From NCBI RefSeq assembly GCF_030705305.1, contig NZ_JAUZEE010000002.1, positions 276,374 through 340,373 on the forward strand: a stretch of DNA of 64,000 nt. The letters are read 5' to 3'. Below the pieces are notes generated by a model, which searched no databases, had not been told where the DNA came from, and saw only the letters and a program-made list of their open reading frames with translations. Position 1 is the stretch's first letter. Each line of letters starts with the position of its first letter. Positions 1-64,000 of this stretch are shown one piece after another. The position numbers were made by a program, and so were the translations under genes. The stretch is from Leptothrix discophora (GTDB lineage: Bacteria; Pseudomonadota; Gammaproteobacteria; Burkholderiales; Burkholderiaceae_C).

Positions 1-1
1 T

Positions 2-211
2 ATCTTCAACCCCAATAGAGCACACGCCAACGAGGCTGCGGAGTGGTTGAAGACACAAGGCTACACCTATCGCAAGAATACAAAGCAGTATCGGATAGCC
101 TTTGAGACGACCTACAACCGTGGTGAAGTCGGCTATGTGCATCGTGAACCGCGTGCTACGGCCCCGGATCTATCGTCGGTAAGGCTGGTGCGCACATCAA
201 AAAACCGCTGA
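2..211 (+). CDS. C-terminal part of an unrecognised element protein, cut by the window edge
   Basis: An open frame enters from the left edge and ends at TGA 209-211, leaving 69 residues. The visible part contains an AAEWLKTQGYTYRKN segment followed by a basic tail ending RTSKNR. No family is recognised. It sits immediately before the repeat array at 212-439. In many mobile elements a replication protein gene adjoins its origin, so a replication role is possible, but that rests only on position. Confidence 0.45.
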   Translation: MFNPNRAHANEAAEWLKTQGYTYRKNTKQYRIAFETTYNRGEVGYVHREPRATAPDLSSVRLVRTSKNR

Positions 212-439
212 AGTGACTATGAGTGACTATCTATTGCTTGAGATAGTCACTCATAGATCAGTCGAGATAGCGTGAAATAGGGTCGAGATAACGTAAGATA
301 GGGTCGAGATAGGTGCATATATACTACTAAGTTACTATAGTTACTATAGTTACTATCTATTTATAAACTAATATAGCAATAGCAGTATGTATGTATGCAC
401 AGACCTTGTTTTCGATAGTAACTTAGTAACGATAGTCAC
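212..439. repeat. Array of 9-bp motifs and 21-bp tandem repeats beside A+T-rich DNA; origin-like or partition-like site
   Basis: The motif GT(G/T)ACTAT recurs on both strands: plus-strand copies begin at 213, 223, 331, 340 and 349, and inverted copies lie at 242-250, 414-422 and 431-439. Copies 223-231 and 242-250 are arms of a perfect 12-bp inverted repeat (221-232 and 241-252) with an 8-nt loop. Between the clusters a 21-bp unit beginning GTCGAGATA repeats at 261, 282 and 303 (two full copies and one partial). Bases 316-400 are strongly A+T rich. Iterons of about 21 bp next to A+T-rich DNA are the usual plan of an iteron origin; partition sites and phage regulatory regions can look similar. 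No convincing gene is seen in 212-592. Confidence 0.6.
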
Positions 440-548
440 GCCGGTTCTTGTTGCGCGGGTGGAGCAGCTATGAAATCGCAACGACGCGCTGACCCAATAG
501 ATAAATAAAACTGAACGCTCACGCCATTGCGTTCCTCCTAAGAAGTAG

Positions 549-579
549 GCCCCGAGTAGCAATACCCGGGGCTTTTTTT
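549..579 (+). terminator. Intrinsic terminator
   Basis: The 6-bp stem GCCCCG (549-554) pairs with CGGGGC (567-572), with a 12-nt loop, and is followed by seven T residues at 573-579. It would end rightward transcripts coming from the repeat region just before the small HTH gene. No protein gene is evident between 212 and this point, so the terminated transcript may be non-coding or come from the gene at 2-211. Confidence 0.75.
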
Positions 580-592
580 GTGCGCGATAAAT

Positions 593-796
593 ATGCATAT
601 GGATGACATTGACCGCTTACTAATCAAAGCAAAGAAAGCTCTTGAAGAGAAGGAGCCACCTTGGAACGAAGTTCGCAAGAAGATGTTTATTGAGAGCTAT
701 ATCAAGAACAACGGCGTTCGCAATGCAATCGCACGCGACTTGGGAATACACAGGAGTTATGTGTTTCACCTAATCCAGAAATATGAGCTTATTTAG
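593..796 (+). CDS. Small helix-turn-helix protein
   Basis: This encodes 67 residues from ATG 593, or 65 from ATG 599; neither has a strong ribosome binding site. The N-terminal half is a charged helix (IDRLLIKAKKALEEKE). The C-terminal half, about residues 35-67, looks like a Fis-type helix-turn-helix: NGVRNAIARDLGIHRSYVFH, with the expected Ala and Gly positions. It lies directly after the repeat array and its terminator, so it may bind those repeats or control element genes. It could equally be a truncated resolvase-type or Fis-like regulator. The fold call is fairly firm; the role is inference. Confidence 0.65.
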   Translation: MHMDDIDRLLIKAKKALEEKEPPWNEVRKKMFIESYIKNNGVRNAIARDLGIHRSYVFHLIQKYELI

Positions 797-1451
797 AAAA
801 CAAAACAGCGAAATGCCTTTGTGCAGCGAATGATTGAGTGCCGTGGGCAATGATTGACACCCGCCTCCGGTATTTTTTTGTCAACCTAAAAATCGCCTTT
901 GTTACGACTTTTACATGTTGTGGGATCTACCGCCACACAGCCATTCGTAACCCAGGTTGACGTAACCGTGATTACATAACCCTCGTGGTGGTCTCTTCAG
1001 AATGAATAAAGGTCAACCGATATATTAGACGAAAGTCGTTATTATTCTGTAGCCATTACAGCCAAGGCCGCGAGGCTTGCAGCCTCGCGTAGACCGTGAC
1101 AATCAAGTGACACACCCTAAGAGACCGTCGCGAGGCTGCATAACCTATTGATTACTGGAAGGTTTTCAAGCCTAAGAACGGTCGAGTCAGGGTGTGTCGT
1201 ATATGGTGTATTACTTACACCACCTTGATAAACGTGATTGCACTCTGTCAACCTATTGTGCTTTCATTGTGTCGGGTCGAATAGCTGTTCAATGTGCCAG
1301 GACATTGGTTGACAGAGTGGGGCACCCGCGTTTGGAAATGGAGTGATGCGGTTGCGATGGCATCTTTATTTTGGACAGCTAAAAACCCTCGGGATACCAC
1401 CCTTCGATAACCGGGCTCCATTATTCAAACATCGGAAGCGTGCCATAGCTC
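797..1451. other. Structured non-coding stretch with five GTCAACC motifs and several perfect hairpins
   Basis: No plausible gene is seen in these 655 bases. GTCAACC or its complement occurs at 880-886, 955-961, 1012-1018, 1247-1253 and 1307-1313. The last two are part of a perfect 13-bp inverted repeat (1241-1253 with 1307-1319). Other perfect inverted repeats are CGCGAGGCT/AGCCTCGCG at 1069-1077 and 1081-1089 with a 3-nt loop, GACACACCCT/AGGGTGTGTC at 1109-1118 and 1189-1198, and TGGTGTA/TACACCA at 1204-1210 and 1216-1222. GCGAGGCTGCA recurs after 1129. This could be a protein-binding region, a transfer or replication site, or a structured RNA. Confidence 0.55.
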
Positions 1452-2198
1452 CTATTCTTTTGGCTGCGTTCTCTTTTTGATACCCGGAAATATTGCTGTT
1501 CGACTCTTGATCAAGTCAGCCCTGGTCTTAGGGTCGCTCTCGAAAACATCAGACAGGCTTGTCGGCACGAACCCCTTCCGTTCCGTAATCAGTTTTTTTA
1601 CTTGTAGTTCATCCTCGCCGTTCTCCTTTCTGACGCGATTGCCAACTTCTTGCAATGCCTCAGATAGTTTTGAGATTTCTTCAACAGAGTTAGAAAACAA
1701 TGGCTCGCCTTTAGCGGTCAGTTTATGCGCTTCGATTGCCGCTTCAATCGCTGCAACTTCAATCATTGCAGTCTGCGCTCGGAACAACGCCCGTTGTGCA
1801 AGCGATTGACTTGCAAGCTCGGCGCGTGAAGCAGCCATCTCTTCCCGCTGCAATCGAAGTTCTTCCCGCTGCAACTTCAGCTGTTCTTGCTGCGTTCGAA
1901 GGGATAGAAAAACAGCTAAGAACGCGAACCCGCTGAACAGCGAGTTGACGACACCAAACGTATCGCCAATCTGCCCGCGCGTCGGCCAATCCTTGCCTAT
2001 CAATATTGCAAGCGCGGGTATCGTTACCCATAGCACCAATACGGCCCAATACATTCCTTTCCGACTATCTTCAGGTGCCGCTGGTTTCTCAGCTTGAGCA
2101 GCTTCCACAGACTCTTCGTGCTCAGTGTGTTCGACTTGCGGAGTAGTCTCGTCTACTTCAGTAGTCTCAGCGGATTGCTTTTGGTTATCTTCACTCAC
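1452..2198 (-). CDS. Membrane-anchored coiled-coil protein of unknown function
   Basis: About 248 residues. An acidic N-terminal segment (roughly 1-45) is followed by two hydrophobic helices (about 50-70 and 85-105) around the motif GDTFGVVNSLFSG, then a long heptad-like helix with LKLQREELRLQREEMAASR. Proteins with a G-D-x-F-G-x-x-N-x-L-F-S-G motif and a QR-E-L coiled coil are common hypotheticals in bacteria, and the layout recalls putative abortive-infection membrane proteins; that likeness is by eye only. AGGAGG directly abuts ATG 2204, leaving no spacer, whereas GTG 2198 lies 6 nt from it, so GTG is preferred. It follows the gene at 2240-2716 by 41 bp, probably in one transcript. Confidence 0.7.
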   Translation of the reverse strand: MSEDNQKQSAETTEVDETTPQVEHTEHEESVEAAQAEKPAAPEDSRKGMYWAVLVLWVTIPALAILIGKDWPTRGQIGDTFGVVNSLFSGFAFLAVFLSLRTQQEQLKLQREELRLQREEMAASRAELASQSLAQRALFRAQTAMIEVAAIEAAIEAHKLTAKGEPLFSNSVEEISKLSEALQEVGNRVRKENGEDELQVKKLITERKGFVPTSLSDVFESDPKTRADLIKSRTAIFPGIKKRTQPKE

Positions 2199-2239
2199 GA
2201 TCATCCTCCTTCAGTTGTCTATAGTTCAGTGCTTGAGCG

Positions 2240-2716
2240 TCATTCGTTTTGCGATCTGACAATGACATATGCGGCATAGAACCGAACACCGAATGTCAGC
2301 ACAACCATACCGAACAACAAACCGACTCCGCTCCATTGCGAATGGAACGCTGCTGCCAACATGCCGATTGGAACAACACCAACACCAGCAATGATCAAGC
2401 CTATGAATACGGCCCATCCGCCCCAAAGTTCGTAGGAGAAGAGAAACCCACTCAACCAGGCTACCACTCCAAAGTAATAGGAGAACAGCATCATTGCATG
2501 ACCAGCAATAGCTCTGGTTGCACGCAGGAAGGACATTGGAAGCGCGACAAGTAAAGTTATCGCTACCAAGATCCATCCAATCTCTATCATTGTCGGAAGG
2601 ACATTTCCTGAGATCCAATGGATTCCCAAGAAGAGAAATCCGACAACAATACCGATGATTGCCATTATTGCAAGCAACACGGCAATAGATCCAATACCTT
2701 TGAGTCTTTCAAGCAT
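2240..2716 (-). CDS. Small polytopic membrane protein, unknown function
   Basis: 158 residues, mostly hydrophobic, with about four membrane helices (about residues 8-30, 38-58, 68-92 and 98-150 in two passes). Start ATG 2716 is chosen because GGGAGG lies 4 nt upstream. The longer open frame to 2989 runs through the opposite-strand HNH gene and lacks this signal. No catalytic motif is seen and no family is recognised. It is the first gene of a leftward pair with the coiled-coil membrane protein at 1452-2198, which suggests the two act together in the membrane. A defence or superinfection-exclusion role is conceivable on context alone. Confidence 0.65.
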   Translation of the reverse strand: MLERLKGIGSIAVLLAIMAIIGIVVGFLFLGIHWISGNVLPTMIEIGWILVAITLLVALPMSFLRATRAIAGHAMMLFSYYFGVVAWLSGFLFSYELWGGWAVFIGLIIAGVGVVPIGMLAAAFHSQWSGVGLLFGMVVLTFGVRFYAAYVIVRSQNE

Positions 2717-2806
2717 GTAGCCTCCCATTGGCACTTGTTGCGTCGTTCGATTGTGAAGCCGCGTCTGTGCGTTGTCCAACACAGGGCGCACCAGACTAAA
2801 TAGTGC

Positions 2807-3124
2807 GTGGACCATCTGCGCACCTATGCACGCCTCATCGACCAAGCCCAAGCCCGCCTGCTGCTGTCCAGCCACGGCTACCACCTGCACCACATCGTGC
2901 CCAAGAGCCTGGGCGGCACTGACGACACCAGCAATCTGGTCTTCCTGACCCACCGAGAGCACGTGACTGCTCACACCCTCCTGGCGCACATCTGGCCCAA
3001 CCAGTGGTTTGCGGTGCAGATCATTGCGCTTCGCACGCGCCAGCGCCTACCGCGTTGGAAGCGGCGTCGCATCACGTGGCAAACAGCATTGGTGCATCGG
3101 CTTGCACGCGCTCGCGGCGTGTAA
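2807..3124 (+). CDS. HNH endonuclease, small phage/homing type
   Basis: 105 residues from GTG 2807; an in-frame stop lies just upstream at 2801. The core HHIVPKSLGGTDDTSN, then NLVFLTHREHVTAH, is the classic HNH fold of phage and homing endonucleases: His-His at the start of the beta hairpin, the GG-x-D-D-x-x-N-L turn, and the final EH-x-x-x-H metal-binding helix. The C-terminus is very basic (RWKRRR and later Arg residues), suiting DNA binding. Such genes often sit free-standing in phage genomes and nick or cut DNA. It is divergent from the membrane-protein pair. No intron boundaries are evident around it, so it looks free-standing. Confidence 0.85.
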   Translation: MDHLRTYARLIDQAQARLLLSSHGYHLHHIVPKSLGGTDDTSNLVFLTHREHVTAHTLLAHIWPNQWFAVQIIALRTRQRLPRWKRRRITWQTALVHRLARARGV

Positions 3125-3163
3125 TACGCGACATACCGCATTCGTAAAGAGGTCCGAAACGGA

Positions 3164-3185
3164 TCACATTCGGCTAAATATGTGA
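3164..3185. promoter_or_regulatory. Inverted repeat upstream of a small gene, possible operator
   Basis: TCACAT at 3164-3169 is mirrored by ATGTGA at 3180-3185 with a 10-nt spacer, and flanking GG/CC bases extend the symmetry with a gap. It lies 21 bp before the start of the gene at 3207. A repressor site is possible; the binding protein is unknown. Confidence 0.35.
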
Positions 3186-3206
3186 CCCATAAAGGACTGA
3201 TTTACT

Positions 3207-3407
3207 ATGCAAAACACACCAAAAATAGCCGAAATAAAACATATGGTAGTGCGACCTATCGCTAACGGAATGATCGTGGAAATCGAGACGGATTCTGACG
3301 ATCTAACCTTCAGCTTCAAGACCTACCGCCAAGTGCTGCGCTTCCTAAAGAGCTTGGAAGCGCCTAACCCTAACCAAAAGAAAGCAACCGATAGACCCGG
3401 CGCATAA
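3207..3407 (+). CDS. Small hypothetical protein
   Basis: 66 residues. AAAGGA lies about 10 nt before the ATG, an acceptable ribosome binding site. The sequence has two beta-rich stretches (MVVRPIANGMIVEIET and LTFSFKTYRQVLRFLKS), then a basic, proline-containing tail. No family is recognised. It lies 92 bp before the integrase on the same strand and could be a small regulator or excision factor, as is common beside integrases. It has no clear helix-turn-helix, so this is only a possibility. Confidence 0.55.
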   Translation: MQNTPKIAEIKHMVVRPIANGMIVEIETDSDDLTFSFKTYRQVLRFLKSLEAPNPNQKKATDRPGA

Positions 3408-3499
3408 CCACGACTCAGCTGTTCCGGTCGCCCTGTAACAAGAAAATCAGCACACTTGACTCAGCACGCCTAAATAGGTGTCTAAACAAGGAGTCCAAG

Positions 3500-4546
3500 A
3501 TGGCGTTGATAAAGAGAGGCAATGTGTGGCACGTTCGCGTGCAGATAGCGGGCGTGATGATTGCGCGCTCAACCAAGACCAGCAATAAGCGGCAAGCTGA
3601 GATGCTGGAAGCAAAGTGGGTGAATGAGGTTCACTCAGAAGTGGTCGTAGCTGGGCGCAGGCCCGTTACCGTGCAGCGGGCGTTTGAGGTGTTCTTAGAG
3701 AGCAGGCGTGGCACAGCTGGATATGAAAGCTGTGCGGTCAAGCTCCGTGCATTCGATCCCTTCCTGAAGAGGCAGCTTACGGAGGTCACCGCCGCGGAAC
3801 TGCGTGCGCGTGCGCTGGAGCTTGTTGATGAAGGCTATTCGATCAACACGATCAACGTATCGATCATTTACTGGAATGCGATCCAGAACCACTGCACCAA
3901 GGCTGGCTACACGGCTGGCGTGAAGATCAAGCGCCTAAAGGGCGGGGAAGGGCGCGTGCGCTTCCTATCGGACACAGAAGTGGATCAGTTGCTGGCTGCA
4001 CTGGACCCCGAATCGGGCGCTTACCGGGAGCGGCGCAAGGCGCAAGACAACCTGGACTTCACCGTGCTGCTGCTGCACACAGGCGCACGCGAGCAGGAGA
4101 TTGCGCGGCTCAAGCTGAGCCAAATAGATCAAGCGGCCGGCACCATCACCATCCACCGCAGCAAGGGCGGCACGGACACCACGCTGAAGATGAGCCGTGC
4201 CGTGGTCGAGCTTGTGGCGCGCAGGATGGTTGCTGCTGAGGCCCCGCTGCCTGAAGGCCAGTCGCTGCATGGGCGTGCGGACGAGACGCACCTGTTCCCC
4301 GAGCGTGCCAAGGGGCGCTACAACAACGAGTTCATCAACAAGGCTGCAGCCAGAGCCGGGCTCCGGGACGTGACCTGCCACGTGATGCGGCACACCTTCG
4401 CGTGTCGGATGCTCCGCGCAGGGCTGTCGCTCAACGAGGTGCAGCACTTGCTGGGGCACAGGCACCTGACCAGCACGATGCGCTACGCGCACCTTGTGCC
4501 CAATCTGACAGCCACCCGGGCTGCTGAGGTGCTGGACGCCAGCTGA
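3500..4546 (+). CDS. Tyrosine recombinase (phage-type integrase)
   Basis: 348 residues, full length for the family. An N-terminal segment (1-50) resembles the AP2-like arm-binding domain, residues 55-145 a SAM-like core-binding domain, and 155-345 the catalytic domain. All catalytic residues can be read: R197 in TGAREQE, K222, H294 and R297 in CHVMRHTF, H320 in LLGH, and nucleophile Y329 in MRYAH. AAGGAG lies 8 nt before the ATG. It probably catalyses insertion of the element into the fumarate hydratase gene and its excision. The gene is intact, so the element may still be able to move. It lies about 1.9 kb from the right junction, with accessory genes between. Confidence 0.95.
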   Translation: MALIKRGNVWHVRVQIAGVMIARSTKTSNKRQAEMLEAKWVNEVHSEVVVAGRRPVTVQRAFEVFLESRRGTAGYESCAVKLRAFDPFLKRQLTEVTAAELRARALELVDEGYSINTINVSIIYWNAIQNHCTKAGYTAGVKIKRLKGGEGRVRFLSDTEVDQLLAALDPESGAYRERRKAQDNLDFTVLLLHTGAREQEIARLKLSQIDQAAGTITIHRSKGGTDTTLKMSRAVVELVARRMVAAEAPLPEGQSLHGRADETHLFPERAKGRYNNEFINKAAARAGLRDVTCHVMRHTFACRMLRAGLSLNEVQHLLGHRHLTSTMRYAHLVPNLTATRAAEVLDAS

Positions 4547-4912
4547 CGCGCTGCAAGACCCCCTACAAGCCCCGCAAGGGGCATTGACCCCGTAGGCGGT
4601 GTGGGCTTAGGCCCAAATCGAACCCATAGTGCAAAAGCCCCTCCCGAAGGGGCTTTTCTCATTTACGGGCATCGCTCTAAATCCACCGAAAAACGCGCAA
4701 TCCTGGGAAAAACTTTGCCCGGGTAAGGGGTAGGTATAGGTCGGTCGTTTTTATTGGCTCCGACGTTTCTATATCTTCCGAGCTAACTTTGACAAGCGGT
4801 CTCGCCGGCTCCTACATTTGAGTCCTGCCGCAGCAATCAACAGCAGCACGTAAGTCAGACGCCTAAAGGAGGCCCTGACGAGCGTGCAGCCTGCGGCATG
4901 GAGAGATAACTC
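4547..4912. other. Gap after the integrase; no gene seen
   Basis: Apart from a terminator at 4633-4657, the stretch holds a short GCCCC-GCAA-GGGGC hairpin at 4569-4582, 23 bp after the integrase stop, which may protect or end its transcript. Opposite-strand open frames here look like chance reading. No tRNA or promoter could be supported. Confidence 0.5.
4633..4657. terminator. Bidirectional intrinsic terminator after the integrase
   Basis: AAAAGCCCC (4633-4641) pairs with GGGGCTTTT (4649-4657) across a 7-nt loop. T-runs exist on both strands, so it can stop transcription either way. It separates the integrase from the acidic-protein genes that start at 4913. Confidence 0.8.
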
Positions 4913-5296
4913 ATGACTTATAAAAAGGACTGCATCGTATGTGATGTGAAGATAGCGAACGAAGACTCCGTGTGGGTCTATGTGCGCATTGATCGAACGG
5001 CGTGGGATCAGCTCACGCCCACTCAGCGATATGCCTTCGTTCACTTGCTTATTCGTGACAAGCTTGTGGATGGAGTTATTTTTGATTCATTCTCTATCCT
5101 GGGCCAAGAGACCAACGGGTGGCGACCTGTTTATGAGACAGGCAACGGTATCAAAGTAACGATTGCTGATCTTGAGCAGTTCGGTGCCATTGGCTACAAG
5201 TGGGAGCTCAAGGGCTTCACTACTGAAGCCGAGATGTGGGAGTGCGAAGGCTTCAGCGACGACGAGGACCTTGAAGACGAAGAGGAGGCAGCATGA
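4913..5296 (+). CDS. Acidic protein of unknown function, module family copy 1
   Basis: 127 residues, preceded by GGAGAG about 9 nt before the ATG. No known domain is recognised. The protein carries the segment AWDQLTPTQRYAFVHLLI and ends in a long Asp/Glu run (DDEDLEDEEEAA). The next gene contains two segments of the same form, WDSWSPRERYTYFRKRAI and WDQADPPRRVELLYEAA, so all three appear related. The stop overlaps the next start (ATGA at 5293), implying translational coupling. Highly acidic small proteins in mobile elements are sometimes DNA mimics or inhibitors, but no homologue is known to me and that is speculation. Confidence 0.7.
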   Translation: MTYKKDCIVCDVKIANEDSVWVYVRIDRTAWDQLTPTQRYAFVHLLIRDKLVDGVIFDSFSILGQETNGWRPVYETGNGIKVTIADLEQFGAIGYKWELKGFTTEAEMWECEGFSDDEDLEDEEEAA

Positions 5297-5964
5297 GCAT
5301 CGACCCTAAAGACCTGTTCCTGCGTGCCGAGTGGCGGCGCGATGACCAGCTGGTGCAGTCTGCGCACTTCCCTTGCCCGGTGGATGTGTGGGATAGCTGG
5401 TCGCCTCGGGAGCGGTATACCTACTTCCGAAAGCGGGCGATTGAACAATGCGAGCCCGGCATCGAAAAGGATTGCACGCTGCATATGGACTGCAAGTGGC
5501 TTCGTTTCGAGATCGACGGCATGATTGTTGACACCGTCGAAGAACTTATCAAGGACGACTTCCTCCAGGAAGAGTGGCACCTCTATGGGCACGAATCCAA
5601 GGAGGAATACGAAGCCGAGGTGTGGGACGACGATGATGATGAAGGCGATTACGGGGTCTGGATGATTGCTTTCAGGGTCTATTGCACTTTTCATCACCAC
5701 GGATCACATTGGGAGGATGCCCTGGTCGAGTCCGATAAGTGGGACCAAGCTGATCCACCTCGGCGTGTCGAACTGCTTTATGAAGCAGCCAAGGAAACGT
5801 GTCTGGAGGCCGGTTATGGCCCGGTCGAAGGGGTTTTCGTCGTTCACGAAACGGATCACGTCGTCACGCTGTCGCAGGTGGCCCTTTTCACGTCTCAGGC
5901 GGCTGTAGATATGAAGTTCGCCAAGCTCGAGTTCGTTAGGGAGGACGAAGTTGAGAAAGCGTAA
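5293..5964 (+). CDS. Acidic protein with two copies of the same module
   Basis: 223 residues, starting in a 4-bp ATGA overlap with the gene before. The N-terminal half (about 1-115) parallels the whole upstream protein: a W-D-x-x-S/T-P-x-x-R-Y segment, then a W-x-L-x-G turn and an acidic run (DDDDDEGD). The C-terminal half (about 120-223) begins again with a beta-rich stretch and WDQADPPRR. The two genes therefore look like products of duplication and fusion of one unit of about 110 residues. The function is unknown. A very basic mini-gene follows at 5951, overlapping by 14 bp. Confidence 0.7.
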   Translation: MSIDPKDLFLRAEWRRDDQLVQSAHFPCPVDVWDSWSPRERYTYFRKRAIEQCEPGIEKDCTLHMDCKWLRFEIDGMIVDTVEELIKDDFLQEEWHLYGHESKEEYEAEVWDDDDDEGDYGVWMIAFRVYCTFHHHGSHWEDALVESDKWDQADPPRRVELLYEAAKETCLEAGYGPVEGVFVVHETDHVVTLSQVALFTSQAAVDMKFAKLEFVREDEVEKA

Positions 5965-6043
5965 GTTCCGCTATGTGCGACTTTGGCTGCTGAAGGCTCG
6001 GTCCCGCAGGCGTTGGATATCCAGCGGAGGGTGGCGCCGATAG
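5951..6043 (+). CDS. Possible very basic mini-protein (30 residues)
   Basis: The frame opens at TTG 5951 with GGGAGG at 5939-5944, a 6-nt spacer away, which is a much better ribosome binding site than most in this element. It encodes about 30 residues, nearly half Arg or Lys, with RKRKFRYVRLWLLK near the start, and stops at TAG 6041-6043 just before a strong hairpin. It overlaps the end of the acidic gene by 14 bp, as coupled genes do. A basic peptide made beside two acidic proteins might bind them or nucleic acid. The TTG start and small size make it uncertain. Confidence 0.35.
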   Translation: MRKRKFRYVRLWLLKARSRRRWISSGGWRR

Positions 6044-6047
6044 AAAA

Positions 6048-6075
6048 AGCCCCCAGGACTTACACCCTGGGGGCT
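6048..6075 (-). terminator. Strong hairpin with a T-run on the minus strand
   Basis: AGCCCCCAGG (6048-6057) pairs perfectly with CCTGGGGGCT (6066-6075) over an 8-nt loop. AAAAA at 6044-6048 reads as a T-run for leftward transcription, so it terminates transcripts entering from the chromosome side. It may also stabilise the 3' end of the rightward acidic-gene transcript. Confidence 0.65.
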
Positions 6076-6293
6076 AATGATGCGGTTTCACATTTTGTTG
6101 GCGTCTAAAACCATCACCTAAAAGCCGCCTTAGAGCACTCTCACGGGTGCAATAAGGGATTTTGTGATCGGCCAGCCGGGGAGGGCAACCGGAAAGCGAG
6201 GGCCTGTGCCCCGTCACGCCGTGCGTAACTTTTGTTGAACTCCGCTGCACGCTATATTGCACACACAGCGGGGTCAAAGCACCAAAAAATCCA

Positions 6294-6384
6294 ATCAAAT
6301 CAATGACTTGCGCCAGAAATGTCGTGTGTTAGCGGCAGATGCTGCTTTTTACTTGAAGTTATCCAAGCAAGTCGTTGATTTCAT
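6294..6384. repeat. Imperfect 17-bp inverted repeat near the element end; candidate integrase arm sites
   Basis: The 17 bases at 6294-6310 match the complement of 6368-6384 at 15 of 17 positions; both contain GAAATCAA- or CAAATCAA-like cores and end in GACTTG. They lie 25-115 bp inside the right junction. Tyrosine recombinases with an N-terminal arm-binding domain use such sites next to the crossover. The assignment is inference from position and symmetry. Otherwise 6076-6391 shows no gene. Confidence 0.4.
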
Positions 6385-6391
6385 TGACTTT

Positions 6392-6472
6392 TTAGCCGCG
6401 TGCTGAATAGCTGATGTACTGCAGCGCGGCGGCGACGCTCTCGACGAGGTCGGCTTGACGGATGGTGGTCAT
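6392..6472 (-). pseudogene. fumA: 5' fragment of class I fumarate hydratase, truncated by the element
   Basis: Reading left from ATG 6472, the frame gives MTTIRQADLVESVAAALQYI and then SY before turning into element sequence (SARG) and TAA at 6394-6392. The start of betaproteobacterial class I (iron-sulfur) fumarate hydratase is MTxIRQADLIxSVAxALQYISYYHP, so about 22 codons are native. The intact enzyme, about 500 residues, interconverts fumarate and malate. The missing part should lie at the far left end of the element. The neighbouring yqhA gene on the same strand fits the usual Burkholderiales order. Recognition is from memory of the family, without a search. Confidence 0.85.
6403..6424. 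other. Right attachment junction (attR) of the element, approximate
   Basis: Native fumarate hydratase codons extend through the TAT codon at 6409-6407, where the family has TAC TAC CAC CCG; the sequence then diverges. The crossover core should lie within roughly 6407-6424 and be repeated at the left end of the element, outside this window. The exact core cannot be set from one junction. Confidence 0.6.
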
Positions 6473-6586
6473 GGCGGTCACGGGGGGGTGAGCAGGCAAG
6501 GCGGTCAGTTTAGCCAGCCGACCCCCGCCACAGCCTGACAGGTGTCACCCCGAACGCGCTGCGCGCGCGGTCGGGATCCGTCGTCG

Positions 6587-7186
6587 TCAGTGGTGACCGC
6601 CGTCCTTGGCCGGCACCGTCATGAGCTTGTCGGTGTAGGCGATCGCCAGCGCCGACAGCAGGAAGACCACGTGGATCGTGGTCTGCCACAGCAGCACCTT
6701 CTCGGTGTAGTTGTCGGCGTTGATGAAGGTCTTGAGCAGGTGGATCGAGCTGATGCCGATGATGGCGGTCGCCAGCTTGACCTTCAGGACCGAGGCATTG
6801 ACGTGGCTGAGCCACTCGGGCTGGTCGGGATGGTCCTCGAGCCGCAGCCGCGACACGAAGGTCTCGTAGCCGCCGACGATGACCATGATCAGCAGGTTGG
6901 AGATCATCACCACGTCGATCAGCGCGAGCACCACCAGCATGATGATGGTCTCGTTCAGGCCGCTGACCGGCACGTCGCTCTTGTAGCCGATGCTCTTGAC
7001 CAGCTGCTCCAGCGCGTGCTGGTTGCCGAAGGCCGCCTCGATCAGGTGGACCAGTTCGACCCAGAAGTGGAAGACGTAGACCGCCTGCGCCAGGATCAGC
7101 CCCAGGTAGAGCGGCAGCTGCAGCCAGCGGCTGGCGAAGATCAGGTTGGGCAGCGGGGCGAGCTTGACTTGTGCAGGGTCCTTCAT
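6587..7186 (-). CDS. yqhA: YqhA/UPF0114 family inner-membrane protein
   Basis: 199 residues from ATG 7186, chosen because AGAAGAG lies 4 nt upstream and the family starts near MKDP; an upstream ATG at 7228 is the alternative. The family hallmark [16 protein letters not shown] begins at about residue 15. Four membrane helices are visible (about 22-45, 78-105, 138-155 and 168-190). The biochemical function of UPF0114 is unknown. Fumarate hydratase follows on the same strand after 114 bp, and they may once have been co-transcribed. Confidence 0.9.
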
Positions 7187-7352
7187 CGGGCTCTTCTGGG
7201 GTTCGGGATCGGGTTGGAGGGGCGCCACCGGGGTGGTGGCATCGGGAAAACCGGAGCGATTCTAGGGTTGGGCCATGTCAGGATGACGGCGGATTCGCGA
7301 GCCCCGGCCACTTGCCTGACGGCGGGTTGACAAGCCGCTGCACCGCAGAGTC

Positions 7353-7372
7353 AGGGGCTCGTAAGAGCCCCT
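7353..7372 (+). promoter_or_regulatory. Hairpin in the acs leader
   Basis: AGGGGCTC (7353-7360) and GAGCCCCT (7365-7372) form a perfect 8-bp stem with loop GTAA, followed by TT-C-T. It lies 64 bp before the acs start in the 250-bp gap between divergent yqhA and acs. It could be an attenuator, or a terminator of upstream transcription. A TTGACA sequence at 7327-7332 lies just ahead without a convincing -10 partner. Confidence 0.4.
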
Positions 7373-7436
7373 TTCTAAGGTGCGGCCCAATCACGTAGAC
7401 CCATCCAGACCCCACTGAACTGTCGGAGACAAGCAC

Positions 7437-9407
7437 ATGAGCGAAGCCGAGATCAAGCTGTACAACCCGAGCGCCGCGGTCCAGGCCGCTGCCCATGTGT
7501 CCGGCATGGCGGCCTACCAGGCCCTCTGCGACGAGGCCGAGCGCGACTACGAAGGCTACTGGGCCCGTCTGGCGCGTGAGCTGCTGTCCTGGAAGACGCC
7601 GTTCACCAAGGTCCTCAACAGCGACCACGCGCCGTTCTTCAAGTGGTTCGAGGACGGCACGCTCAACGCGTCCTACAACTGCCTGGACCGCAACGTCGAG
7701 CGCGGCCTGGGCGACAAGACCGCCATCATCTTCGAGGCCGACGGCGGCGAGGTCACCCGCGCGACCTACAGCGAACTGCTGGCCCGCACCAGCCAGATCG
7801 CCAACGGCCTGAAGGGCCTGGGCATCACCAAGGGCGACCGGGTCGTCATCTACATCTCGATGTCGATCGACGGCGTCGCGGCCATGCAGGCCTGCGCCCG
7901 CATCGGCGCGACCCACTCGGTCGTGTTCGGCGGCTTCTCGGCCCAGTCGCTGCGCGACCGCATCGAGGACACCGGCGCCAAGGCGGTCATCACCGCCGAC
8001 TTCCAGGTCCGTGGCGGCAAGCAGCTGGCGCTCAAGAGCATCGTCGACGAGGCGATCGCGCTGGGCGGCTGCGACTCGGTGGCCAACGTCGTCGTGGTCA
8101 AGCGCACCGGCGCGCCGATCAGCATGACCGCCGGCCGCGACATCTGGATGGACGACCTCGTCGCCGGCCAGTCGACCACCTGCGAGCCGACCTGGGTCGA
8201 GGCCGAGCACCCGCTGTTCCTGCTGTACACGTCCGGTTCGACCGGCAAGCCCAAGGGCGTGCAGCACAGCACCGGCGGCTACCTGCTGCATGCCGCGCTG
8301 ACCACCAAGTGGACCTTCGACCTGAAGGCCGACGACGTGTTCTGGTGCACCGCCGACATCGGCTGGGTCACCGGCCACACCTACATCACCTACGGCCCGC
8401 TGGCCCTGGGTGGCACCGAGATCGTGTTCGAGGGCGTGCCGACCTACCCGGACGCCGGCCGCTTCTGGAAGATGATCCAGGACCACAAGGTCTCGATCTT
8501 CTACACCGCGCCGACGGCGATCCGCTCGCTGATCAAGGCCGCCGAGGCCAACGACGCCGTGCACCCGAAGAGCTACGACCTGAGCAGCCTGCGCCTGCTG
8601 GGCTCGGTCGGCGAGCCGATCAACCCGGCCGCCTGGGAGTGGTACCACCAGCACATCGGCGGCGGCCGCTGCCCGATCGTCGACACCTTCTGGCAGACGG
8701 AGACCGGCGGCCACATGATCACCCCGCTGCCGGGCGCGACGCCGCTGGTGCCGGGCTCCTGCACGCTGCCCTTCCCCGGCATCCAGGCCACCGTGGTCGA
8801 CGAGACCGGCAAGGAAGTGCCGTGGGGCCAGGGCGGCATCCTGGTCGTCAAGAAGCCGTGGCCGTCGATGATCCGCAACATCTGGGGCGACCCGGAGCGC
8901 TTCAAGAAGTCCTACTACCCCGAGGACTTCAAGGGCCAGCTCTACCTGGCGGGCGACGGCGCGATCCGTGATGCCAAGACCGGCTACTTCACCATCACCG
9001 GCCGCATCGACGACGTGCTGAACGTCTCCGGTCACCGCATGGGCACGATGGAGATCGAGTCGGCGCTGGTCAGCTGCACCGAGCTGGTCGCCGAAGCCGC
9101 CGTGGTCGGCCGTCCGGACGACACGACCGGCGAGGCCATCTGCGCCTTCGTCGTGCTCAAGCGACCGCTGCCGGTCGGCGATGAGGCCAAGGCCATCGCC
9201 AAGCAGCTGCGCGACCACGTCGGCAAGGAAATCGGCCCGATCGCCAAGCCCAAGGACATCCGCTTCGGCGAGAACCTGCCCAAGACCCGCTCCGGCAAGA
9301 TCATGCGCCGCCTGCTGCGCTCGATCGCCAAGGGCGAGTCGATCACGCAGGACACGAGCACGCTGGAGAACCCGGCGATCCTCGGCCAGCTCGGCCAGAA
9401 CTACTGA
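7437..9407 (+). CDS. acs: Acetyl-coenzyme A synthetase (AMP-forming)
   Basis: 656 residues, typical length. The enzyme activates acetate to acetyl-CoA through acetyl-AMP in the cytoplasm. Visible motifs are the adenylate-forming signature [11 protein letters not shown] near residue 262, the WQTETGGH region near 419, [16 protein letters not shown] near 520, and the C-terminal [11 protein letters not shown] near 615, whose lysine is the usual site of regulatory acetylation. GGAGAC lies 6 nt before the ATG. A gene of its own, with a hairpin in the leader. Acs feeds the glyoxylate and TCA cycles, so it belongs with the adjacent fumarate hydratase locus by metabolism. Confidence 0.97.
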
Positions 9408-9453
9408 CGGCCCCACCCTGCGGGCACGCAGGGTTGCCCCCCGAGGGGGCTGC

Positions 9454-9483
9454 GCGGGCCGGCTTGGGGCGGCCCGGCGCTCG
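9454..9483. repeat. 30-bp dispersed palindromic repeat, copy 1
   Basis: This 30-bp stretch, starting GCGGGCCGGCTTGGGG, recurs without a mismatch at 27953-27982 in another intergenic region. It contains GGGCCG/CGGCCC arms and can fold as a small hairpin, as REP-type elements do. It lies 47 bp after acs. A shortened relative may occur near 22290-22310. Confidence 0.65.
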
Positions 9484-9512
9484 TCCCGCGAGCGCCACCG
9501 ACCCTGGCCCTG

Positions 9513-9533
9513 ACGCCCCGCCCTGCGGGGCGT
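9513..9533 (+). terminator. GC-rich hairpin after acs
   Basis: ACGCCCCGC (9513-9521) pairs with GCGGGGCGT (9525-9533), loop CCT. Only short T stretches follow, so it is a likely but imperfect intrinsic terminator for acs. Confidence 0.5.
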
Positions 9534-9656
9534 TCGCGTTTCTGGTGCATGGCTGGGAAGGGCCGGAAACGGCCGGGAAGGGCCGGTCCGCCTTCACCGC
9601 AGGGACACGTGCGCGACGGAGGATGGGATGGCCCTCAACCCACCCCGAAGGTCCCC

Positions 9657-10985
9657 ATGCGCACGTCGTCGAACCTGAAACTCGGATCCATCTCCCTCGC
9701 AGCCCTGCTGCTGGCAGGCGTGGCTCACGCCCAGACCCTGACCGGCTGGGCCCAGATGTCGGCGGCCACCTTCTCGGATGGCCCGACCTCCGGCCAGTTC
9801 ATCACGCCGAACGCCTTCGGCACCCACCTGCCGCCCTACGTCGGCAGGCAGCCCGTCCAGGGCTTCTCGGGCGTTCTCAAGGGCCCGCGCAAGAACACCT
9901 TCCACTTCCTGGTCGACAACGGCTTCGGTGCCCAGGGGAACTCCGCCGACAACGTGCTGCGTGCCTACGCGCTGGCGATCGACTGGCACACCGTCCAGGG
10001 CGGCAGCGGGACCGTCACGCCGGCCGACTGGCAGTCCGGCAGGCCGCGCGCCAGCTTCGATGCCGCGAGCCGGCTGCAGCTCAACGACGCGCGCCGCAAC
10101 CTGACGCTGCCGATCCAGGCCGACAGCACGCACTACTACGGCAATCCGGCGAATCCGCTGGTCGACCCGGCCATCCGCGACGGCCGCCTGCTGACCGGCG
10201 CCGACTTCGACATCGAGTCCTTCCGCCGTGACCACAAGGGCAACTTCTGGTTCGGCGACGAGTTCGGTCCCTACCTCGTCAAGACCGATGCGAAGGGCAC
10301 GGTCCTGCGCAGCGAGATCCCGATTCCGGGCGTCCAGGCGCCGCAGAACAAGGACGTCGTCGCCGGCAAGGCCGTCGCCAACCTGCCGGGTTCGGGCGGT
10401 TTCGAGGGCCTGGCCATCGACCGCAGCGGCCATCGCCTGTACACGCTGCTGGAACGCACCGTCACGGGCGATCCGGTCGGCACGCTGCGCATCGACGAGT
10501 TCGACGTCGACACCGAGTCGTACACCGGACGCCGCTTCGTCTACCCGCTCGATGCCAAGGGCAGCAACATCGGCGACATGGTGGCCTTCGACGACCAGCG
10601 CTTCGTCGTGCTCGAGCGCAACAACGGCACGGCCACCACGCCGAACCTGGCGCCGTTCAAGAAGGTCTACCTGATCGATCTCGAGGACGTCTCCGCCGGG
10701 GGTGTCGTGCGCAAGACCGAGCTGGTCGACCTGATGAACCTGGCCGATCCGCACGACCTGGACGGTGACGGCAGCACCGTCTTCACCTTCCCCTACGTCA
10801 CGATCGAGAACGTGCTGGTGCTGGACCCGCGCACGCTGCTGGTCGTCAACGACAACAACTTCCCGTTCGGTGGTGGGCGCGCCGCTGCCTCGGACAAGAC
10901 CGAGTTCCTGCGCATCCGCCTGCCGGTGTCGCTGGTGCCCGCCGCACGCGACGCCGATCGCGACGCCGATCGCGACGACGAGTGA
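9657..10985 (+). CDS. Secreted phytase-like esterase-domain protein
   Basis: 442 residues. ATG 9657 is chosen because a signal peptide follows (basic start, then ISLAALLLAGVAHA ending near residue 25) and GAAGG precedes it; the longer frame adds an unlikely leader. The body matches the esterase-like activity of phytase domain (PF13449): GNFWFGDEFGPYL near residue 205 and GGFEGLAID near 245, which in this family mark a beta-propeller with metal-binding acidic residues. A phosphatase or esterase role outside the cytoplasm is likely; the substrate is unknown. The C-terminus ends in a repetitive D-A-D-R tail. Confidence 0.8.
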   Translation: MRTSSNLKLGSISLAALLLAGVAHAQTLTGWAQMSAATFSDGPTSGQFITPNAFGTHLPPYVGRQPVQGFSGVLKGPRKNTFHFLVDNGFGAQGNSADNVLRAYALAIDWHTVQGGSGTVTPADWQSGRPRASFDAASRLQLNDARRNLTLPIQADSTHYYGNPANPLVDPAIRDGRLLTGADFDIESFRRDHKGNFWFGDEFGPYLVKTDAKGTVLRSEIPIPGVQAPQNKDVVAGKAVANLPGSGGFEGLAIDRSGHRLYTLLERTVTGDPVGTLRIDEFDVDTESYTGRRFVYPLDAKGSNIGDMVAFDDQRFVVLERNNGTATTPNLAPFKKVYLIDLEDVSAGGVVRKTELVDLMNLADPHDLDGDGSTVFTFPYVTIENVLVLDPRTLLVVNDNNFPFGGGRAAASDKTEFLRIRLPVSLVPAARDADRDADRDDE

Positions 10986-11027
10986 GTCCGGCGCGACGGG
11001 CGCAGGCCGGGAGGCCGGTGCCCGTCG

Positions 11028-11762
11028 TCAGCCGCGCTTCAATTCCGCGAACGGTCCGAACAGCCAGGACCGCATGCCGATGACCAGCGTGTAGGGCCGC
11101 TTGTGCGCCTCGGGCAGGCGCTGGTCGGCCAGGTGCTGGTGGGCGAAGTCCTGGGCGACGCGGCTCAGGCGTTCGTGGAAGGCGTCGGCCTGGGCGTGGC
11201 CGATCTCGCCGTGGACCAGGGTGAGCAGCTCGCCCTCGGCATCGAAGCCGCCGGCGTAGTAGTCGGGCACGACGGTGCGGCGGAAGTAGTCCATCACCGG
11301 CCCCATCGGCCGCCAGCGGAAGGTCTTGGCCAGGCGCAGCCGGTAGCGGTTCAGCGGCTTGAGCTCGATCACGCCCAGCCGGTCGAGTTGCACGAAGTAG
11401 CGCACCAGCTCGGCCTCGTCGTAGCGGTAGCTCGCCAGCACCTGCTCGAAGGTCCACTGGCTCAGGCAGCAGATCGCCGCCAGCAGCAGCTTGCGGTCGG
11501 CCACCACCGCGCGCTCCTGTTCCAGCGTCAGCTCGTGACGGGCCGGCTGCTGTTCGGCCACCCGCTGCGCGAGTTCGGCGAAGTCGGTGCGCAGCACCTG
11601 GCAGATCGCGTCGATGCGGCTCAGCGGCATGTCGCCCTGCGACAGCATGCGCTTGACGCTGGACTCGGCCATGCCCAGCGCCACGGCCAGCTGCGCATAG
11701 GTGATGCCGGCGGTCTTCAGCTCGCGCTTGATGACCTGGATCAGGTCGGCGGTGGTCGACAT
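11028..11762 (-). CDS. XRE-family transcriptional regulator with a large C-terminal domain
   Basis: 244 residues from ATG 11762; AGGAG lies 9 nt before it. Residues 1-60 form a lambda-repressor-type helix-turn-helix (TYAQLAVALGMAESSVKRML). The remaining 180 residues contain several aromatic-rich helices and no known sensor domain that I recognise. It is divergent from the 154-residue secreted protein and DUF2145 gene, with a perfect palindrome between them at 11789-11817, so autoregulation and control of that pair is likely. What it senses is not visible. Confidence 0.85.
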   Translation of the reverse strand: MSTTADLIQVIKRELKTAGITYAQLAVALGMAESSVKRMLSQGDMPLSRIDAICQVLRTDFAELAQRVAEQQPARHELTLEQERAVVADRKLLLAAICCLSQWTFEQVLASYRYDEAELVRYFVQLDRLGVIELKPLNRYRLRLAKTFRWRPMGPVMDYFRRTVVPDYYAGGFDAEGELLTLVHGEIGHAQADAFHERLSRVAQDFAHQHLADQRLPEAHKRPYTLVIGMRSWLFGPFAELKRG

Positions 11763-11788
11763 CGGGCGGGTCTCCTGAGGATGTGTGG

Positions 11789-11817
11789 CCATCGGTATTG
11801 CGATTCGATACCGATGG
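11789..11817. promoter_or_regulatory. Perfect inverted repeat in the divergent promoter, probable operator
   Basis: CCATCGGTAT (11789-11798) is mirrored exactly by ATACCGATGG (11808-11817) with a 9-nt spacer. It sits 27 bp before the XRE regulator and 95 bp before the gene at 11912. It is likely bound by that regulator; not shown. Confidence 0.6.
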
Positions 11818-11911
11818 TGCGTGTTGATGATATGTCGTGCCTTCTCGTTGCACCTTCGGGTCGACCCCCGCACGATGCGTTCCTCGTCAACCCCAGCCTC
11901 CCGGAGACCCC

Positions 11912-12376
11912 ATGAAGCCCCTTGCCCTGACCCTGCTGCCGCGCCGCCTGCTGCCACGCCGCCTGCTGGCCGTCGCGCTGATCTCGACCCTGGCCTGGAC
12001 CGCCCCGGCCCGGGCCCAGCGCGATGCGGTCGTCGACGCCAGCGCGGCATCCTCGGCCGCGCTGAGCCTGCCGGTGGCCGCCGTCGCGTCGACCGGTTTC
12101 GTCGTGCTGGGCGGTGCGGCGGTGCTGACCGTCGTGGCCGTGCAGGCCTCCGCCACCGGCACCGTCTGGGTGCTGGAGCGCGCCTCCGACGGTGCCCGCG
12201 TGGTGCTGCGGTTCTCCGGCAGGCTGGCGCGCGGTGCGGCGGTCGGCGCGGGCACGGCACTGAGCGTCACGACCGTCGCCGCCGGCACGCTGCTGTCGGC
12301 CTCCGGCGAGCTGCTGTGCTTCGTGCCGCGCCCCGAGGCGAGCGCCCTGATGCACGACCAGCGCCTGACCTTCTGA
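11912..12376 (+). CDS. Secreted or membrane-associated hypothetical protein, partner of DUF2145
   Basis: 154 residues from ATG 11912, with GGAG 5 nt upstream. A signal peptide ends near TAPARAQ (about residue 30). The rest is Ala/Val-rich with two hydrophobic segments (about 55-80 and 110-140), so it is probably anchored in the membrane or envelope. No family is recognised. The next gene, DUF2145, follows after 10 bp, so the two form an operon under the same divergent promoter. Confidence 0.65.
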   Translation: MKPLALTLLPRRLLPRRLLAVALISTLAWTAPARAQRDAVVDASAASSAALSLPVAAVASTGFVVLGGAAVLTVVAVQASATGTVWVLERASDGARVVLRFSGRLARGAAVGAGTALSVTTVAAGTLLSASGELLCFVPRPEASALMHDQRLTF

Positions 12377-12386
12377 GGAGCCGGCC

Positions 12387-13202
12387 ATGAACCGATCGAT
12401 CCGTCGTTTCCCGGCCGTGGCCGCGCTGGCAGCCCGGGTGGCCCTGGTGGCCCTGGCCGCAGCGAGCCCCACCGCCCAGGCCGGCCAGAACTGCGAGGCC
12501 CGGCCGCTGCGCACCGAGTCGGCCGCCCAGGCGCTGGAACTGGCCAGCCGCGTGGGCGATGCCCTCGACGCCACCGGCGCGCGGGTCGTGCTGCTGGCGC
12601 GGGCCGGTCGCAACCTCGATGAGTGGGGCCTGCGCTGGTCGCACCTGGGCCTGGCCTACCGCGACGACGCGGCCGGCGGCTGGCAGGTGGTCCACAAGCT
12701 CAATGCCTGCGGCACGGCGACCGGCGACCTGTTCCGGCAGGGCCTGGGGCCCTTCTTCCTCGACGACGTCTACCGCCACGAGGCCGGCGTGCTGGTGCCC
12801 ACGCCCGCGCTGCAGGCCGCGCTGCTGCCCCTGCTGCGCGACGACAGCCGCGTCACGCAGTTGCAGCACCGTGCCTACAACATGGTGGCCCACCCCTGGT
12901 CGACCCGCTACCAGCAGAGCAACCAGTGGGTGCTGGAGACGCTGGCCCTGGCCGCCGAGCCGGCCATCGCCGACCGCTCGGGCGCGCAGGCCTGGCTGCG
13001 CTTCAAGGGCTACCGGCCGACCGTCCTGCGCATCGGCCCGGTGCAGCGGCTGGGCGCGCGCGTGGGCACGGCCCACATCGCCTTCGACGACCACCCGGAC
13101 GCCGACCGCTACAGCGACCGCATCGCCACCGTGACGGTCGAATCGGTGTTCGCCTTCCTCGCCGGCAGCGGCCTCGGCACGCCCCCGCAGGTGCTGCGAT
13201 GA
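12387..13202 (+). CDS. DUF2145 family secreted protein
   Basis: 271 residues with a signal peptide ending near PTAQAG (about residue 31). Signatures of DUF2145 are readable: HLGLAYRD near 86, WQVVHKLNACG near 102, FFLDDVYRHEAG near 123, YNMVAHPWSTRYQQSNQWVL near 165. The combination of Asn, Cys and His with the PWS-x-x-Y-Q-x-S-N-QW block resembles a cysteine-peptidase or transglutaminase-like fold, but its activity is not established. It is cotranscribed with the preceding envelope protein. Confidence 0.85.
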   Translation: MNRSIRRFPAVAALAARVALVALAAASPTAQAGQNCEARPLRTESAAQALELASRVGDALDATGARVVLLARAGRNLDEWGLRWSHLGLAYRDDAAGGWQVVHKLNACGTATGDLFRQGLGPFFLDDVYRHEAGVLVPTPALQAALLPLLRDDSRVTQLQHRAYNMVAHPWSTRYQQSNQWVLETLALAAEPAIADRSGAQAWLRFKGYRPTVLRIGPVQRLGARVGTAHIAFDDHPDADRYSDRIATVTVESVFAFLAGSGLGTPPQVLR

Positions 13203-13285
13203 ACACCGCCGCAGGACCGTCCGCCGGCGGGCCTTGCACCACAATCGTCGGCGTTGATCCCGCCGGTCCCACCCGTGAGCAGCCC

Positions 13286-15241
13286 ATGACCCATGCCTCT
13301 CCGTCGAACGAGTCCAGCCAGTTCGACCTGCTGCGCCAGCGCCGCTTCGCGCCCTTCTTCTGGACCCAGTTCCTCGGCGCGGCCAACGACAACTTGTTCA
13401 AGTTCGCCTTCACCGTGCTGGTGACCTACCAGCTGCAGGTCGCCTGGCTGCCGCCGGCGCTGGCCGGGCTGGTGATCGGCGCGCTGTTCATCCTGCCCTT
13501 CGTGCTGCTGTCGGCCACCAGCGGCCAGCTGGCCGACAAGTTCGACAAGGCGCGCGTGATGCGGGCGGTCAAGAACCTCGAGATCGCCATCATGGCGGTC
13601 GCCGCCTGGGGCTTCCTGCTCGACGATGCCGGCCTCAAGGTGGTCGTGCTGCTGGGTTGCGTCTTCCTCATGGGGCTGCACTCGACGCTGTTCGGCCCGG
13701 TCAAGTTCGCCTACCTGCCGCAGCACCTGGGCGAGCAGGAACTGACCGGCGGCAACGGCATGGTGGAGATGGGCACCTTCGTCGCCATCCTGCTGGGCAA
13801 CGTCGCCGGCGGGCTGCTGATCGGCCTGCCGGAGATCGGCGCAAAGGCCGTGGCCGTCGCCTGCCTGGCCGTCGCCGTCGCCGGCCGCCTGGTGGTGCAG
13901 CGCGTGCCCGACACGCCCGCAACCGACCCGGACCTGCACATCAACCACAACCCGTTCACCGAGACCTGGGCCAACCTGAAGCTGGCGCATGCCAACCTCG
14001 TGGTGTTCCGTTCGCTGCTGGGCATCTCGTGGATGTGGTTCTTCGGCGCGGTCTTCCTGAGCCAGTTCCCGTCCTTCGCCAAGGAGGTCCTGCACGGCGA
14101 CGAGCGCGTGGCCTCGCTGCTGCTGGTGGTGTTCTCGATCGGCATCGGCGCGGGCTCGCTGCTGTGCGAGGTGCTGTCGCGCCGCCATGTCGAGATCGGC
14201 CTGGTGCCGCTGGGTGCGATCGGCATGAGCGTGTTCTCGATCGACCTGTACGTCGCCAGCCGCGGCCTGCCGGCGCCGGCCGGTGGCGTCGCCCACACGC
14301 TGGGCAGCTTCCTGGCCCAGCCGGCGCACTGGCGCGTGATGCTGGACCTGGCGCTGCTGGCGCTGTCGGCCGGCCTCTACAGCGTGCCGATGTACGCGCT
14401 GATCCAGCTGCGCTCGCCGGCCAGCCACCGGGCCCGCATCATCGCGGCCAACAACATCCTCAACGCGCTGTTCATGATCGCCAGCTCGCTGCTGGCGGGG
14501 TTGCTGCTGGCCTCGGGCGCCAGCATCCCGCAGGTCTTCCTGGCGACCGGCCTGGCCAACGTGCTGGTGGCCGGCTACATCTTCCTGCTGGTGCCGGAAT
14601 ACCTGCTGCGCTTCGTCGCCTTCGTGCTGACCCACGTCGTGTATCGCGTGCGGCTGCGCGGCCAGGCGCACCTGCCGGTGCAGGGCGCGGCCATCGTCGC
14701 GGCCAACCACGTCAGCTACGTCGACGCGGTGCTGCTCATGGCGATCAGCCCGCGGCCGATCCGCTTCCTGATGGACCACCGCATCTTCGCGGTGCCGGTG
14801 CTGGGCTGGCTGTTCCGGCTCGCCAAGGCCATCCCGGTGGCGCCGCAGAAGGAAGACCCGGTGGCCTACGAGCGCGCCTTCGAGCAGGCCCGCGCGGTGC
14901 TGGCCGGCGGCGACCTGCTGGGCATCTTCCCGGAGGGCGGCATCACCCGCGACGGCCAGTTGCAGCCCTTCAAGGGCGGCATCATGAAGATCGTCGCCAG
15001 CCACCCGGCGCCGGTCGTGCCGGTGGCCCTGCGCAAGCTCTGGGGCTCGACCTTCTCGCGCATCGAGGGCGGCCAGGCGATGGTGCGGCCGTTCCGGCGC
15101 GGCGTCTTCAGCCGCATCGAGGTGCTGGTGAGTGCGCCGATCGGGCCCGCGCAGCTCAGTCCGGAGGGCCTGCAGCAGGTCATCCAGCACAGCCTGGATG
15201 TGCCTTTGCCACGACGCCGCGCGCAGACCGGCATGGCATGA
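13286..15241 (+). CDS. LplT-type MFS transporter fused to 1-acylglycerol-3-phosphate acyltransferase (PlsC)
   Basis: 651 residues. Residues 1-430 form a 12-helix major-facilitator domain opening with FFWTQFLGAANDNLFKFAF, the signature of lysophospholipid transporter LplT. Residues 440-650 are a PlsC domain with NHVSYVD near 474 (the H-x4-D catalytic pair), RFLMD, and FPEGGITRDG near 548. In E. coli LplT and the acyltransferase/synthetase Aas act together to import and re-acylate lysophospholipids; here one polypeptide has transporter and acyltransferase but no acyl-ACP synthetase domain. Inner membrane. The ribosome binding site is weak. Confidence 0.9.
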   Translation: MTHASPSNESSQFDLLRQRRFAPFFWTQFLGAANDNLFKFAFTVLVTYQLQVAWLPPALAGLVIGALFILPFVLLSATSGQLADKFDKARVMRAVKNLEIAIMAVAAWGFLLDDAGLKVVVLLGCVFLMGLHSTLFGPVKFAYLPQHLGEQELTGGNGMVEMGTFVAILLGNVAGGLLIGLPEIGAKAVAVACLAVAVAGRLVVQRVPDTPATDPDLHINHNPFTETWANLKLAHANLVVFRSLLGISWMWFFGAVFLSQFPSFAKEVLHGDERVASLLLVVFSIGIGAGSLLCEVLSRRHVEIGLVPLGAIGMSVFSIDLYVASRGLPAPAGGVAHTLGSFLAQPAHWRVMLDLALLALSAGLYSVPMYALIQLRSPASHRARIIAANNILNALFMIASSLLAGLLLASGASIPQVFLATGLANVLVAGYIFLLVPEYLLRFVAFVLTHVVYRVRLRGQAHLPVQGAAIVAANHVSYVDAVLLMAISPRPIRFLMDHRIFAVPVLGWLFRLAKAIPVAPQKEDPVAYERAFEQARAVLAGGDLLGIFPEGGITRDGQLQPFKGGIMKIVASHPAPVVPVALRKLWGSTFSRIEGGQAMVRPFRRGVFSRIEVLVSAPIGPAQLSPEGLQQVIQHSLDVPLPRRRAQTGMA

Positions 15242-15306
15242 TCCGCGCCCCGCGTCGGGACCCAAGCGTCCGGTGCGGATCTTCCAACCCCACACCGCCT
15301 TGCACC

Positions 15307-15681
15307 ATGGACCTGAAGCTGCCGATCACCATCAACGACGAACTCAGTGACGACGTCATCGAGTCCACCGGCATGCTCGACCTGGCCAGCGGCGAGATCC
15401 GCGACGTGAAGTACCTCGAACACGACCTGGAGGCCGACGGCTTCCCGGCCGAGTCCGAGGACTACGAGTTCACCTGCGGCATCCTGCGCAACGGCAACAA
15501 GGAAGTCGAGTTCCGCATCGAGGTCGACGTGGTCGGCCGCAAGTACTCGATCACGCCGACCGAGCTGCTCGAACTCAAGGGCCGCGCCGCCAAGCTCTTC
15601 ACCGCCCCCCCGCCGGAAGTGGCCGCCGCCGCAGCCGCTGCCGCCGCCAAGGCTGCCGCGAAGAAACGTCCCCGGAAGTGA
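15307..15681 (+). CDS. Hypothetical protein with an Ala/Lys histone-like tail
   Basis: 124 residues. The first 100 form an acidic, beta-rich domain with no recognised family. The last 25 are eight alanines, then Lys/Ala repeats ending KKRPRK, like the tails of bacterial histone-H1-like or PhaF-like proteins. The tail may bind nucleic acid or polyphosphate. The gene follows the LplT-PlsC gene by 65 bp and is convergent with the GGDEF-EAL gene. Confidence 0.7.
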   Translation: MDLKLPITINDELSDDVIESTGMLDLASGEIRDVKYLEHDLEADGFPAESEDYEFTCGILRNGNKEVEFRIEVDVVGRKYSITPTELLELKGRAAKLFTAPPPEVAAAAAAAAAKAAAKKRPRK

Positions 15682-15695
15682 TTGCCTGAGGCGAG

Positions 15696-15757
15696 AGCCC
15701 GTCGGACACAGGGTGTCCGACGGACCGGGCGACGGACACGGGGTCGTCCGACGGGCT
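15696..15757. terminator. Competing perfect hairpins between convergent genes
   Basis: AGCCCGTCGGAC (15696-15707) is complementary to 15746-15757 over 12 bp. A shorter hairpin, CGTCGGACAC (15700-15709) with GTGTCCGACG (15713-15722), uses part of the same left arm. The two folds exclude each other. In a 156-bp gap between convergent genes this most simply ends transcription from both sides, without a T-run. Confidence 0.45.
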
Positions 15758-15837
15758 GGTGCCGACGGGCCTCCCGACCCCTCCCTTGCCGACCAACGTG
15801 ACCCTCTGCGGTCATGCCGCGTGCTCACCCCTTGCGG

Positions 15838-18800
15838 TCAGCCCTCGCCCTCATCCCCTCGCATGCCCTGCACCCGCAGCAGCGCCGCGAACTCGTCCGG
15901 GGGGATCGGGCGGCTGCACAGGAAGCCCTGGTAGCGATCGCAGTGCTTGAAGCGCAGGAAGGCCAGCTGGTCGACCGTCTCGACGCCCTCGGCCAGCACG
16001 CGGATGCCCAGGCTGTGGCCCATGGCGATGACCGCCGCGGCGATCTCCATGTCGTCCGGGTCGTTGGGGATGTCGGCGATGAAGCTGCGGTCGATCTTCA
16101 GCACGTCCAGCGGGAAGCGCTTGAGGTAGGCCAGCGACGAGTAGCCGGTGCCGAAGTCGTCGATCGCGATGCCCACGCCGATCGCACGCAGGCGCTGCAG
16201 CACGTGCAGCGCCTCCTGCTCGCGTTCCATCAGCGCGCCCTCGGTCAGCTCCAGCTCCAGGCGTTCGGCCGGCAGGCCGGTCTCGATCAGCGTCTGCATG
16301 ACCTGGGCCGCCAGGTCGACGTGGCGGAACTGGCGCGGTGACACGTTGACGGCCAGCGTCAGCGGCGGCAGGCCCTCGTCCAGCCAGGCCTTGCCCTGAC
16401 GGCAGGCCTCGGCCAGCACCCAGGCGCCGATGTCGCCGATCAGGCCGGTGGTCTCGGCCACCGGGATGAAGCGGCCAGGCGGGATCAGGCCGTGTTCCGG
16501 GTCCATCCAGCGCACCAGCGCCTCGGCGCCGACGATGCGACCGCTGTGCAGCTCGACCTGCGGCTGGTAGTGCAGCAGCAGCTGGTTCTCGACCAGCGCG
16601 CGGCGCAGCCGGGTCTCCAGGTGCAGGCGCTCGCGGGCGGACTGCGTCATCTCGTCGGCGAAGTAGCGGTAGACACCGCGTCCGTCGCCCTTGGCGCGGT
16701 AGAGCGCCGCGTCCGCACCTTGCAGCAGCGCCTGCGCGTTCTGGCCGTGGTCGGGGTAGATGCAGATGCCGATGCTCACGCCGACGTTGACCTCCACGCC
16801 GTCGCTGCTGCGCCAGGGCTGCGACAGCGCGCCCAGCAGCTCGCTGGCCAGGCGGGCCGCGTCGTCGTCGTAGCGCAGGTCGTGCATCAACAGCGCGAAC
16901 TCGTCGCCGCCAAGCCGGGCCAGCGTGTCGGACTGGCGCAGCCGGCCGGTCAGGCGCTGCGCGACGTGCTGCAGCAGCTCGTCGCCGGCCAGGTGGCCGT
17001 AGCTGTCGTTGATGTCCTTGAAGCGGTCCAGGTCCAGCAGCAGCACGGCCAGGCGGCGGTTCTCGCGCTGGGCCTGGTGCAGCGCCTGCTCGATCTGCTG
17101 GTTGAACAGCAGGCGGTTGGGCAGGCGGGTCAGCGGGTCGTGGTGGGCCAGGAATTCGAGCCGGGCCTCCGAGTCCTTCATCAGCGAGATGTCGGCGAAC
17201 ACGCCGACGTAGTGCGAGAACTTGCCGGTGACGTCGCGTACGCCGCTGATCGACAGCAGCTCCGGGACCAGCTCGCCGTCCTTGCGGCGGTTCCAGATCT
17301 CGCCCTTCCACTGGCCGGTCTGGTCCAGCTGGGCCCACATCGCCTCGTAGAAGCTGGCCTCGTGGCGGCCCGAGCTGAGCATGCGCGGCGAGCGGCCCAT
17401 GACCTCCGCCTCGGTGTAGCCCAGCAGGTCGGTGAAGGCCCGGTTGACCGAGACGATGCGGCGCCGGGCGTCGGTGATCATCACGCCCTCCTGGGTGCTG
17501 TCGAGCACCTGGGCGGCCAGGCGCAGGCGTTCCTCGTCGCGCAGCCGGTCGGTCAGGTCCGACAGCACGCCCGAGAAGCGCATCGGCTTGCCCTGGGCGT
17601 CGCGGTGGCACATGCCGCGGCCGTGGAACCAGCGGTTCTCGCCGTCGTAGCAGAGCATCCGGAAGGTCGCGTCGAAGCGCGTGCCGTCGTCGATCGCATC
17701 GCGTGCGGCGGCGCGGGTGCGCTCGCGGTCCTCCGGGTGGACGTGTTCGAGCGGCCGGAACGCCGACGCGAACGGTGCGTCACCGGCATAGCGCAGCAGC
17801 CGCTCGCAGCTGCTGGAGTAGCTGCCCTGACCGGTCTGCAGGTCGACGTCCCAGAGGCCGTCGCCGGTGCCGTCGATGGCCAGCAGCAGGCTTTCCTCGG
17901 TGCGGCGCTGCGCCTGCCGGGCGTTGCGCTCGCCGGTGATGTCGCGGGCGACACCCAGCACGACCTCGTCGCCGGCGCGGGCGGTGCGCATCTCGAACCA
18001 GTGCTCGCCGTCGGGCAGCGCCAGGCTGTATTCGAAGGGATCGGGCTGCTCGCCGGCGAGGGTGCGGCGGATGCGTTCCTCGGCCTGCGCGGCCAGCGCC
18101 GGCGGCAGGAACTCGTTCAGGCGCTTGCCGACGAAGCTGTCACGCGGGCCCAGCAGGTTCTGCTCGTTGCTGGTCCAGACATCGACCAGCCGGGCATCGG
18201 CGTCGAACAGGAAGATCAGGTCCGGCAGCGCCGAGACCACCGCGCGCAGCTGGGCGGCGCTGGCCGCCAGCGCGACCTGGGCCTCGCGCTGGTCTTCCAG
18301 CAGCGACAGCAGCGCCAGGCGCGAGCGCTCGGCCTCGGCCAGCAGCTCGCGGTTGCGCTGGCCGGCCTGTTCGAGCACGTGCAGGTTGTGTCGCTCGCGG
18401 GTGACGTCGCGGCCGACCGAGATGACGCCGTGCGGGCGCTGGTCCGGCCCGAGCAGCGGCGAGATCACGAGGTCGATGCTGGCCTGTGCGCCGGCCTCGC
18501 CGGTGAGCTGCGCCTCGCGCCGGATCGGCTCGCCACGTTCGAGCACCTGCCGGTCGATGTCGACGGTCTCGCTCGGTGCGCCGCCGCGGTAGACCTCGTC
18601 GGGCGTGCGGCCGATGATCTCCGCCGCCGGCCGGCCGATCAGCCGCTCGGCGGCCGGGTTGACCAGCTGGTAGCGCCCGCCGATGTCACGCACCGCCAGG
18701 CAGTCGGGGATGCTGCGGATGATCTGTTCGAGCTGGGTGCGTTGCAGGTGCAGCGCGTCCTGAGCGGCACGCAGCTCGCTGATGTCCTGGATGGTCGAGA

Positions 18801-19329
18801 TGAAGCGGGTCGGCGCATGGCCCGCATCGGCCGCGCCGCGCCGCCGGTCCTCGTGCGCGAGGGTGACCGTCAGCAGCACCCAGACCGAGCTGCCGTCCGG
18901 ACGCAGGTAGCGTTTCTGCATCCGGTAGAAGGGGATGCGGTGGGCCAGCAGCTCGGCCATCTGCTGCAGGTCGGCGTCGAGGTCGTCCGGATGCGTCAGC
19001 TCGTGGAAACGCATCGCCAGCAGCTGTTCGGGCGTGCGGGAGACGATCTCGGCATAGCGCCGGTTGACGTGGCTGAGTCGGCCATCGGACTCGGTCAGGC
19101 TCATGCCGACATCGGCCAGGTCGATCAGGTCGCGGAACTGGGCATGCGCGGCCTCGGCGATGCGGCGTCGGCGCAGCGCCCAGGCCAGCAGCCCGCCGGC
19201 CAGCAGCGCCGCGATCCCGGCCTGGCCCAAGGCCGTCGGCCCCCATCCGGCCGAGCCCAGGGCGGCCACGCCGAGGCTGGCGGCGAGGACAAGTGCAGCG
19301 CAGGCGGCCGTGCGGGTCGTGTCGGTCAC
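15838..19329 (-). CDS. Multi-PAS GGDEF-EAL cyclic-di-GMP protein
   Basis: 1163 residues from GTG 19329, which overlaps the upstream stop (GTGA). Two membrane helices (about 8-50) precede five PAS-like repeats (starting near residues 66, 195, 340, 470 and 600), then a GGDEF domain with intact GGDEF near 805 and an EAL domain with intact EALVRW near 936 and DDFGTGYSSL near 1065. Diguanylate cyclase and phosphodiesterase activity are both possible. Translational coupling to a PAS sensor and a periplasmic binding protein suggests the three form one signalling unit that turns an external cue into a c-di-GMP change. No helix-turn-helix is seen. Confidence 0.93.
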   Translation of the reverse strand: MTDTTRTAACAALVLAASLGVAALGSAGWGPTALGQAGIAALLAGGLLAWALRRRRIAEAAHAQFRDLIDLADVGMSLTESDGRLSHVNRRYAEIVSRTPEQLLAMRFHELTHPDDLDADLQQMAELLAHRIPFYRMQKRYLRPDGSSVWVLLTVTLAHEDRRRGAADAGHAPTRFISTIQDISELRAAQDALHLQRTQLEQIIRSIPDCLAVRDIGGRYQLVNPAAERLIGRPAAEIIGRTPDEVYRGGAPSETVDIDRQVLERGEPIRREAQLTGEAGAQASIDLVISPLLGPDQRPHGVISVGRDVTRERHNLHVLEQAGQRNRELLAEAERSRLALLSLLEDQREAQVALAASAAQLRAVVSALPDLIFLFDADARLVDVWTSNEQNLLGPRDSFVGKRLNEFLPPALAAQAEERIRRTLAGEQPDPFEYSLALPDGEHWFEMRTARAGDEVVLGVARDITGERNARQAQRRTEESLLLAIDGTGDGLWDVDLQTGQGSYSSSCERLLRYAGDAPFASAFRPLEHVHPEDRERTRAAARDAIDDGTRFDATFRMLCYDGENRWFHGRGMCHRDAQGKPMRFSGVLSDLTDRLRDEERLRLAAQVLDSTQEGVMITDARRRIVSVNRAFTDLLGYTEAEVMGRSPRMLSSGRHEASFYEAMWAQLDQTGQWKGEIWNRRKDGELVPELLSISGVRDVTGKFSHYVGVFADISLMKDSEARLEFLAHHDPLTRLPNRLLFNQQIEQALHQAQRENRRLAVLLLDLDRFKDINDSYGHLAGDELLQHVAQRLTGRLRQSDTLARLGGDEFALLMHDLRYDDDAARLASELLGALSQPWRSSDGVEVNVGVSIGICIYPDHGQNAQALLQGADAALYRAKGDGRGVYRYFADEMTQSARERLHLETRLRRALVENQLLLHYQPQVELHSGRIVGAEALVRWMDPEHGLIPPGRFIPVAETTGLIGDIGAWVLAEACRQGKAWLDEGLPPLTLAVNVSPRQFRHVDLAAQVMQTLIETGLPAERLELELTEGALMEREQEALHVLQRLRAIGVGIAIDDFGTGYSSLAYLKRFPLDVLKIDRSFIADIPNDPDDMEIAAAVIAMGHSLGIRVLAEGVETVDQLAFLRFKHCDRYQGFLCSRPIPPDEFAALLRVQGMRGDEGEG

Positions 19330-21176
19330 GTGGGCGTGTCGGGATCGGTCGGGTGGGTGGGGGCGGACGGGCTGCCGGACGCGTCGGCGGGCCCAGGCGC
19401 GCGCGCGGCTGCCGGGTCGGAAATTGTCGTCGCCTCGCCGGCCCGGTAACGCGGCGGCAGGCCCAGGCGTGTGCGCAATTCGTTGACCTCGGCCTTCAGT
19501 TCGGCAACCCGCTCCTCGCGGTCGATCACGCCGGCCTGCCAGCGCCGCAGCTCGTCGAGCTGGCTGGCCATGCGCTGGTCGGCCTCGCGTTCGCGGCTGG
19601 CGTCGATGGCCTGCAGCACATGGCCCTGGAAACGGCCGTCGGCGCTGCGCCGCGGCACGGCCTTGACCAGCACCCAGGCGTGGCTGCCGTCGAGCCGGCG
19701 CAGCCGCAGGTTCTGCTCGAAGCTGCCGGGCTGGGCGATGGCGCGACGCCAGTCCATCCAGGCCGCGTCGAGGTCCTCGGGGTGGACCAGGCTGAGCCAG
19801 TCGGTCTCGCCCAGCGCCTCCTCGGCCTGGCCGGTCCAGGCCAGCCAGGGCTGGTTGCACCAGACGCTGCGGCCGTTGGCATCGGTCGTCAGGATCAGCG
19901 AGTGACCGGCGTTGGCCAGCGCGCGGTAGTGCAGTTCGCTCTCGGCCAGCGCCTGTTCCAGTCGGTAGGACTCGGTCACGTCGCGGAACACGATGACCAC
20001 GCCGCGCAGTTCGCCGCGCCCGTTGCGCAGCGGCGCGGCGCTGTCGGCGATGTGGGTGCGGCGGCCCTGGCGCGACACCAGCACGGTGTGGTTGGCCAGC
20101 CCGACCACCAGGCCGGTTTCCAGCACGCGCTGGACCGGGATCTCGGCCGGCGCGCCGGTCTGGGCATGCTCGATGCGGAAGACCTCGCCGACCGGCCGGC
20201 CGCAGGCCTCGTACTCGCGCCAGCCGGTCAGCGCCTCGGCCGCCGGGTTGAGCAGCGTGATGCGCTGCTGCGCGTCGGTGGCCAGCAGCGCGTCGCCGGT
20301 CGAATACAGCACGGTCGACAGCCGGTCCTCGCTGGCGAGCAGGTCGTCGCGGTGCTGTCGCAGCGTGTCGACCATGTGGTTGAAGGCGACGGCCAGCTCG
20401 GCGACCTCGGCCGGGCCGGTCTCGGGCGCATGCAGGCTCAGGTCGCCACGGGCCCAGCGCTGGCTGATCGCCTGCAGCCGGCCCAGCGGCCGGGCCAGGC
20501 CCAGCTGGATGAGCGCGGCAACGACCAGGATCAGCGCCAGCTGGGCCAGCAGCTCGGGTGAACGCTCGCGCACCTCGCGCAGCGCCAGGTCGTCAAGTGC
20601 GCCGGCCAGTTCCATGCGCAGGTAGACCACCGAGCTGGCCAGCTGGCGTGGCTGGCGCAGGTCGACGGTGCGACCCAGGTAGCTCTGCAGTCCGGTCAGG
20701 CGCGTGCCGTCCGCGCCGACGTGCATCTGCGGCAGGCGCGTGGCCAGGCTGGCGTTCATCCAGGCCGGGTCCCAGTCGGGGATCGTGTCGGCGGCCTGCC
20801 GGCCGATCCAGCTGCGCCGGTGGGCATGGCGGATGCGGCCGTCGGCGTCGATCACGGCGACCTCGCGCACCAGCGGAAAGGTCATCAGGTGGCTGATCTC
20901 GCGCCAGACGCGGTCGATGTCCAGCGTCTGTCCGGCCGACCCGGTCGACGACAGCGCCGAGGCCGAGCCCGGTTCATCGACGTCGCTGTCGAGCCGCACC
21001 AGCCGGTGCATCTCGGTGTGCATCTGGTGGCGTGCGGTCTGGGCCAGCCGGTCGACCGAGGACGTCCGGGCGCTCCACAGGCTCGATCCGGCCGTCGCCA
21101 GCAGCATCAGCGCGACGGCCAGCGGCAGGCTCACCCGCAGCGGCAGACGCAGGGCCTTGCGCCAGGGCGACGTCAT
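19326..21176 (-). CDS. HAMP-PAS-PAS membrane sensor without an output domain
   Basis: 616 residues from ATG 21176, overlapping the upstream stop (ATGA). One membrane helix near 12-35, a periplasmic domain of about 190 residues, a second helix near 230-250, a HAMP linker, two PAS domains (near 320 and 445) and a C-terminal coiled coil (ERVAELKAEVNELRTRLGL) followed by a Pro/Ser/Thr-rich tail. No kinase, GGDEF, EAL or receptor signalling domain is present, so it must signal through a partner. The overlapping GGDEF-EAL gene is the obvious one. Confidence 0.85.
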   Translation of the reverse strand: MTSPWRKALRLPLRVSLPLAVALMLLATAGSSLWSARTSSVDRLAQTARHQMHTEMHRLVRLDSDVDEPGSASALSSTGSAGQTLDIDRVWREISHLMTFPLVREVAVIDADGRIRHAHRRSWIGRQAADTIPDWDPAWMNASLATRLPQMHVGADGTRLTGLQSYLGRTVDLRQPRQLASSVVYLRMELAGALDDLALREVRERSPELLAQLALILVVAALIQLGLARPLGRLQAISQRWARGDLSLHAPETGPAEVAELAVAFNHMVDTLRQHRDDLLASEDRLSTVLYSTGDALLATDAQQRITLLNPAAEALTGWREYEACGRPVGEVFRIEHAQTGAPAEIPVQRVLETGLVVGLANHTVLVSRQGRRTHIADSAAPLRNGRGELRGVVIVFRDVTESYRLEQALAESELHYRALANAGHSLILTTDANGRSVWCNQPWLAWTGQAEEALGETDWLSLVHPEDLDAAWMDWRRAIAQPGSFEQNLRLRRLDGSHAWVLVKAVPRRSADGRFQGHVLQAIDASREREADQRMASQLDELRRWQAGVIDREERVAELKAEVNELRTRLGLPPRYRAGEATTISDPAAARAPGPADASGSPSAPTHPTDPDTPT

Positions 21177-22231
21177 GTGCTCGCACCCCGGTCGGCGTCG
21201 GCCGAAGGCAGCGTCTGCGGCAGCGCCTCGACGCTGCTCAGGCCGTCCAGCGGCGGACGGCGCGGCAGCATGTGGCTCATCTGCATGATCTCGACCAGCG
21301 ATTCGGCGCTGGCCTGCAGCAGCGGCGCCGAGCCGCCCAGCCACTGCCGGTTGGCGACCAGGTCGGGCAGGAAGAGGCCCTCGTAGGCCTGTTTCAGCTC
21401 GGCCGGCGACAGGGCCAGCTGGGCCTGCAGCGAGTCCAGCAGCCGCGCATCGGCCTGCTGCCAGCGCGCCAGCATCTCGAAGTGCGCGGACACGATGCGG
21501 CGCAGGCCGACCGGATGCCGTGCCAGCACCTCGCGCCGCACCGCCAGCACGTCGACGATGGCGCCGGGCATGGAGCGGCTGTCGAACAGGCGCTTGCCGC
21601 CCAGCGCGATCGCCTGGCTGACGACCGGCTCGAAACTCACCAGCGCGTCGACCTGGTACTCGCGCCAGGCCGAGAGATGTTCGGCCACCGTCATCACCAC
21701 CGGCTCGACCTGCTCCAGCCGCAGGCCGGCGCTGCGCAGCGCCGCGTGGAGCACCAGCGCGCCGACGGCGCTCTGCTCGACGCCGATGCGCCGCCCGGCC
21801 AGGTCGGCCAGGTCGCGCACGCCGGGTCGGGCGACCACCGCGTCGCCGCCGCGCGATTCGTCGAACACCAGCACCGCCACCAGGTCCAGGCCATCGGCCC
21901 GCGCGGCCAGCAGCTCGTCGAGCGTCAGCGCGCCGGCCTCGACCGTGCCGGCGGCCAGCGCCTGCAGCACGTCGGACGCCGCCGGCATCTCGATCAGCCG
22001 CATCCGCCTCGCATCGAGCCGACCGAGTTCCTGGGCCGCATGCACCAGCGCATAGCCCGGCCAGACGTTGCTGGCCAGGCGCAGCAGCGGCTCGTCCCGG
22101 GCGCAGCCGGCCAGCGGCGGCAGGGCCAGCGCGATCGAGCCTGCCGCACCCAGGCGCAGCACCTGCGCCAGCCAGTCGCGGCGGGCAGGGGCGCGGATGG
22201 GCATCCGGGGAGGGCGGTCAGGTTCGTGCAT
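21173..22231 (-). CDS. ABC-type periplasmic substrate-binding lipoprotein (NMT1/SsuA-like)
   Basis: 352 residues from ATG 22231; ATG 22204 is possible. The start carries arginines, a hydrophobic stretch and a lipobox (PPLAGC, Cys near 43). The body has the two-lobed NitT/TauT/THI5-like form: ASNVWPGYALVHAAQELG near 52, AGTVEAGALTLDELLA near 95, and VDALVSFEPV near 200. No permease or ATPase gene is nearby; instead the HAMP-PAS sensor overlaps it. It is therefore likely a ligand receptor for signalling rather than for import. The ligand cannot be read from sequence; members bind small sulfonates, nitrate, pyrimidines or similar compounds. Confidence 0.85.
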   Translation of the reverse strand: MHEPDRPPRMPIRAPARRDWLAQVLRLGAAGSIALALPPLAGCARDEPLLRLASNVWPGYALVHAAQELGRLDARRMRLIEMPAASDVLQALAAGTVEAGALTLDELLAARADGLDLVAVLVFDESRGGDAVVARPGVRDLADLAGRRIGVEQSAVGALVLHAALRSAGLRLEQVEPVVMTVAEHLSAWREYQVDALVSFEPVVSQAIALGGKRLFDSRSMPGAIVDVLAVRREVLARHPVGLRRIVSAHFEMLARWQQADARLLDSLQAQLALSPAELKQAYEGLFLPDLVANRQWLGGSAPLLQASAESLVEIMQMSHMLPRRPPLDGLSSVEALPQTLPSADADRGAST

Positions 22232-22312
22232 CGGGCGCTCGCGGTGGGCTCCAGGGGATCGGGGCCGGATCACCCCAACCGGCGAGCTTGGGGATGCGGG
22301 CCGTCGGGCCGG

Positions 22313-22326
22313 TTGATCTGCATCAA
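22313..22326 (-). promoter_or_regulatory. Perfect FNR/ANR-type box before the c-di-GMP operon
   Basis: TTGAT-CTGC-ATCAA matches the FNR consensus (TTGAT, four bases, ATCAA) at every position. It lies 82 bp before the lipoprotein start in the 125-bp gap behind serC. Oxygen-responsive control of the three-gene operon is implied; activation or repression depends on the start site, which is not visible. Confidence 0.75.
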
Positions 22327-22356
22327 GCGCGGCCTCGCTTCGGAAACGGTTTCGAC

Positions 22357-23442
22357 TCAGCCGTGGCGCCGCGCGAAGTCCTTCATGTGGTCGACCAGGC
22401 ATTGCACGCCCGCGACCGGCATGGCGTTGTAGATCGACGCGCGCATGCCGCCGACCGAGCGGTGACCCTTGAGCTGGACCATGCCCAGCGCCTCGGCCTC
22501 GGCCAGGAAGGGCGCGTCCAGGCGCGCGTCCGGCAGGCGGAAGGGCACGTTCATCCGCGAGCGGTCCGGCAGCGCGACCGGGTTGACGTAGAAGCCGCCG
22601 CTGGCATCGATGGTGTCGTACAGCATCGCGGCCTTGCGGCGGTTCTGCGCCTCGATGGCGACCAGGCCGCCCTGCTCCTTGAGCCAGCGGAACACCAGTC
22701 CGGCGATGTAGATCGCGTAGGTCGGCGGGGTGTTGAGCATCGAGCCGTTGTCCGACTGCTGCGCGAAGTCGAAGGCGCAGGGCGTGATCGGCAGCGCGTG
22801 GCCCAGCAGGTCGTTGCGCACCACCACCAGCGTCAGGCCGGCCGGGCCGACGTTCTTCTGCGCGCCGCCGTAGAGCAGGCCGAACTTCGTCACGTCCAGC
22901 GGGGCCGAGAGGATGTTGCTGGAGACATCGGCCACCAGCGGCACGTCGCCGCTGTCGGGCGTCCAGTGGTATTCGACGCCGCCGATGGTCTCGTTCGAGC
23001 AGATGTGCACGTAGGCCGCGTCCGGGTCCAGCTTCCAGGTCTCGAAGGCGGGGATGTGGTCGAACTTCGTGGTCGCCGAGCTGGCCACCTCGTTGATGCG
23101 GGCATAGCGGCTGGCCTCGCTCATGGCCTTGCTCGACCAGGTGCCGGTGTTGACGAAGTCGATGCTCGTCTTCGAGCCCAGCAGGTTCATCGGCACGATG
23201 GCCATCTCGCCGATCGCGCCGCCCTGCAGGAACAGCGTGCGGTAGTCGTCCGGCACGCCCAGCAGCTCGCGGAACAGCGACTGCGCCTCGTCCAGGATGG
23301 TCATGAACTGCGGACCGCGGTGGCTCATCTCCATCACCGACATGCCCGAGCCGTGCCAGTCGAGCATCTCCTCGGCGGCCTGGCGCAGCACGCTCTCGGG
23401 CAGGACGGCGGGGCCGGAGCTGAAGTTGTGGACGCGGGTCAT
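22357..23442 (-). CDS. serC: Phosphoserine aminotransferase
   Basis: 361 residues from ATG 23442; AGGAGA lies 9 nt upstream. The enzyme makes O-phosphoserine from 3-phosphohydroxypyruvate and glutamate, and serves pyridoxal phosphate synthesis as well. The start VHNFSSGPAVLPESVL and the HRG motif are typical. The PLP-binding lysine is in YGGAQKNVGPAG near residue 197. GTWSSKAM and the C-terminal HRSVGGMRASIYNA are also conserved. Length is normal. It appears to be a single gene. Confidence 0.97.
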   Translation of the reverse strand: MTRVHNFSSGPAVLPESVLRQAAEEMLDWHGSGMSVMEMSHRGPQFMTILDEAQSLFRELLGVPDDYRTLFLQGGAIGEMAIVPMNLLGSKTSIDFVNTGTWSSKAMSEASRYARINEVASSATTKFDHIPAFETWKLDPDAAYVHICSNETIGGVEYHWTPDSGDVPLVADVSSNILSAPLDVTKFGLLYGGAQKNVGPAGLTLVVVRNDLLGHALPITPCAFDFAQQSDNGSMLNTPPTYAIYIAGLVFRWLKEQGGLVAIEAQNRRKAAMLYDTIDASGGFYVNPVALPDRSRMNVPFRLPDARLDAPFLAEAEALGMVQLKGHRSVGGMRASIYNAMPVAGVQCLVDHMKDFARRHG

Positions 23443-23533
23443 GCCGGGGCTCTCCTGGGACGGGTCGGGGAGGGTGGGAAAACGGGGTGGGCCGGGGAGG
23501 ATACCCAATGCGGGCTGCCGGCCCGGGCGGGAC

Positions 23534-25225
23534 TCAATCCAGTTTCTGGATGCGGTCCAGCCGGCCGGGCTGGACGCGGTCGTTGCCGCGGAACCAGACC
23601 TCGATCGCGTCAAGGTCCATCAGGCCGGTGCGGCGATCCTCGCCCTGTGCCAGCACGGTGAAGCCGTCGCCGCCGGCGGCCAGGAAGCTGTTGACGGTGA
23701 CGCGGTAGCGCCGTTGCGGCTCGATCGGCTCGCCGTGCAGCCGCAGGCTGCCGGGCACCACGCGCTGGCCGACCGGCGCGCTGGCGCGCCACTGGTAGCT
23801 CAGGCCGCGCGAGACCTGCAGCATGCGCGGCTTGGGCTGGTTGAGCCACTGCTGCTCCAGCACCTGGGCCAGCTGCGCGCCGCTCAGGCTCAGCGTGACG
23901 AGGTTGTTGTAGAAGGGCTGGACCGCGAAGACGTCCTCGTAGCGCACCTGGCCGTCGTCGCCCGGCTTCAGGTCGGCGCGCAGGCCGCCGGGGTTCATCA
24001 GCGCGATCTGGGCGCCGCCGCTGGACGGGTGTTCGGTCGCCCTGAGCTGCGAGTCGGCGACGACCTGGCCCAGCGTCGATTCGCCGGCGGGGCTCTCGTC
24101 GCGCGTCAGCGGCGCGCTGAGGCGCCCGACGATGCGGCGCGCCAGCGGCGCGGCCAGCGGCTCCCAGGTGGCGATCAGGCGGGTCTGCGCGGCCTCGCGG
24201 GCGAACTGGTCGTGGCGCACGACGACGTTGGCGGCACGCGCCTCGACCACGTCGCGGCTGCGCCGGTCGATCGTCAGGTCGATCTCGCTGAGCACCGTGC
24301 CGTACTTGTCGGCACTGGTCACCAGCCGGCCGGCGATGCGGCAGTTGTAGGCCCGGTGGGTGTGGCCGCTGACGACCACGTCGACGGCCGCATCGAAGCC
24401 CTCGACGATCTTCACGATGGGGCCGGAGATCGACGGACATTCGTCCGGTCCGCCGCTCGGGAAGCCGCCCTCGTGGATCAGCACCACGATGGCCTCGACG
24501 CCCTGGCCGCGCAGCCCGGGCACCAGCGCGTTGACGGTGGCGACCTCGTCGCGGAATTCCAGCCCGGCCACGCCGCTGGGCGTGACGATGCCCGGCGTGT
24601 CCTTGAGCGTCAGGCCGATGAAGGCCACCGGGATGCCCTCGAAGCGCTTGATGACGTAGGGCGGCAGCAGCGGCCGGCCGGTGGCGGTGTCGATCGTGCT
24701 GGCGGCCAGGTACTGGAACCTCGCGCCGCCCCAGGACGCGTTCGGGCCGCGGCAGCCGTCCTTCGGGTGGCAGCCGCCCTGCTGCTGGCGCAGCAGCTCG
24801 GCGCGGCCCTGGTCGAACTCGTGGTTGCCGACCGCGCTCGCCTCCAGGCCCATCAGGCCCAGCGCCTCGATCGTCGGCTCGTCGTGGAACAGCGCCGACA
24901 GCAGCGGGCTGGCGCCGACCAGGTCACCGGCCGCGACGAAGACATGGTTCGGGTTTTTCGCCCGTGCCGCCTGCACCGCGCTGGCCAGGTATTCCGCGCC
25001 GCCGGCCGGCACCGCAACGGTCTTGCCCGGATCGGCCGGATCGGCCAGGCGGATGCCGCCCAGCGGGGGCTTCAGGTTGCCGTGGAAGTCGTTGATCGCG
25101 ATCACCTTGACCCGCACCGGCGGCGGCGGCGTGCTCGCGCAACCGGTCACCAGGGCGGCCAGCAGCAGGACGGACGAGGCCACGCGGAGCGCGGCAGCGG
25201 CACGGTTCGGGCGGGGTGCGTTCAT
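23534..25225 (-). CDS. 5'-nucleotidase/2',3'-cyclic phosphodiesterase-family lipoprotein
   Basis: 563 residues. A lipobox (LVTGC, Cys near 29) marks a lipid-anchored exported protein. The N-terminal metallophosphatase domain shows INDFHGNLKP near 46, AAGDLVGASP near 100, GNHEFDQG near 133 and SGHTHRAYNC near 300, all metal-site residues. The C-terminal domain (about 370-560) has NPGGLRADL and the FYNNLVTLSLSGAQL block of 5'-nucleotidases. It should hydrolyse nucleotides in the periplasm for phosphate or nucleoside recovery. It is divergent from the nitronate monooxygenase gene, 130 bp away. Confidence 0.93.
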   Translation of the reverse strand: MNAPRPNRAAAALRVASSVLLLAALVTGCASTPPPPVRVKVIAINDFHGNLKPPLGGIRLADPADPGKTVAVPAGGAEYLASAVQAARAKNPNHVFVAAGDLVGASPLLSALFHDEPTIEALGLMGLEASAVGNHEFDQGRAELLRQQQGGCHPKDGCRGPNASWGGARFQYLAASTIDTATGRPLLPPYVIKRFEGIPVAFIGLTLKDTPGIVTPSGVAGLEFRDEVATVNALVPGLRGQGVEAIVVLIHEGGFPSGGPDECPSISGPIVKIVEGFDAAVDVVVSGHTHRAYNCRIAGRLVTSADKYGTVLSEIDLTIDRRSRDVVEARAANVVVRHDQFAREAAQTRLIATWEPLAAPLARRIVGRLSAPLTRDESPAGESTLGQVVADSQLRATEHPSSGGAQIALMNPGGLRADLKPGDDGQVRYEDVFAVQPFYNNLVTLSLSGAQLAQVLEQQWLNQPKPRMLQVSRGLSYQWRASAPVGQRVVPGSLRLHGEPIEPQRRYRVTVNSFLAAGGDGFTVLAQGEDRRTGLMDLDAIEVWFRGNDRVQPGRLDRIQKLD

Positions 25226-25355
25226 GGGTGGCAAGTATCGGCGCGGCATCGCGCGGGAAGGCCGCTGGACAGCGGCGACGCAACACCCGCCTGACCTGCC
25301 GCCGGCCCGTGCGGGCAAACTGTCGCGTCTCGATGCTTGTTCGGAAGTCGACGAC

Positions 25356-26492
25356 ATGAACCGATGGACCCGCCTGGCCGGCACGCGCCTGCCGCTGATC
25401 CAGGCCCCGATGGCCGGCGTGCAGGACCACCGCCTGGCGGCGGCGGCCGGTGCGGCCGGCGCGCTGGCCTCGCTGCCCGTCGCGATGCTCACGCCCGAGG
25501 CCCTGCGCGACCAATTCGAGGCCCTGCGTGCGGTCCATGACGGGCCGGTCAACCTCAACTTCTTCTGCCACGTGCCGCCGCAGCCCGACCCGGCCCGGGA
25601 GGCCGGCTGGCGCGCCGCGCTGGCGCCCTTCCATGCCGAATGGGGCATCGACCCGGCCACGATCCCGTCCGGTCCGGGCCGCACGCCCTTCGACGCCCCG
25701 ATGGCCGCGCTGCTGGCCGAGCTGCGGCCGGAGGTCGTCAGCTTCCACTTCGGCCTGCCCGAACAGGCCCTGCTGGACGCGGTGCGCGCGACCGGCGCGC
25801 GGGTCATCGCCTCGGCCACCACCTGCGACGAGGCGGTCTGGCTGGCGCGCCAGGGCGTCGACGCCGTGATCGCCCAGGGCCTGGAGGCCGGCGGCCACCG
25901 CGGCACCTTCCTGCCCGAGGGCATCGACCTGTTCCGCGCCGACATCGCCCAGGTGCGCGCCATGCCCTTCGACCCGCTGGCCGCGATGCCAGCCCAGCCC
26001 GGCCTGTTCGCGCTGCTGCCGCAGGTGGTGCGTGCGGTGCCGGTGCCGGTGATCGCCGCCGGCGGCATCGCCGATGCGGCCGGCGTGCGTGCGGCCTTCG
26101 CCCTGGGCGCCTCGGCGGTCCAGGTCGGCACCGCCTTCCTGTGCTGCGACGAGGCGCGGACCTCCGACCTGCACCGCGCCGCACTGCGCGGCAGCGCGGC
26201 CGACCGCACGGCGCTGACCAACGTCTACACCGGCCGCCCGGCGCGTGGCCTGGTGACCCGCCTGATGCGCGAACGCGGCCTGCTGGACCCGCTCGCGCCG
26301 GCCTTCCCGCTGGCGGGCGCTGCACTGGCGCCGCTGCGTGCGGCGGCCGAGGCGGTCGGCTGTGCCGACTTCAGCCCGCTCTGGTCCGGCCAGAACGCGA
26401 GCGGCTGCCGGGCCGTGCCGGCCGCCGAGGTGGTGCGCTCGCTGTTCGACGGCGTGGCCTGGCAGGACGCCCCGGCCGGGGATTCGGCATGA
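25356..26492 (+). CDS. Nitronate monooxygenase-family flavoenzyme
   Basis: 378 residues. A TIM-barrel FMN enzyme: RLPLIQAPMAGVQD near 12, VNLNFFCHVPP near 66, VSFHFGLP near 128, GLEAGGHRGTF near 176 with the conserved His, and AAGGIADAAGVRAAFALGAS near 230. The family oxidises alkyl nitronates such as propionate 3-nitronate. Its stop overlaps the FAD-oxidase start (ATGA), so the pair is co-translated. The actual substrate is unproven. Confidence 0.88.
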   Translation: MNRWTRLAGTRLPLIQAPMAGVQDHRLAAAAGAAGALASLPVAMLTPEALRDQFEALRAVHDGPVNLNFFCHVPPQPDPAREAGWRAALAPFHAEWGIDPATIPSGPGRTPFDAPMAALLAELRPEVVSFHFGLPEQALLDAVRATGARVIASATTCDEAVWLARQGVDAVIAQGLEAGGHRGTFLPEGIDLFRADIAQVRAMPFDPLAAMPAQPGLFALLPQVVRAVPVPVIAAGGIADAAGVRAAFALGASAVQVGTAFLCCDEARTSDLHRAALRGSAADRTALTNVYTGRPARGLVTRLMRERGLLDPLAPAFPLAGAALAPLRAAAEAVGCADFSPLWSGQNASGCRAVPAAEVVRSLFDGVAWQDAPAGDSA

Positions 26493-27910
26493 ACGACCTG
26501 TCGTCGCTGCGCGCGGTCTACGACGGCCGCCTGCTGACCGAGCCGGCCGACATGGCGCCCTTCCTGACCGACTGGCGCGGCAAGTGGACCGGCCGCGCCT
26601 GGGCGGTCGCCCAGCCCGACACGGCCGGGCAGGTCGCGGCGATCGTGCGCTGGTGCCATGCCCGCCGCATCCCGGTCGTGCCGCAGGGTGGCAACACCGG
26701 CCTGTCCGGCGGCGCGACGCCAGACGACAGCGGCGCGGCGCTGCTGCTGTCGCTGCGCCGGCTGCGGCGGGTGCGCGAGGTCGATCCGCTCAACAACACC
26801 ATGACGCTCGAAGCCGGCCTGACCCTGCTGGAGGCCCGCCAGGTGGCGCAATCGGCCGGCCGGCTGTTCCCGCTCAGCCTGGCCGCCGAGGGCAGCTGCA
26901 CCATCGGCGGCAACCTCGCCACCAACGCCGGCGGCGTGCAGGTGCTGCGGCATGGCAACGCGCGCGAGCTGTGCCTGGGGCTGGAGGTCGTCACGGCCGA
27001 GGGCGAGCTCTGGTCCGGCCTGCGCGGGCTGCGCAAGGACAACACCGGCTACGACCTGCGCGACCTCTACATCGGCAGCGAGGGCACGCTCGGCGTCATC
27101 ACCGCCGCCGTGCTCAAGCTGGTGCCGCCGCCGGCCGCGCAGGTGGCGGCCTTCGTCGCGGTGGCCAGCCCGGCCGACGCGGTCGAGCTGCTGCAGCGGG
27201 CCCAGGCCGCGCTCGGCCCGCGGCTGACCGCCTGCGAGCTGGTCAGCGACGTCTGCCTCGGCCTGGTCGAACGCCACATGCCGGCCTGCCGCTCGCCGCT
27301 GGCGCGGCGTTCGCCGTGGTACGTGCTGATCGAGCTCAGCGAGCCGCGCGACGAGGCTGCCGCGCTGGCCGCGCTGGCGTCGCTGCTGGGCGACGCGCTG
27401 GAAGCCGGCCGGGTGCAGGACGCGGCCGTGTCGAGCTCGCTGGCGCAGTTCAAGGCCCTGTGGGCCTTGCGCGAGAACGTCTCCGAGGCCCAGGGTGCCG
27501 AGGGCCGCACCATCAAGCACGACATCGCGTTGCCGATCTCGCGCCTGGCCGACTTCATCACCCGCACCGATGCCGCCATCGCCGCGCGCTGGCCCGGCCT
27601 GCGCCTGGTCACCTTCGGCCACCTGGGCGACGGCAACCTGCACTACAACGTCTCGCCACCCGCCGACCGCTGCGGCCCGGCCGGTTCCGCCGACGCGGCC
27701 TGGTTCCTGTCCCACGAGGCCGACCTGAACCGCCTGGTCCACGACGCCGTCGCCGCGCTGGGCGGCTCCATCTCCGCCGAACACGGCCTGGGCGTGCTGC
27801 GGCGCGACGAGGCGGCGCGCTACAAGAGCCCGGTCGAACGGGCGTTGCAGGCTGCCCTCAAGCAGGCGCTGGACCCTTCCGGGATCATGAATCCCGGCAA
27901 GGTGATGTGA
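26489..27910 (+). CDS. FAD-linked oxidase, D-2-hydroxy-acid dehydrogenase type
   Basis: 473 residues, starting in a 4-bp overlap with the gene before. An N-terminal FAD-binding domain (VVPQGGNTGLSGGATPD near 60, then TIGGNLATNAGG near 130 and YIGSEGTLG near 190) and a C-terminal FAD-oxidase domain (GHLGDGNLHYNV near 373, AEHGLG near 430, GIMNPGKV at the end). The family includes D-lactate, glycolate and D-2-hydroxyglutarate dehydrogenases, passing electrons to a quinone or flavoprotein. No iron-sulfur partner gene is adjacent. The specific substrate is not decidable here. Confidence 0.9.
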   Translation: MNDLSSLRAVYDGRLLTEPADMAPFLTDWRGKWTGRAWAVAQPDTAGQVAAIVRWCHARRIPVVPQGGNTGLSGGATPDDSGAALLLSLRRLRRVREVDPLNNTMTLEAGLTLLEARQVAQSAGRLFPLSLAAEGSCTIGGNLATNAGGVQVLRHGNARELCLGLEVVTAEGELWSGLRGLRKDNTGYDLRDLYIGSEGTLGVITAAVLKLVPPPAAQVAAFVAVASPADAVELLQRAQAALGPRLTACELVSDVCLGLVERHMPACRSPLARRSPWYVLIELSEPRDEAAALAALASLLGDALEAGRVQDAAVSSSLAQFKALWALRENVSEAQGAEGRTIKHDIALPISRLADFITRTDAAIAARWPGLRLVTFGHLGDGNLHYNVSPPADRCGPAGSADAAWFLSHEADLNRLVHDAVAALGGSISAEHGLGVLRRDEAARYKSPVERALQAALKQALDPSGIMNPGKVM

Positions 27911-27952
27911 GCCCCTCGCCCGGCGGGTACGCCGGTCGATCCCCCTGGGGAT

Positions 27953-27982
27953 GCGGGCCGGCTTGGGGCGGCCCGGCGCTCG
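27953..27982. repeat. 30-bp dispersed palindromic repeat, copy 2
   Basis: Identical over 30 bases to 9454-9483. It lies in the 139-bp gap after the FAD-oxidase gene and before the radical SAM gene, again directly downstream of a coding region, in the same orientation. Confidence 0.65.
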
Positions 27983-28049
27983 GCCCGAAAGCCCTCGTGA
28001 TGCCTGGGGTGCCGGACAATCCGGGCGCTCCTTCCTGCCTCCGCCCCGC

Positions 28050-30011
28050 ATGCCCCTGCCCACCACCCTCAGCCCCACGCCGCGCATCCTGAGCGTCATC
28101 GCGCCGATGACGCAGCTCAACACGCCCTATCCGTCGAGCGCCTACCTGACCGGCTTCCTGCGTTCACGCGGACACCAGGCCGTGCAGGAGGACCTGGCGC
28201 TGGCGCTGGCGTTGCGGCTGCTGTCGCGCGAGGGGCTGGGTGCCGTGCGGGAGCGCATCCTGGCGATGCCGGACGGGCAGCGCGGGCCGCTGGCGCAGGG
28301 CTTCCTGGACGAGGCCGGGCGCTACCTCGCGACCATCGGTCCGGCCATCGCCTTCCTGCAGGGCCGCGACAGCACCATCGCCCACCGCATCGTCAGCCGG
28401 GCCTTCCTGCCCGAGGGGCCGCGCTTCGCCAGCCTCGATGCCTACGAGGATCCCGACGATCCGGACGGCGGCGACCCGCTCGCCTGGGCCTTCGGTGCGC
28501 TCGGTCAGCAGGACCGCGCGCGGCACCTCGCGACGCTCTACCTCAACGACCTGGCCGACGTGGTGCGCGAGGCCATCGACCCGCGCTTCGAGTTCGTCCG
28601 CTATGCCGAGAGCCTGGCGATGAGCCAGCCGACCTTCGACCCGCTGGCGCAGGCCCTGGCCGCACCGCCGACGCTGGTCGACGAGCTGCTGCACGGCCTG
28701 ACGATGGACGCCTTCGCGCGCCACCGGCCCGAGGTCGTGCTGGTCTCGGTGCCCTTCCCGGGCGCGGTCTACGCGGCCTTCCGGATCGCGCAGGCGATCA
28801 AGGCCCACGCGCCGGCCACCGTCATCGTGCTGGGCGGCGGCTACGTCAACACCGAGCTGCGCACGCTCGACGACGCCCGCGTGTTCGACTGCTTCGATGC
28901 CGTCACGCTCGACGGCGGCGAGCGCCCGCTGCTGGCGCTGCTGGAGCACCTGTGCGGCCGGCGCGGACCGAGCCGGCTGGTGCGGACCTTCGTGCGCGAT
29001 CTGCCCGATGCCGATCACCCGGAAGGCCGCGTGCGGCTGGTCAACTTCGTCGAACCGGACATCCCCTTCGAGCAGGTCGGCACGCCGACCTGGGACGGCC
29101 TGCCGACCGACCGCTACCTGTCGCTGCTGGACATGCTCAACCCCATGCACCGGCTGTGGAGCGACGGGCGCTGGAACAAGCTCACCGTCGCGCACGGCTG
29201 CTACTGGAAGAAGTGCAGCTTCTGCGACGTCGGGCTGGATTACATCGGCCGCTACGACGCGGCCGGCGCCGAGGTGCTGGTCGACCGCATCGAGGCGATC
29301 GTGGCCGAGACCGGCCAGACCGGCTTCCACTTCGTCGACGAGGCCGCGCCGCCGAAGTCGCTCAAGGCCCTGGCCGCCGAGCTGCAGCGTCGCGGCACGG
29401 CCATCAGCTGGTGGGGCAACGTGCGCTTCGAGAAGAGCTACAGCCGCGAGCTGTGCGAGCAGCTCGCCGACAGCGGCTGCATCGCCATCTCGGGCGGGCT
29501 GGAGGTCGCCTCGGACCGGCTGCTGGCGCTGATGAAGAAGGGCGTCTCGGTCGACCAGGTCGCGCGCGTCACGCGGGCCTTCACCGAGGCCGGCATCCTG
29601 GTCCATGCCTACCTGATGTACGGCTTCCCGACCCAGACCGTGCAGGACACCGTCGACGCGCTGGAATACGTGCGCCAGCTGTTCGCCGAGGGCTGCATCC
29701 AGTCGGGCTACTTCCACCGCTTCGCCTGCACCGTGCACTCGCCGGTCGGCCTCGACCCGGCGGCCTACGGCGTCACGCTGCGGCCGCTGCCCGAGCCGCC
29801 ACCGGGGCGCGTCTTCGCCCGCAACGACATCGGCTTCGACGACCCGACCGGCGTCGACCACGACGCCCTCGGCATCGGCCTGCGCAAGGCGCTCTACAAC
29901 TACATGCACGGCATCGGCCTGGAAGAGGACGTGCGCCAGTGGTTCGACTTCCACGTCCCCAAGACCCGCATCAACCGCCAGCGCATCGCCCGGGCGCTGG
30001 CCGAGGGTTGA
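28050..30011 (+). CDS. B12-binding-domain radical SAM protein
   Basis: 653 residues from ATG 28050; the longer frame runs through the intergenic repeat. The N-terminal half ends in a cobalamin-binding-like Rossmann domain (VVLVSVPFPGAVYAAF near 230, VIVLGGGYVNTEL near 258). The radical SAM domain starts near 375. Its cluster motif is GCYWKKCSFCD, i.e. C-x4-C-x2-C rather than the usual C-x3-C-x2-C. SGGLEVASDRLL and AYLMYGFPTQT follow, as in related enzymes. It probably carries out a radical methylation or rearrangement on an unknown substrate. No neighbouring pathway gene identifies it. Confidence 0.85.
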   Translation: MPLPTTLSPTPRILSVIAPMTQLNTPYPSSAYLTGFLRSRGHQAVQEDLALALALRLLSREGLGAVRERILAMPDGQRGPLAQGFLDEAGRYLATIGPAIAFLQGRDSTIAHRIVSRAFLPEGPRFASLDAYEDPDDPDGGDPLAWAFGALGQQDRARHLATLYLNDLADVVREAIDPRFEFVRYAESLAMSQPTFDPLAQALAAPPTLVDELLHGLTMDAFARHRPEVVLVSVPFPGAVYAAFRIAQAIKAHAPATVIVLGGGYVNTELRTLDDARVFDCFDAVTLDGGERPLLALLEHLCGRRGPSRLVRTFVRDLPDADHPEGRVRLVNFVEPDIPFEQVGTPTWDGLPTDRYLSLLDMLNPMHRLWSDGRWNKLTVAHGCYWKKCSFCDVGLDYIGRYDAAGAEVLVDRIEAIVAETGQTGFHFVDEAAPPKSLKALAAELQRRGTAISWWGNVRFEKSYSRELCEQLADSGCIAISGGLEVASDRLLALMKKGVSVDQVARVTRAFTEAGILVHAYLMYGFPTQTVQDTVDALEYVRQLFAEGCIQSGYFHRFACTVHSPVGLDPAAYGVTLRPLPEPPPGRVFARNDIGFDDPTGVDHDALGIGLRKALYNYMHGIGLEEDVRQWFDFHVPKTRINRQRIARALAEG

Positions 30012-30067
30012 CCGGGCGGCTGCCCCACCCCTGTGGCGCCCCGGCCTCAGCCGTGATGGAAGGCGCA

Positions 30068-30104
30068 GATTCTGCTTGGGTTGTAACCCTGAATCGGCAG
30101 AATC
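30068..30104. promoter_or_regulatory. Inverted repeat in the mscS leader
   Basis: GATTCTGC (30068-30075) is mirrored by GCAGAATC (30097-30104) with a 21-nt loop, and flanking GCGC bases extend the pairing with one bulge. It lies 53 bp before the MscS start. Operator or leader hairpin; function unknown. Confidence 0.35.
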
Positions 30105-30156
30105 GCGCGCCGAGCGCCGGCACCTGCCGGTGCCGTCCACACCGGAGGGAACCGAG

Positions 30157-30969
30157 ATGAACATGCAGGCCATCGAGAGCTTTCTCAGCACCACGCTGAC
30201 CGAACTCGCCATCAAGATCGCCGCGGCGATCGCGTTCTGGATCATCGGCCGCTGGCTGATCGGCAAGGTGGTGTCGGTGATGCAGGCGGCGATGAACCGC
30301 AGCGCCGTCGATCCGACGCTGACCAAGTACCTGGGCTCGATCGTCGCCATCGCGCTGAACATCACCCTGGTGCTGGGCATCCTGGGCTATTTCGGCATCC
30401 AGACGACCTCGTTCGCGGCGATGCTGGCGGGTGCCGGCGTGGCGATCGGCGCGGCCTGGAGCGGCATGCTCGGCAACTTCGCGGCCGGCGCCTTCATGCT
30501 GGTGCTGCGGCCGTTCAAGGTCGGCGACTTCGTCCAGATCGGCGGCACGGTGGGCACGATCCACGAGCTGGGCCTGTTCGGCACGGCCATCATCACGCCC
30601 GATAACGTGCTGACCCTGATCGGCAACACCAAGATCTTTGCCGAGAACATCGTCAACTACTCGGCCCGCCCGGTGCGCCGCGTCGAGCGCACCGCCCAGC
30701 TGGCCGGCAGCGTCGATCCGCTCGACGCCATCGCCCGCTTCAAGGCGGCGGTCGCGCAGATCCCGAACGTCGCCACCAGCCCGGCGCCGGAGGTGAACCT
30801 GCTGGACATCAACCTGGTCGGCTGCGTCATCTCGGTGCGCCCGTACTGCCACACCGACCACTACTGGCAGGTCTATTTCGACACCAACGAGACGATGGTG
30901 CGGGTCTGCCAGGAAGCCGGCTGGCCCGCGCCGACGCCGGCCCAGATCGTCCGGACCGTCGCGGCCTGA
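30157..30969 (+). CDS. mscS: Small-conductance mechanosensitive channel (MscS family)
   Basis: 270 residues from ATG 30157 with GGAGGG 7 nt upstream. Three N-terminal helices (about 15-35, 60-80 and 85-115) lead to the pore helix ([20 protein letters not shown]) and then the MscS beta domain, [29 protein letters not shown] and a C-terminal alpha/beta domain. It forms a heptameric inner-membrane pore that opens on hypo-osmotic shock. Length matches MscS itself. It is convergent with the chemoreceptor gene, 34 bp apart. Confidence 0.93.
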
Positions 30970-31003
30970 ACGAGCGCGGCGGCTCGGCCGCTGCGTGCAG
31001 GGC

Positions 31004-32452
31004 TCAGGACGCGACGCCGAAGCCGTCCAGCACCTTCGACAGCCGACCGGCCTGCTCGCTCAGGCTGGCGGCGGCGGCGGCCGACTGCTCCACCAGCGCG
31101 GCGTTCTGCTGGGTCATGCGGTCGAGCTGCTCGACCGCGTCGTTGACCCGGGCGATGCCGCCGGACTGCTCGTCCGACACGCTGCTGATCTCGGCCAGCG
31201 TGTCCGAGACGCGCTGCACCGACTGCACGATCTCCTGCATGGTCGAACCGGCCCGCTGGACCAGCACCGCGCCGGCCTCGACCTGCGTCATCGAGCCGCC
31301 GATCAGCGACTTGATCTCGCGCGCCGCCTCGGCCGATCGACCGGCCAGGCTGCGCACCTCGCTGGCGACGACCGCGAAGCCGCGGCCCTGCTCGCCGGCA
31401 CGGGCGGCCTCGACGGCGGCGTTGAGCGCCAGGATGTTGGTCTGGAAGGCGATGCCGTCGATCACGCCGATGATGTCGCCGATCTTGCGCGAGCTGGCCT
31501 CGATGCGCGACATGGTGCCGACCACCTCCGAGACCTCGGCGCCACCGCGATGGGCGACCACGGCCGCGCTGCCGGCCAGCTCGTTGGCCCGTCGGGCCGA
31601 CTGGGCCGACTGCTGCGCCGAGCCGGTGATGTCGGCCATCGACGAGGCCGCCTGCTGCAGGCTGGAGGCGGTCTCCTCGGTCCGGTTGGACAGGTCGATG
31701 CTGCCTTGCGCGATCTCGTGGCTGGCCTGGTCGACATGGCCGACCGACTGCTGCAGCGCCTGCACCGCCTCGCGGACCTGGACCAGCGCCCCGCGCAGCG
31801 CCGCGCCGGCGGGGGTGCGGGCCTCGGCGCTGGCGCTGCTCAGGTCGATGCGGGCGTGGCCGTGGGTGCGGTCGCCCTGCAGGCGCTCGACCATCCCCGC
31901 GAGTTCCAGGCCCTGGCGGGTCTGCTCGCGCATGGTCATCGCGAAGGTGACCTCCAGCGCCGTCTGCAGCACCACGTAGGTGGCATGCAGGAAGACCGCC
32001 GGCAGGCTGGGCGAGGTGATGCAGTAGACCTCCAGCCCGGCCGCCTGCAGGCGGTCGAAGCCGACGTGATGGACCGCGAACAGCCCGGCGGTGAAGACGA
32101 TCGGCCGCCAGTCCTGGTAGACCAGCAGCAGCGCGAGCAGCGCGAAGACGCCGAAGTGGAACTCGCTCGTGCCGCGTCCCAGCTGGATGTGCAGCGCCAC
32201 CGAGGCCGCCAGCGTGGCCGACAGCACCAGCCGCGACAGCAGCGTGCCGCGCGCCATGCCGACCGCCGCGCCACCCAGGGCCAGCAGCAGCGCCGAGCCG
32301 ATCAGCGCCAGGCCCATGCCGCCGTAGTGGCTGGCGATGGCCACCGCGGCCGCTGCGCTGGCGGCCAGCGTCGCCAGCAGGATGACGTCGGCACGGTCGC
32401 CAACGCTGTTGCGCACCGAAGGGCTCGGGCGGGAAAGGGATCGGGATGGCAC
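31004..32452 (-). CDS. Methyl-accepting chemotaxis protein with a polytopic membrane domain
   Basis: 482 residues from GTG 32452, chosen because GGAG lies 6 nt upstream; the open frame extends further without a better start. Residues 20-180 form about six membrane helices with no sizeable periplasmic domain, so it may sense membrane or energy state. The rest is the signalling domain with the hairpin tip [20 protein letters not shown] near 330. No HAMP domain is obvious. It stands apart from the che operon by 1.1 kb and on the opposite strand, but probably uses the same CheA/CheW. Confidence 0.88.
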
Positions 32453-32767
32453 AGGGGACTCCGGGGACAGCAGGAATCCATGCAGTCTGGGGTCCGCACC
32501 TGGGCATCCAAGGGCGGAACAGGGGCGGCGCAGTCGGGCTCTTCGTTTTCCTTGATGGGCGTGCGGCCGCCGATGCCGGGTGCCGGCGGGCCCGCCGGCC
32601 CGACCCACCCGGCCCCGGCACCGTTCGCCGCGATTGAACGCAAGGCTCAAAACCATCGGGCCTGCGTGGCGCCCGTCCTTCCCACAATGCAGGTGTCCGC
32701 TGCGACGGTGCCCTTCGGGCGTGCGCGCCGCGGTCCCCATCCACAGTCGTCAGCGCAGGAGTCATCC
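32453..32767. other. 315-bp divergent intergenic region
   Basis: No gene is seen between the chemoreceptor and wrbA starts. The main feature is a perfect 18-bp palindrome, GCCGGCGGG-CCCGCCGGC, at 32582-32599. Both promoters should lie here, but no clear -35/-10 pair could be supported. Confidence 0.4.
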
Positions 32768-33370
32768 ATGGCCAAGGTTCTCGTTCTCTATCACAGCTTC
32801 TACGGTCACGTCGAAGCGATGGCCCATGCCGTCGCCGCCGGCGCGCGCGAGGTCGCCGGTGCCCAGGTGGACGTCAAGCGCGTGCCCGAGACCGTGCCCG
32901 CCGACATCTTCGCCAAGGCCCACGGCAAGGCCGACCAGGCCGCCCCGATCGCCGAGCCGGGCGAGCTGGCGAACTACGACGCGATCATCTTCGGCACCGG
33001 CACCCGCTTCGGCAACATGACCGCCCAGATGCGCAACTTCCTGGACCAGACCGGCGGCCTGTGGGCGACCGGCGCGCTGGTCGGCAAGGTCGGCTCGGTG
33101 TTCGTCTCCAGCGCGACCCAGCACGGCGGCCAGGAAAGCACCATCCTGACCTTCATCCCGACCCTGCTGCACCACGGCATGGTCTACGTCGGCCTGCCCT
33201 ATGCCGAACAGCGCCAGACCGGCCTGGACGAGATCAAGGGCGGCAGCCCCTACGGCGCGTCGACCATCACCGGCAGCAACGGCGAGCGCATGCCCAGCGA
33301 GCAGGAGCTCGGCATGGCCGGCTTCCAGGGCCGCCACGTGGCGACGATCGCGACCAAGCTGTTCGGCTGA
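32768..33370 (+). CDS. wrbA: NAD(P)H:quinone oxidoreductase WrbA (flavodoxin-like)
   Basis: 200 residues; AGGAG lies 7 nt before the ATG. The FMN-binding start ([19 protein letters not shown]), the [20 protein letters not shown] loop near 78 and SATQHGGQE near 115 are typical. The enzyme reduces quinones by two electrons, protecting against oxidative stress. It has a terminator of its own and looks monocistronic. Confidence 0.95.
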
Positions 33371-33395
33371 CACGGCCAGGACGCATGTCGCATGC

Positions 33396-33419
33396 AGGCC
33401 GCCTCCGGGCGGCCTTTTT
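33396..33419 (+). terminator. Intrinsic terminator after wrbA
   Basis: AGGCCGCC (33396-33403) pairs with GGCGGCCT (33408-33415) and is followed by a T-run through 33419. It is a standard rho-independent terminator 26 bp after the wrbA stop. Confidence 0.85.
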
Positions 33420-33464
33420 CATGTCCGCCCGATCGCGTCGCCGGGCGCCAGCGGGCAAACCGGG

Positions 33465-33478
33465 TTGACCTGGATCAA
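33465..33478 (+). promoter_or_regulatory. FNR-like box before the chemotaxis operon
   Basis: TTGAC-CTGG-ATCAA matches the FNR consensus at nine of ten positions. It lies 129 bp before the first gene of the che operon. Together with the perfect box at 22313-22326 it hints that motility signalling and c-di-GMP genes share oxygen control. Confidence 0.5.
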
Positions 33479-33487
33479 GGGGGTCCC

Positions 33488-33522
33488 GATCCCGGCCCCG
33501 ATCGGCGGTCTGGGCCGGGATC
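33488..33522 (+). promoter_or_regulatory. Perfect 11-bp inverted repeat before the chemotaxis operon
   Basis: GATCCCGGCCC (33488-33498) mirrors GGGCCGGGATC (33512-33522) with a 13-nt loop, starting 9 bp after the FNR-like box. It may be an operator or a leader hairpin. There is no T-run. Confidence 0.4.
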
Positions 33523-33606
33523 ACCCCTTTCTTCGGGCTATCCGGATGGCGGCCAGCAGCGAAAGTCTCGACACCCCGTCGTGTCCCGACCTCACCTGCT
33601 GTTGCC

Positions 33607-34725
33607 ATGTTCTCACTCACCTCTCTCCTCTGGCCGGCCCTGTTCACCGCGGCCTGGCTGTGTGCCGGCCTGCTGCAGATCGGCTGGGCCGGCTGGCTGA
33701 CGGGCGCACTGCTCGCGGCCTGGGCGCTGGGTCTGCCGCAGCGCTGGCGTGACCGGCTGGCCGGTGGCGCGCCGCACGAGGCGTCCCAGGTCGTCTCGGT
33801 CAGCGAGGCGGCCCGTCGCATCGACGAGGCCACCCAGCTCTGGACCCAGCACATCCAGGGCGCACAGGCGCAGATGCGCGAGGCGACCGAGCGCCTGATT
33901 GGCGGCTTCCGATCCATCCTCGACCAGCTCGACGAGATCACCCATGCCGATGCCGGCACCGACGACGACTCGGCGCTGGTCCAGCGCGTGAACATGCTGG
34001 CCGACTGCGAACGCGAGCTGCGCGCACTGGTGCAGGGCTTCGGTGCCTTCATCGAGTCGCGTGACCAGATCCTCGGCACCGTGCGTTCGCTGGACCGGGT
34101 CTCCAGCGGCCTGCGCACCATGGCCGAGGACGTCGACGGGCTGGCCCGCCAGACCAACCTGCTGTCGATCAACGCGGCCATCGAGGCGGCCCGCGCCGGT
34201 CCGGCCGGACGCGGCTTCGGCGTCGTCGCCGCCGAGGTGCGACGCCTGTCGACCGCCTCGGGCGAGACCGGCCGGCGCATCGGCGAGCAGGTCCGCCAGT
34301 TCGGCGAGCAGGTCCAGGACACGCTGGCCCAGGCCACCGAACGGGTGCGCGACGACCAGAGCCTGATCCAGCAGTCGGAGAAGACCGTCAGCGCGGTGAT
34401 CGAGCGGGTCGACCACACGGTGGAGGTGCTCAACGCCCGCACCGTCGACCTCGCCCAGCGCAGCGACGCGGTGCGCGGCCAGGTCGAGCAGCTGCTGATC
34501 GCCTTCCAGTTCCAGGACCGGGTGCAGCAGATCCTCGACCAGATCACCCAGTCGATGGCCTCGACGCGGGCCTGCCTGCACGAGGCCGCCGAGACCGGCC
34601 GGATGCCGCAGGCGCAGGACTGGGAGGCGCTGCTGAGCGCGGGCTACACGACGGCCGAGCAGAAGGACCTGAGCATCGATCCGGGCCAGGCCACGCAGGC
34701 CTCCGGCGGCGCGGTGTTCTTCTGA
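33607..34725 (+). CDS. Short methyl-accepting chemotaxis-type protein, first gene of the che operon
   Basis: 372 residues. Two closely spaced helices at 5-45 anchor it in the membrane with almost no periplasmic part. A cytoplasmic helical region follows, with the receptor tip [20 protein letters not shown] near 180. The signalling domain is short, and the helices after the tip are followed by [14 protein letters not shown], a motif seen in small receptor-like proteins encoded in che operons. It probably reports an internal or membrane signal, or acts as an adaptor-like component of the array. The FNR-like box and a palindrome lie upstream. Confidence 0.85.
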
Positions 34726-34831
34726 CGCCGGATGTCCATCGGTCGGTTTTTCACCGTCTTTTTCGGCTTTCGGGCCGCCACGGGTCGACCGATCCTCACC
34801 ACCTGATCCCTACCTTCACGGCGTTCCGCTC

Positions 34832-35200
34832 ATGAGCAAGACCATCCTGATCGTCGACGACTCGGCCTCCTTGCGCCAGGTCGTCTCCATCGCGCTGACA
34901 CGAGCCGGCTACGACGTGATCGAGGCCGGCGACGGCATGGACGCGCTGACCAAGCTCGACGGCCGCAAGATCAACCTTGTCGTCAGCGACGTGAACATGC
35001 CGCGCATGGATGGCATCACCTTCGTCTCGCAGATGAAGGCCAATGCCCGCTACAAGTTCACCCCGGTGATCATGCTGACCACCGAGAACGGCGGCGACCG
35101 CATGCAGCAGGGCAAGGCGGCCGGGGCCAAGGCCTGGATCGTCAAGCCCTTCAACCCGCCGGTGCTGCTCGACGCCGTGGCCAAGCTGGTGCTGCCATGA
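34832..35200 (+). CDS. cheY: Chemotaxis response regulator CheY
   Basis: 122 residues, a single receiver domain. The acidic pocket (VDD at 8-10), phosphoacceptor D53 (VVSDVNMP), switch Thr (MLTTEN near 86) and Lys (WIVKPF near 106) are all present. When phosphorylated by CheA it binds the flagellar motor switch or another target. Its stop overlaps the STAS gene start (ATGA). Confidence 0.95.
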   Translation: MSKTILIVDDSASLRQVVSIALTRAGYDVIEAGDGMDALTKLDGRKINLVVSDVNMPRMDGITFVSQMKANARYKFTPVIMLTTENGGDRMQQGKAAGAKAWIVKPFNPPVLLDAVAKLVLP

Positions 35201-35544
35201 ACGACGCCGTCGCAACGGACACCGCCCTCGCGGCAACGCCTGCCGTGAGCTGCACGCTGCCCGCCGAACTCACCATCTTCACCGCCGCCGAGACCCGCGA
35301 TCGCCTGCTGGCCCTGCTGGCCCGGGCCGAGGCCGAGGACCTGCCGCTGCACGTGGACGCGTCCGAGGTGCTCGACGTCGACGGCGCCGGCGTGCAGCTG
35401 CTGGTCTCGCTGTCGCGGCAGTGCGAGCGCGACCGGCGTTTCCTGCGCCTGCTGTCGCCCGCCGACGCGCTGGTGCGTGCCTGCCAGGTGCTGGGCCTGA
35501 GCTTCTGGCTGTCCGCGCAGACGCCGAGCGCCGACACCGCCTGA
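35197..35544 (+). CDS. STAS-domain protein in the che operon
   Basis: 115 residues; start in a 4-bp overlap with cheY. The sequence has the STAS fold, with VDASEVLDVDGAGVQLLVSL near 55-75. In anti-sigma-antagonist proteins this loop carries a phosphorylated Ser or Thr before Gly; here it reads D-V-D-G, so that switch residue is missing, as in MlaB-like STAS proteins. STAS genes between cheY and cheA are known in several proteobacterial che clusters, where they are thought to influence array or CheA output. The precise role is unclear. Confidence 0.85.
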   Translation: MNDAVATDTALAATPAVSCTLPAELTIFTAAETRDRLLALLARAEAEDLPLHVDASEVLDVDGAGVQLLVSLSRQCERDRRFLRLLSPADALVRACQVLGLSFWLSAQTPSADTA

Positions 35545-35595
35545 TGTCCCTTGCGGCGTGCGCAGCGCCGCTCCCGCCTTCTTCCACCGGAACGG

Positions 35596-37968
35596 ATGAT
35601 GAAGAAAAAGACCCGTGACATCGACCTCGGCTTCGTCGCCGAAGCGCTGCCCTCGTTCATCAACGAGGCCACCGAGCAGGTCGAGCAGATCGAGCAGCTG
35701 CTGCTGCAGCTCGAGGAAGATCCCGGTGACCGCGACAAGCTGGACGCGCTCTTCCGCTGCGCCCACACCGTCAAGGGCTCGGCCGGCATCTTCGGCCTGG
35801 ACCGTGTCGTCGCCTTCACGCACGACGTCGAGACCTTGCTGGACCGCCTGCGCGAAGGCCGCATCGACCTGGACCTGCAGGCCAGCACGCTGCTGCTGCA
35901 ATGCAATGACCAGATCCGCCTGCTGGTCACGCAGGCCGCCGACGCGCAGTCCGAGACCGACGAGCAGCTGGCCTATCGCCACGAGCTGACCCGGCGCCTG
36001 CAGGCACTGCTGGGCGCACCGGCCGAGGCCGCACCGCCTGCGGCCGACGCAGCGCCGACGGGCGCGCCGGCGGTGCCGCGCTGGCACCTGTCGGCCACCT
36101 TTGGTCCGGACACCTTCCGCAACGGCATGGACCCGCTGTCGGTGCTGTCCTACCTGGACACGCTGGGCGAGGTGCATGCGATCCGCTGCGACGTCGAGGC
36201 CGTGCCGCCGCTGGACCGCATCGACCCGGAAAGCTGCCACGGCGCCTTCCAGTTCTCGTTCGACAGCGAGGCCAGCCGCGAGGAGATCGAGGCCGCCTTC
36301 ACCTTCGTGCGCGACGACTGCACCGTGCGCCTGATCGCGCCGGGCGCGCCGGTGTCGCACTTCCGGGCCCTGATCGAGGCCATGCCCGATCAGCCGCGCG
36401 TGGGCGAGATCCTCGTGGCCATCGGGGCCATCTCGCGGGCCCAGCTCGATGCCGGCCTGGCCGAGCAGGAAGCGGTGCGCGCGGTCGCACCGGGGGCCGT
36501 GCCGCGCCTGGGCGACCTGCTGCAGGCCAGCACCGGCATCGATCCGGAGGTCATCAGCGCGGCGGTCAGCAAGCAGCAGGCCGAGGTCCGCAAGCCGGTG
36601 CGCGAGTCGCGCGCTGCCGAGCCGGCCGGCCACGCGGGCGACGAACACCGCTACATCCGTGTCCAGGCCGACCGCCTCGATGCGGTCATCAACCTGCTGG
36701 GCGAACTGGTCACGGCCGGCGCCGGTGCGGCCATGCTGTCGCGCCAGACCCGCCAGACCAGCCTGGTCGAGGCCCACGTGCACATGGGCCGCCTGATCGA
36801 GGAGATCCGCAACGGCACGCTGCAGCTGCGCATGGTCCCGATCGGCGAGACCTTCAGCCGCTTCCGCCGGGTCGTGCGCGACACCGCCGCGCAGCTCGGC
36901 AAGGAGGTCGCGCTGGAGATCCTGGGCGGCGAGACCGAGCTGGACAAGTCGATGGTCGAACGCATCGTCGACCCGCTGATGCACCTGGTGCGCAACAGCC
37001 TGGACCACGGCCTGGAAAACGCCGAGGAGCGCGTCGCGGCCGGCAAGTCCGGCACCGGCACGCTGATGCTGAGCGCGCGCCACGAGTCCGGCACCATCCT
37101 GATCTCGATCGAGGATGACGGCCGCGGCATCTCGCGCGAACGCGTGCTGCAGCGCGCCTGGCAGCGCGGGCTGGTCGAGCCTGGCGTGACACCTTCGGAT
37201 GCCGAGATCCTCAACCTGATCTTCGCGCCCGGCTTCTCGACCGCCGAGCAGGTCACCAACCTGTCGGGCCGCGGCGTCGGCATGGACGTGGTCAAGCGCA
37301 ACATCGAGGCGCTGCGCGGCAGCGTCACGGTCCACAGCCTTCCCGGTCGCGGCACCCAGATCCTGATCCGCCTGCCGCTGACGCTGGCCATCATCGACGG
37401 CTTCCTGGTCAGCTCGGCGCAGTCGCGCTTCGTGCTGCCGCTGGCTTCGGTGATCGAGGTCATCGAGGGCCGGCGCGAGTGTGTCGACCGCATGGACCGG
37501 CTCGACGACGGCGACACGCTCGACAGCGGCCGGCGCTGCGTCGAGCTGCGCGGCGAGATGCTGCCGGTCATCGACCTGCGCACGCTCTACGACCTGGAGG
37601 CGCCGCCGGCCGAACTGCCCAGCATCGTCGTGGTGAAGGGCCATTCCGGTCCCTTCGGCATCGCCGTCGATGCGCTGATGGGCCAGCACCAGACCGTCAT
37701 CAAGCCGCTCGGCCCGATCTTCCGGTCGCTGCGTGGCATCTCCGGTTCCTCGATCCTGGGCAACGGCGAGGTCGCGCTGATCCTCGACGTCCAGTCGCTC
37801 GGCCAGCTGGCCGAACGCACGCCGCCGCCACCGCCGCCTGCGTCCGGACGACGACGAGGCGCCAGAACCGACACCGCGACCGCCAACGCCACCGTCAACG
37901 CCAACGCCAACGCGACCCCCACCGACACCGACACCGCTCGCACGAACCTCGAAGGACAGACCCCATGA
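35596..37968 (+). CDS. cheA: Chemotaxis histidine kinase CheA
   Basis: 790 residues from ATG 35596 (a second ATG follows directly). The Hpt domain has the phosphorylated His in [13 protein letters not shown] near 56. A P2-like region follows ([19 protein letters not shown] near 172), then [20 protein letters not shown] near 275, which resembles the N-terminal domain of type II secretion/pilus ATPases. Dimerisation, ATPase ([17 protein letters not shown] near 464, [16 protein letters not shown]) and CheW-like domains come next. The C-terminal 40 residues are a low-complexity Pro, then Thr/Ala/Asn tail. Its stop overlaps the next start. It phosphorylates CheY and CheB. Confidence 0.97.
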
Positions 37969-40196
37969 ACCCGAACCAAGCCTCCTGGATTGCCCGCCTG
38001 TTTGCCGGCTCCGCCCTGCGTGACGCCGCCGCCGAGGTCCAGCGCACCGAGCAGGCCCGGCTCGAGTCCGAGCGTGCGCGTGCCGCCACCGAACGCGAGC
38101 GCGCGGCCGCCGAACAGGCCACCGCCGCCGAGAAGGCCGCCCGGGCCGAGCTGGCCGCGCGGCTGGCCGAGGTCGAGTCCGAGCTGAAGGTCCGCACCGA
38201 CATCATGAACGTCACGAGCATCGTCTCGTGGTCGGACAAGAAGGGCGACATCCTCTCCATCAACGACAAGTTCATGGAGGTCTCGAAGTACGGCCGCAAC
38301 GAGCTGATCGGGCATCCGCACAACACGACCCGTCACCCGGACATGCCCAAGGAGACCTTCAAGTCGCTGTGGCAGACCATCGGTCGCGGCGAGATCTTCC
38401 GCGGCGTCATCAAGAACCGCGCCAAGGACGGCACGCCCTACTACGTCGACGCGGTGGTCGCGCCGATCCTGGGCGCCAACGGCAAGCCCGAGAAGTACCT
38501 CGGCGTGCGCTACGACATCACCGAGGTCGAGCTGGAGCGCCACAACGCACGCGGCATCCTCGGCGCGATCGACCTGTCCTACGCCTACATCGAGTTCGAC
38601 CTGAAGGGCCAGGTGCTCAAGGCCAACGCGAACTTCCTCGGCCTGATGGGCTATCGCGAGGACGAGGTGGTCGGCCGCCACCACCGCATGTTCGTCGAGC
38701 CGACCTATGCGGTCTCGCCGTCCTACGAGCAGTTCTGGCGTGACCTCAACGACGGCAAGCCACACAGCGAGGTCTTCAAGCGCATCACCAAGTCGGGCCA
38801 GGAGGTCTGGATCCAGGCCGTCTACGCGCCGGTGCGCGACGAGATGGGACGCGTCAACAAGGTCGTCAAGATCGCCACCGACGTGAGCGCCGAGGTCAAG
38901 TCGCGCCAGATGCTGACGCTGGCCGTCGAGCAGGCCCAGGAAGTGGCCCAGGCCGCCGGCGCCGGCGACCTGACGCGCCGCATCCCGCTGGAAGGCAAGA
39001 CCGGTCCGATCGCGGCCCTGTGTGTTGGCGTCAACGCGTTGATGGAGACCACCTCGGTGATCTCCGCCGACGTCGGCCGCGTGCTGGCCGCGCTGGCCAA
39101 CGGCGACCTGTCGCAGCGCATCACCGCCGACTACGCCGGCACCTTCGGCCAGCTCAAGGCCGATGCCAACGCGACCAGCGAGACGCTCGCGGCCATCATC
39201 GAGGACGTCGGCCGGGTCTTCTCCGGCCTGTCCACCGGCGACCTGAGCCAGCGCATCGTGCGCGAGGCGCAGGGCATCTTCGAGCAGGTCAAGCTCGACG
39301 CCAACTCGACCAGCGAGAAGCTCGCCGGGATCATCGAGGAGGTGCGCGGCGCGGCCGACCAGCTGACCAGCGCGTCCAGCCAGGTCAGCGCGACGGCCCA
39401 GTCGCTGTCGCAGGCGGCCAGCGAGCAGGCCGCCTCGGTCGAGGAGACCACCGCGTCGATCGAGCAGATGTCCGCCTCGATCTCGCAGAACAGCGACAAC
39501 GCCAAGGTCACCGACGGCATGGCCGCCAAGGCCTCCAAGGAAGCCGAGGAGGGCGGCGAGGCCGTCACGATGACGGTCAAGGCGATGAAGCAGATCGCGG
39601 CCAAGATCAGCATCGTCAACGACATCGCCTACCAGACCAACCTGCTGGCGCTGAATGCGGCCATCGAGGCGGCGCGGGCCGGTGAACACGGCAAGGGCTT
39701 CGCGGTCGTCGCCGCCGAGGTCCGCAAGCTGGCCGAACGCAGCCAGGAAGCGGCCAAGGAGATCGGCGACCTCGCCTCCAACAGCGTGTCGACCGCCGAG
39801 CGCGCCGGCAAGCTGCTCGACGAGATCGTGCCGTCGATCAAGAAGACCTCCGACCTGGTGCAGGAGATCTCGGCCGCTTCCGAGGAACAGAGCTCGTCGG
39901 TGACGCAGATCGGCGGCGCGATGGGCCAGCTCAGCAAGGCCACGCAGCAGAACGCGTCGGCCTCCGAGGAACTGGCCGCGACCAGCGAGGAGCTGTCCGG
40001 CCAGGCCGAGCAGCTGCAGCAGGCGATCTCCTTCTTCCACGTCGGCGGTGGCGATGCCGGCCGCCGCACGGTGGTCGACTTCGACGGCGGCCAGCGTCGC
40101 CGCAGTGCCCCGGCGGCCAGCGCCCGGCCGGCAGTGGCCAGTCCTTCGGCGCGTGGCACCGGCACCCTCGGCGCCGCGAACTTCCGGCCTTACTGA
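37965..40196 (+). CDS. Soluble PAS-PAS chemoreceptor (Aer-like signalling domain)
   Basis: 743 residues, start overlapping the cheA stop. There is no membrane helix. An N-terminal coiled coil (30-75, Glu/Arg/Ala-rich) leads to two PAS domains (near 85-190 and 205-310; [17 protein letters not shown] is typical of Aer-type PAS). Three HAMP-like repeats follow ([18 protein letters not shown] near 335, [19 protein letters not shown] near 375, [19 protein letters not shown] near 425), then the signalling domain with [20 protein letters not shown] near 555. It probably senses redox or energy state inside the cell, which fits an FNR-controlled operon. Confidence 0.92.
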
Positions 40197-40206
40197 GGAG
40201 ACCGGC

Positions 40207-40758
40207 ATGACGGCCGCTCCCTCTCCTGTCACGGCCGATGCGGCGGGGTCCGATGACCTCGATCCGGCCGCCTCGCAGTTCCTGACCTTCTGGCTCGGCG
40301 AGCGCGTCTTCGCCGTCGGCATCGAGGCGGTGCGCGAGATCATCCAGTACGGCCAGATGACGCTGGTGCCGCGCACGCCTAGCTTCGTGCGCGGCGTGAT
40401 CAACCTGCGCGGCTCGGTCGTGCCGGTGATCGACCTGCAGGCCCGGCTCGGCCGCGGCCGGGCCGAGGTCGGCGAGAAGACCTGCATCGTGATCTTCGAG
40501 GCCCATCGCCAGACCAGCCACCAGGTCGAGCGCGTCGAGCTTGGCCTGATGGTCGATGCGGTCAGCGAGGTCATCGACATCGACGCCGCCCAGGTCGAGC
40601 CCGCACCGCCCTTCGGCAGTGCCGTCGGCCGCGAGTTCATCCGCGGCGTGGTGCGTCGCCAGGAGCGCTTCATCACGCTGCTGGAGACCGGCCACGCGCT
40701 CGACATCGAGGCACTGGCGACCCTGTGCGACCAGGAACAGGAGCGGCTGGCGGCCTGA
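40207..40758 (+). CDS. cheW: Chemotaxis adaptor CheW
   Basis: 183 residues; GAGGAG lies 6 nt before the ATG. It is a single CheW domain: FLTFWLGERVFAVGIEAVRE near 26, the conserved VPRTPSFVRGVINLRGSVVPVID block, and GLMVDAVSEVIDI near 120. It couples receptors to CheA in the array. The start lies 10 bp after the receptor gene. Confidence 0.95.
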   Translation: MTAAPSPVTADAAGSDDLDPAASQFLTFWLGERVFAVGIEAVREIIQYGQMTLVPRTPSFVRGVINLRGSVVPVIDLQARLGRGRAEVGEKTCIVIFEAHRQTSHQVERVELGLMVDAVSEVIDIDAAQVEPAPPFGSAVGREFIRGVVRRQERFITLLETGHALDIEALATLCDQEQERLAA

Positions 40759-40819
40759 TCGCCGGACGCTCCTGCCTGCGCCCCATGCACCCCACGAGCC
40801 TTCCCACGCAAGCCCAGCC

Positions 40820-41695
40820 ATGAGCCTTGACCTCAGCCATCCCCCGGTGCTCGGCGCCTTGCCGCCGCAGCCGACCGTCGACGACTTCTCCGACCGCACC
40901 TTCGGCCGCATCACCGCGCTGATGTACGAGACGGTCGGCCTGTCGATGAACGAGACCAAGAAGTCGCTGGTGGCCTCGCGCCTGGCCCCGCGCATCCAGC
41001 GCCTGGGCCTGCGCGGCTACGACGACTACCTCGCGCTGCTGCTCGACGAGCACGAGGCGGCCGAGTTCCAGATGGCGGTCGACCTGCTGACCACCAACGA
41101 GACCTACTTCTTCCGCGAACCGCACCACTTCGAGCTGCTCGAGAAGGAGCTGATCGCGCGCCACAGCCGCGCCCCGCTGGCGCTGTGGAGCGCGGCCTCG
41201 TCCTTCGGCGACGAGGCCTACAGCACCGCGATGCTGCTGACCGAGCTGCAGAAGTCCGGCCAGATCGGGCCGGACTGGAGCATCCTCGCCACCGACATCA
41301 GCCACCGCGTGCTGCTGTCGGCCAAGGAAGGCGTCTACCCGGTCGACCGGCTGCGCCATGTCAGCCCGGAGCGCCTGAAACGCCATTGCCTGCGTGGCGA
41401 CGGGCCGGCCGAGGGCCAGGTGATGGTCAAGGAAGAGGTCCGCTCGCGCGTGCGGTTCGGCCAGCTCAACCTGTGCCGCCCGATCACCGGCATCGGCCCC
41501 TTCGACATCGTCTTCCTGCGCAACGTGCTGATCTACTTCGATGCCGAGACCAAGCGCGCGGTGATCGACCGCGTGGCCGCGACCATCAAGCCCGGCGGCA
41601 TCCTCTTCATGGGCACCGCCGAAGGCCGCGCCCATGCCGAGTCCGGGCTGGAGCCGCTGGTGCCCGGCGCCTTCCGCAAGCCGGTCAAGCGCTGA
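40820..41695 (+). CDS. cheR: Chemotaxis protein methyltransferase CheR
   Basis: 291 residues. The N-terminal helical domain is followed by a SAM-binding methyltransferase domain with TTNETYFFREPHHFELL near 97, SAASSFGDEAYSTAML near 125 and DIVFLRNVLIYFD near 230. The usual glycine-rich GCSTGEEPYS reads SAASSFGDEAYS here, a variant seen in some CheR proteins. It methylates receptor glutamates for adaptation. Confidence 0.94.
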   Translation: MSLDLSHPPVLGALPPQPTVDDFSDRTFGRITALMYETVGLSMNETKKSLVASRLAPRIQRLGLRGYDDYLALLLDEHEAAEFQMAVDLLTTNETYFFREPHHFELLEKELIARHSRAPLALWSAASSFGDEAYSTAMLLTELQKSGQIGPDWSILATDISHRVLLSAKEGVYPVDRLRHVSPERLKRHCLRGDGPAEGQVMVKEEVRSRVRFGQLNLCRPITGIGPFDIVFLRNVLIYFDAETKRAVIDRVAATIKPGGILFMGTAEGRAHAESGLEPLVPGAFRKPVKR

Positions 41696-41759
41696 GATCG
41701 CCGACCCCGCCGAGCCCACCGAGCCCCATGCGTCCACCGAGTCCACCGAGCCATCCCGC

Positions 41760-42371
41760 ATGCCAGCCCTGACCGCACCCGCCAGCCTGGCCGACGTCTT
41801 CCCGCCGCCGCGCGTGCACCTGCTCAATCCGGGTGACGTGGTGGTGGCCGCGAGCGGCAACCGTCTGGACACGCTGCTGGGCTCGTGCGTCGCGGTCACG
41901 CTGGTCGACCCGCGCGGCACGATCGGCGCGATGTGCCACATCGTGCATGCCAGCGACAGCGACGCGCGTCGCGCGCCCGACACCCACCATGCCCGCGATG
42001 CGCTGCAGGCCATGGCCGATGGCCTGCTGGCGCGCGGCATCGCGCCGCGCCTGTGCCTGGCGCGGGTCTACGGTGGCGCGAACATGTTCCCGGGCCACTA
42101 CCCGAGCCGCTACCCGAGTCATTCCCCGGGCCACGACCCGTGCCCGGCGCGTGCCGGCAACGGTGAAGGCCCGCACGTCCCTCAGCAGGTCCAGCAGCAC
42201 GTCGGCCAGCGCAACGTCGCTCGGGTGCTCGAACTGCTGGCGGCCGGCGGCATCCGCGTCGTCGAGCAGTCGGTCGGCGGCAACGGCTACCGCAAGCTCA
42301 GCTGGCGCATCGGCCTGGACCTGCCGCAGTGCACGGTGGTCGATGCCGCCGCCCCTTCCGATCCCGCCTGA
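41760..42371 (+). CDS. cheD: Chemoreceptor glutamine deamidase CheD, with an insert
   Basis: 203 residues from ATG 41760. Catalytic residues are visible: LDTLLGSCVAVTL near 35 (Thr and Cys) and MCHIVHA near 58 (His). After VYGGANMFPGH an insertion of about 35 residues (HYPSRYPSHSPGHDP and beyond) interrupts the domain before it resumes with RNVARVLELLAAGGI. CheD deamidates receptor glutamines so that CheR and CheB can act on them. The insert is low-complexity and probably a surface loop. Confidence 0.93.
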   Translation: MPALTAPASLADVFPPPRVHLLNPGDVVVAASGNRLDTLLGSCVAVTLVDPRGTIGAMCHIVHASDSDARRAPDTHHARDALQAMADGLLARGIAPRLCLARVYGGANMFPGHYPSRYPSHSPGHDPCPARAGNGEGPHVPQQVQQHVGQRNVARVLELLAAGGIRVVEQSVGGNGYRKLSWRIGLDLPQCTVVDAAAPSDPA

Positions 42372-42405
42372 GCCACCGCCTCAGGCCCAACGTCCGCGAG
42401 TTCCC

Positions 42406-43470
42406 ATGCCGTCCATCCAGGTCTATGTGGTCGACGATTCGGCCGTCGTGCGACAGACCGTCGCGCATCTGCTCGCCGGCCTGGCCGACATCGAGCTGAT
42501 CGGCAGCGCGCCCAATCCGCTGATCGCCGCCGAGGCGCTGCGGCGGCTCAGGCCCGACGTGCTGCTGCTCGACATCGAGATGCCCGGCATGGACGGCCTG
42601 ACCTTCCTGCGCCAGCTCATGGCGAGCAACCCGATCCCGACGGTGATCTGCTCGACGCTGACCAACGAGGGCGGCAAGGTCGCGCTCGAGGCGCTGGCCG
42701 CCGGCGCGGTCGCCGTGCTGGGCAAGCCCAAGCTCGGCCTCAAGCAGCACCTGCAGGACAGCCGGCTGGAGCTGATCCAGACCCTCAAGGCGGCGGCCCG
42801 TTCCAAGCCGCGCCGACGCAGCGCCGAATGCGCGGCCAGCGAGCCGACGCCCTCGCCGCTGCGCAGCGGCACGGCCGCTGGCGTGCATGCGCTGGCGATC
42901 AACAAGCCCGTGGTGATCGGCAGTTCGACCGGCGGCACCCAGGCCATCGAGTGGGTGTTGCGGCAGATGCCGGCCGATGCGCCGGGCATCGCCATCACGC
43001 AGCACATGCCGGAGAAGTTCACCGCGCTGTATGCGCAGCGGCTGGACGGCCTGTGCGCGATCAACGTGCGCGAGGCCCGCGACGGCGACCGCCTTGAACG
43101 CGGCGTCGCGCTGATCGCACCGGGCGGCAAGCACATGCAGTTGCGCAAGGCCGGCGGCCAGTACTACGCGGTCGTCAGCGACGGGCCGCCGGTCAACCGC
43201 CACAAGCCCTCGGTCGACGTGCTGTTCCGCTCGGTGGCCGAATGCGCCGGCCGCAACGCGCTGGGCATCATCATGACCGGCATGGGCGACGACGGCGCGC
43301 GCGGCATGCTGCAGATGCACGACACCGGCGCGCGCACCGTGGCGCAGAACGAGGAGACCTGCGTGGTCTTCGGCATGCCCAAGGAAGCGATCAAGCTGCA
43401 CGCGGTCGACGACATCCTGCCGCTGGAGGCCATCGGCCGGGCCATCCTGCAGTTCGACGCGCGGGCCTGA
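42406..43470 (+). CDS. cheB: Chemotaxis methylesterase/response regulator CheB
   Basis: 354 residues. The receiver domain has VDDSAVVR near 10 and the phosphoacceptor Asp in LLLDIEMPGMDG near 57. A linker leads to the methylesterase domain with catalytic Ser (IGSSTGGTQAI near 172), His (ITQHMPEKF near 200) and Asp (MTGMGDDGARG near 293). It removes methyl groups from receptors. It is the last gene of the operon; no cheZ is seen. Confidence 0.97.
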   Translation: MPSIQVYVVDDSAVVRQTVAHLLAGLADIELIGSAPNPLIAAEALRRLRPDVLLLDIEMPGMDGLTFLRQLMASNPIPTVICSTLTNEGGKVALEALAAGAVAVLGKPKLGLKQHLQDSRLELIQTLKAAARSKPRRRSAECAASEPTPSPLRSGTAAGVHALAINKPVVIGSSTGGTQAIEWVLRQMPADAPGIAITQHMPEKFTALYAQRLDGLCAINVREARDGDRLERGVALIAPGGKHMQLRKAGGQYYAVVSDGPPVNRHKPSVDVLFRSVAECAGRNALGIIMTGMGDDGARGMLQMHDTGARTVAQNEETCVVFGMPKEAIKLHAVDDILPLEAIGRAILQFDARA

Positions 43471-43593
43471 ACGGCCACTGGGCCGGACACAGCCACGGGC
43501 CCTGCCAGGTTGCATCCGTCATCGGCGGCTGCGCTGGCGCAACGCACCGGCAGCGTGCCCGTCGCACACTGGGCCCAGGGCCGAAGGGTCGGC

Positions 43594-43639
43594 CTGATGT
43601 GCCTGGCGCGCCTGTTGCGCCTGATGTGCCTGGCGCGCC
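43594..43639 (+). repeat. Direct repeat of 19 bp (27-bp period)
   Basis: CTGATGTGCCTGGCGCGCC occurs at 43594-43612 and again at 43621-43639. It lies at the probable 5' side of the small membrane-protein gene. It looks like a recent local duplication. Confidence 0.55.
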
Positions 43640-43650
43640 CGATGAGCTGG

Positions 43651-43854
43651 ATGTCCGCGATGTTCCGAGTCCTGTCCTCCCTGCTGTTCGCCAGCCCGCT
43701 GGCACGGGCCGCCACGCCCGAGACCGGCAGCAACTGCCTCGCCCTGCTCGGCGGCCGCCTCGACGCCCGCTGGGGCATCCCGCTGGCCATCGTGGCCGGC
43801 GCGCTGGTGGCCTGGGGGCTGGTGGTGGTGGTGAGGCGCTTGCTGAAGGGCTGA
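43651..43854 (+). CDS. Small membrane protein, uncertain
   Basis: About 67 residues from ATG 43651; ATG 43660 or an upstream ATG in the repeat are alternatives, and the open frame reaches back to 43510. A signal-like segment (FRVLSSLLFASPLARA) is followed by a Cys/Gly stretch and a C-terminal helix (IPLAIVAGALVAWGLVVVV) ending in KG. No family is recognised. It could be a small inner-membrane protein. Coding potential is plausible but not proven. Confidence 0.4.
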   Translation: MSAMFRVLSSLLFASPLARAATPETGSNCLALLGGRLDARWGIPLAIVAGALVAWGLVVVVRRLLKG

Positions 43855-43937
43855 TGTACCTGCCAGGCCCGCCTGGCCTGCAGGCGGGGCCCGTCTAACA
43901 TCTTGACCAGGCACTGTCGCCGGGTTGCGCTGAACCG

Positions 43938-44480
43938 ATGGTTCGGCCGGAGATGCTGAGCGTGGAACGCAAGGTCATCATCATCGCGGGACCGAACGGG
44001 GCTGGGAAAACCACCTTCGCGCGGGAGTTCCTGCCCCATGAAGCCGGGTGTCCGGTCTTCCTCAACGCCGACCTGATCGCTGCCGGTCTCGCGCCCTTCG
44101 CACCGGAACAGGCTGCTCTCCAGGCCGGCCGGGTGATGCTGCAGGAGCTGGATCGACACTTCGCCCAGGGTGTCAGCTTTGCCTTCGAGACGACCCTGTC
44201 GGGCCGTGGTTACCTGTCGCATGTGCAGGCCTGGCAGCGTGCTGGCTACAAGGTCAAGCTGATATTTCTGCGGCTGGACAGTGCCGAAGAGGCGATCGCA
44301 CGGGTCGCGCAGCGCGTGAGGCAAGGCGGACATCACATCCCGGCCGATGTGATTCGTCGACGGTTCCGCACCGGCCTGAGCAACTTCGAGAGCCTCTATT
44401 CGCCCCTGGTCGATGCCTGGGTCCTCTACGACAATGCTGGAACCGTGCCGGTGCTTCTGGACTGGAACGAGAAGCCATGA
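43938..44480 (+). CDS. Zeta-toxin-like P-loop kinase
   Basis: 180 residues from ATG 43938, or 175 from ATG 43953. A Walker A motif, IIAGPNGAGKTTFA, lies near residue 15, and NADLIAAGLAPFAPE and SFAFETTLSGRGY follow, matching zeta-toxin/PezT-like kinases. Family toxins phosphorylate UDP-N-acetylglucosamine and block wall synthesis; many chromosomal relatives have unknown substrates. The stop overlaps the start of a small downstream gene (ATGA), the usual layout of a two-gene module. Confidence 0.85.
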   Translation: MVRPEMLSVERKVIIIAGPNGAGKTTFAREFLPHEAGCPVFLNADLIAAGLAPFAPEQAALQAGRVMLQELDRHFAQGVSFAFETTLSGRGYLSHVQAWQRAGYKVKLIFLRLDSAEEAIARVAQRVRQGGHHIPADVIRRRFRTGLSNFESLYSPLVDAWVLYDNAGTVPVLLDWNEKP

Positions 44481-44698
44481 ACCCTCACACCATCGACACC
44501 GCACGCGACGATGACCTGCGACTGTCCATGCCTGCCATGCAGCGGGCTGCGCGGCGGGCGTTGGAGTTGGCGCGGCAATCGGGAACGGCCATCGTCGTGA
44601 CTCGCCAGGGCGTGATCGAGACCATCTATCCGCCGCCCGTCGGGACAGGGGCCGTGGCAGCAGGGGAACCCGGCGCGAGCTACGGCGATGTCACCTGA
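44477..44698 (+). CDS. Small partner of the zeta-like kinase, possible antitoxin
   Basis: 73 residues, start overlapping the kinase stop. The core MQRAARRALELARQSGTAIVVTRQGVIE consists of one helix followed by a short beta hairpin. Similar small proteins with A-R-R-A-x-E-L-A and a V-V-x-x-x-G strand often accompany zeta-like ATPases in proteobacteria. An antitoxin role is inferred from context. Classical epsilon antitoxins are larger and encoded upstream, so this is a different arrangement. Confidence 0.7.
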   Translation: MNPHTIDTARDDDLRLSMPAMQRAARRALELARQSGTAIVVTRQGVIETIYPPPVGTGAVAAGEPGASYGDVT

Positions 44699-44740
44699 GG
44701 GTGTGCGCACCACGCGGCCGCGTGGCGACCGGCCAGAGGC

Positions 44741-45643
44741 TCAGTACAACGTCTCGACCGCCGCATCGAAGCGGTAGCCCGCGCCGCGCTCGGTCACGAT
44801 CAGGGTGGGGTGGAAGGGGTCGGCCTCGATCTTGCGGCGCAGCCGCAGCACCTGGACGTCGACCGTGCGGTCGTAGACCTCGGCGTTGTGCAGGCGCGAG
44901 AGCGTCAGCAGCTGGTCGCGGCTGAGCACGCGCTGCGGCGCGCTGCAGAAGGCCAGCAGCAGGCTGAACTCGCCATTGCTCAGTTCGAGCCTGCGGCCGT
45001 CCGGCGCGTTCAGGCGGCGGGTGCGCAGGTTCAGCTCCCAGCCGGCGAAGCGGCAGGCGCGGCGCGGGTCCTCGCGGACCGCCACCGCGCCGTTGGCCGT
45101 GGGCGTTGCCGCGCTGGCCACGGTGGCCGCCAGCAGCGCGCCGGCCGGCGGCTGCGCGCGGCGCAGCACGGCGCGGATGCGCGCGAGCAGCTCGCGCGGG
45201 CTGAAAGGCTTGGTGATGTAGTCGTCGGCGCCCAGCTCCAGGCCCATCACGCGGTCGGCTTCCTCGGCCAGGCCGGTCAGCAGCACGATGGGCAGGGTGG
45301 GCACGCGCTCGCGCAGCTGGCGGGCCAGGTGCAGGCCGTCCTCGCCGGGCAGGCGCAGGTCCAGCACGACCAGGTCGATCGCGTCGCGGTCGAACTGGCT
45401 CATCATCGACCGGCCGTCGGCGACCGCGCTGACGCGCAGGCCGTGCTCGCCGAGGTAGTCCTGCAGCAGCTGGCGCAACGACGGGTCGTCGTCGACGACG
45501 AGGATGTGCGCGCTGCCTGCCGCTGCGGTGGTCTCGCGGGGGCTTGCGGACGGCTCTGACGGACGCTCGTCCGTCGGCGGCCTGATCGGCGCCAGGCCCG
45601 TGTTCATCGAGGTCGTCGCGGATCGGGGCAGGGTAGTGTTCAC
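44741..45643 (-). CDS. OmpR/PhoB-type response regulator
   Basis: 300 residues from GTG 45643, preferred because GGAG lies 8 nt upstream; ATG 45607 is an alternative. About 45 unusual residues rich in Pro, Ser and Thr precede the receiver (ILVVDDDPSLRQLL near 48), whose Asp is in VVLDLRLPGEDG, with LLTGL and YITKPFSP. A winged-helix domain ends the protein (LSNGEFSLLLAF, DRTVDVQVLRLRRKIE, RGAGYRF). No sensor kinase is adjacent in the same direction; the hybrid kinase at 48052 is 2.4 kb away on the other strand. Confidence 0.9.
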   Translation of the reverse strand: MNTTLPRSATTSMNTGLAPIRPPTDERPSEPSASPRETTAAAGSAHILVVDDDPSLRQLLQDYLGEHGLRVSAVADGRSMMSQFDRDAIDLVVLDLRLPGEDGLHLARQLRERVPTLPIVLLTGLAEEADRVMGLELGADDYITKPFSPRELLARIRAVLRRAQPPAGALLAATVASAATPTANGAVAVREDPRRACRFAGWELNLRTRRLNAPDGRRLELSNGEFSLLLAFCSAPQRVLSRDQLLTLSRLHNAEVYDRTVDVQVLRLRRKIEADPFHPTLIVTERGAGYRFDAAVETLY

Positions 45644-45805
45644 GCGGGGTACTCCGCCTGTCGCCCGTGATCCGGGACCGCATCTGGGCTCAGGCGAGGC
45701 CAATGTAGCCGTCCCGGGCTCGACCCCGCTGCAATCCCGGGCTTGCGACATGAAGCAGGCCGCCGCCGGCCGCGGACCGGACGGACCGGTCCGTGGCCTG
45801 GCCCG

Positions 45806-46429
45806 TCATTCGCTGGCCCACGAACGGAAGCTGGTCTGCACCTGGGTCACGCCGGCGACCTGGCGGGCGGCCTGGTAGACCGCCTGTTCGTCGGCGGCCG
45901 AGGCCAGCCAGCCGCTCAGGCTGACGCGGCCATCGCTGGCTCGCACCATCAGCTCGGTGTTCTTCTGCTCGAAGGCACCGGACTGGATCAGTGCCTGGCG
46001 GACCTTGGCGGCCAGCGCGTCATCGGACGGGATGCCCGTGCTCATCGGGCCTGCGGCGGTCGGGGCGCTGTACAGCTCGGGGTCGGCCAGGCCGACGCGG
46101 TAGTCCGGTTCGGTCGACCAGGCGCGCAGCCGCGTCGACACCGATTGCACGCCGTCGACCTGGCGGGCGATCTGGCTGGCCGGTGCGACATCGTCGGCGT
46201 GCGAGACCCAGCCGCTGATCTGGACGCGGCCCTGATCGGCCGTGATCGTGAGGTCGGTCTGGGCGTCCTGGAAGGGCGCGGCGGCCAGCACGGCGGCTTG
46301 CACCTTGTTGGCCAGTGCGCGGTCGGCGTCGGTGTTGCCGACGACGCCACCGGCCTGGGCGGCTCCGGTAGCGACCAGGCTGGTCAGCAGGGCGGCGGCA
46401 GCGGCGACTCGTTGGAAACGCGTGTTCAT
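45806..46429 (-). CDS. Periplasmic protein with two BON domains
   Basis: 207 residues with a signal peptide ending near GAAQAGG (about residue 27). Two BON domains follow (near 35-105 and 130-205), each with the V-x-I-S-G-W/L-S-G-W strand and a spaced Gly/Val pattern. BON proteins such as OsmY bind phospholipid surfaces and help with osmotic or envelope stress. AAGGAC precedes the ATG. The response regulator downstream is in the same direction, 162 bp on, so the two might be linked. Confidence 0.88.
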   Translation of the reverse strand: MNTRFQRVAAAAALLTSLVATGAAQAGGVVGNTDADRALANKVQAAVLAAAPFQDAQTDLTITADQGRVQISGWVSHADDVAPASQIARQVDGVQSVSTRLRAWSTEPDYRVGLADPELYSAPTAAGPMSTGIPSDDALAAKVRQALIQSGAFEQKNTELMVRASDGRVSLSGWLASAADEQAVYQAARQVAGVTQVQTSFRSWASE

Positions 46430-46617
46430 GATGGGTGTCCTTGCAGGTCAGTGGGGGTCCGCAGGCTGTGTCCGTCTGCGGTGAGTCCAATGTCCGTTCG
46501 GCGCGTTACCCGCCGGCTGCAAGGCCCGCAGCAGCGGTTGCGTCTGCAACCGTGCCGTCATGACCGATGTCACCGTGTCACCCTTGATGTCACGCGACGC
46601 GTCGCCACGCGGGTGTG

Positions 46618-47934
46618 TCAGGCCCCGGTCACGCGCCAGATCACGTTGCCGACGTCATCGGCGACCAGCAGCGAATGGCCGTCCGTGCCGATCGTCACGC
46701 CGACCGGGCGGCCCCAGGACTCGCTCTCGTCGGGCGCCAGGAAGCCCGACAGGATGTCGCGCGGCGCGCCAGCGGGCTTGCCGTCGACGAAGGGCACGAA
46801 GATGACCTTGTAGCCACTCAGCGTGCTGCGATTCCACGAGCCGTGCTGGCCGATCACCATGCCGTCCGGATAGCCCGGCAGCGTGCCCGCCGGCATCCAG
46901 CACAGGCCCAGCGAGGCGGTGTGGCCGCCCAGCGCGTAGTCGGGCTGGATCGCGCTGGCCACGCGGGCGGCGTTCTGCGGCACGCGGTCGTCGACGGTCC
47001 GGCCCCAGTAGCAGTACGGCCAGCCGTAGAAGCCGCCCTCGCGCACGGAGGTCAGGTAGTCCGGCGGCGTCTCGTCGCCAAGGCCGTCGCGTTCGTTGAC
47101 GACGGTCCAGAGCGCGCCGGTGACCGGCTCCCAGGCCAGGCCGACGGGGTTGCGCAGGCCCTCGGCAAAGAGCCGCGTCTGGCCGCTCTGGCGATCGTGT
47201 TCCCAGATGCAGGCGCGGCCTTCCTCGGCTGGCAGGCCGTCGTCGCCGATGTTGCTGAGCGAGCCCACGCCGATGTAGAGGCGCCGGCCGTCCGGGCTGG
47301 GCAGGACGCTGCGGGTCCAGTGGCCGCCCTGCTTGAAGCTCGCGAGCGTCGTGCCGGGCGCGTCGATGCGGGTCTGGCCGTCCTGGTAGGGGAAGGCGAC
47401 CAGGCCGTCGGTGTTGCCGACGTAGAAGGTGCCGTCCAGCAGCGCCATGCCGAAGGGCTGGCGGAGGTCCTTCAGGAAGGTGTGCTGCACCTCGGCCACG
47501 CCGTCGCCATCGGCATCGCGCAGCAGCGTGATGCGGTTGGCGCTCTGGCCGGTGGCGGCCGCGCGGGCCATGGTGCTGACCATCGCGTAGTCGAACAGCG
47601 AGTTGATCGTGCCGGGCAGGAAGCAGGCCTCGGCCACCGTCACGTCGCCGTTGGGCAGCACCAGCATCCAGCGCGGATGGTCCAGGCCGCTTGCAAAGGC
47701 GTTGACCTGCAGGCCGGCGGCGGCGACCGGCTTCGTGCCCGGTGCCCAGCCGCGCGCGGTCGGCATCTTCAGGGTCGGCAGGATGCCTTGCGGGCGGGCC
47801 TGCGGGATGCTGGGCTGCGGCCCCATCGCCTGGCGTTCGACGGTGCCTTGCCGGCGCCGCCAGCGGATCGCGACGTGGCCGAGTCCGGCGACGACCTGCG
47901 ACATCAGTTGGGTGAACACGCCTGGGCCTTGCAT
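46618..47934 (-). CDS. PQQ-dependent sugar dehydrogenase-like beta propeller
   Basis: 438 residues from ATG 47934; CAGGAGA lies 8 nt upstream. The sorbosone/aldose sugar dehydrogenase family is indicated by GLDHPRWMLVLPNGDVTVAE near 85, LYIGVGSLSNIGDD near 215, AEGLRNPVGLAWEPVTGALW near 258 and GGFYGWPYCYWG near 310. A short hydrophobic N-terminal stretch may anchor it rather than be a cleavable signal. It would oxidise sugars in the periplasm if PQQ is supplied. The opening 30 residues are unusually Arg/Gln-rich. Confidence 0.88.
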   Translation of the reverse strand: MQGPGVFTQLMSQVVAGLGHVAIRWRRRQGTVERQAMGPQPSIPQARPQGILPTLKMPTARGWAPGTKPVAAAGLQVNAFASGLDHPRWMLVLPNGDVTVAEACFLPGTINSLFDYAMVSTMARAAATGQSANRITLLRDADGDGVAEVQHTFLKDLRQPFGMALLDGTFYVGNTDGLVAFPYQDGQTRIDAPGTTLASFKQGGHWTRSVLPSPDGRRLYIGVGSLSNIGDDGLPAEEGRACIWEHDRQSGQTRLFAEGLRNPVGLAWEPVTGALWTVVNERDGLGDETPPDYLTSVREGGFYGWPYCYWGRTVDDRVPQNAARVASAIQPDYALGGHTASLGLCWMPAGTLPGYPDGMVIGQHGSWNRSTLSGYKVIFVPFVDGKPAGAPRDILSGFLAPDESESWGRPVGVTIGTDGHSLLVADDVGNVIWRVTGA

Positions 47935-48051
47935 GGATGGGTCTCCTGTAGAAGGCGCGGATGGTAAGCAGGCCCGATGACCGATGTAACCGGCCTCACC
48001 TGGGTTGCGGCGGCGACAGGTCCGGGACGTTCGCGCTAGGCTCACGCCGCC

Positions 48052-50406
48052 ATGAACGATGCCGACCTGACCGATCCGCCCTCGCCCTGGGCCGCGCCGC
48101 GCTGGCATGAACTGCTGCGCACCCGCAGCGTGCTGGCCGTGCTGGTCGGCGAGGCGGCGGTGGCCCTGCTGGTGGCCGGCGGGCTGTGGACGCTGCGGGC
48201 GCAGACGCTGGAGGCCGAGATGCGCACGCTCGGTGCGCTGGCCGGCGCCATCGCCGCGCAGGCCGACAGCACGCTCGGCACCGCCGATGCCGTGCTGCGC
48301 GCCACCCGGGCCGAACTGGGCGACGGCCTGGTCGACCCGGCCCATGCCAGCCTGCACGAGCTGCTCAAGGCCCGCGTCGCCGCGCTGCCGCGGGTGCGGG
48401 CGCTGTCGGTGCTGGATGCGCAGGGCCACATCGTCGCGACCTCGCGCGTGGCGAGCGCGCCGGCCGGCGGTCCGGCGTCGAGCCGGCCGGGCGGGCCCGC
48501 CTCGCTGGCCACGCGCGACTTCTACGTCGGCGCGCAGCGCAACGGCCCGGCCGGGCTCTACATCGGCGAGCCCTTCCGCAGCCGCCAGTACGGCGGCGAG
48601 GTCTCGGTCGGCTTGTCGATGGACTGGCGCGATGCCGACGACCGCTTCCGCGGCGTGGTCGTGCTGGTCACGCAGCCGGACTTCCTCGACGGCGGCTACG
48701 CGGCGGTCATGCCCTCGCCGGACATCGCCGTGGCGCTCTACCGGCGCGACGGCCTGCGCGTGTCGCAGCCGGCCGACGAGCGTGGCGACACGCTGGTGCC
48801 GGCCACTTCTGCGTCGACCACCACTGCGTCGACCACTTCTGCGTCGACCACTTCTGCGTCGACCACTTCTGCCTCGGCCAGCCCGCCCGCCAGTCCGGCC
48901 GGCGGCCCGGCACTCGAAGCCCCCATGCCGCCCGAGGTGCTGCGCGCGCTGTGGGACGACCCGGAGGCCACGCAGGGCCTGCGCTACACCACCCGCGACG
49001 GCCGCCAGCGCCTGGTCGCCGTGCAGCCGCTGGCGCACCACCCGGTGCTGGTCGTGCTGGGCCGCGACCAGGGCGCGGCGCTGGCCGACTGGACCGCGCT
49101 GGCCGGCGTGATCGGCGCCTTCGCCGCATCGGCCCTGCTGATGACCTGGCTGCTGACGCTGCGCCATGCCCGCGAGGCGGCGCTGCGGCGGGCCTCGCAG
49201 GCGGCCTGGGCGGCCGACCAGGACCGCGCGCTGCGGGCCCGCAAGCTGGAGGCGCTGGGCACGCTGGCCGGCGGTGTCGCGCACGACTTCAACAACGTGC
49301 TGGCCGCGGTGATCGGCTGGGGCGAGCTGGCGCGCGGCCAGGCCGACGACGGCTCGACCCAGGCCCGCCAGCTCGACCAGGTGCTGCAGGCCGGCCAGCG
49401 CGGCAAGCTGCTGGTCGAACGCATCCTGTCCTTCAGCCGGGGCACGCCGTGCCGGCACGACACGCTGTGGCTGCAGCCGGTGGTCGACGAGGCGCTGCGC
49501 ATGCTGGAGGCTTCGCTGCCGCCGGGCATCGTCCTGACGCGCCAGCTGCAGGCGCCGCAGGCCGCGATCGACGGCGACGCCACGCTGATCCACGAAGCGG
49601 CGATGAACCTGTGCACCAACGCCATCCAGGCCATGCCCGAGGGTGGCACGCTGCGCGTGTCGCTGGGCGTGGACATGCTCAGCCGCCCGCGCCTGCTGCA
49701 TGCCAGCACGCTGCAGCCCGGCCGCTACGCGCGCCTGAGCGTGACCGACAGCGGCCCGGGCATCCAGCCAGAGGTCATGGCGCGCTTGTTCGAGCCCTTC
49801 TTCACGACCCGCTCGGCGCTGCGAGGCACCGGCCTCGGGCTGGCGGTGGTGCACAGCGTGATGGCCGACCTGGGCGGCGCCATCGACGTGCAGAGTCCAT
49901 CCGGCCAGGGCGCGACCTTCTCGCTCTACTTCCCCTGCGTCGACACGGTGCCGGCCCCGCCGCCACCGGCCGTGACCGAGGCCGACCTGCCACGCGGTCG
50001 CGGCGAGGTGGTGCTGGTGGTCGACGACGAACCCGCGCTGGTCGAGCTGGCCGAGGAGATGCTGGCCGAGCTGGGCTACGAGCCGGCCGGCCTGAGCGAC
50101 AGCGCGCTGGCGCTGGCCCGCTTCGATGCCACGCCCGACCGCTTCGACCTGGTGCTGACCGACGAGCTGATGCCCGGCCTGTGCGGCACCGCGCTGGCCT
50201 GCGAGATCCGGGCCCGCCGGCCGGACCTGCCCATCGTGCTGGCCAGCGGCTACGGCGGCCCGCAGCTCGACGAGCGTGCGGCAGCCGCCGGCATCACCGT
50301 GCGCGTGAGCAAGCCGCTGACGCGCGCCGAGCTGGCCCGGGCACTGGCTCAGGCCCTGAGCCAGCCGCAGCGGGACGGGCCGGGCGTTCGATGGCGTGCT
50401 CAATAG
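48052..50406 (+). CDS. Hybrid sensor histidine kinase with periplasmic sensor and receiver domain
   Basis: 784 residues. Helix 1 (about 25-48) and helix 2 (about 345-365) enclose a PDC/Cache-like periplasmic domain. The domain contains five tandem T-S-A-S-T repeats (residues about 252-276). The kinase has GGVAHDFNNVLAAVIG near 407 (phosphorylated His), an N box (NLCTNAIQAM), GPGIQPEVMARLFEPFFTT and GTGLGLAVVHSVM. The C-terminal receiver has VVDDEPALVELAEE near 660, the Asp in LVLTDELMPGLCG near 702 and the Lys in VSKPLT. Its last 7 bp overlap the convergent GH3 gene. Confidence 0.93.
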   Translation: MNDADLTDPPSPWAAPRWHELLRTRSVLAVLVGEAAVALLVAGGLWTLRAQTLEAEMRTLGALAGAIAAQADSTLGTADAVLRATRAELGDGLVDPAHASLHELLKARVAALPRVRALSVLDAQGHIVATSRVASAPAGGPASSRPGGPASLATRDFYVGAQRNGPAGLYIGEPFRSRQYGGEVSVGLSMDWRDADDRFRGVVVLVTQPDFLDGGYAAVMPSPDIAVALYRRDGLRVSQPADERGDTLVPATSASTTTASTTSASTTSASTTSASASPPASPAGGPALEAPMPPEVLRALWDDPEATQGLRYTTRDGRQRLVAVQPLAHHPVLVVLGRDQGAALADWTALAGVIGAFAASALLMTWLLTLRHAREAALRRASQAAWAADQDRALRARKLEALGTLAGGVAHDFNNVLAAVIGWGELARGQADDGSTQARQLDQVLQAGQRGKLLVERILSFSRGTPCRHDTLWLQPVVDEALRMLEASLPPGIVLTRQLQAPQAAIDGDATLIHEAAMNLCTNAIQAMPEGGTLRVSLGVDMLSRPRLLHASTLQPGRYARLSVTDSGPGIQPEVMARLFEPFFTTRSALRGTGLGLAVVHSVMADLGGAIDVQSPSGQGATFSLYFPCVDTVPAPPPPAVTEADLPRGRGEVVLVVDDEPALVELAEEMLAELGYEPAGLSDSALALARFDATPDRFDLVLTDELMPGLCGTALACEIRARRPDLPIVLASGYGGPQLDERAAAAGITVRVSKPLTRAELARALAQALSQPQRDGPGVRWRAQ
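48805..48879 (+). repeat. Five in-frame 15-bp tandem repeats in the kinase gene
   Basis: Units start at 48805, 48820, 48835, 48850 and 48865. Units 1, 3 and 4 are identical (ACTTCTGCGTCGACC); unit 2 differs at two bases and unit 5 at two. Each adds five residues, so copy-number change by slippage would keep the reading frame and only alter the length of the periplasmic linker. Confidence 0.9.
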
Positions 50407-52115
50407 GCCGCGTCCGGCAGCCCGCAGAACGCGTCCACCGGGCTGATGCCGGTGTAGGGTTCTTCGCCCAGCAGCCGGCGCAGCACCGCGTCCTGCACCG
50501 GCCGGGCCGCCGTGTAGGCGTTGACCACGCAGGGCATGCGCGGTGCGTCGTAGAGGTAGTAGGGCTGGCCGAAGGACACCAGCACCGTGGGGATGTCGTG
50601 CCAGAAGCGCCGCATGCCCAGGCGCCAGTCGCCGTGCACGCGGGCCCAGTCCAGGTAGATGTGCGACTGCACCAGCAGCGATTCCTGCGCCAGCAGGTAG
50701 AGCACCAGGTCGGTGTCGGCCGGCGTGGGCGGGTTGGCGGGGTCGAAGGCGCGGACCTCGAAGCCGCGCTCGCGCAGCTGGTCGGGCAGCGTCAGCGGCA
50801 TCGGTGGCTGGCCGGCGAAGCCGTCGCGGGCCGGGTCGGTCAGGACGACGATGCGGCGATGCGTGTCCAGGCTCAGCGGCAGCGTGCCGCGCACGTCCTT
50901 GACCTTCGTGACGCTGGCACCCGCCACGCGCGCCTCGACCTCGACGTGCTCGGTGCGGCGCACCGTCGCGCGGGCCTGTTCGAGCGGCGGCAGGCGCTCG
51001 TCCAGCGTCATGCGGTGCAGGCCCAGCGCGGCCTTCAGGCCCAGCACGCGGGTGACCGCCTGCTCGATGCGGGCCTCGCTCAGCCGGCCGTCCGACAGCG
51101 CGCGCATGACGTGCGCGAAGTCGACCTCGAAGGGCGCCGGGAACAGGAACACGTCGCAGCCGTTGGCGATCACCTCGGGCGCGAAGGTGGCCCGGTCGGC
51201 CCAGCTGCCCAGGCCGGCCATGGCGCAGGCGTCCGACACGATGAGGCCGTTGAAGCCCAGCTCGCCGCGCAGCAGCGTCTCGTTGAGCAGGCGCGACACG
51301 CAGGCCGGCCGGCAGGTCTCCAGGCCGCTCTCGCCGTGCGCCTGTGCATAGGCCGGCAGGGCGATGTGGGCCGACATCACGGTCATCAGGCCGTCGTCGA
51401 TCAGCTCGCGGTAGATGCGGCCGTAGCGGGCGTGCCAGTCGGCCGGCGACAGCGGGTTGATCGTGGTGACGAGGTGCTGGTCGCGGTCGTCGAAACCTTC
51501 GCCGGGCCAGTGCTTGGCGGTCGCGGCGATGCCGTGGCGCTGGAAGGTGCGGACGTTGACGCGGGCCTGTTCGAGGATGGTTGCCGGGTCGCTGCCGTAG
51601 GAGCGGGTCGCGACGATCGCGCTGCGGAAGGCCGCGTTGATGTCGACCACCGGCGTGAAGGTCCAGTTGTAGCCGAGCGCCCGGGCCTCGCGGGCCAGCA
51701 CCGTCACCGCCTCCTCGGCCAGCGCGGTCGAGCCGGTGGCGGCCAGGCCAAGCTGGTTGGGCAGGCTGGTGCCGAAGGGGATGCCGATCGCGCCGCCCTC
51801 GATGTCGCCGCTGATCAGCGGCGGGATCTCGCAGCGTTCCAGCAGCGCGCGGGTGGCCTGCCAGCTGGTCGCCAGGTCGGTGCCGGCAAAGCGCGTCACG
51901 CCGCCGACGCGCAGGCCGGCCAGCCGGTCGATGGTGGCCGGGTCGTCGCCGTGGCAGGCCAGGTTGAAGAGCTGGCGCACCTTGTCCTCGGTCGACAGGG
52001 TGCGCAGCAGGCCCTCGACCCAGGCGATGCCGGCGTCGTCGAGGTGGAAGGGGGCGAGGCGCAGGGCCGACAGGGTGGGCGTGTGCATCGGGTTCAGCGG
52101 GCTCAGCGGGCTCAT
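50400..52115 (-). CDS. Glycoside hydrolase family 3 protein
   Basis: 571 residues from ATG 52115; AAGGA lies about 8 nt upstream, and MSPLSPLNPMHTP shows two further possible starts. No signal peptide is seen, so it acts in the cytoplasm. Family 3 features are GDIEGGAIGIPFGTSLPN near 103, KHWPGEGFDDRDQH near 195 and the nucleophile Asp in FNGLIVSDACAMAG near 293. A C-terminal domain follows. It is likely an exo-beta-glucosidase or beta-N-acetylglucosaminidase. It is divergent from the sugar operon at 52305 and probably works with it. Confidence 0.9.
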   Translation of the reverse strand: MSPLSPLNPMHTPTLSALRLAPFHLDDAGIAWVEGLLRTLSTEDKVRQLFNLACHGDDPATIDRLAGLRVGGVTRFAGTDLATSWQATRALLERCEIPPLISGDIEGGAIGIPFGTSLPNQLGLAATGSTALAEEAVTVLAREARALGYNWTFTPVVDINAAFRSAIVATRSYGSDPATILEQARVNVRTFQRHGIAATAKHWPGEGFDDRDQHLVTTINPLSPADWHARYGRIYRELIDDGLMTVMSAHIALPAYAQAHGESGLETCRPACVSRLLNETLLRGELGFNGLIVSDACAMAGLGSWADRATFAPEVIANGCDVFLFPAPFEVDFAHVMRALSDGRLSEARIEQAVTRVLGLKAALGLHRMTLDERLPPLEQARATVRRTEHVEVEARVAGASVTKVKDVRGTLPLSLDTHRRIVVLTDPARDGFAGQPPMPLTLPDQLRERGFEVRAFDPANPPTPADTDLVLYLLAQESLLVQSHIYLDWARVHGDWRLGMRRFWHDIPTVLVSFGQPYYLYDAPRMPCVVNAYTAARPVQDAVLRRLLGEEPYTGISPVDAFCGLPDAAY

Positions 52116-52272
52116 CGGGACATCCTTCTCGGCCAGGGCAGGGAAGGCGCACGATAGCCGCCGCGCGAGGCCGCTCGCCATGCTCGCAAGCCATGAGCCG
52201 GACCGTGTCGAGCCCCTGCCCGTGCGGTCTCAGGGTTTGCATCGATGAACAACAAACCTCATCGACGCTAAA

Positions 52273-52293
52273 TTTGTTCTGCAAGCAAACAAA
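52273..52293. promoter_or_regulatory. Inverted repeat TTTGTT-N9-AACAAA, probable operator of the sugar operon
   Basis: TTTGTT (52273-52278) mirrors AACAAA (52288-52293); a further AACAAA lies at 52251-52256. It is the most A+T-rich point of the 189-bp divergent region and ends 11 bp before the first operon gene. The ROK regulator at the end of the operon is the likely ligand-responsive repressor. Inference from position and symmetry. Confidence 0.55.
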
Positions 52294-52304
52294 GGACGCA
52301 AGCC

Positions 52305-53384
52305 ATGCCATTCACGAAGGACGACCGCCTGCTGCGCGTGGGTGTGCTGGGCTGCGGCCCGATTGCCCAGGCGGCCCATTTCGAGAGCTGCACCAAGGCG
52401 CGCAACGCCGAGCTGCATGCCATCTGCGACGTCGCCGAGGACCTGCGCCAGCGCATGGCCGCGACCCACGCGCCGCGCAGGCAGTACGGCGACTACGCCG
52501 CGATGCTGGCCGATCCGGAGGTCGACGCGGTCATCGTCGCCACCTCCGATGCCTTCCACGTGCCGGCGGCGATCCAGGCCCTCGAAGCCGGCAAGCACGT
52601 GCTGTGCGAGAAGCCGCTGGGCGTCACGGTCGAGGAGACGCTGGCGCTGCAACGTGCCGTCGAGGCCAGCGGTCGTGTCCTGCAGGTCGGCCACATGAAG
52701 CGCTTCGACGCAGGCCTGCAGGCCGCCAAGGCTTTCATCGACGACGAGATGGGCCAGCTGCTGGCGCTGAAGGTCTGGTACTGCGACTCGACCCACCGCT
52801 ACACCATGACCGACGCGGTGCAGCCCTTGATGGTCACCAGCGCGGCGCGCCGCCAGCCGGCGCAGGACCCGAAGGCCGACATGCGGCGCTACCTGATGCT
52901 GGCGCATGGCTGCCACCTGGTCGACACGGCGCGCTACTTCGCCGGTGACATCGTGGCGGTCAACGCGCGGCTGTCCGAACGCTACGGCGCACGCTGCTGG
53001 TTCATCGAGACCGAGTTCGCCAATGGCACGCTGGGCCACATGGACCTGACCGTCGCGGTGCGCATGGACTGGCACGAGGGTTTCCAGATCTACGGCCAGC
53101 ACGGCAGCGTGCTCGGCAAGACCTACAACCCCTGGTACTACAAGAGCAGCGACGTCGACATCTTCCACGAGAAGGACGCCACCACCCGCCGCCCGCTCGG
53201 TGCCGACGGCCACTTCTACCGTCGCCAGCTGGAGGCCTTCGCCGACGTGATCCTGCACGGCGCGCCGATGACCGGTGCCAACGTGCGCGATGGCGTCGAG
53301 TCGGTCCGCGCGATGGTGGCCATCGCCCGCAGCGCCGAGAGCGGCCGGCCGGTGCGGCTGGCCGATGTCGAAGGCGGGCTGTGA
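52305..53384 (+). CDS. Gfo/Idh/MocA-family NAD(P)-dependent sugar oxidoreductase
   Basis: 359 residues; AAAGGA lies 9 nt upstream of the ATG. The Rossmann start is VGVLGCGPIAQAAHFESC near 11, with ATSDAFHVPAAIQALEAGKH near 74 and CEKPLGVTVEE near 100, which contains the conserved Lys-Pro. The C-terminal domain has the usual beta sheet. Such enzymes oxidise a sugar hydroxyl, often to a keto-sugar. It is the first gene of the six-gene operon. The specific substrate cannot be read. Confidence 0.9.
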   Translation: MPFTKDDRLLRVGVLGCGPIAQAAHFESCTKARNAELHAICDVAEDLRQRMAATHAPRRQYGDYAAMLADPEVDAVIVATSDAFHVPAAIQALEAGKHVLCEKPLGVTVEETLALQRAVEASGRVLQVGHMKRFDAGLQAAKAFIDDEMGQLLALKVWYCDSTHRYTMTDAVQPLMVTSAARRQPAQDPKADMRRYLMLAHGCHLVDTARYFAGDIVAVNARLSERYGARCWFIETEFANGTLGHMDLTVAVRMDWHEGFQIYGQHGSVLGKTYNPWYYKSSDVDIFHEKDATTRRPLGADGHFYRRQLEAFADVILHGAPMTGANVRDGVESVRAMVAIARSAESGRPVRLADVEGGL

Positions 53385-54241
53385 TGGGGGCCGCCATGCA
53401 GCTCGGCATCTTCGCCAAGACCTTCCCCGGCCGCGACCCGCAGACCGTGCTGGCGGCGGTGCGCGCGGCCGGCTACACGGCCACGCAATACAACATGGCC
53501 TGCTCCGGCCTGGCCGCGATGCCCGATGCCATCGAGGTTCCCGCGACGCAGGCGGTGGCGCAGGCGGCGCGGGACCACGGCATCGCGATGACCGCCGTCT
53601 CGGGCACCTACAACATGATCCACCCCGATGTGGCCGTGCGCGAGACCGGCCAGGCCCGGCTGGCGACGCTGGCGGCGGCCTGCGCCGGGCTGGGCACCCG
53701 TGTCATCACCTTGTGCACCGGCACGCGCGATGCCCACGACCCGTGGCGCGGCCATGCCGACAACGACACGCCCGAGGCCTGGCGCGACCTGCTCGCCGCG
53801 ATGGAGACGGCCATCGCGATCGCCGACCGCCATGACCTGCTGCTGGGCATCGAGCCCGAACTCGCCAACGTCATCAGCTCGGCGCAGAAGGCCCGCGCGC
53901 TGATCGACCAGCTCGGCAGCGACCGGCTGCGCATCGTGCTGGACCCGGCCAACCTGTTCGAGGTGGCGAGCCTGGCCGAGCAGCGCGAGACCGTCGCCGC
54001 CGCGATCGACCTGCTGGCCGACCGCCTCGTGATGGGCCATGCCAAGGACCGCCATGCCGACGGCCGCTTTGCCACCGCCGGCACCGGCGTGCTGGACTAC
54101 CCGCACTACCTGGCCTGCCTGACGCGCGTCGGCTTCGACGGCCCGCTGATCACGCACGGCCTGGGCGCCGACGAGGCGGCCGGCGTCGCCACCTTCCTGC
54201 GCGGCGCGCTGGCCGAGGCCGGCATCGGGGTGCGCGCATGA
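53384..54241 (+). CDS. Sugar phosphate isomerase/epimerase (xylose-isomerase-like TIM barrel)
   Basis: 285 residues from ATG 53384, overlapping the upstream TGA by one base; GTG 53381 and ATG 53396 are alternatives. TIM-barrel metal residues appear in LLLGIEPELANVISS near 163, LDPANLFEVA near 186 and VMGHAKDRHADG near 218. The family isomerises or epimerises sugars, or acts on keto-sugar intermediates made by Gfo/Idh enzymes. The stop overlaps the next start (ATGA). Confidence 0.88.
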   Translation: MGAAMQLGIFAKTFPGRDPQTVLAAVRAAGYTATQYNMACSGLAAMPDAIEVPATQAVAQAARDHGIAMTAVSGTYNMIHPDVAVRETGQARLATLAAACAGLGTRVITLCTGTRDAHDPWRGHADNDTPEAWRDLLAAMETAIAIADRHDLLLGIEPELANVISSAQKARALIDQLGSDRLRIVLDPANLFEVASLAEQRETVAAAIDLLADRLVMGHAKDRHADGRFATAGTGVLDYPHYLACLTRVGFDGPLITHGLGADEAAGVATFLRGALAEAGIGVRA

Positions 54242-55080
54242 ACCTGGCCCGCCTGCATCCTGGCGAGCTGCGGCGCGAGGGTCTGGCGCTGACCTTTCAC
54301 GATGTCGGCGATGCCGTCGGTCGCCTGCCCTTCGTCTTCCAGCACGGCCTGTGCGGCAGCGTCGCGCAGACCGCCGAGGCCTGTCCCGACACGCTGGACG
54401 ACGGCCGCGAGGTCCGCCTGCTGACGCTGTCCTGCCGCGGCCACGGGCCGTCGCCGCTGGGCGAGCCGGCGCGGCTGTCGATCGCGACGCTGGCCGACGA
54501 CGTCGCCGCGCTGATCGAGCAGGCCGGCGTGGGCCCCGTCGCGCTGGGCGGCATCTCGATGGGCGCGGCCATCGCCCTGCGCCTGGCCGTGCGACGGCCC
54601 GACCTGGTGGCGAGCCTGGCGCTGGTGCGGCCGGCCTGGGTCACCGCAGCGGCGCCCGTGAACGGTCGGCCCAACCTCGAGGTTGGCGACTGGCTGGCCC
54701 GCCTGCCGCCGGCAGCCGCCCTGGCCGCCTTCGAGGCCAGCGCGACCGCGCGCTGGCTGGCCGAGGTCGCGCCCGACAACCTGGCCTCGCTGCGCGGCTT
54801 CTTCAGCCGCGAGCCGATCGCCGAGACGGTCGAGCTGCTCAGGCGCATCCCGGCCGACGGGCCCGGCGTGAGCGACGACGACGTGCGCGCGATCCGCGTG
54901 CCGGTCAGCGTCATCGGCCATGAGGCCGACGCGATCCACCCGATGGCCCATGCCCGCGCGCTGGCCGCCCTGATGCCGCACGCCCGCCTGGTCGAGATCA
55001 CCCCCAAGGCGCTCGACAAGGCCGCCTACCTGAACGACCTGCACGCCGCCTTGCGGCAACACCTCCGGAGCTTGGCCTGA
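54238..55080 (+). CDS. Alpha/beta-hydrolase
   Basis: 280 residues. The oxyanion region FVFQHGLCGS near 32, SCRGHGPSP near 64, the nucleophile elbow ALGGISMGAAIALRLA near 100 (Ser in GISMG) and VIGHEADAIHP near 222 mark the alpha/beta-hydrolase fold. It may open a lactone formed by the dehydrogenase encoded earlier in the operon, as gluconolactonase-like hydrolases do, or cleave a C-C or ester bond. It overlaps both neighbours by 1-4 bp. Confidence 0.87.
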   Translation: MNLARLHPGELRREGLALTFHDVGDAVGRLPFVFQHGLCGSVAQTAEACPDTLDDGREVRLLTLSCRGHGPSPLGEPARLSIATLADDVAALIEQAGVGPVALGGISMGAAIALRLAVRRPDLVASLALVRPAWVTAAAPVNGRPNLEVGDWLARLPPAAALAAFEASATARWLAEVAPDNLASLRGFFSREPIAETVELLRRIPADGPGVSDDDVRAIRVPVSVIGHEADAIHPMAHARALAALMPHARLVEITPKALDKAAYLNDLHAALRQHLRSLA

Positions 55081-55790
55081 TGTCCACTTCTTCCCGTCCC
55101 GCACCCGGCTGGTTCGACCGCCTGCCGACCACCCGCCCGATCGCCGAGTTCTCGGTCTGGTCGGCCGACCTGCTGAACATCGGCCGCGACCTGCAGCGCA
55201 TCCACCCGCATGCGGACCTGCTGCACATCGACGTCGCCGACGGCCATTTCGCGCCGGCCTTCCTGTTCTTCCCCGACCTGCTGGCACGCGTGCGGGCCGC
55301 CAGCGACGTGCCGGTGCATGTCCACCTGATGGTCGAGGACAGCATCCTGGCCGCGCAGATCGACCAGTTCGCCGACGCCGGGGCCGACGTCATCACCGTG
55401 CATGCCGAATGCCCCAGCGTGGCCTCCGGTGCGCTCGACCACATCCGCCGCCGTGGCTGCATCCCCGGCCTGGTGCTGCGGGTCGAGACGCCGGTGGCGA
55501 CGCTCAGGCCCTACCTGGCGCAGATCCAGTTCATCACGCTGCTGGGCACCGCCATCGGCGTCAAGGGCAAGGGCCTGCACGAGGACGCGCTGGACCGCCT
55601 GCGCGAGGCCCGCGCGATGGTCCGCGAGGCCGGCCTCGACGGCCGCATCCGCGTCATCGCCGACGGCGGCATCCGCCACGAGACCGTGCCGCAGCTGCGC
55701 GCGGCCGGTGCCGAGGGCGTCGTGCTCGGCTCGCTGGCCTTTGGCGATGCCGACCTGGACGCCCGCATGGCGTGGCTGGCCGCGCAATGA
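55080..55790 (+). CDS. Ribulose-phosphate 3-epimerase family protein (AlsE-like)
   Basis: 236 residues; its ATG shares the A of the upstream TGA. TIM-barrel epimerase signatures are FSVWSADLLNIGRDL near 21, LLHIDVADGHFAPAF near 46, VHVHLMVEDSI near 80, and VIADGGIRHETVPQLRAAGA near 190. It is a little longer than Rpe and lacks the LxxSIL start, and it is followed by a ROK kinase, so an allulose-6-phosphate 3-epimerase-type role is more likely than housekeeping Rpe. The substrate is not proven. Confidence 0.85.
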   Translation: MSTSSRPAPGWFDRLPTTRPIAEFSVWSADLLNIGRDLQRIHPHADLLHIDVADGHFAPAFLFFPDLLARVRAASDVPVHVHLMVEDSILAAQIDQFADAGADVITVHAECPSVASGALDHIRRRGCIPGLVLRVETPVATLRPYLAQIQFITLLGTAIGVKGKGLHEDALDRLREARAMVREAGLDGRIRVIADGGIRHETVPQLRAAGAEGVVLGSLAFGDADLDARMAWLAAQ

Positions 55791-56743
55791 CAGGCACCGC
55801 CGCAGCACGTTCGCTCGCCGTGGGCGTGGACCTCGGCGGCACGCAGGTCCGCACGGCCCTGATGCGCGCCGACGGCGAGCTGCTGGCGCGCGCGGCCGAG
55901 CGGACCGACCTGGCCGGTGGGCCGCGCGCGGTGGTCGGCCAGATCAGCCGCCTGGTCGCGGCCGTCACGCAGGACGTCGCACCGGAACACCTGGCCGGCG
56001 TGGGCGTCAGCTCGCCGGGGCCGCTGGACAACGTCGCCGGCGTGGTGCTGAGCATCTCGACCATGCCGGGCTGGGTCGACATCCCGCTGGTGGCCTGGCT
56101 CACCGAGGCGCTGCAGCGGCCGGTGGTGCTGGAGAACGACGGCGTCAGCGCGGCCATCGGCGAATGGCGCCACGGTGCCGGCCGGGGCCTGAGCGACTTC
56201 GTCTACGTGACGGTCAGCACCGGCATCGGCGGCGGCGTGATCGCCGGCGGCCAGGTGCTGCGCGGACGCCGCAGCATGGCCGCGCACATCGGCCACATGA
56301 CGACCCAGCCGCAGGGCGAGACCTGCACCTGCGGCAACCAGGGTTGCTGGGAAGCGCAGGCCTCCGGCACCGCCTTCGGTGACCGCGCACGACGCGAGCT
56401 GGCCGGCCGCCCGGACAGCGCGCTGGCCACGATCGGTGCGGCGCTGGACGGCCGCCACGTGATGGACGCGGCCCGTGCCGGCGACGCGCTGGCACGGGAC
56501 CTGGTGGCGCACGAGGCCGCCGAACTGGGACTGGGGATCGTCAACCTGCTGCACATCTTCAGCCCGCAGGCGGTGGTGATCGGCGGGGGCGTGTCGGCCG
56601 GCTTCGACCTGCTGCAGGCCGGCATCGCCGAGCAGGTGCGACGCCGCGCGCTGCCGCCGTTCCGCGACGTGCCGGTGGTGCCGGCGGCGCTCGGCCCGAA
56701 CGCCGGGCTGGTCGGCGCGGCCTCGCTGGTGCTGGCGGCCTGA
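55787..56743 (+). CDS. ROK-family sugar kinase
   Basis: 318 residues; start in ATGA overlap. The phosphate-binding start is VGVDLGGTQVRTALM near 12, and the catalytic Asp is in VVLENDGVSAAIGEW near 108. The zinc site has the form C-x-C-G-x-x-G-C-W-E (TCTCGNQGCWEAQASG near 180). It phosphorylates a hexose, such as glucose, allose or an N-acetyl amino sugar. Next to an AlsE-like epimerase, the pair recalls alsK/alsE of the E. coli allose pathway. Confidence 0.92.
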   Translation: MTGTAAARSLAVGVDLGGTQVRTALMRADGELLARAAERTDLAGGPRAVVGQISRLVAAVTQDVAPEHLAGVGVSSPGPLDNVAGVVLSISTMPGWVDIPLVAWLTEALQRPVVLENDGVSAAIGEWRHGAGRGLSDFVYVTVSTGIGGGVIAGGQVLRGRRSMAAHIGHMTTQPQGETCTCGNQGCWEAQASGTAFGDRARRELAGRPDSALATIGAALDGRHVMDAARAGDALARDLVAHEAAELGLGIVNLLHIFSPQAVVIGGGVSAGFDLLQAGIAEQVRRRALPPFRDVPVVPAALGPNAGLVGAASLVLAA

Positions 56744-56767
56744 CGGCGACCTCCGGAGCGATCGACC

Positions 56768-57964
56768 GTGTCCATGCCCCGTGCCGTTCGGCACATCAAC
56801 GAGGTCCGCATCCTCGACACGCTCTACCGCGTGGGCGTCACCACCCGGGCCGACCTGGCGCGCGAGCTGGGCCTGATGCGCTCGACCGTCGGCAACCTGA
56901 TCGTCGGCCTGATCGAGCAGGGCCTGGTCCGCGAGACCGAGGTCAGCGGCGCGGCAACGGCCGGCCGCACCGGGCGTCCCGGCCAGCTGGTGCAGCTGCA
57001 CGCCGGCCATGCCGCCTTCATCGGCGCGGACATCGGCGTGGGCCACCTGTCGGTGGTGGCGATCGACCTCGCGGGCCAGGTGATCCACAGCCGCACGATC
57101 GGGTTCCGGGCCGAGGTTGGCGCGGTCGATCCGGCCATCGACCGTCTGGCCGGGCTGACCGAGGCGCTGCTGCGCGAGCTGCCCGCCGGCCAGGCGGTGC
57201 AGGGCCTGAGCGTGGTCGTGCCCGGCCTGGTCGACCCCGACGGCATCGTCGTGCGCGCGCCGGTGCTCGGCTGGCAGCAGGTGCCGGTGCAGCGCCTGCT
57301 GGCCGAACGGCTGGGCTGGGACCGGCCGCTGAGTTCCGAGAACGACGCCAACGCCTTCGCCGCCGCCGAGCTGTTCGGCCGCGACCGGGCACCCGGTGCC
57401 GAGGCGCTGTTCGTCTACCTCGACGCGGGCGTCGGCGGCGGCATCGCCAGCGCCGGCCGCCTGCTGCGTGGCCAGCGCGGCCAGGCCGGCGAGATCGGCC
57501 ACATCCACCTGGGCGAACACGGCTTCGAGTCGCGCACGGCGGTGCAGGGCTCGTTCGAGAGCTACGTCGCGCGCGAGGCCGTGCTGGCGCGCTTCCAGCA
57601 CCACGGCGGCACGGCCCGGGACCTCGACGCCTTCCTCGCCGCGCTCGACGCCCAGGTCCCGGCCGCGTGGCGCACGCTGTCGGAATGGGCCTGGTGGATG
57701 GGCCGCGGGCTGGCCTCGCTCATCAGCGTGCTCGACCCCGGCCGCATCGTGCTCGGCGGCCCGGTGGCCGCGCTGTTCGAGCCGGCCCGTCAGGAGGTGC
57801 TGGCCTCGGTCCGCAAGCACCTGGTGCCGCCGCTGCAGCTGCCGCGCATCGAGGTCTCGTCGCTCGGCACCGATGCCTGCGCGATCGGCGGCGCGCTGCT
57901 GCTGCACCGCGCCCACCTGTCGATCGACGAGCGCCTGGTGTATGGGGCGGGCGGGCCGGGCTGA
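56768..57964 (+). CDS. ROK-family transcriptional regulator
   Basis: 398 residues from GTG 56768, which has GGAG about 10 nt upstream; ATG 56774 is the alternative. An N-terminal winged helix (INEVRILDTLYRVGVTTRAD, then LARELGLMRSTVGNLI) precedes a ROK domain with GADIGVGHLSVVAIDL near 82 and LSSENDANAFAAAELFG near 190. The zinc-binding cysteines typical of ROK proteins are absent: the region reads GHIHLGEHGFESRTAVQG. It ends the operon and probably represses it through the A+T-rich palindrome at 52273. Confidence 0.92.
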   Translation: MSMPRAVRHINEVRILDTLYRVGVTTRADLARELGLMRSTVGNLIVGLIEQGLVRETEVSGAATAGRTGRPGQLVQLHAGHAAFIGADIGVGHLSVVAIDLAGQVIHSRTIGFRAEVGAVDPAIDRLAGLTEALLRELPAGQAVQGLSVVVPGLVDPDGIVVRAPVLGWQQVPVQRLLAERLGWDRPLSSENDANAFAAAELFGRDRAPGAEALFVYLDAGVGGGIASAGRLLRGQRGQAGEIGHIHLGEHGFESRTAVQGSFESYVAREAVLARFQHHGGTARDLDAFLAALDAQVPAAWRTLSEWAWWMGRGLASLISVLDPGRIVLGGPVAALFEPARQEVLASVRKHLVPPLQLPRIEVSSLGTDACAIGGALLLHRAHLSIDERLVYGAGGPG

Positions 57965-57995
57965 GGGCATCGCGTCGGCCTGCCCGCGACCCCGC

Positions 57996-58985
57996 TCAGG
58001 CCAGGATGCGCACCACCCGGGAGATCGTCCAGAACGCCGCCATCGAGCCGATGGCGTAGAGCGCCGGCGTTCGGGCGATGCGGGTCTCGGGCCAGCGCGA
58101 GAGCGTGCGGGCCAGGGCCCAGCACAGGGCGACCACGCCCAGCTGGCCGAGTTCGACGCCGACGTTGAAGGTCAGCAGCGCGACCGCGAAGTGCTGCTCG
58201 GGCATGCCGATGTCGGACAGCGCACCGGCGAAGCCCAGGCCGTGCACCAGGCCGAACAGGAAGGCGACCAGCGCCGGCCAGCGCCGCGACAGCGTCTGGC
58301 GCTGGTGCAGCGCCTCGCCCGCGACCAGCAGGATGGACAGCGCGATGGTGGCCTCCACCGGCGGCGGGCGCAGCGTCAGCAGGCCGCTGGCGCTGAGTGC
58401 CAGGGTCAGGCTGTGAGCCACCGTGAAGGCCGAGATGGTCAGCACCAGCTGGCGGTTGAAGCCGACCAGGAACAGCAGGCCGACCACGAACATCAGGTGG
58501 TCGATGCCGCTGAGGATGTGCTCGAAGCCCAGCAGCGTGTAGGCGCTGGCGATCTCGCCGACGCCGCGCTTGTCATCGGCGCCACCGTACAGGCGCACCG
58601 ACGGCTGGGCCGAGGTCAGCGTGTAGACGCGGCTCTGGCCGTCCTGCCAGACCACCTTGACCATCGCGGCCGAGTAGCGCTTGCCGATGCCGTCGATGCG
58701 CAGCGGGCCGCTCAGGCCGTCCGCGCCGCAGCGCAGCGACGGGCCGTCGGCGCGGCAGCCTTCGGGCCAGACCGGCTCCAGCTCGCGGCTGGCCGGGCGG
58801 TTGCCCACCGCGGTCCATTGCCACAGGTAATCGGTGGTTGAGAACTGGCGGACTTCCATCTCCGCCATGCTCATCTCGTGCGCGGCGACGGGCCAGGCCA
58901 GCAGCGCGAGGCAGGCGAGCAGCAGGCCGCGCAAGCCGCGCAATCCACGCAAGCCGCGCCGCAGCAGGATCTGCAGCCCGCTCAT
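57996..58985 (-). CDS. HupE/UreJ-type membrane protein with exported N-terminal domain
   Basis: 329 residues. A signal peptide ends near PVAAHEMS (about residue 36). A periplasmic beta domain of about 110 residues follows, then about seven helices with GFEHILSGIDHLMFVVGLL near 153, LTISAFTVAHSLTL near 182, and LFGLVHGLGFAGAL near 243. The two H-x-x-x-x-D/H-x-x-G-H-type blocks are the HupE/UreJ hallmark, a family linked to nickel or cobalt uptake. The start overlaps the upstream isomerase stop (ATGA). The N-terminal GLRGLRGLRGL run is a small tandem repeat. Confidence 0.88.
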   Translation of the reverse strand: MSGLQILLRRGLRGLRGLRGLLLACLALLAWPVAAHEMSMAEMEVRQFSTTDYLWQWTAVGNRPASRELEPVWPEGCRADGPSLRCGADGLSGPLRIDGIGKRYSAAMVKVVWQDGQSRVYTLTSAQPSVRLYGGADDKRGVGEIASAYTLLGFEHILSGIDHLMFVVGLLFLVGFNRQLVLTISAFTVAHSLTLALSASGLLTLRPPPVEATIALSILLVAGEALHQRQTLSRRWPALVAFLFGLVHGLGFAGALSDIGMPEQHFAVALLTFNVGVELGQLGVVALCWALARTLSRWPETRIARTPALYAIGSMAAFWTISRVVRILA

Positions 58986-59863
58986 CGCGCGTCCGCCTCG
59001 ATGCGGATGCTGTACTTCTTGGCCAGCGCACGGACCGCGTCGGTGCGCAGCTGCGACATGCGGGCGTCGGTCCAGTCCTGCAGCACGACGTTGCGCAGCT
59101 CGTCGAAGTCGGCCGGCTTGCCGCCCTGGCGGCCGTCCAGGCGAATGGCCCGCCAGCCCTCGCGCGAGGGCAGCGCCATCCAGGTGCCGGTGGGGGCCTT
59201 GGCCAGCTCGGTGGCAAACGCGTCGCCATAGCCCTGCTGGACGTTGGCCTGCGGCCGCCCCTTGAAGGCGCGCAGGCCGGCGTTCTGCTCGCCGGCCACG
59301 CCCTTGTTCAGGGCCTCGACGAAGGCGCGGATCGCGGCCTCGCCGGTCTCGCCGGCCAGCACGGCTTCCTCGAAGTCGTAGCGGGCCGGTTCATCGTATT
59401 TCGCGCGGTTCTCCTCGAACCATCGGCGCAGTTCCTGCAGCTCGACCGGCGGGGCCTTGAGGTTGGCGTCGACGACGCTCAGGGACTTGAAGATCACGCG
59501 CTCGCGGATGGCGGTGTCACCCTTGTCGACCTGCAGCGCCAGGCCCTCGCGGTAGAGCACCTCGTTGTCCAGCCAGGCCTTGCGCAGGGCCTCCAGCTCG
59601 GCGGGGTTGGGCTCGCGGCCACGGCTGGCCTTGAAGAGCTGGCGGGCTTCCTCGTCGACCTGGGCGTCGACCACGATGGTGCGGGCGTCCATGGCGCGGC
59701 CGTTCACCACATGGTCGATGCCGAAGATCGCCGCGCCCAGCAGCAGGAAGTGCAGCAGCGGTTCGCGGGTCCAGGCGGGCAGGCCGGCGATGCGCTGGCG
59801 CAGCGCTTGGGAGGCGGGCGGGTTCACGGGGAGCGCGTCGGACATCGGCAACGGGGTGGACAT
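58982..59863 (-). CDS. Membrane-anchored parvulin-type peptidyl-prolyl isomerase
   Basis: 293 residues from ATG 59863; ATG 59845 is possible. One N-terminal helix (PLLHFLLLGAAIFGIDHVV near 36) anchors it facing the periplasm. A SurA-like helical domain (ELEALRKAWLDNEVLYREGL) is followed by a degenerate parvulin region (ATELAKAPTGTWMALPSREG, WRAIRLDGRQGG). It is co-translated with the HupE/UreJ-like protein and probably assists folding of that or of the secreted PHP protein upstream. Confidence 0.83.
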   Translation of the reverse strand: MSTPLPMSDALPVNPPASQALRQRIAGLPAWTREPLLHFLLLGAAIFGIDHVVNGRAMDARTIVVDAQVDEEARQLFKASRGREPNPAELEALRKAWLDNEVLYREGLALQVDKGDTAIRERVIFKSLSVVDANLKAPPVELQELRRWFEENRAKYDEPARYDFEEAVLAGETGEAAIRAFVEALNKGVAGEQNAGLRAFKGRPQANVQQGYGDAFATELAKAPTGTWMALPSREGWRAIRLDGRQGGKPADFDELRNVVLQDWTDARMSQLRTDAVRALAKKYSIRIEADAR

Positions 59864-59951
59864 CGTCGTGGGTGCACCAGGCAGGAAAGGGATCGGGAGG
59901 GGAAGGCGGCCGATGGCGGGCATGCCTCGGATCGGCCGTCAGAAACGGCAA

Positions 59952-59977
59952 GCGCCGCGCGAGGGTTCGCGCGGCGC
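59952..59977 (-). terminator. Strong GC-rich hairpin after the PHP gene
   Basis: GCGCCGCGCGA (59952-59962) and TCGCGCGGCGC (59967-59977) pair over 11 bp with loop GGGT. It lies 63 bp downstream of the leftward PHP gene. Only a short T stretch follows on that strand, so termination may be partial, letting some reading into the isomerase gene. Confidence 0.55.
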
Positions 59978-60039
59978 GTCAGGCCTGGCCGACCCGTCCG
60001 GGCGGCCGCAGCCGCGAGGACGGGTCAGCGGCCCGGGTC

Positions 60040-62304
60040 TCAGCGCAGGCCGGCGACCTTGGTGCTGCCGCGCACTTCCAGGTAGATCGGGTTGCTGTAG
60101 AACCAGAGGTCGGACCAGGCGGCCACGTCGTAGGCGACGTACTTGACGCCGTTGATGAGCGGCAGGTGGGCCGGGCAGCCGTCGATCGTGTTGCCGGTGT
60201 AGTTCACGCTGTTGGACGGCACGTTGCTGCCGACGACCGTGCACGGGATCTTCAGCGAGCCGACCGACGTCGCCGTCGTGGTGGTCGCGTTGGTGTGCAG
60301 GTCAGGCAGCGGGTTGCCGCTGGCATCGGTCTCGAACGGCACGTTGGCCGGCAGGTTGCTGCCGCGCAGGCGGACGAACTGCGAAGCCTCGACCGCGGAC
60401 AGACGGAAGCTCATCTTCTTGAACTGCGCATCGTCGCGGAAGGTCGACCAGGACTGGGCGTTGAACGTGCGCAGCATCTTTGCCGACGTGTTCTTCGCGC
60501 CGGCCGGGACGGTGCCCATGTCCGGGTTGGCCAGCCAGGTGCGCGGCCATTCGCCGGCGTAGTCGGCCGAGCCTGCGGTCTTGTAGCCGGTGACCAGGCC
60601 ACCGATCACGTCGACGTGGTCCAGCACCGGCTTGTTCAGCGGCTGCTGGATGCCGACCTGGGCCAGCGACGGGTTGGCGAAGGTGTAGGGCGAGTAGTTC
60701 GCGCCCGACGGGTCGCGCAGGGCGACCGCGACGATCACGCTGGCGCCACGCGGCACGACCAGCTTCTCGCCCATCGTGGCGCAGCCGTCCTCGTCGACGG
60801 TGGCGTTGCGGCGAGCCGCCTTGACCGCCATCTCCTCGACTTCCGACGCCTTGCGGCCGCCTTCGGCCACGCAGGCCACGAAGGCCAGGCGGTCGATCAG
60901 CTGACCGGCCGAGACGAAGGTGTTGCCGGTGCGCAGGCCGTCGACGATGCGCTGGGGCATCGTGCGGGCGGCAGCGCCCTCACGCTCGTGGTCGTCGTCC
61001 TTGCGCTGGACCAGCGTGTAGTTGCGCTGGTATTCGCCGGGGTAGAAGTCCTGGGTCGAGCGACGGTCGTCCGGACCGAAGCTGCCGCGGTTGTGCCAGT
61101 CCGAGCTGGCGAAGAACCACCAGTTGCGGCCTTCGCCCAGCAGCGCGTCCCACACGCCGCCGACCTGGGCACCGTAGACGCCGGTGCCGCCGTAGGTGGT
61201 GCCGCCGACCGAGTCCACCAGCACGCCGCCGATGTTGTTGCGGGCGGGGAAGTACTCGCCACGCTCCGACGACGCGCCGTGACCCGGCTGGGTCTCGAAG
61301 CCGAAGGCGATCTTCGGCGCGACGTTGTTGAAGTTGCGCAGGTGCTCGATGTTGAAGCCGTTGTTGCCGTTCGGGTTGAACGGGCCGGCGCGCTCCAGGT
61401 GGGCGGGCACGTAGTAGCTGCCGTTCGGATGGTGCTCGGCCATCCACTTCAGGGCCTCGACCGTCTTCAGGTGGCCGCGCTCGCCGGCGCCGGCGCCGCC
61501 GGCCGGGACCAGCTTCTTGGCCAGGTCGTTCCAGCTCGGATCGGCCGCGTTCGCGCTGCCGGTGACCGAGCAATCCCAGTTGTTGCCCACGCCGCTGGTG
61601 GTCGTGGTGTTGCCACGGCTGGTGTCGGTGACGTTGCGGTCAAAGCAGTAGGACCACTGCGCCAGCGCATTGGCATTGCCCAGGGCGACATAGCCCGGGC
61701 CGGTCGGCAGGCGCGACGCTTCCGGACGGTTCGGGATCTGGCCGGTGATGACCGACATCGAGGCATGCTCGTGGCCGGCGACGACCGACTCCATGCCCAT
61801 GAACATCGGCTTGTTCTGGTAGGCGGCCAGGTACTCCAGCAGCGGGTACTGGAATTCCTGGATCGACTGCCAGCGCCACATGTTGCGCGACGGTGCGGTG
61901 CCGGACACGGCGCCCTTGACCTCGACCGGCGGGTTGGTGTTCTGCCAGGTGGTGCTCGGGCCCTGCAGCGTGCCGGCCGCGTCGAAGACCAGCGGGTAGG
62001 CCGGGGTGGCCAGGCTGGCGTCCTCGGCCAGCGTGCAGTTGCGGTTGCCGCTGCCGCCGTGGCCTGCTTGCACGAACCAGTCGAGGCCCCACGGCGTCTC
62101 GTTCTTGTCGGTGGACTTCTTCACCAGCTTCTGCATCGAGATGGAGCCATCCGAGCAGGTGGTGTGGTTGTGGAAGTCGCCGGCCACGTAGGTGCCGGAG
62201 GGCTTGCCGGCGGTCGCGCCGTCGGCGACGCCGCCGAGCGCGAGCACGCCGAGGGCGGCCACGGCCGCGCAGGCGATCGGGTGACGCTGGAAATCGAACT
62301 TCAT
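60040..62304 (-). CDS. Secreted PHP-domain metallophosphoesterase-like protein
   Basis: 754 residues; AGGAG lies 7 nt before the ATG. A signal peptide ends near GVADGATAG (about residue 31). The PHP motif GDFHNHTTCSDGS at 43-55 gives the first metal ligands (H45, H47, D52); GMESVVAGHEHASM near 170 and FFASSDWHNRGSFG near 413 supply further Glu, His and Asp. PHP proteins are usually cytoplasmic phosphoesterases; secreted forms of about 700 residues (DUF3604-like) also occur beside isomerase and HupE/UreJ genes. The substrate is unknown. Several paired cysteines fit a periplasmic or extracellular site. Confidence 0.82.
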   Translation of the reverse strand: MKFDFQRHPIACAAVAALGVLALGGVADGATAGKPSGTYVAGDFHNHTTCSDGSISMQKLVKKSTDKNETPWGLDWFVQAGHGGSGNRNCTLAEDASLATPAYPLVFDAAGTLQGPSTTWQNTNPPVEVKGAVSGTAPSRNMWRWQSIQEFQYPLLEYLAAYQNKPMFMGMESVVAGHEHASMSVITGQIPNRPEASRLPTGPGYVALGNANALAQWSYCFDRNVTDTSRGNTTTTSGVGNNWDCSVTGSANAADPSWNDLAKKLVPAGGAGAGERGHLKTVEALKWMAEHHPNGSYYVPAHLERAGPFNPNGNNGFNIEHLRNFNNVAPKIAFGFETQPGHGASSERGEYFPARNNIGGVLVDSVGGTTYGGTGVYGAQVGGVWDALLGEGRNWWFFASSDWHNRGSFGPDDRRSTQDFYPGEYQRNYTLVQRKDDDHEREGAAARTMPQRIVDGLRTGNTFVSAGQLIDRLAFVACVAEGGRKASEVEEMAVKAARRNATVDEDGCATMGEKLVVPRGASVIVAVALRDPSGANYSPYTFANPSLAQVGIQQPLNKPVLDHVDVIGGLVTGYKTAGSADYAGEWPRTWLANPDMGTVPAGAKNTSAKMLRTFNAQSWSTFRDDAQFKKMSFRLSAVEASQFVRLRGSNLPANVPFETDASGNPLPDLHTNATTTTATSVGSLKIPCTVVGSNVPSNSVNYTGNTIDGCPAHLPLINGVKYVAYDVAAWSDLWFYSNPIYLEVRGSTKVAGLR

Positions 62305-62469
62305 TGGGTGGCTCCTGGGAGTTCGTGTGAAGGGGACCGCCGCAGCGGACGGGACGGGATCACCCGTTGCCCGACGCGACCGTCGTGAAGGAAAACTGAT
62401 TGTTGATTTCGGGCATGTCTGCGCCGTGACCGGCCCGTGACGGGCCCGGTCGGTCGGCGCATCGGCGCC

Positions 62470-62919
62470 TCAACGGAAGCGCGGGTAGTCGACGTTCAGC
62501 GTCGCCAGCACCATGCCGCCCTGCTCGAAGACCAGCCGCATCGGGTAGGTGCGGGCGATCTCCAGCGGATGGCGCAGCCCCAGCAGGCGCAGGCGGTGGC
62601 TACCGCGCTCGTCCAGCACCGACACCTGGCCTTCGGGAATCTCGAAGGCCAGCGCACGGGCCTCGCCGTCGACCACCAGCTCGGCGCCTTCGGCCACCGG
62701 GGTGATGACCTCGATCAGGCGGTCGGCCACCGTCACGTCGTCGAAGTTCATCGACACCAGCGTGGTGGTCGCGCCTTCGGGCGTGGCACGGGTCCAGGGG
62801 TGGACCACGCGCAGGTTGGCGGAAAAGTATTCGCAGGCACGGGCCTGGGGCAGCAGCGTCGCGCCCGCCAGGGCGGCACCGGTGCCCAGCAGGCGGCGGC
62901 GGGTGTAGGCAGCTTTCAT
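62470..62919 (-). CDS. PCuAC-like copper chaperone homologue, metal motif incomplete
   Basis: 149 residues; GAGGAG lies 5 nt before the ATG. A twin-arginine-type signal (TRRRLLGTGAALAGATLL) suggests Tat export. The body resembles PCu(A)C: VVHPWTRATPEGATTTLVSM near 38, LIEVITPVAEGAELV near 68 and MRLVFEQGGMV near 130. The family normally binds copper with a His, two Met and a C-terminal His-x-Met; here the H-x-M after the E-V block reads A-E-L-V, so the site is incomplete. It lies 165 bp upstream of the PHP gene on the same strand. Confidence 0.8.
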   Translation of the reverse strand: MKAAYTRRRLLGTGAALAGATLLPQARACEYFSANLRVVHPWTRATPEGATTTLVSMNFDDVTVADRLIEVITPVAEGAELVVDGEARALAFEIPEGQVSVLDERGSHRLRLLGLRHPLEIARTYPMRLVFEQGGMVLATLNVDYPRFR

Positions 62920-63072
62920 GAAGACTCCTCGAAGTCGAAAACTTGAGATGGGCTCGTAGAGGTCGTTTCGGTTTTGCCGGACCCTAGGTCGGGACCGTGA
63001 CGCTGACGTGACCAACCTTGTCGCGCGCCGGCCGCATGGACGCTGCGCGAGGTGCTCCGGACAATCCGTGGC

Positions 63073-63696
63073 ATGCAAGACGTGATCGGCCTCTTCCCCA
63101 CCCCGCTGCTGCGCATCCCGGATGCCATCGGACCGGCCCTCTGCCAGGGCCTCGTGACGCACTTCAGCGCCCAGGCCGACCGCGAGAACAACGCGTCGGC
63201 GAACCTGTCCCACACGGCGATGCTCAAGCCCTCGGACAGCCCCCTGCTGGTCGAGGTGGCGCAGGCGGTCACGCCGCACCTGAGCGAGTTCGGCGTGCTG
63301 CTGTTCGGCGAGCGGCTGGGCTGGTCGCTCAAGGAGATGTGGGTCAACGTGCTCGAACGCGGCGGTCGCCAGGCCATGCACAACCACGCCAACAGCTTCA
63401 TCTCCGGCGTGGTCTACCTGACGCCGACGCACCCCGACGCGCGCACCGTCTTCATGAAGTCGCCCGGCAGCACCGACTTCGCCTTCCGCAACGACCACGC
63501 CGGCACCGTGACCGGCCCGTACAACGCCGACAAGTGGATCAGCCCGCAGCCCGAGCCGGGCTCGATGGTGCTGTTCCCGAGCTACCTGATGCACGCGGTG
63601 CCGCCCAACCCGGGCGAGCGCCGCATCTCGCTGGCCTTCAACGCCATCCCGACGCGGCTGGATTCGTGGGGCTACACGGTGTCCTTCAGTGGCTGA
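63073..63696 (+). CDS. 2-oxoglutarate/Fe(II)-type oxygenase, putative
   Basis: 207 residues from ATG 63073; ATG 63052 is an alternative. The start IGLFPTPLLRIPDAIGP and the block ERGGRQAMHNHANSF near 102, then SGVVYLTP, FPSYLMHAVPPNPGERR near 170 and ISLAFN, match the TIGR02466-type putative 2OG-Fe(II) oxygenases. The second His and the Arg after it are visible; the H-x-D pair appears as HNHAN. The substrate is unknown. It overlaps the next gene by 8 bp. Confidence 0.83.
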   Translation: MQDVIGLFPTPLLRIPDAIGPALCQGLVTHFSAQADRENNASANLSHTAMLKPSDSPLLVEVAQAVTPHLSEFGVLLFGERLGWSLKEMWVNVLERGGRQAMHNHANSFISGVVYLTPTHPDARTVFMKSPGSTDFAFRNDHAGTVTGPYNADKWISPQPEPGSMVLFPSYLMHAVPPNPGERRISLAFNAIPTRLDSWGYTVSFSG

Positions 63697-64000
63697 GGCC
63701 GGCCGGCTGCCGGACCGCCGGCTCGCGCTGGCGGTGCTGCTGACGACCCTGTCGGGCTGTGCCGCGCTCGGTGACCAGATCGTCTGGACCCGCCAGGGCA
63801 GCCTCTGGCTCGGCCAGGAGACCGCCGCGGTGCTGGCGGTGCTGGCGGCCTTCTTCGGCGGGCTGGCGCTGGGCGGGCTGGCGCTCGGCCCGAGGCTGGC
63901 CGGCAGCCGGCATCCGGCGCGCTGGTATGTCGGCCTGGAGCTGCTGATCGCGCTCTGGTGCGTCGCGCTGGCGCTGTGGCAGGCACCGGTCAGCCGCTGG
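63689..64000 (+). CDS. Start of a membrane-bound spermidine-synthase-like protein (partial)
   Basis: 104 residues from GTG 63689 run off the window. Two or three helices are visible, with LSGCAALGDQIVWTRQGSLW near 22 and VLAVLAAFFGGLALGGLALG near 48. This resembles the N-terminal membrane part of fused MFS/spermidine-synthase proteins, which continue with six or more helices and a Rossmann aminopropyltransferase-like domain. The call depends on the missing part. It overlaps the oxygenase gene, so the two are coupled. Confidence 0.65.
   Translation, partial: MAEAGRLPDRRLALAVLLTTLSGCAALGDQIVWTRQGSLWLGQETAAVLAVLAAFFGGLALGGLALGPRLAGSRHPARWYVGLELLIALWCVALALWQAPVSRW

Follow-up and report, generated by a model that had tools for sequence, protein, structure and literature searches.

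A fumA fragment in a 64,000-nucleotide stretch of Leptothrix discophora DNA (the window; positions 276374–340373 of contig C22, NZ_JAUZEE010000002.1, in genome G000) is very probably the right attachment site (attR) of a prophage that carries a re-coded 5′ end of the class I fumarase gene and thereby restores the full-length enzyme at the left attachment site (attL). Window positions are contig positions minus 276373; features are collected in Table 1.

Host fumA Stub and Native DNA at the Right Junction

Leftward translation from window position 6472 yields MTTIRQADLVESVAAALQYISY, followed by SARG and a stop codon. A preliminary description had recognized here the start of a class I fumarate hydratase, ended by a stop after ∼22 codons, together with a shift to A+T-rich element DNA, and had placed a mobile element within fumA near codon 22. 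The translation bears out the truncated start; the element has 52% G+C, compared with 71% and 66% in the measured flanks; and the insertion is supported, the fragment lying at a junction of a 40.4-kb prophage. When the family genomes were searched with the 22-residue N-terminus (E ≤ 1), 380 of the 399, counting the own genome, had a match, and the fumA starts of two relatives (G002 and G008) are identical to the stub peptide. As judged from sequence, the 22 residues of the stub are the native fumA N-terminus.

The preliminary description also proposed a comparison with relatives lacking the element. Such a relative is G007, in which the site is empty and fumA uninterrupted, and the intergenic layout, UPF0114 gene, and acs gene upstream of 6472 match those of G007; identity between the two genomes is 96% for fumA, 92% for UPF0114, and 96% for acs. 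A tRNA gene as the integration target was ruled out, the window containing none.

Table 1. Features of the fumA junctions and their surroundings (window positions unless a contig or locus is named)
Feature	Position	Strand	Remarks
Right part of 40.4-kb prophage (C22:242386-282778)	1..6405	.	Cores, composition, phage families
Tyrosine integrase of element, 348 aa	3500..4546	+	PF00589, E 5.3e-29; phrog_1; frame intact
Candidate arm site	6369..6390	+	Starts with AAGTCGTTG at 6369-6377, + strand; role inferred
Host fumA 5′ stub	6392..6472	-	22 native codons 6472-6407, 4 element codons, stop 6394-6392
Right attachment-site core, 13 bp, AATAGCTGATGTA	6406..6418	.	Identical copy at C22:242373-242385, element's left end
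Native fumA upstream region, now severed from gene body	6473..6586	-	Layout as in G007
UPF0114 / TIGR00645 membrane protein, host gene upstream of fumA	6587..7228	-	Neighbour in G007 92% identical
Acetate-CoA ligase (acs), host gene	7437..9407	+	Neighbour also in G007, G060, G061, G209
TGTCA/TGACA clusters upstream of element-borne starts	L005:4440-4560 (C22:242439-242559); L047:2739-2858; L044:3741-3860		

Gene Content of the Prophage

Between the two cores lie genes for a large terminase, scaffold, head-tail adaptor, tape measure, and minor tail proteins, a VapE/primase-helicase-like protein, and a weak portal match, all outside the window. PHROG matches include phrog_2, phrog_64 (weak), phrog_194, phrog_477, phrog_24, phrog_30, and others. 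With terminase, portal (weak), head, and tail genes in one block, the element is, by its predicted gene content, a tailed-phage provirus. Terminase relatives were found in IMG/VR at five loci (32–41% identity).

The integrase gene is directed towards the core, from which it is separated by 1.86 kb on the side of the stub. The two ORFs between integrase and core (4913–5296 and 5293–5964) have no family matches. Elsewhere in the right part of the prophage there are an HNH-type ORF (PF01844, phrog_655; 2807–3124) and a 250-residue ORF (1452–2204) with similarity to DUF6082 below threshold. The 9-mer AAGTCGTTG, with which the candidate arm site begins, is common to G000_dn, G000_up, and G061_up: it recurs in the prophage left arm, on the opposite contig strand, and in the left arm of an island in a Burkholderiales MAG (G061; see below), where it is opposite relative to fumA.

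The Left Junction and the Rebuilt fumA Gene

The core sits inside the 5′ coding part of fumA, over codons 19–22 (peptide YISY), and its two copies are 40,406 bp apart on C22, the left copy directly preceding the fumA body. At this far end the preliminary description had expected the rest of fumA, which is indeed there, and a repeat of 6407–6424; a repeat is present, but it comprises the 13 bp of the core rather than all of that segment. An element-encoded GTG-ATIKYADLVESVAAALQYISY precedes the fumA body in frame, and the element-borne N-terminus VATIKYADLVESVAAALQYISY replaces the host sequence encoded by the stub. The stub and the element copy have 18 of 22 residues in common, with the start scored as a mismatch.

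The resulting frame (C22:240916–242439, minus strand) is complete, with 507 codons of class I fumarase and no internal stop. It is the sole class I fumarase found in the genome by family search (one PF05681 match); an intact class I fumarate hydratase elsewhere, which the preliminary description had named as speaking against its reading, was not found by that search. Since the element carries its own first 22 codons of fumA, the cell regains a complete gene. Of the outcomes envisaged earlier, a new start supplied from the element's far end thus proved right, with the addition that the lost 22 codons come from the element too, whereas a dead fumA, with FumC taking over, was rejected because the hybrid frame is complete over all its codons.

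Recurrent Use of the fumA Site

Scanning contigs with the integrase recovered relatives on L038 (75% identity; Rhizobacter MAG, G060) and L039 (71%; the Burkholderiales MAG, G061), as well as a partial match of 29% on L040. A scan of the family at E ≤ 1e-60 gave 1 of 398 other genomes, G209, with an integrase 49% identical. At E ≤ 1e-50, no integrase but the own one was found among the 398 other order genomes and 368 other class genomes sampled; the family, order, and class sets are overlapping samples, with at most five candidates scored per displayed genome. A single-sequence search of IMG/VR with the integrase returned no relatives, and a four-sequence alignment returned L059 and L060 (33 and 34%) plus two partial matches (20–22%). 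Plasmids gave no match at E ≤ 1e-30. The best-ranked of 510 named-phage records is 27% identical over 97%, and the two of the 510 with a 60–80% match must be partial.

A fumA 5′ stub accompanies the integrase in 6/6 records in which it is full length and at least 33% identical (the window, L038, L039, G209, G1160, and G1161). Outside this count stand the partial L040, L061, and L062 (20–29%), two partial matches in the own genome (27–30%), and the 510 phage records. All six stubs end at YISY; this point in fumA thus serves a small group of integrases as attachment site, and the elements that encode them bring along a substitute for the fumA 5′ end. Both junctions were seen in four cases, namely the G000 prophage, G061 (L039 and L044), G209 (L046 and L047), and G1161 (L060 and L071), and in each the break falls directly after the YISY codons, at codon 22 in the window and at codon 23 where the host has an extra residue. 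In G1161 the two junctions are on one 36-kb IMG/VR contig; in G061 and in G209 they are on different contigs, for which reason we infer, for each genome, that they are two junctions of one element. For G060 the stub was seen on L038, and the contig with the fumA body starts at residue 66.

The homologous codon is targeted in these other hosts by elements with different cargo, so the site is not a one-off. The G061 element encodes a DndB protein (PF14072), an FtsK-type ATPase whose match to DndE is below threshold, and a protein with a PAPS-reductase domain; the fumA site may therefore host phosphorothioation or defence islands. The placement and direction of the integrase relative to the core vary among the window, its three nearest relatives, and the IMG/VR phages. 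On L038, L039, and L046 (G209) the integrase gene is on the stub side and transcribed away from the core, with its start ∼260–300 bp from it. In the two IMG/VR records it is at the end opposite the stub, which in L060 is the fumA-body side, at a distance of ∼0.5 kb.

The two ends of the G061 element differ in the base that follows TACATCAGCTA (fumA sense), so the part of the core common to the three diverged stub/patch pairs is TACATCAGCTA. The sequence ATCAGCTA was found in 22/25 native fumA starts (25 parsed of 29 relatives' loci). Two matches to the 22-residue query occurred in 18/399 family genomes. The second match was read at the sequence level in four of the 17 besides G000: it is a real stub in G209, a degenerate stretch in G254, and fumA at contig ends in G093 and G374. 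The other 13, judged from the search results, are mostly long open frames or have E > 0.1; the best match of G175 is in a 166-residue frame and that of G310 in a 351-residue frame. The G254 stretch (L048:4081–4134, minus strand; E 0.2) reads HADLVERVAALQYIG, is degenerate and resembles the fumA N-terminus; an intact fumA, read in the same direction, follows 2.3 kb downstream. The stretch may be a scar left by an old insertion, although by itself it is weak evidence.

Silent-Site Divergence of the Phage-Borne 5′ End

Over the 16 codons before the core, the G000 stub and the 5′ end carried by the element (the patch) differ by 11 synonymous and two non-synonymous changes, with 4/2/12 differences at codon positions 1/2/3, and the stub has a third-position G+C of 0.88, the element copy one of 0.50. 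The corresponding values are ten synonymous and three non-synonymous changes (6/4/11) for G209, where the element copy reads MTIIKQADLIESV... and the host stub TTSIAQNDLIESV..., and seven synonymous and five non-synonymous changes (5/3/10) for G061, where the element copy reads MTIIKYADLVESV... and the host stub TTTIRQADLIDSV...; with seven against five codon changes, the silent-site bias is weaker in G061. A coding patch must keep its protein and a bare homology arm need not, so the mostly silent differences suggest that the patch protein is under selection.

In the IMG/VR phage the patch matches the stub at every fumA codon and departs from it at a few places ahead of the start; it also takes in ∼30 codons from the 3′ end of UPF0114. 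Since patch and stub agree over these codons, the G1161 pair demonstrates the layout and not the replacement. Patches of this form (L060 1–360 and L071/L072; IMG/VR 3300031088_000394 and 3300028588_000058) were probably freshly captured. With one patch near-identical to host DNA and those of the other elements re-coded, the comparison suggests that patches begin as captured host 5′ DNA and then drift silently under selection on the protein.

Proposed Mechanism

In the mechanism that we favour, the prophage would integrate by means of its tyrosine integrase, the presumed agent at the fumA core, into a core of ∼11–13 bp over the YISY codons. Beside its own core the phage would hold a re-coded fumA 5′ end consisting of a ribosome-binding region, a start codon, and 22 codons. 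With this 5′ end next to the phage core, integration would leave the host's own 5′ end stranded in the attR stub, while at attL the fumA body would be joined in frame to the version brought by the phage, giving a full-length enzyme; excision would undo the 5′-end exchange. The mechanism is built on features seen directly in the DNA: the two junctions, a hybrid gene in frame, a relative whose site is empty, two more diverged replacement pairs, and the silent-site bias. The hybrid fumarase would presumably be active, and the phage 5′ end would be expected to contain a working promoter. We count against the mechanism that no sigma-70-like site was found on the fumA strand in G000 or G061, that the G000 start is GTG and not ATG, that integrase placement is variable, that the silent-site bias is weaker in G061, and that the G000 and G209 leaders are not clearly homologous.

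Leader of the Hybrid Gene and Alternative Readings

The hybrid start codon is preceded by a plausible ribosome-binding stretch, AAAGGG, and CAAGGACTTA before the ATG is common to G061 and G209. In a consensus scan for one promoter type, the sequence ahead of the element-borne start had no sigma-70-like promoter on the fumA strand in any of G000, G061, and G209; the scan of the G209 leader gave one promoter-like match, on the other strand. The G000 patch leader (366 nt, non-coding) is homologous to the leader of the G061 island, with a local score of 30 that was reached by 0/500 two-base-block shuffles (maximum 18). By the same test, homology is unclear between the G000 and G209 leaders (24/500 shuffles reach the score) and between the G061 and G209 leaders (107/500).

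TGTCA/TGACA motifs number four in the 120-bp leader of G000, one in that of G061, and three in that of G209, each leader having one at −53 to −55, and the G209 cluster holds an inverted repeat, TGTGACAG-N3-CTGTCACA. Of 4022 overlapping windows taken across the prophage, 0.17% are as rich in the motifs as the G000 leader. The motifs could be operators or recombinase arm sites. A general rule by which TGTCA is a host operator copied from native fumA promoters was rejected, as 25 native leaders average 0.2 motifs per 120 bp, although G007 has two. Short ORFs divergent from the patch, L005:4807–5295 in the prophage and L044:4094–4639 in the DndB island, lack significant Pfam support and are candidates for a shared regulator. 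An H-NS-like identity, at first suspected for them, was dropped, Pfam at 0.1 being weak or empty for both; L005:4807–5295 has no Pfam or PHROG match at 0.001.

The leader gives rise to two regulatory proposals. According to one, which we regard as doubtful and which would rest on the predicted operator-like character of the TGTCA cluster, the cassette does more than repair the gene: the prophage puts class I fumarase under a phage-owned leader, so that lysogeny re-sets TCA flux or makes fumarase depend on what state the prophage is in. Class I fumarases are oxygen-sensitive as a class. If the proposal is true, elements that retain a tuned metabolic promoter would be favoured at the site.

According to the other, excision acts as a genetic switch, with fumarase low or phage-controlled in the lysogen and the native promoter back upon excision. 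The integrase frame is intact and the cores match, integration severs the native upstream region, the element leaders differ from the native ones, and the four motifs in 120 bp of the G000 leader compare with a native mean of 0.2. A switch is nevertheless unlikely, since no excisionase was identified, the motifs could instead serve as arm sites for integrase or excisionase, and there is just one of them in the G061 leader but two in the native leader of G007. The near-identity of the IMG/VR patch to host DNA, including UPF0114 3′ sequence, argues that expression is kept as before.

A knockout of fumA, with the in-frame start at the far end arising accidentally through the core match and FumC running the TCA cycle, is very unlikely. 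The genome does have a FumC-like gene (C6:35207–36565), and no promoter-like site precedes the hybrid start; but the best family match of the FumC-like protein, TIGR00979, scores 599.9 bits, below the curated cut-off of 664.75, and the fumA body is still 96% identical to that of the empty-site relative and free of stops. An accidental join would not yield 18 common residues in frame with silent-site divergence, plus two other diverged pairs. The class II fumarase-like gene is not needed to explain the fumA locus. It is extremely improbable that local duplication or an assembly join, and not an attachment site, accounts for the 5′ fragment, for although the junctions of G061 and of G209 are on separate contigs and contigs also end at fumA where no element is visible (G093 and G374), both G000 junctions lie within one 605-kb contig, G1161 has both on a single contig, and the stub is near the integrase on the same contig in the window, L038, L039, and G209.

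Relation to Known Integrative Elements

Prophage integration that rebuilds fumA has close parallels. As described in passages of PMC4482086 and PMC8409611, dusA-specific prophages and islands are integrase elements of varied cargo that enter a conserved gene at its 5′ end and substitute sequence of their own; the fumA elements resemble them in that phage and island alike do so. They differ in their target, a TCA-cycle class I fumarase rather than a tRNA-modifying enzyme. For one element of the dusA kind, IMEVchUSA3, PMC8409611 reports lacZ fusions that showed a new promoter together with a changed N-terminus (61% identity over 35 residues). The fumA swap is shorter (22 codons) and nearer the host protein (18/22); expression has been shown for IMEVchUSA3, whereas the present case is made from sequence.

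The same source gives SXT in prfC as integration at the 5′ end of a conserved gene (PMC8409611), and in the SXT/R391 ICEs, according to PMC2791158, integrase and site define the family. The likeness to the fumA element lies in the 5′ end entered, but SXT/R391 are conjugative elements of Gammaproteobacteria and the fumA element is a tailed-phage provirus. An island of Pseudomonas putida KT2440 splits tmk, a split that, according to PMC10653934, is apparently unrepaired, the activity being attributed to another kinase, PP_1964; it too is inside a conserved metabolic gene, but in fumA the frame is restored. The Xylella remnants pd-r1, ol-r1, and xap2 are placed by a passage of PMC2605562 between a fumarate hydratase gene and a division protein, near tRNA-Cys; they adjoin the fumarate hydratase gene, whereas the prophage described here is inside fumA.

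By the features tested (a tyrosine integrase, identical cores, a new in-frame 5′ end with a stub, an empty site, and recurrent use of the site), the fumA prophage belongs with the dusA and prfC kind of 5′-replacing integrative elements. No earlier report of fumA as a 5′-replacement target was found in the parts of the open literature searched: the passages of PMC2605562 and PMC7272582 do not report it as one, and PMC12884075 contains neither "fumA" nor "fumarate". The mechanism is a known one; any novelty would lie in the target gene, fumA.

A stub such as that in the window may be labelled a broken fumA by automatic annotation. The integrases could become tools with a defined attB in these bacteria, and the several pairs of element and host offer a gauge of how much drift of the phage-borne N-terminus is tolerated while the enzyme must work. 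A core TCA-cycle gene joins the protein genes that are entered at their 5′ end and rebuilt by mobile DNA.
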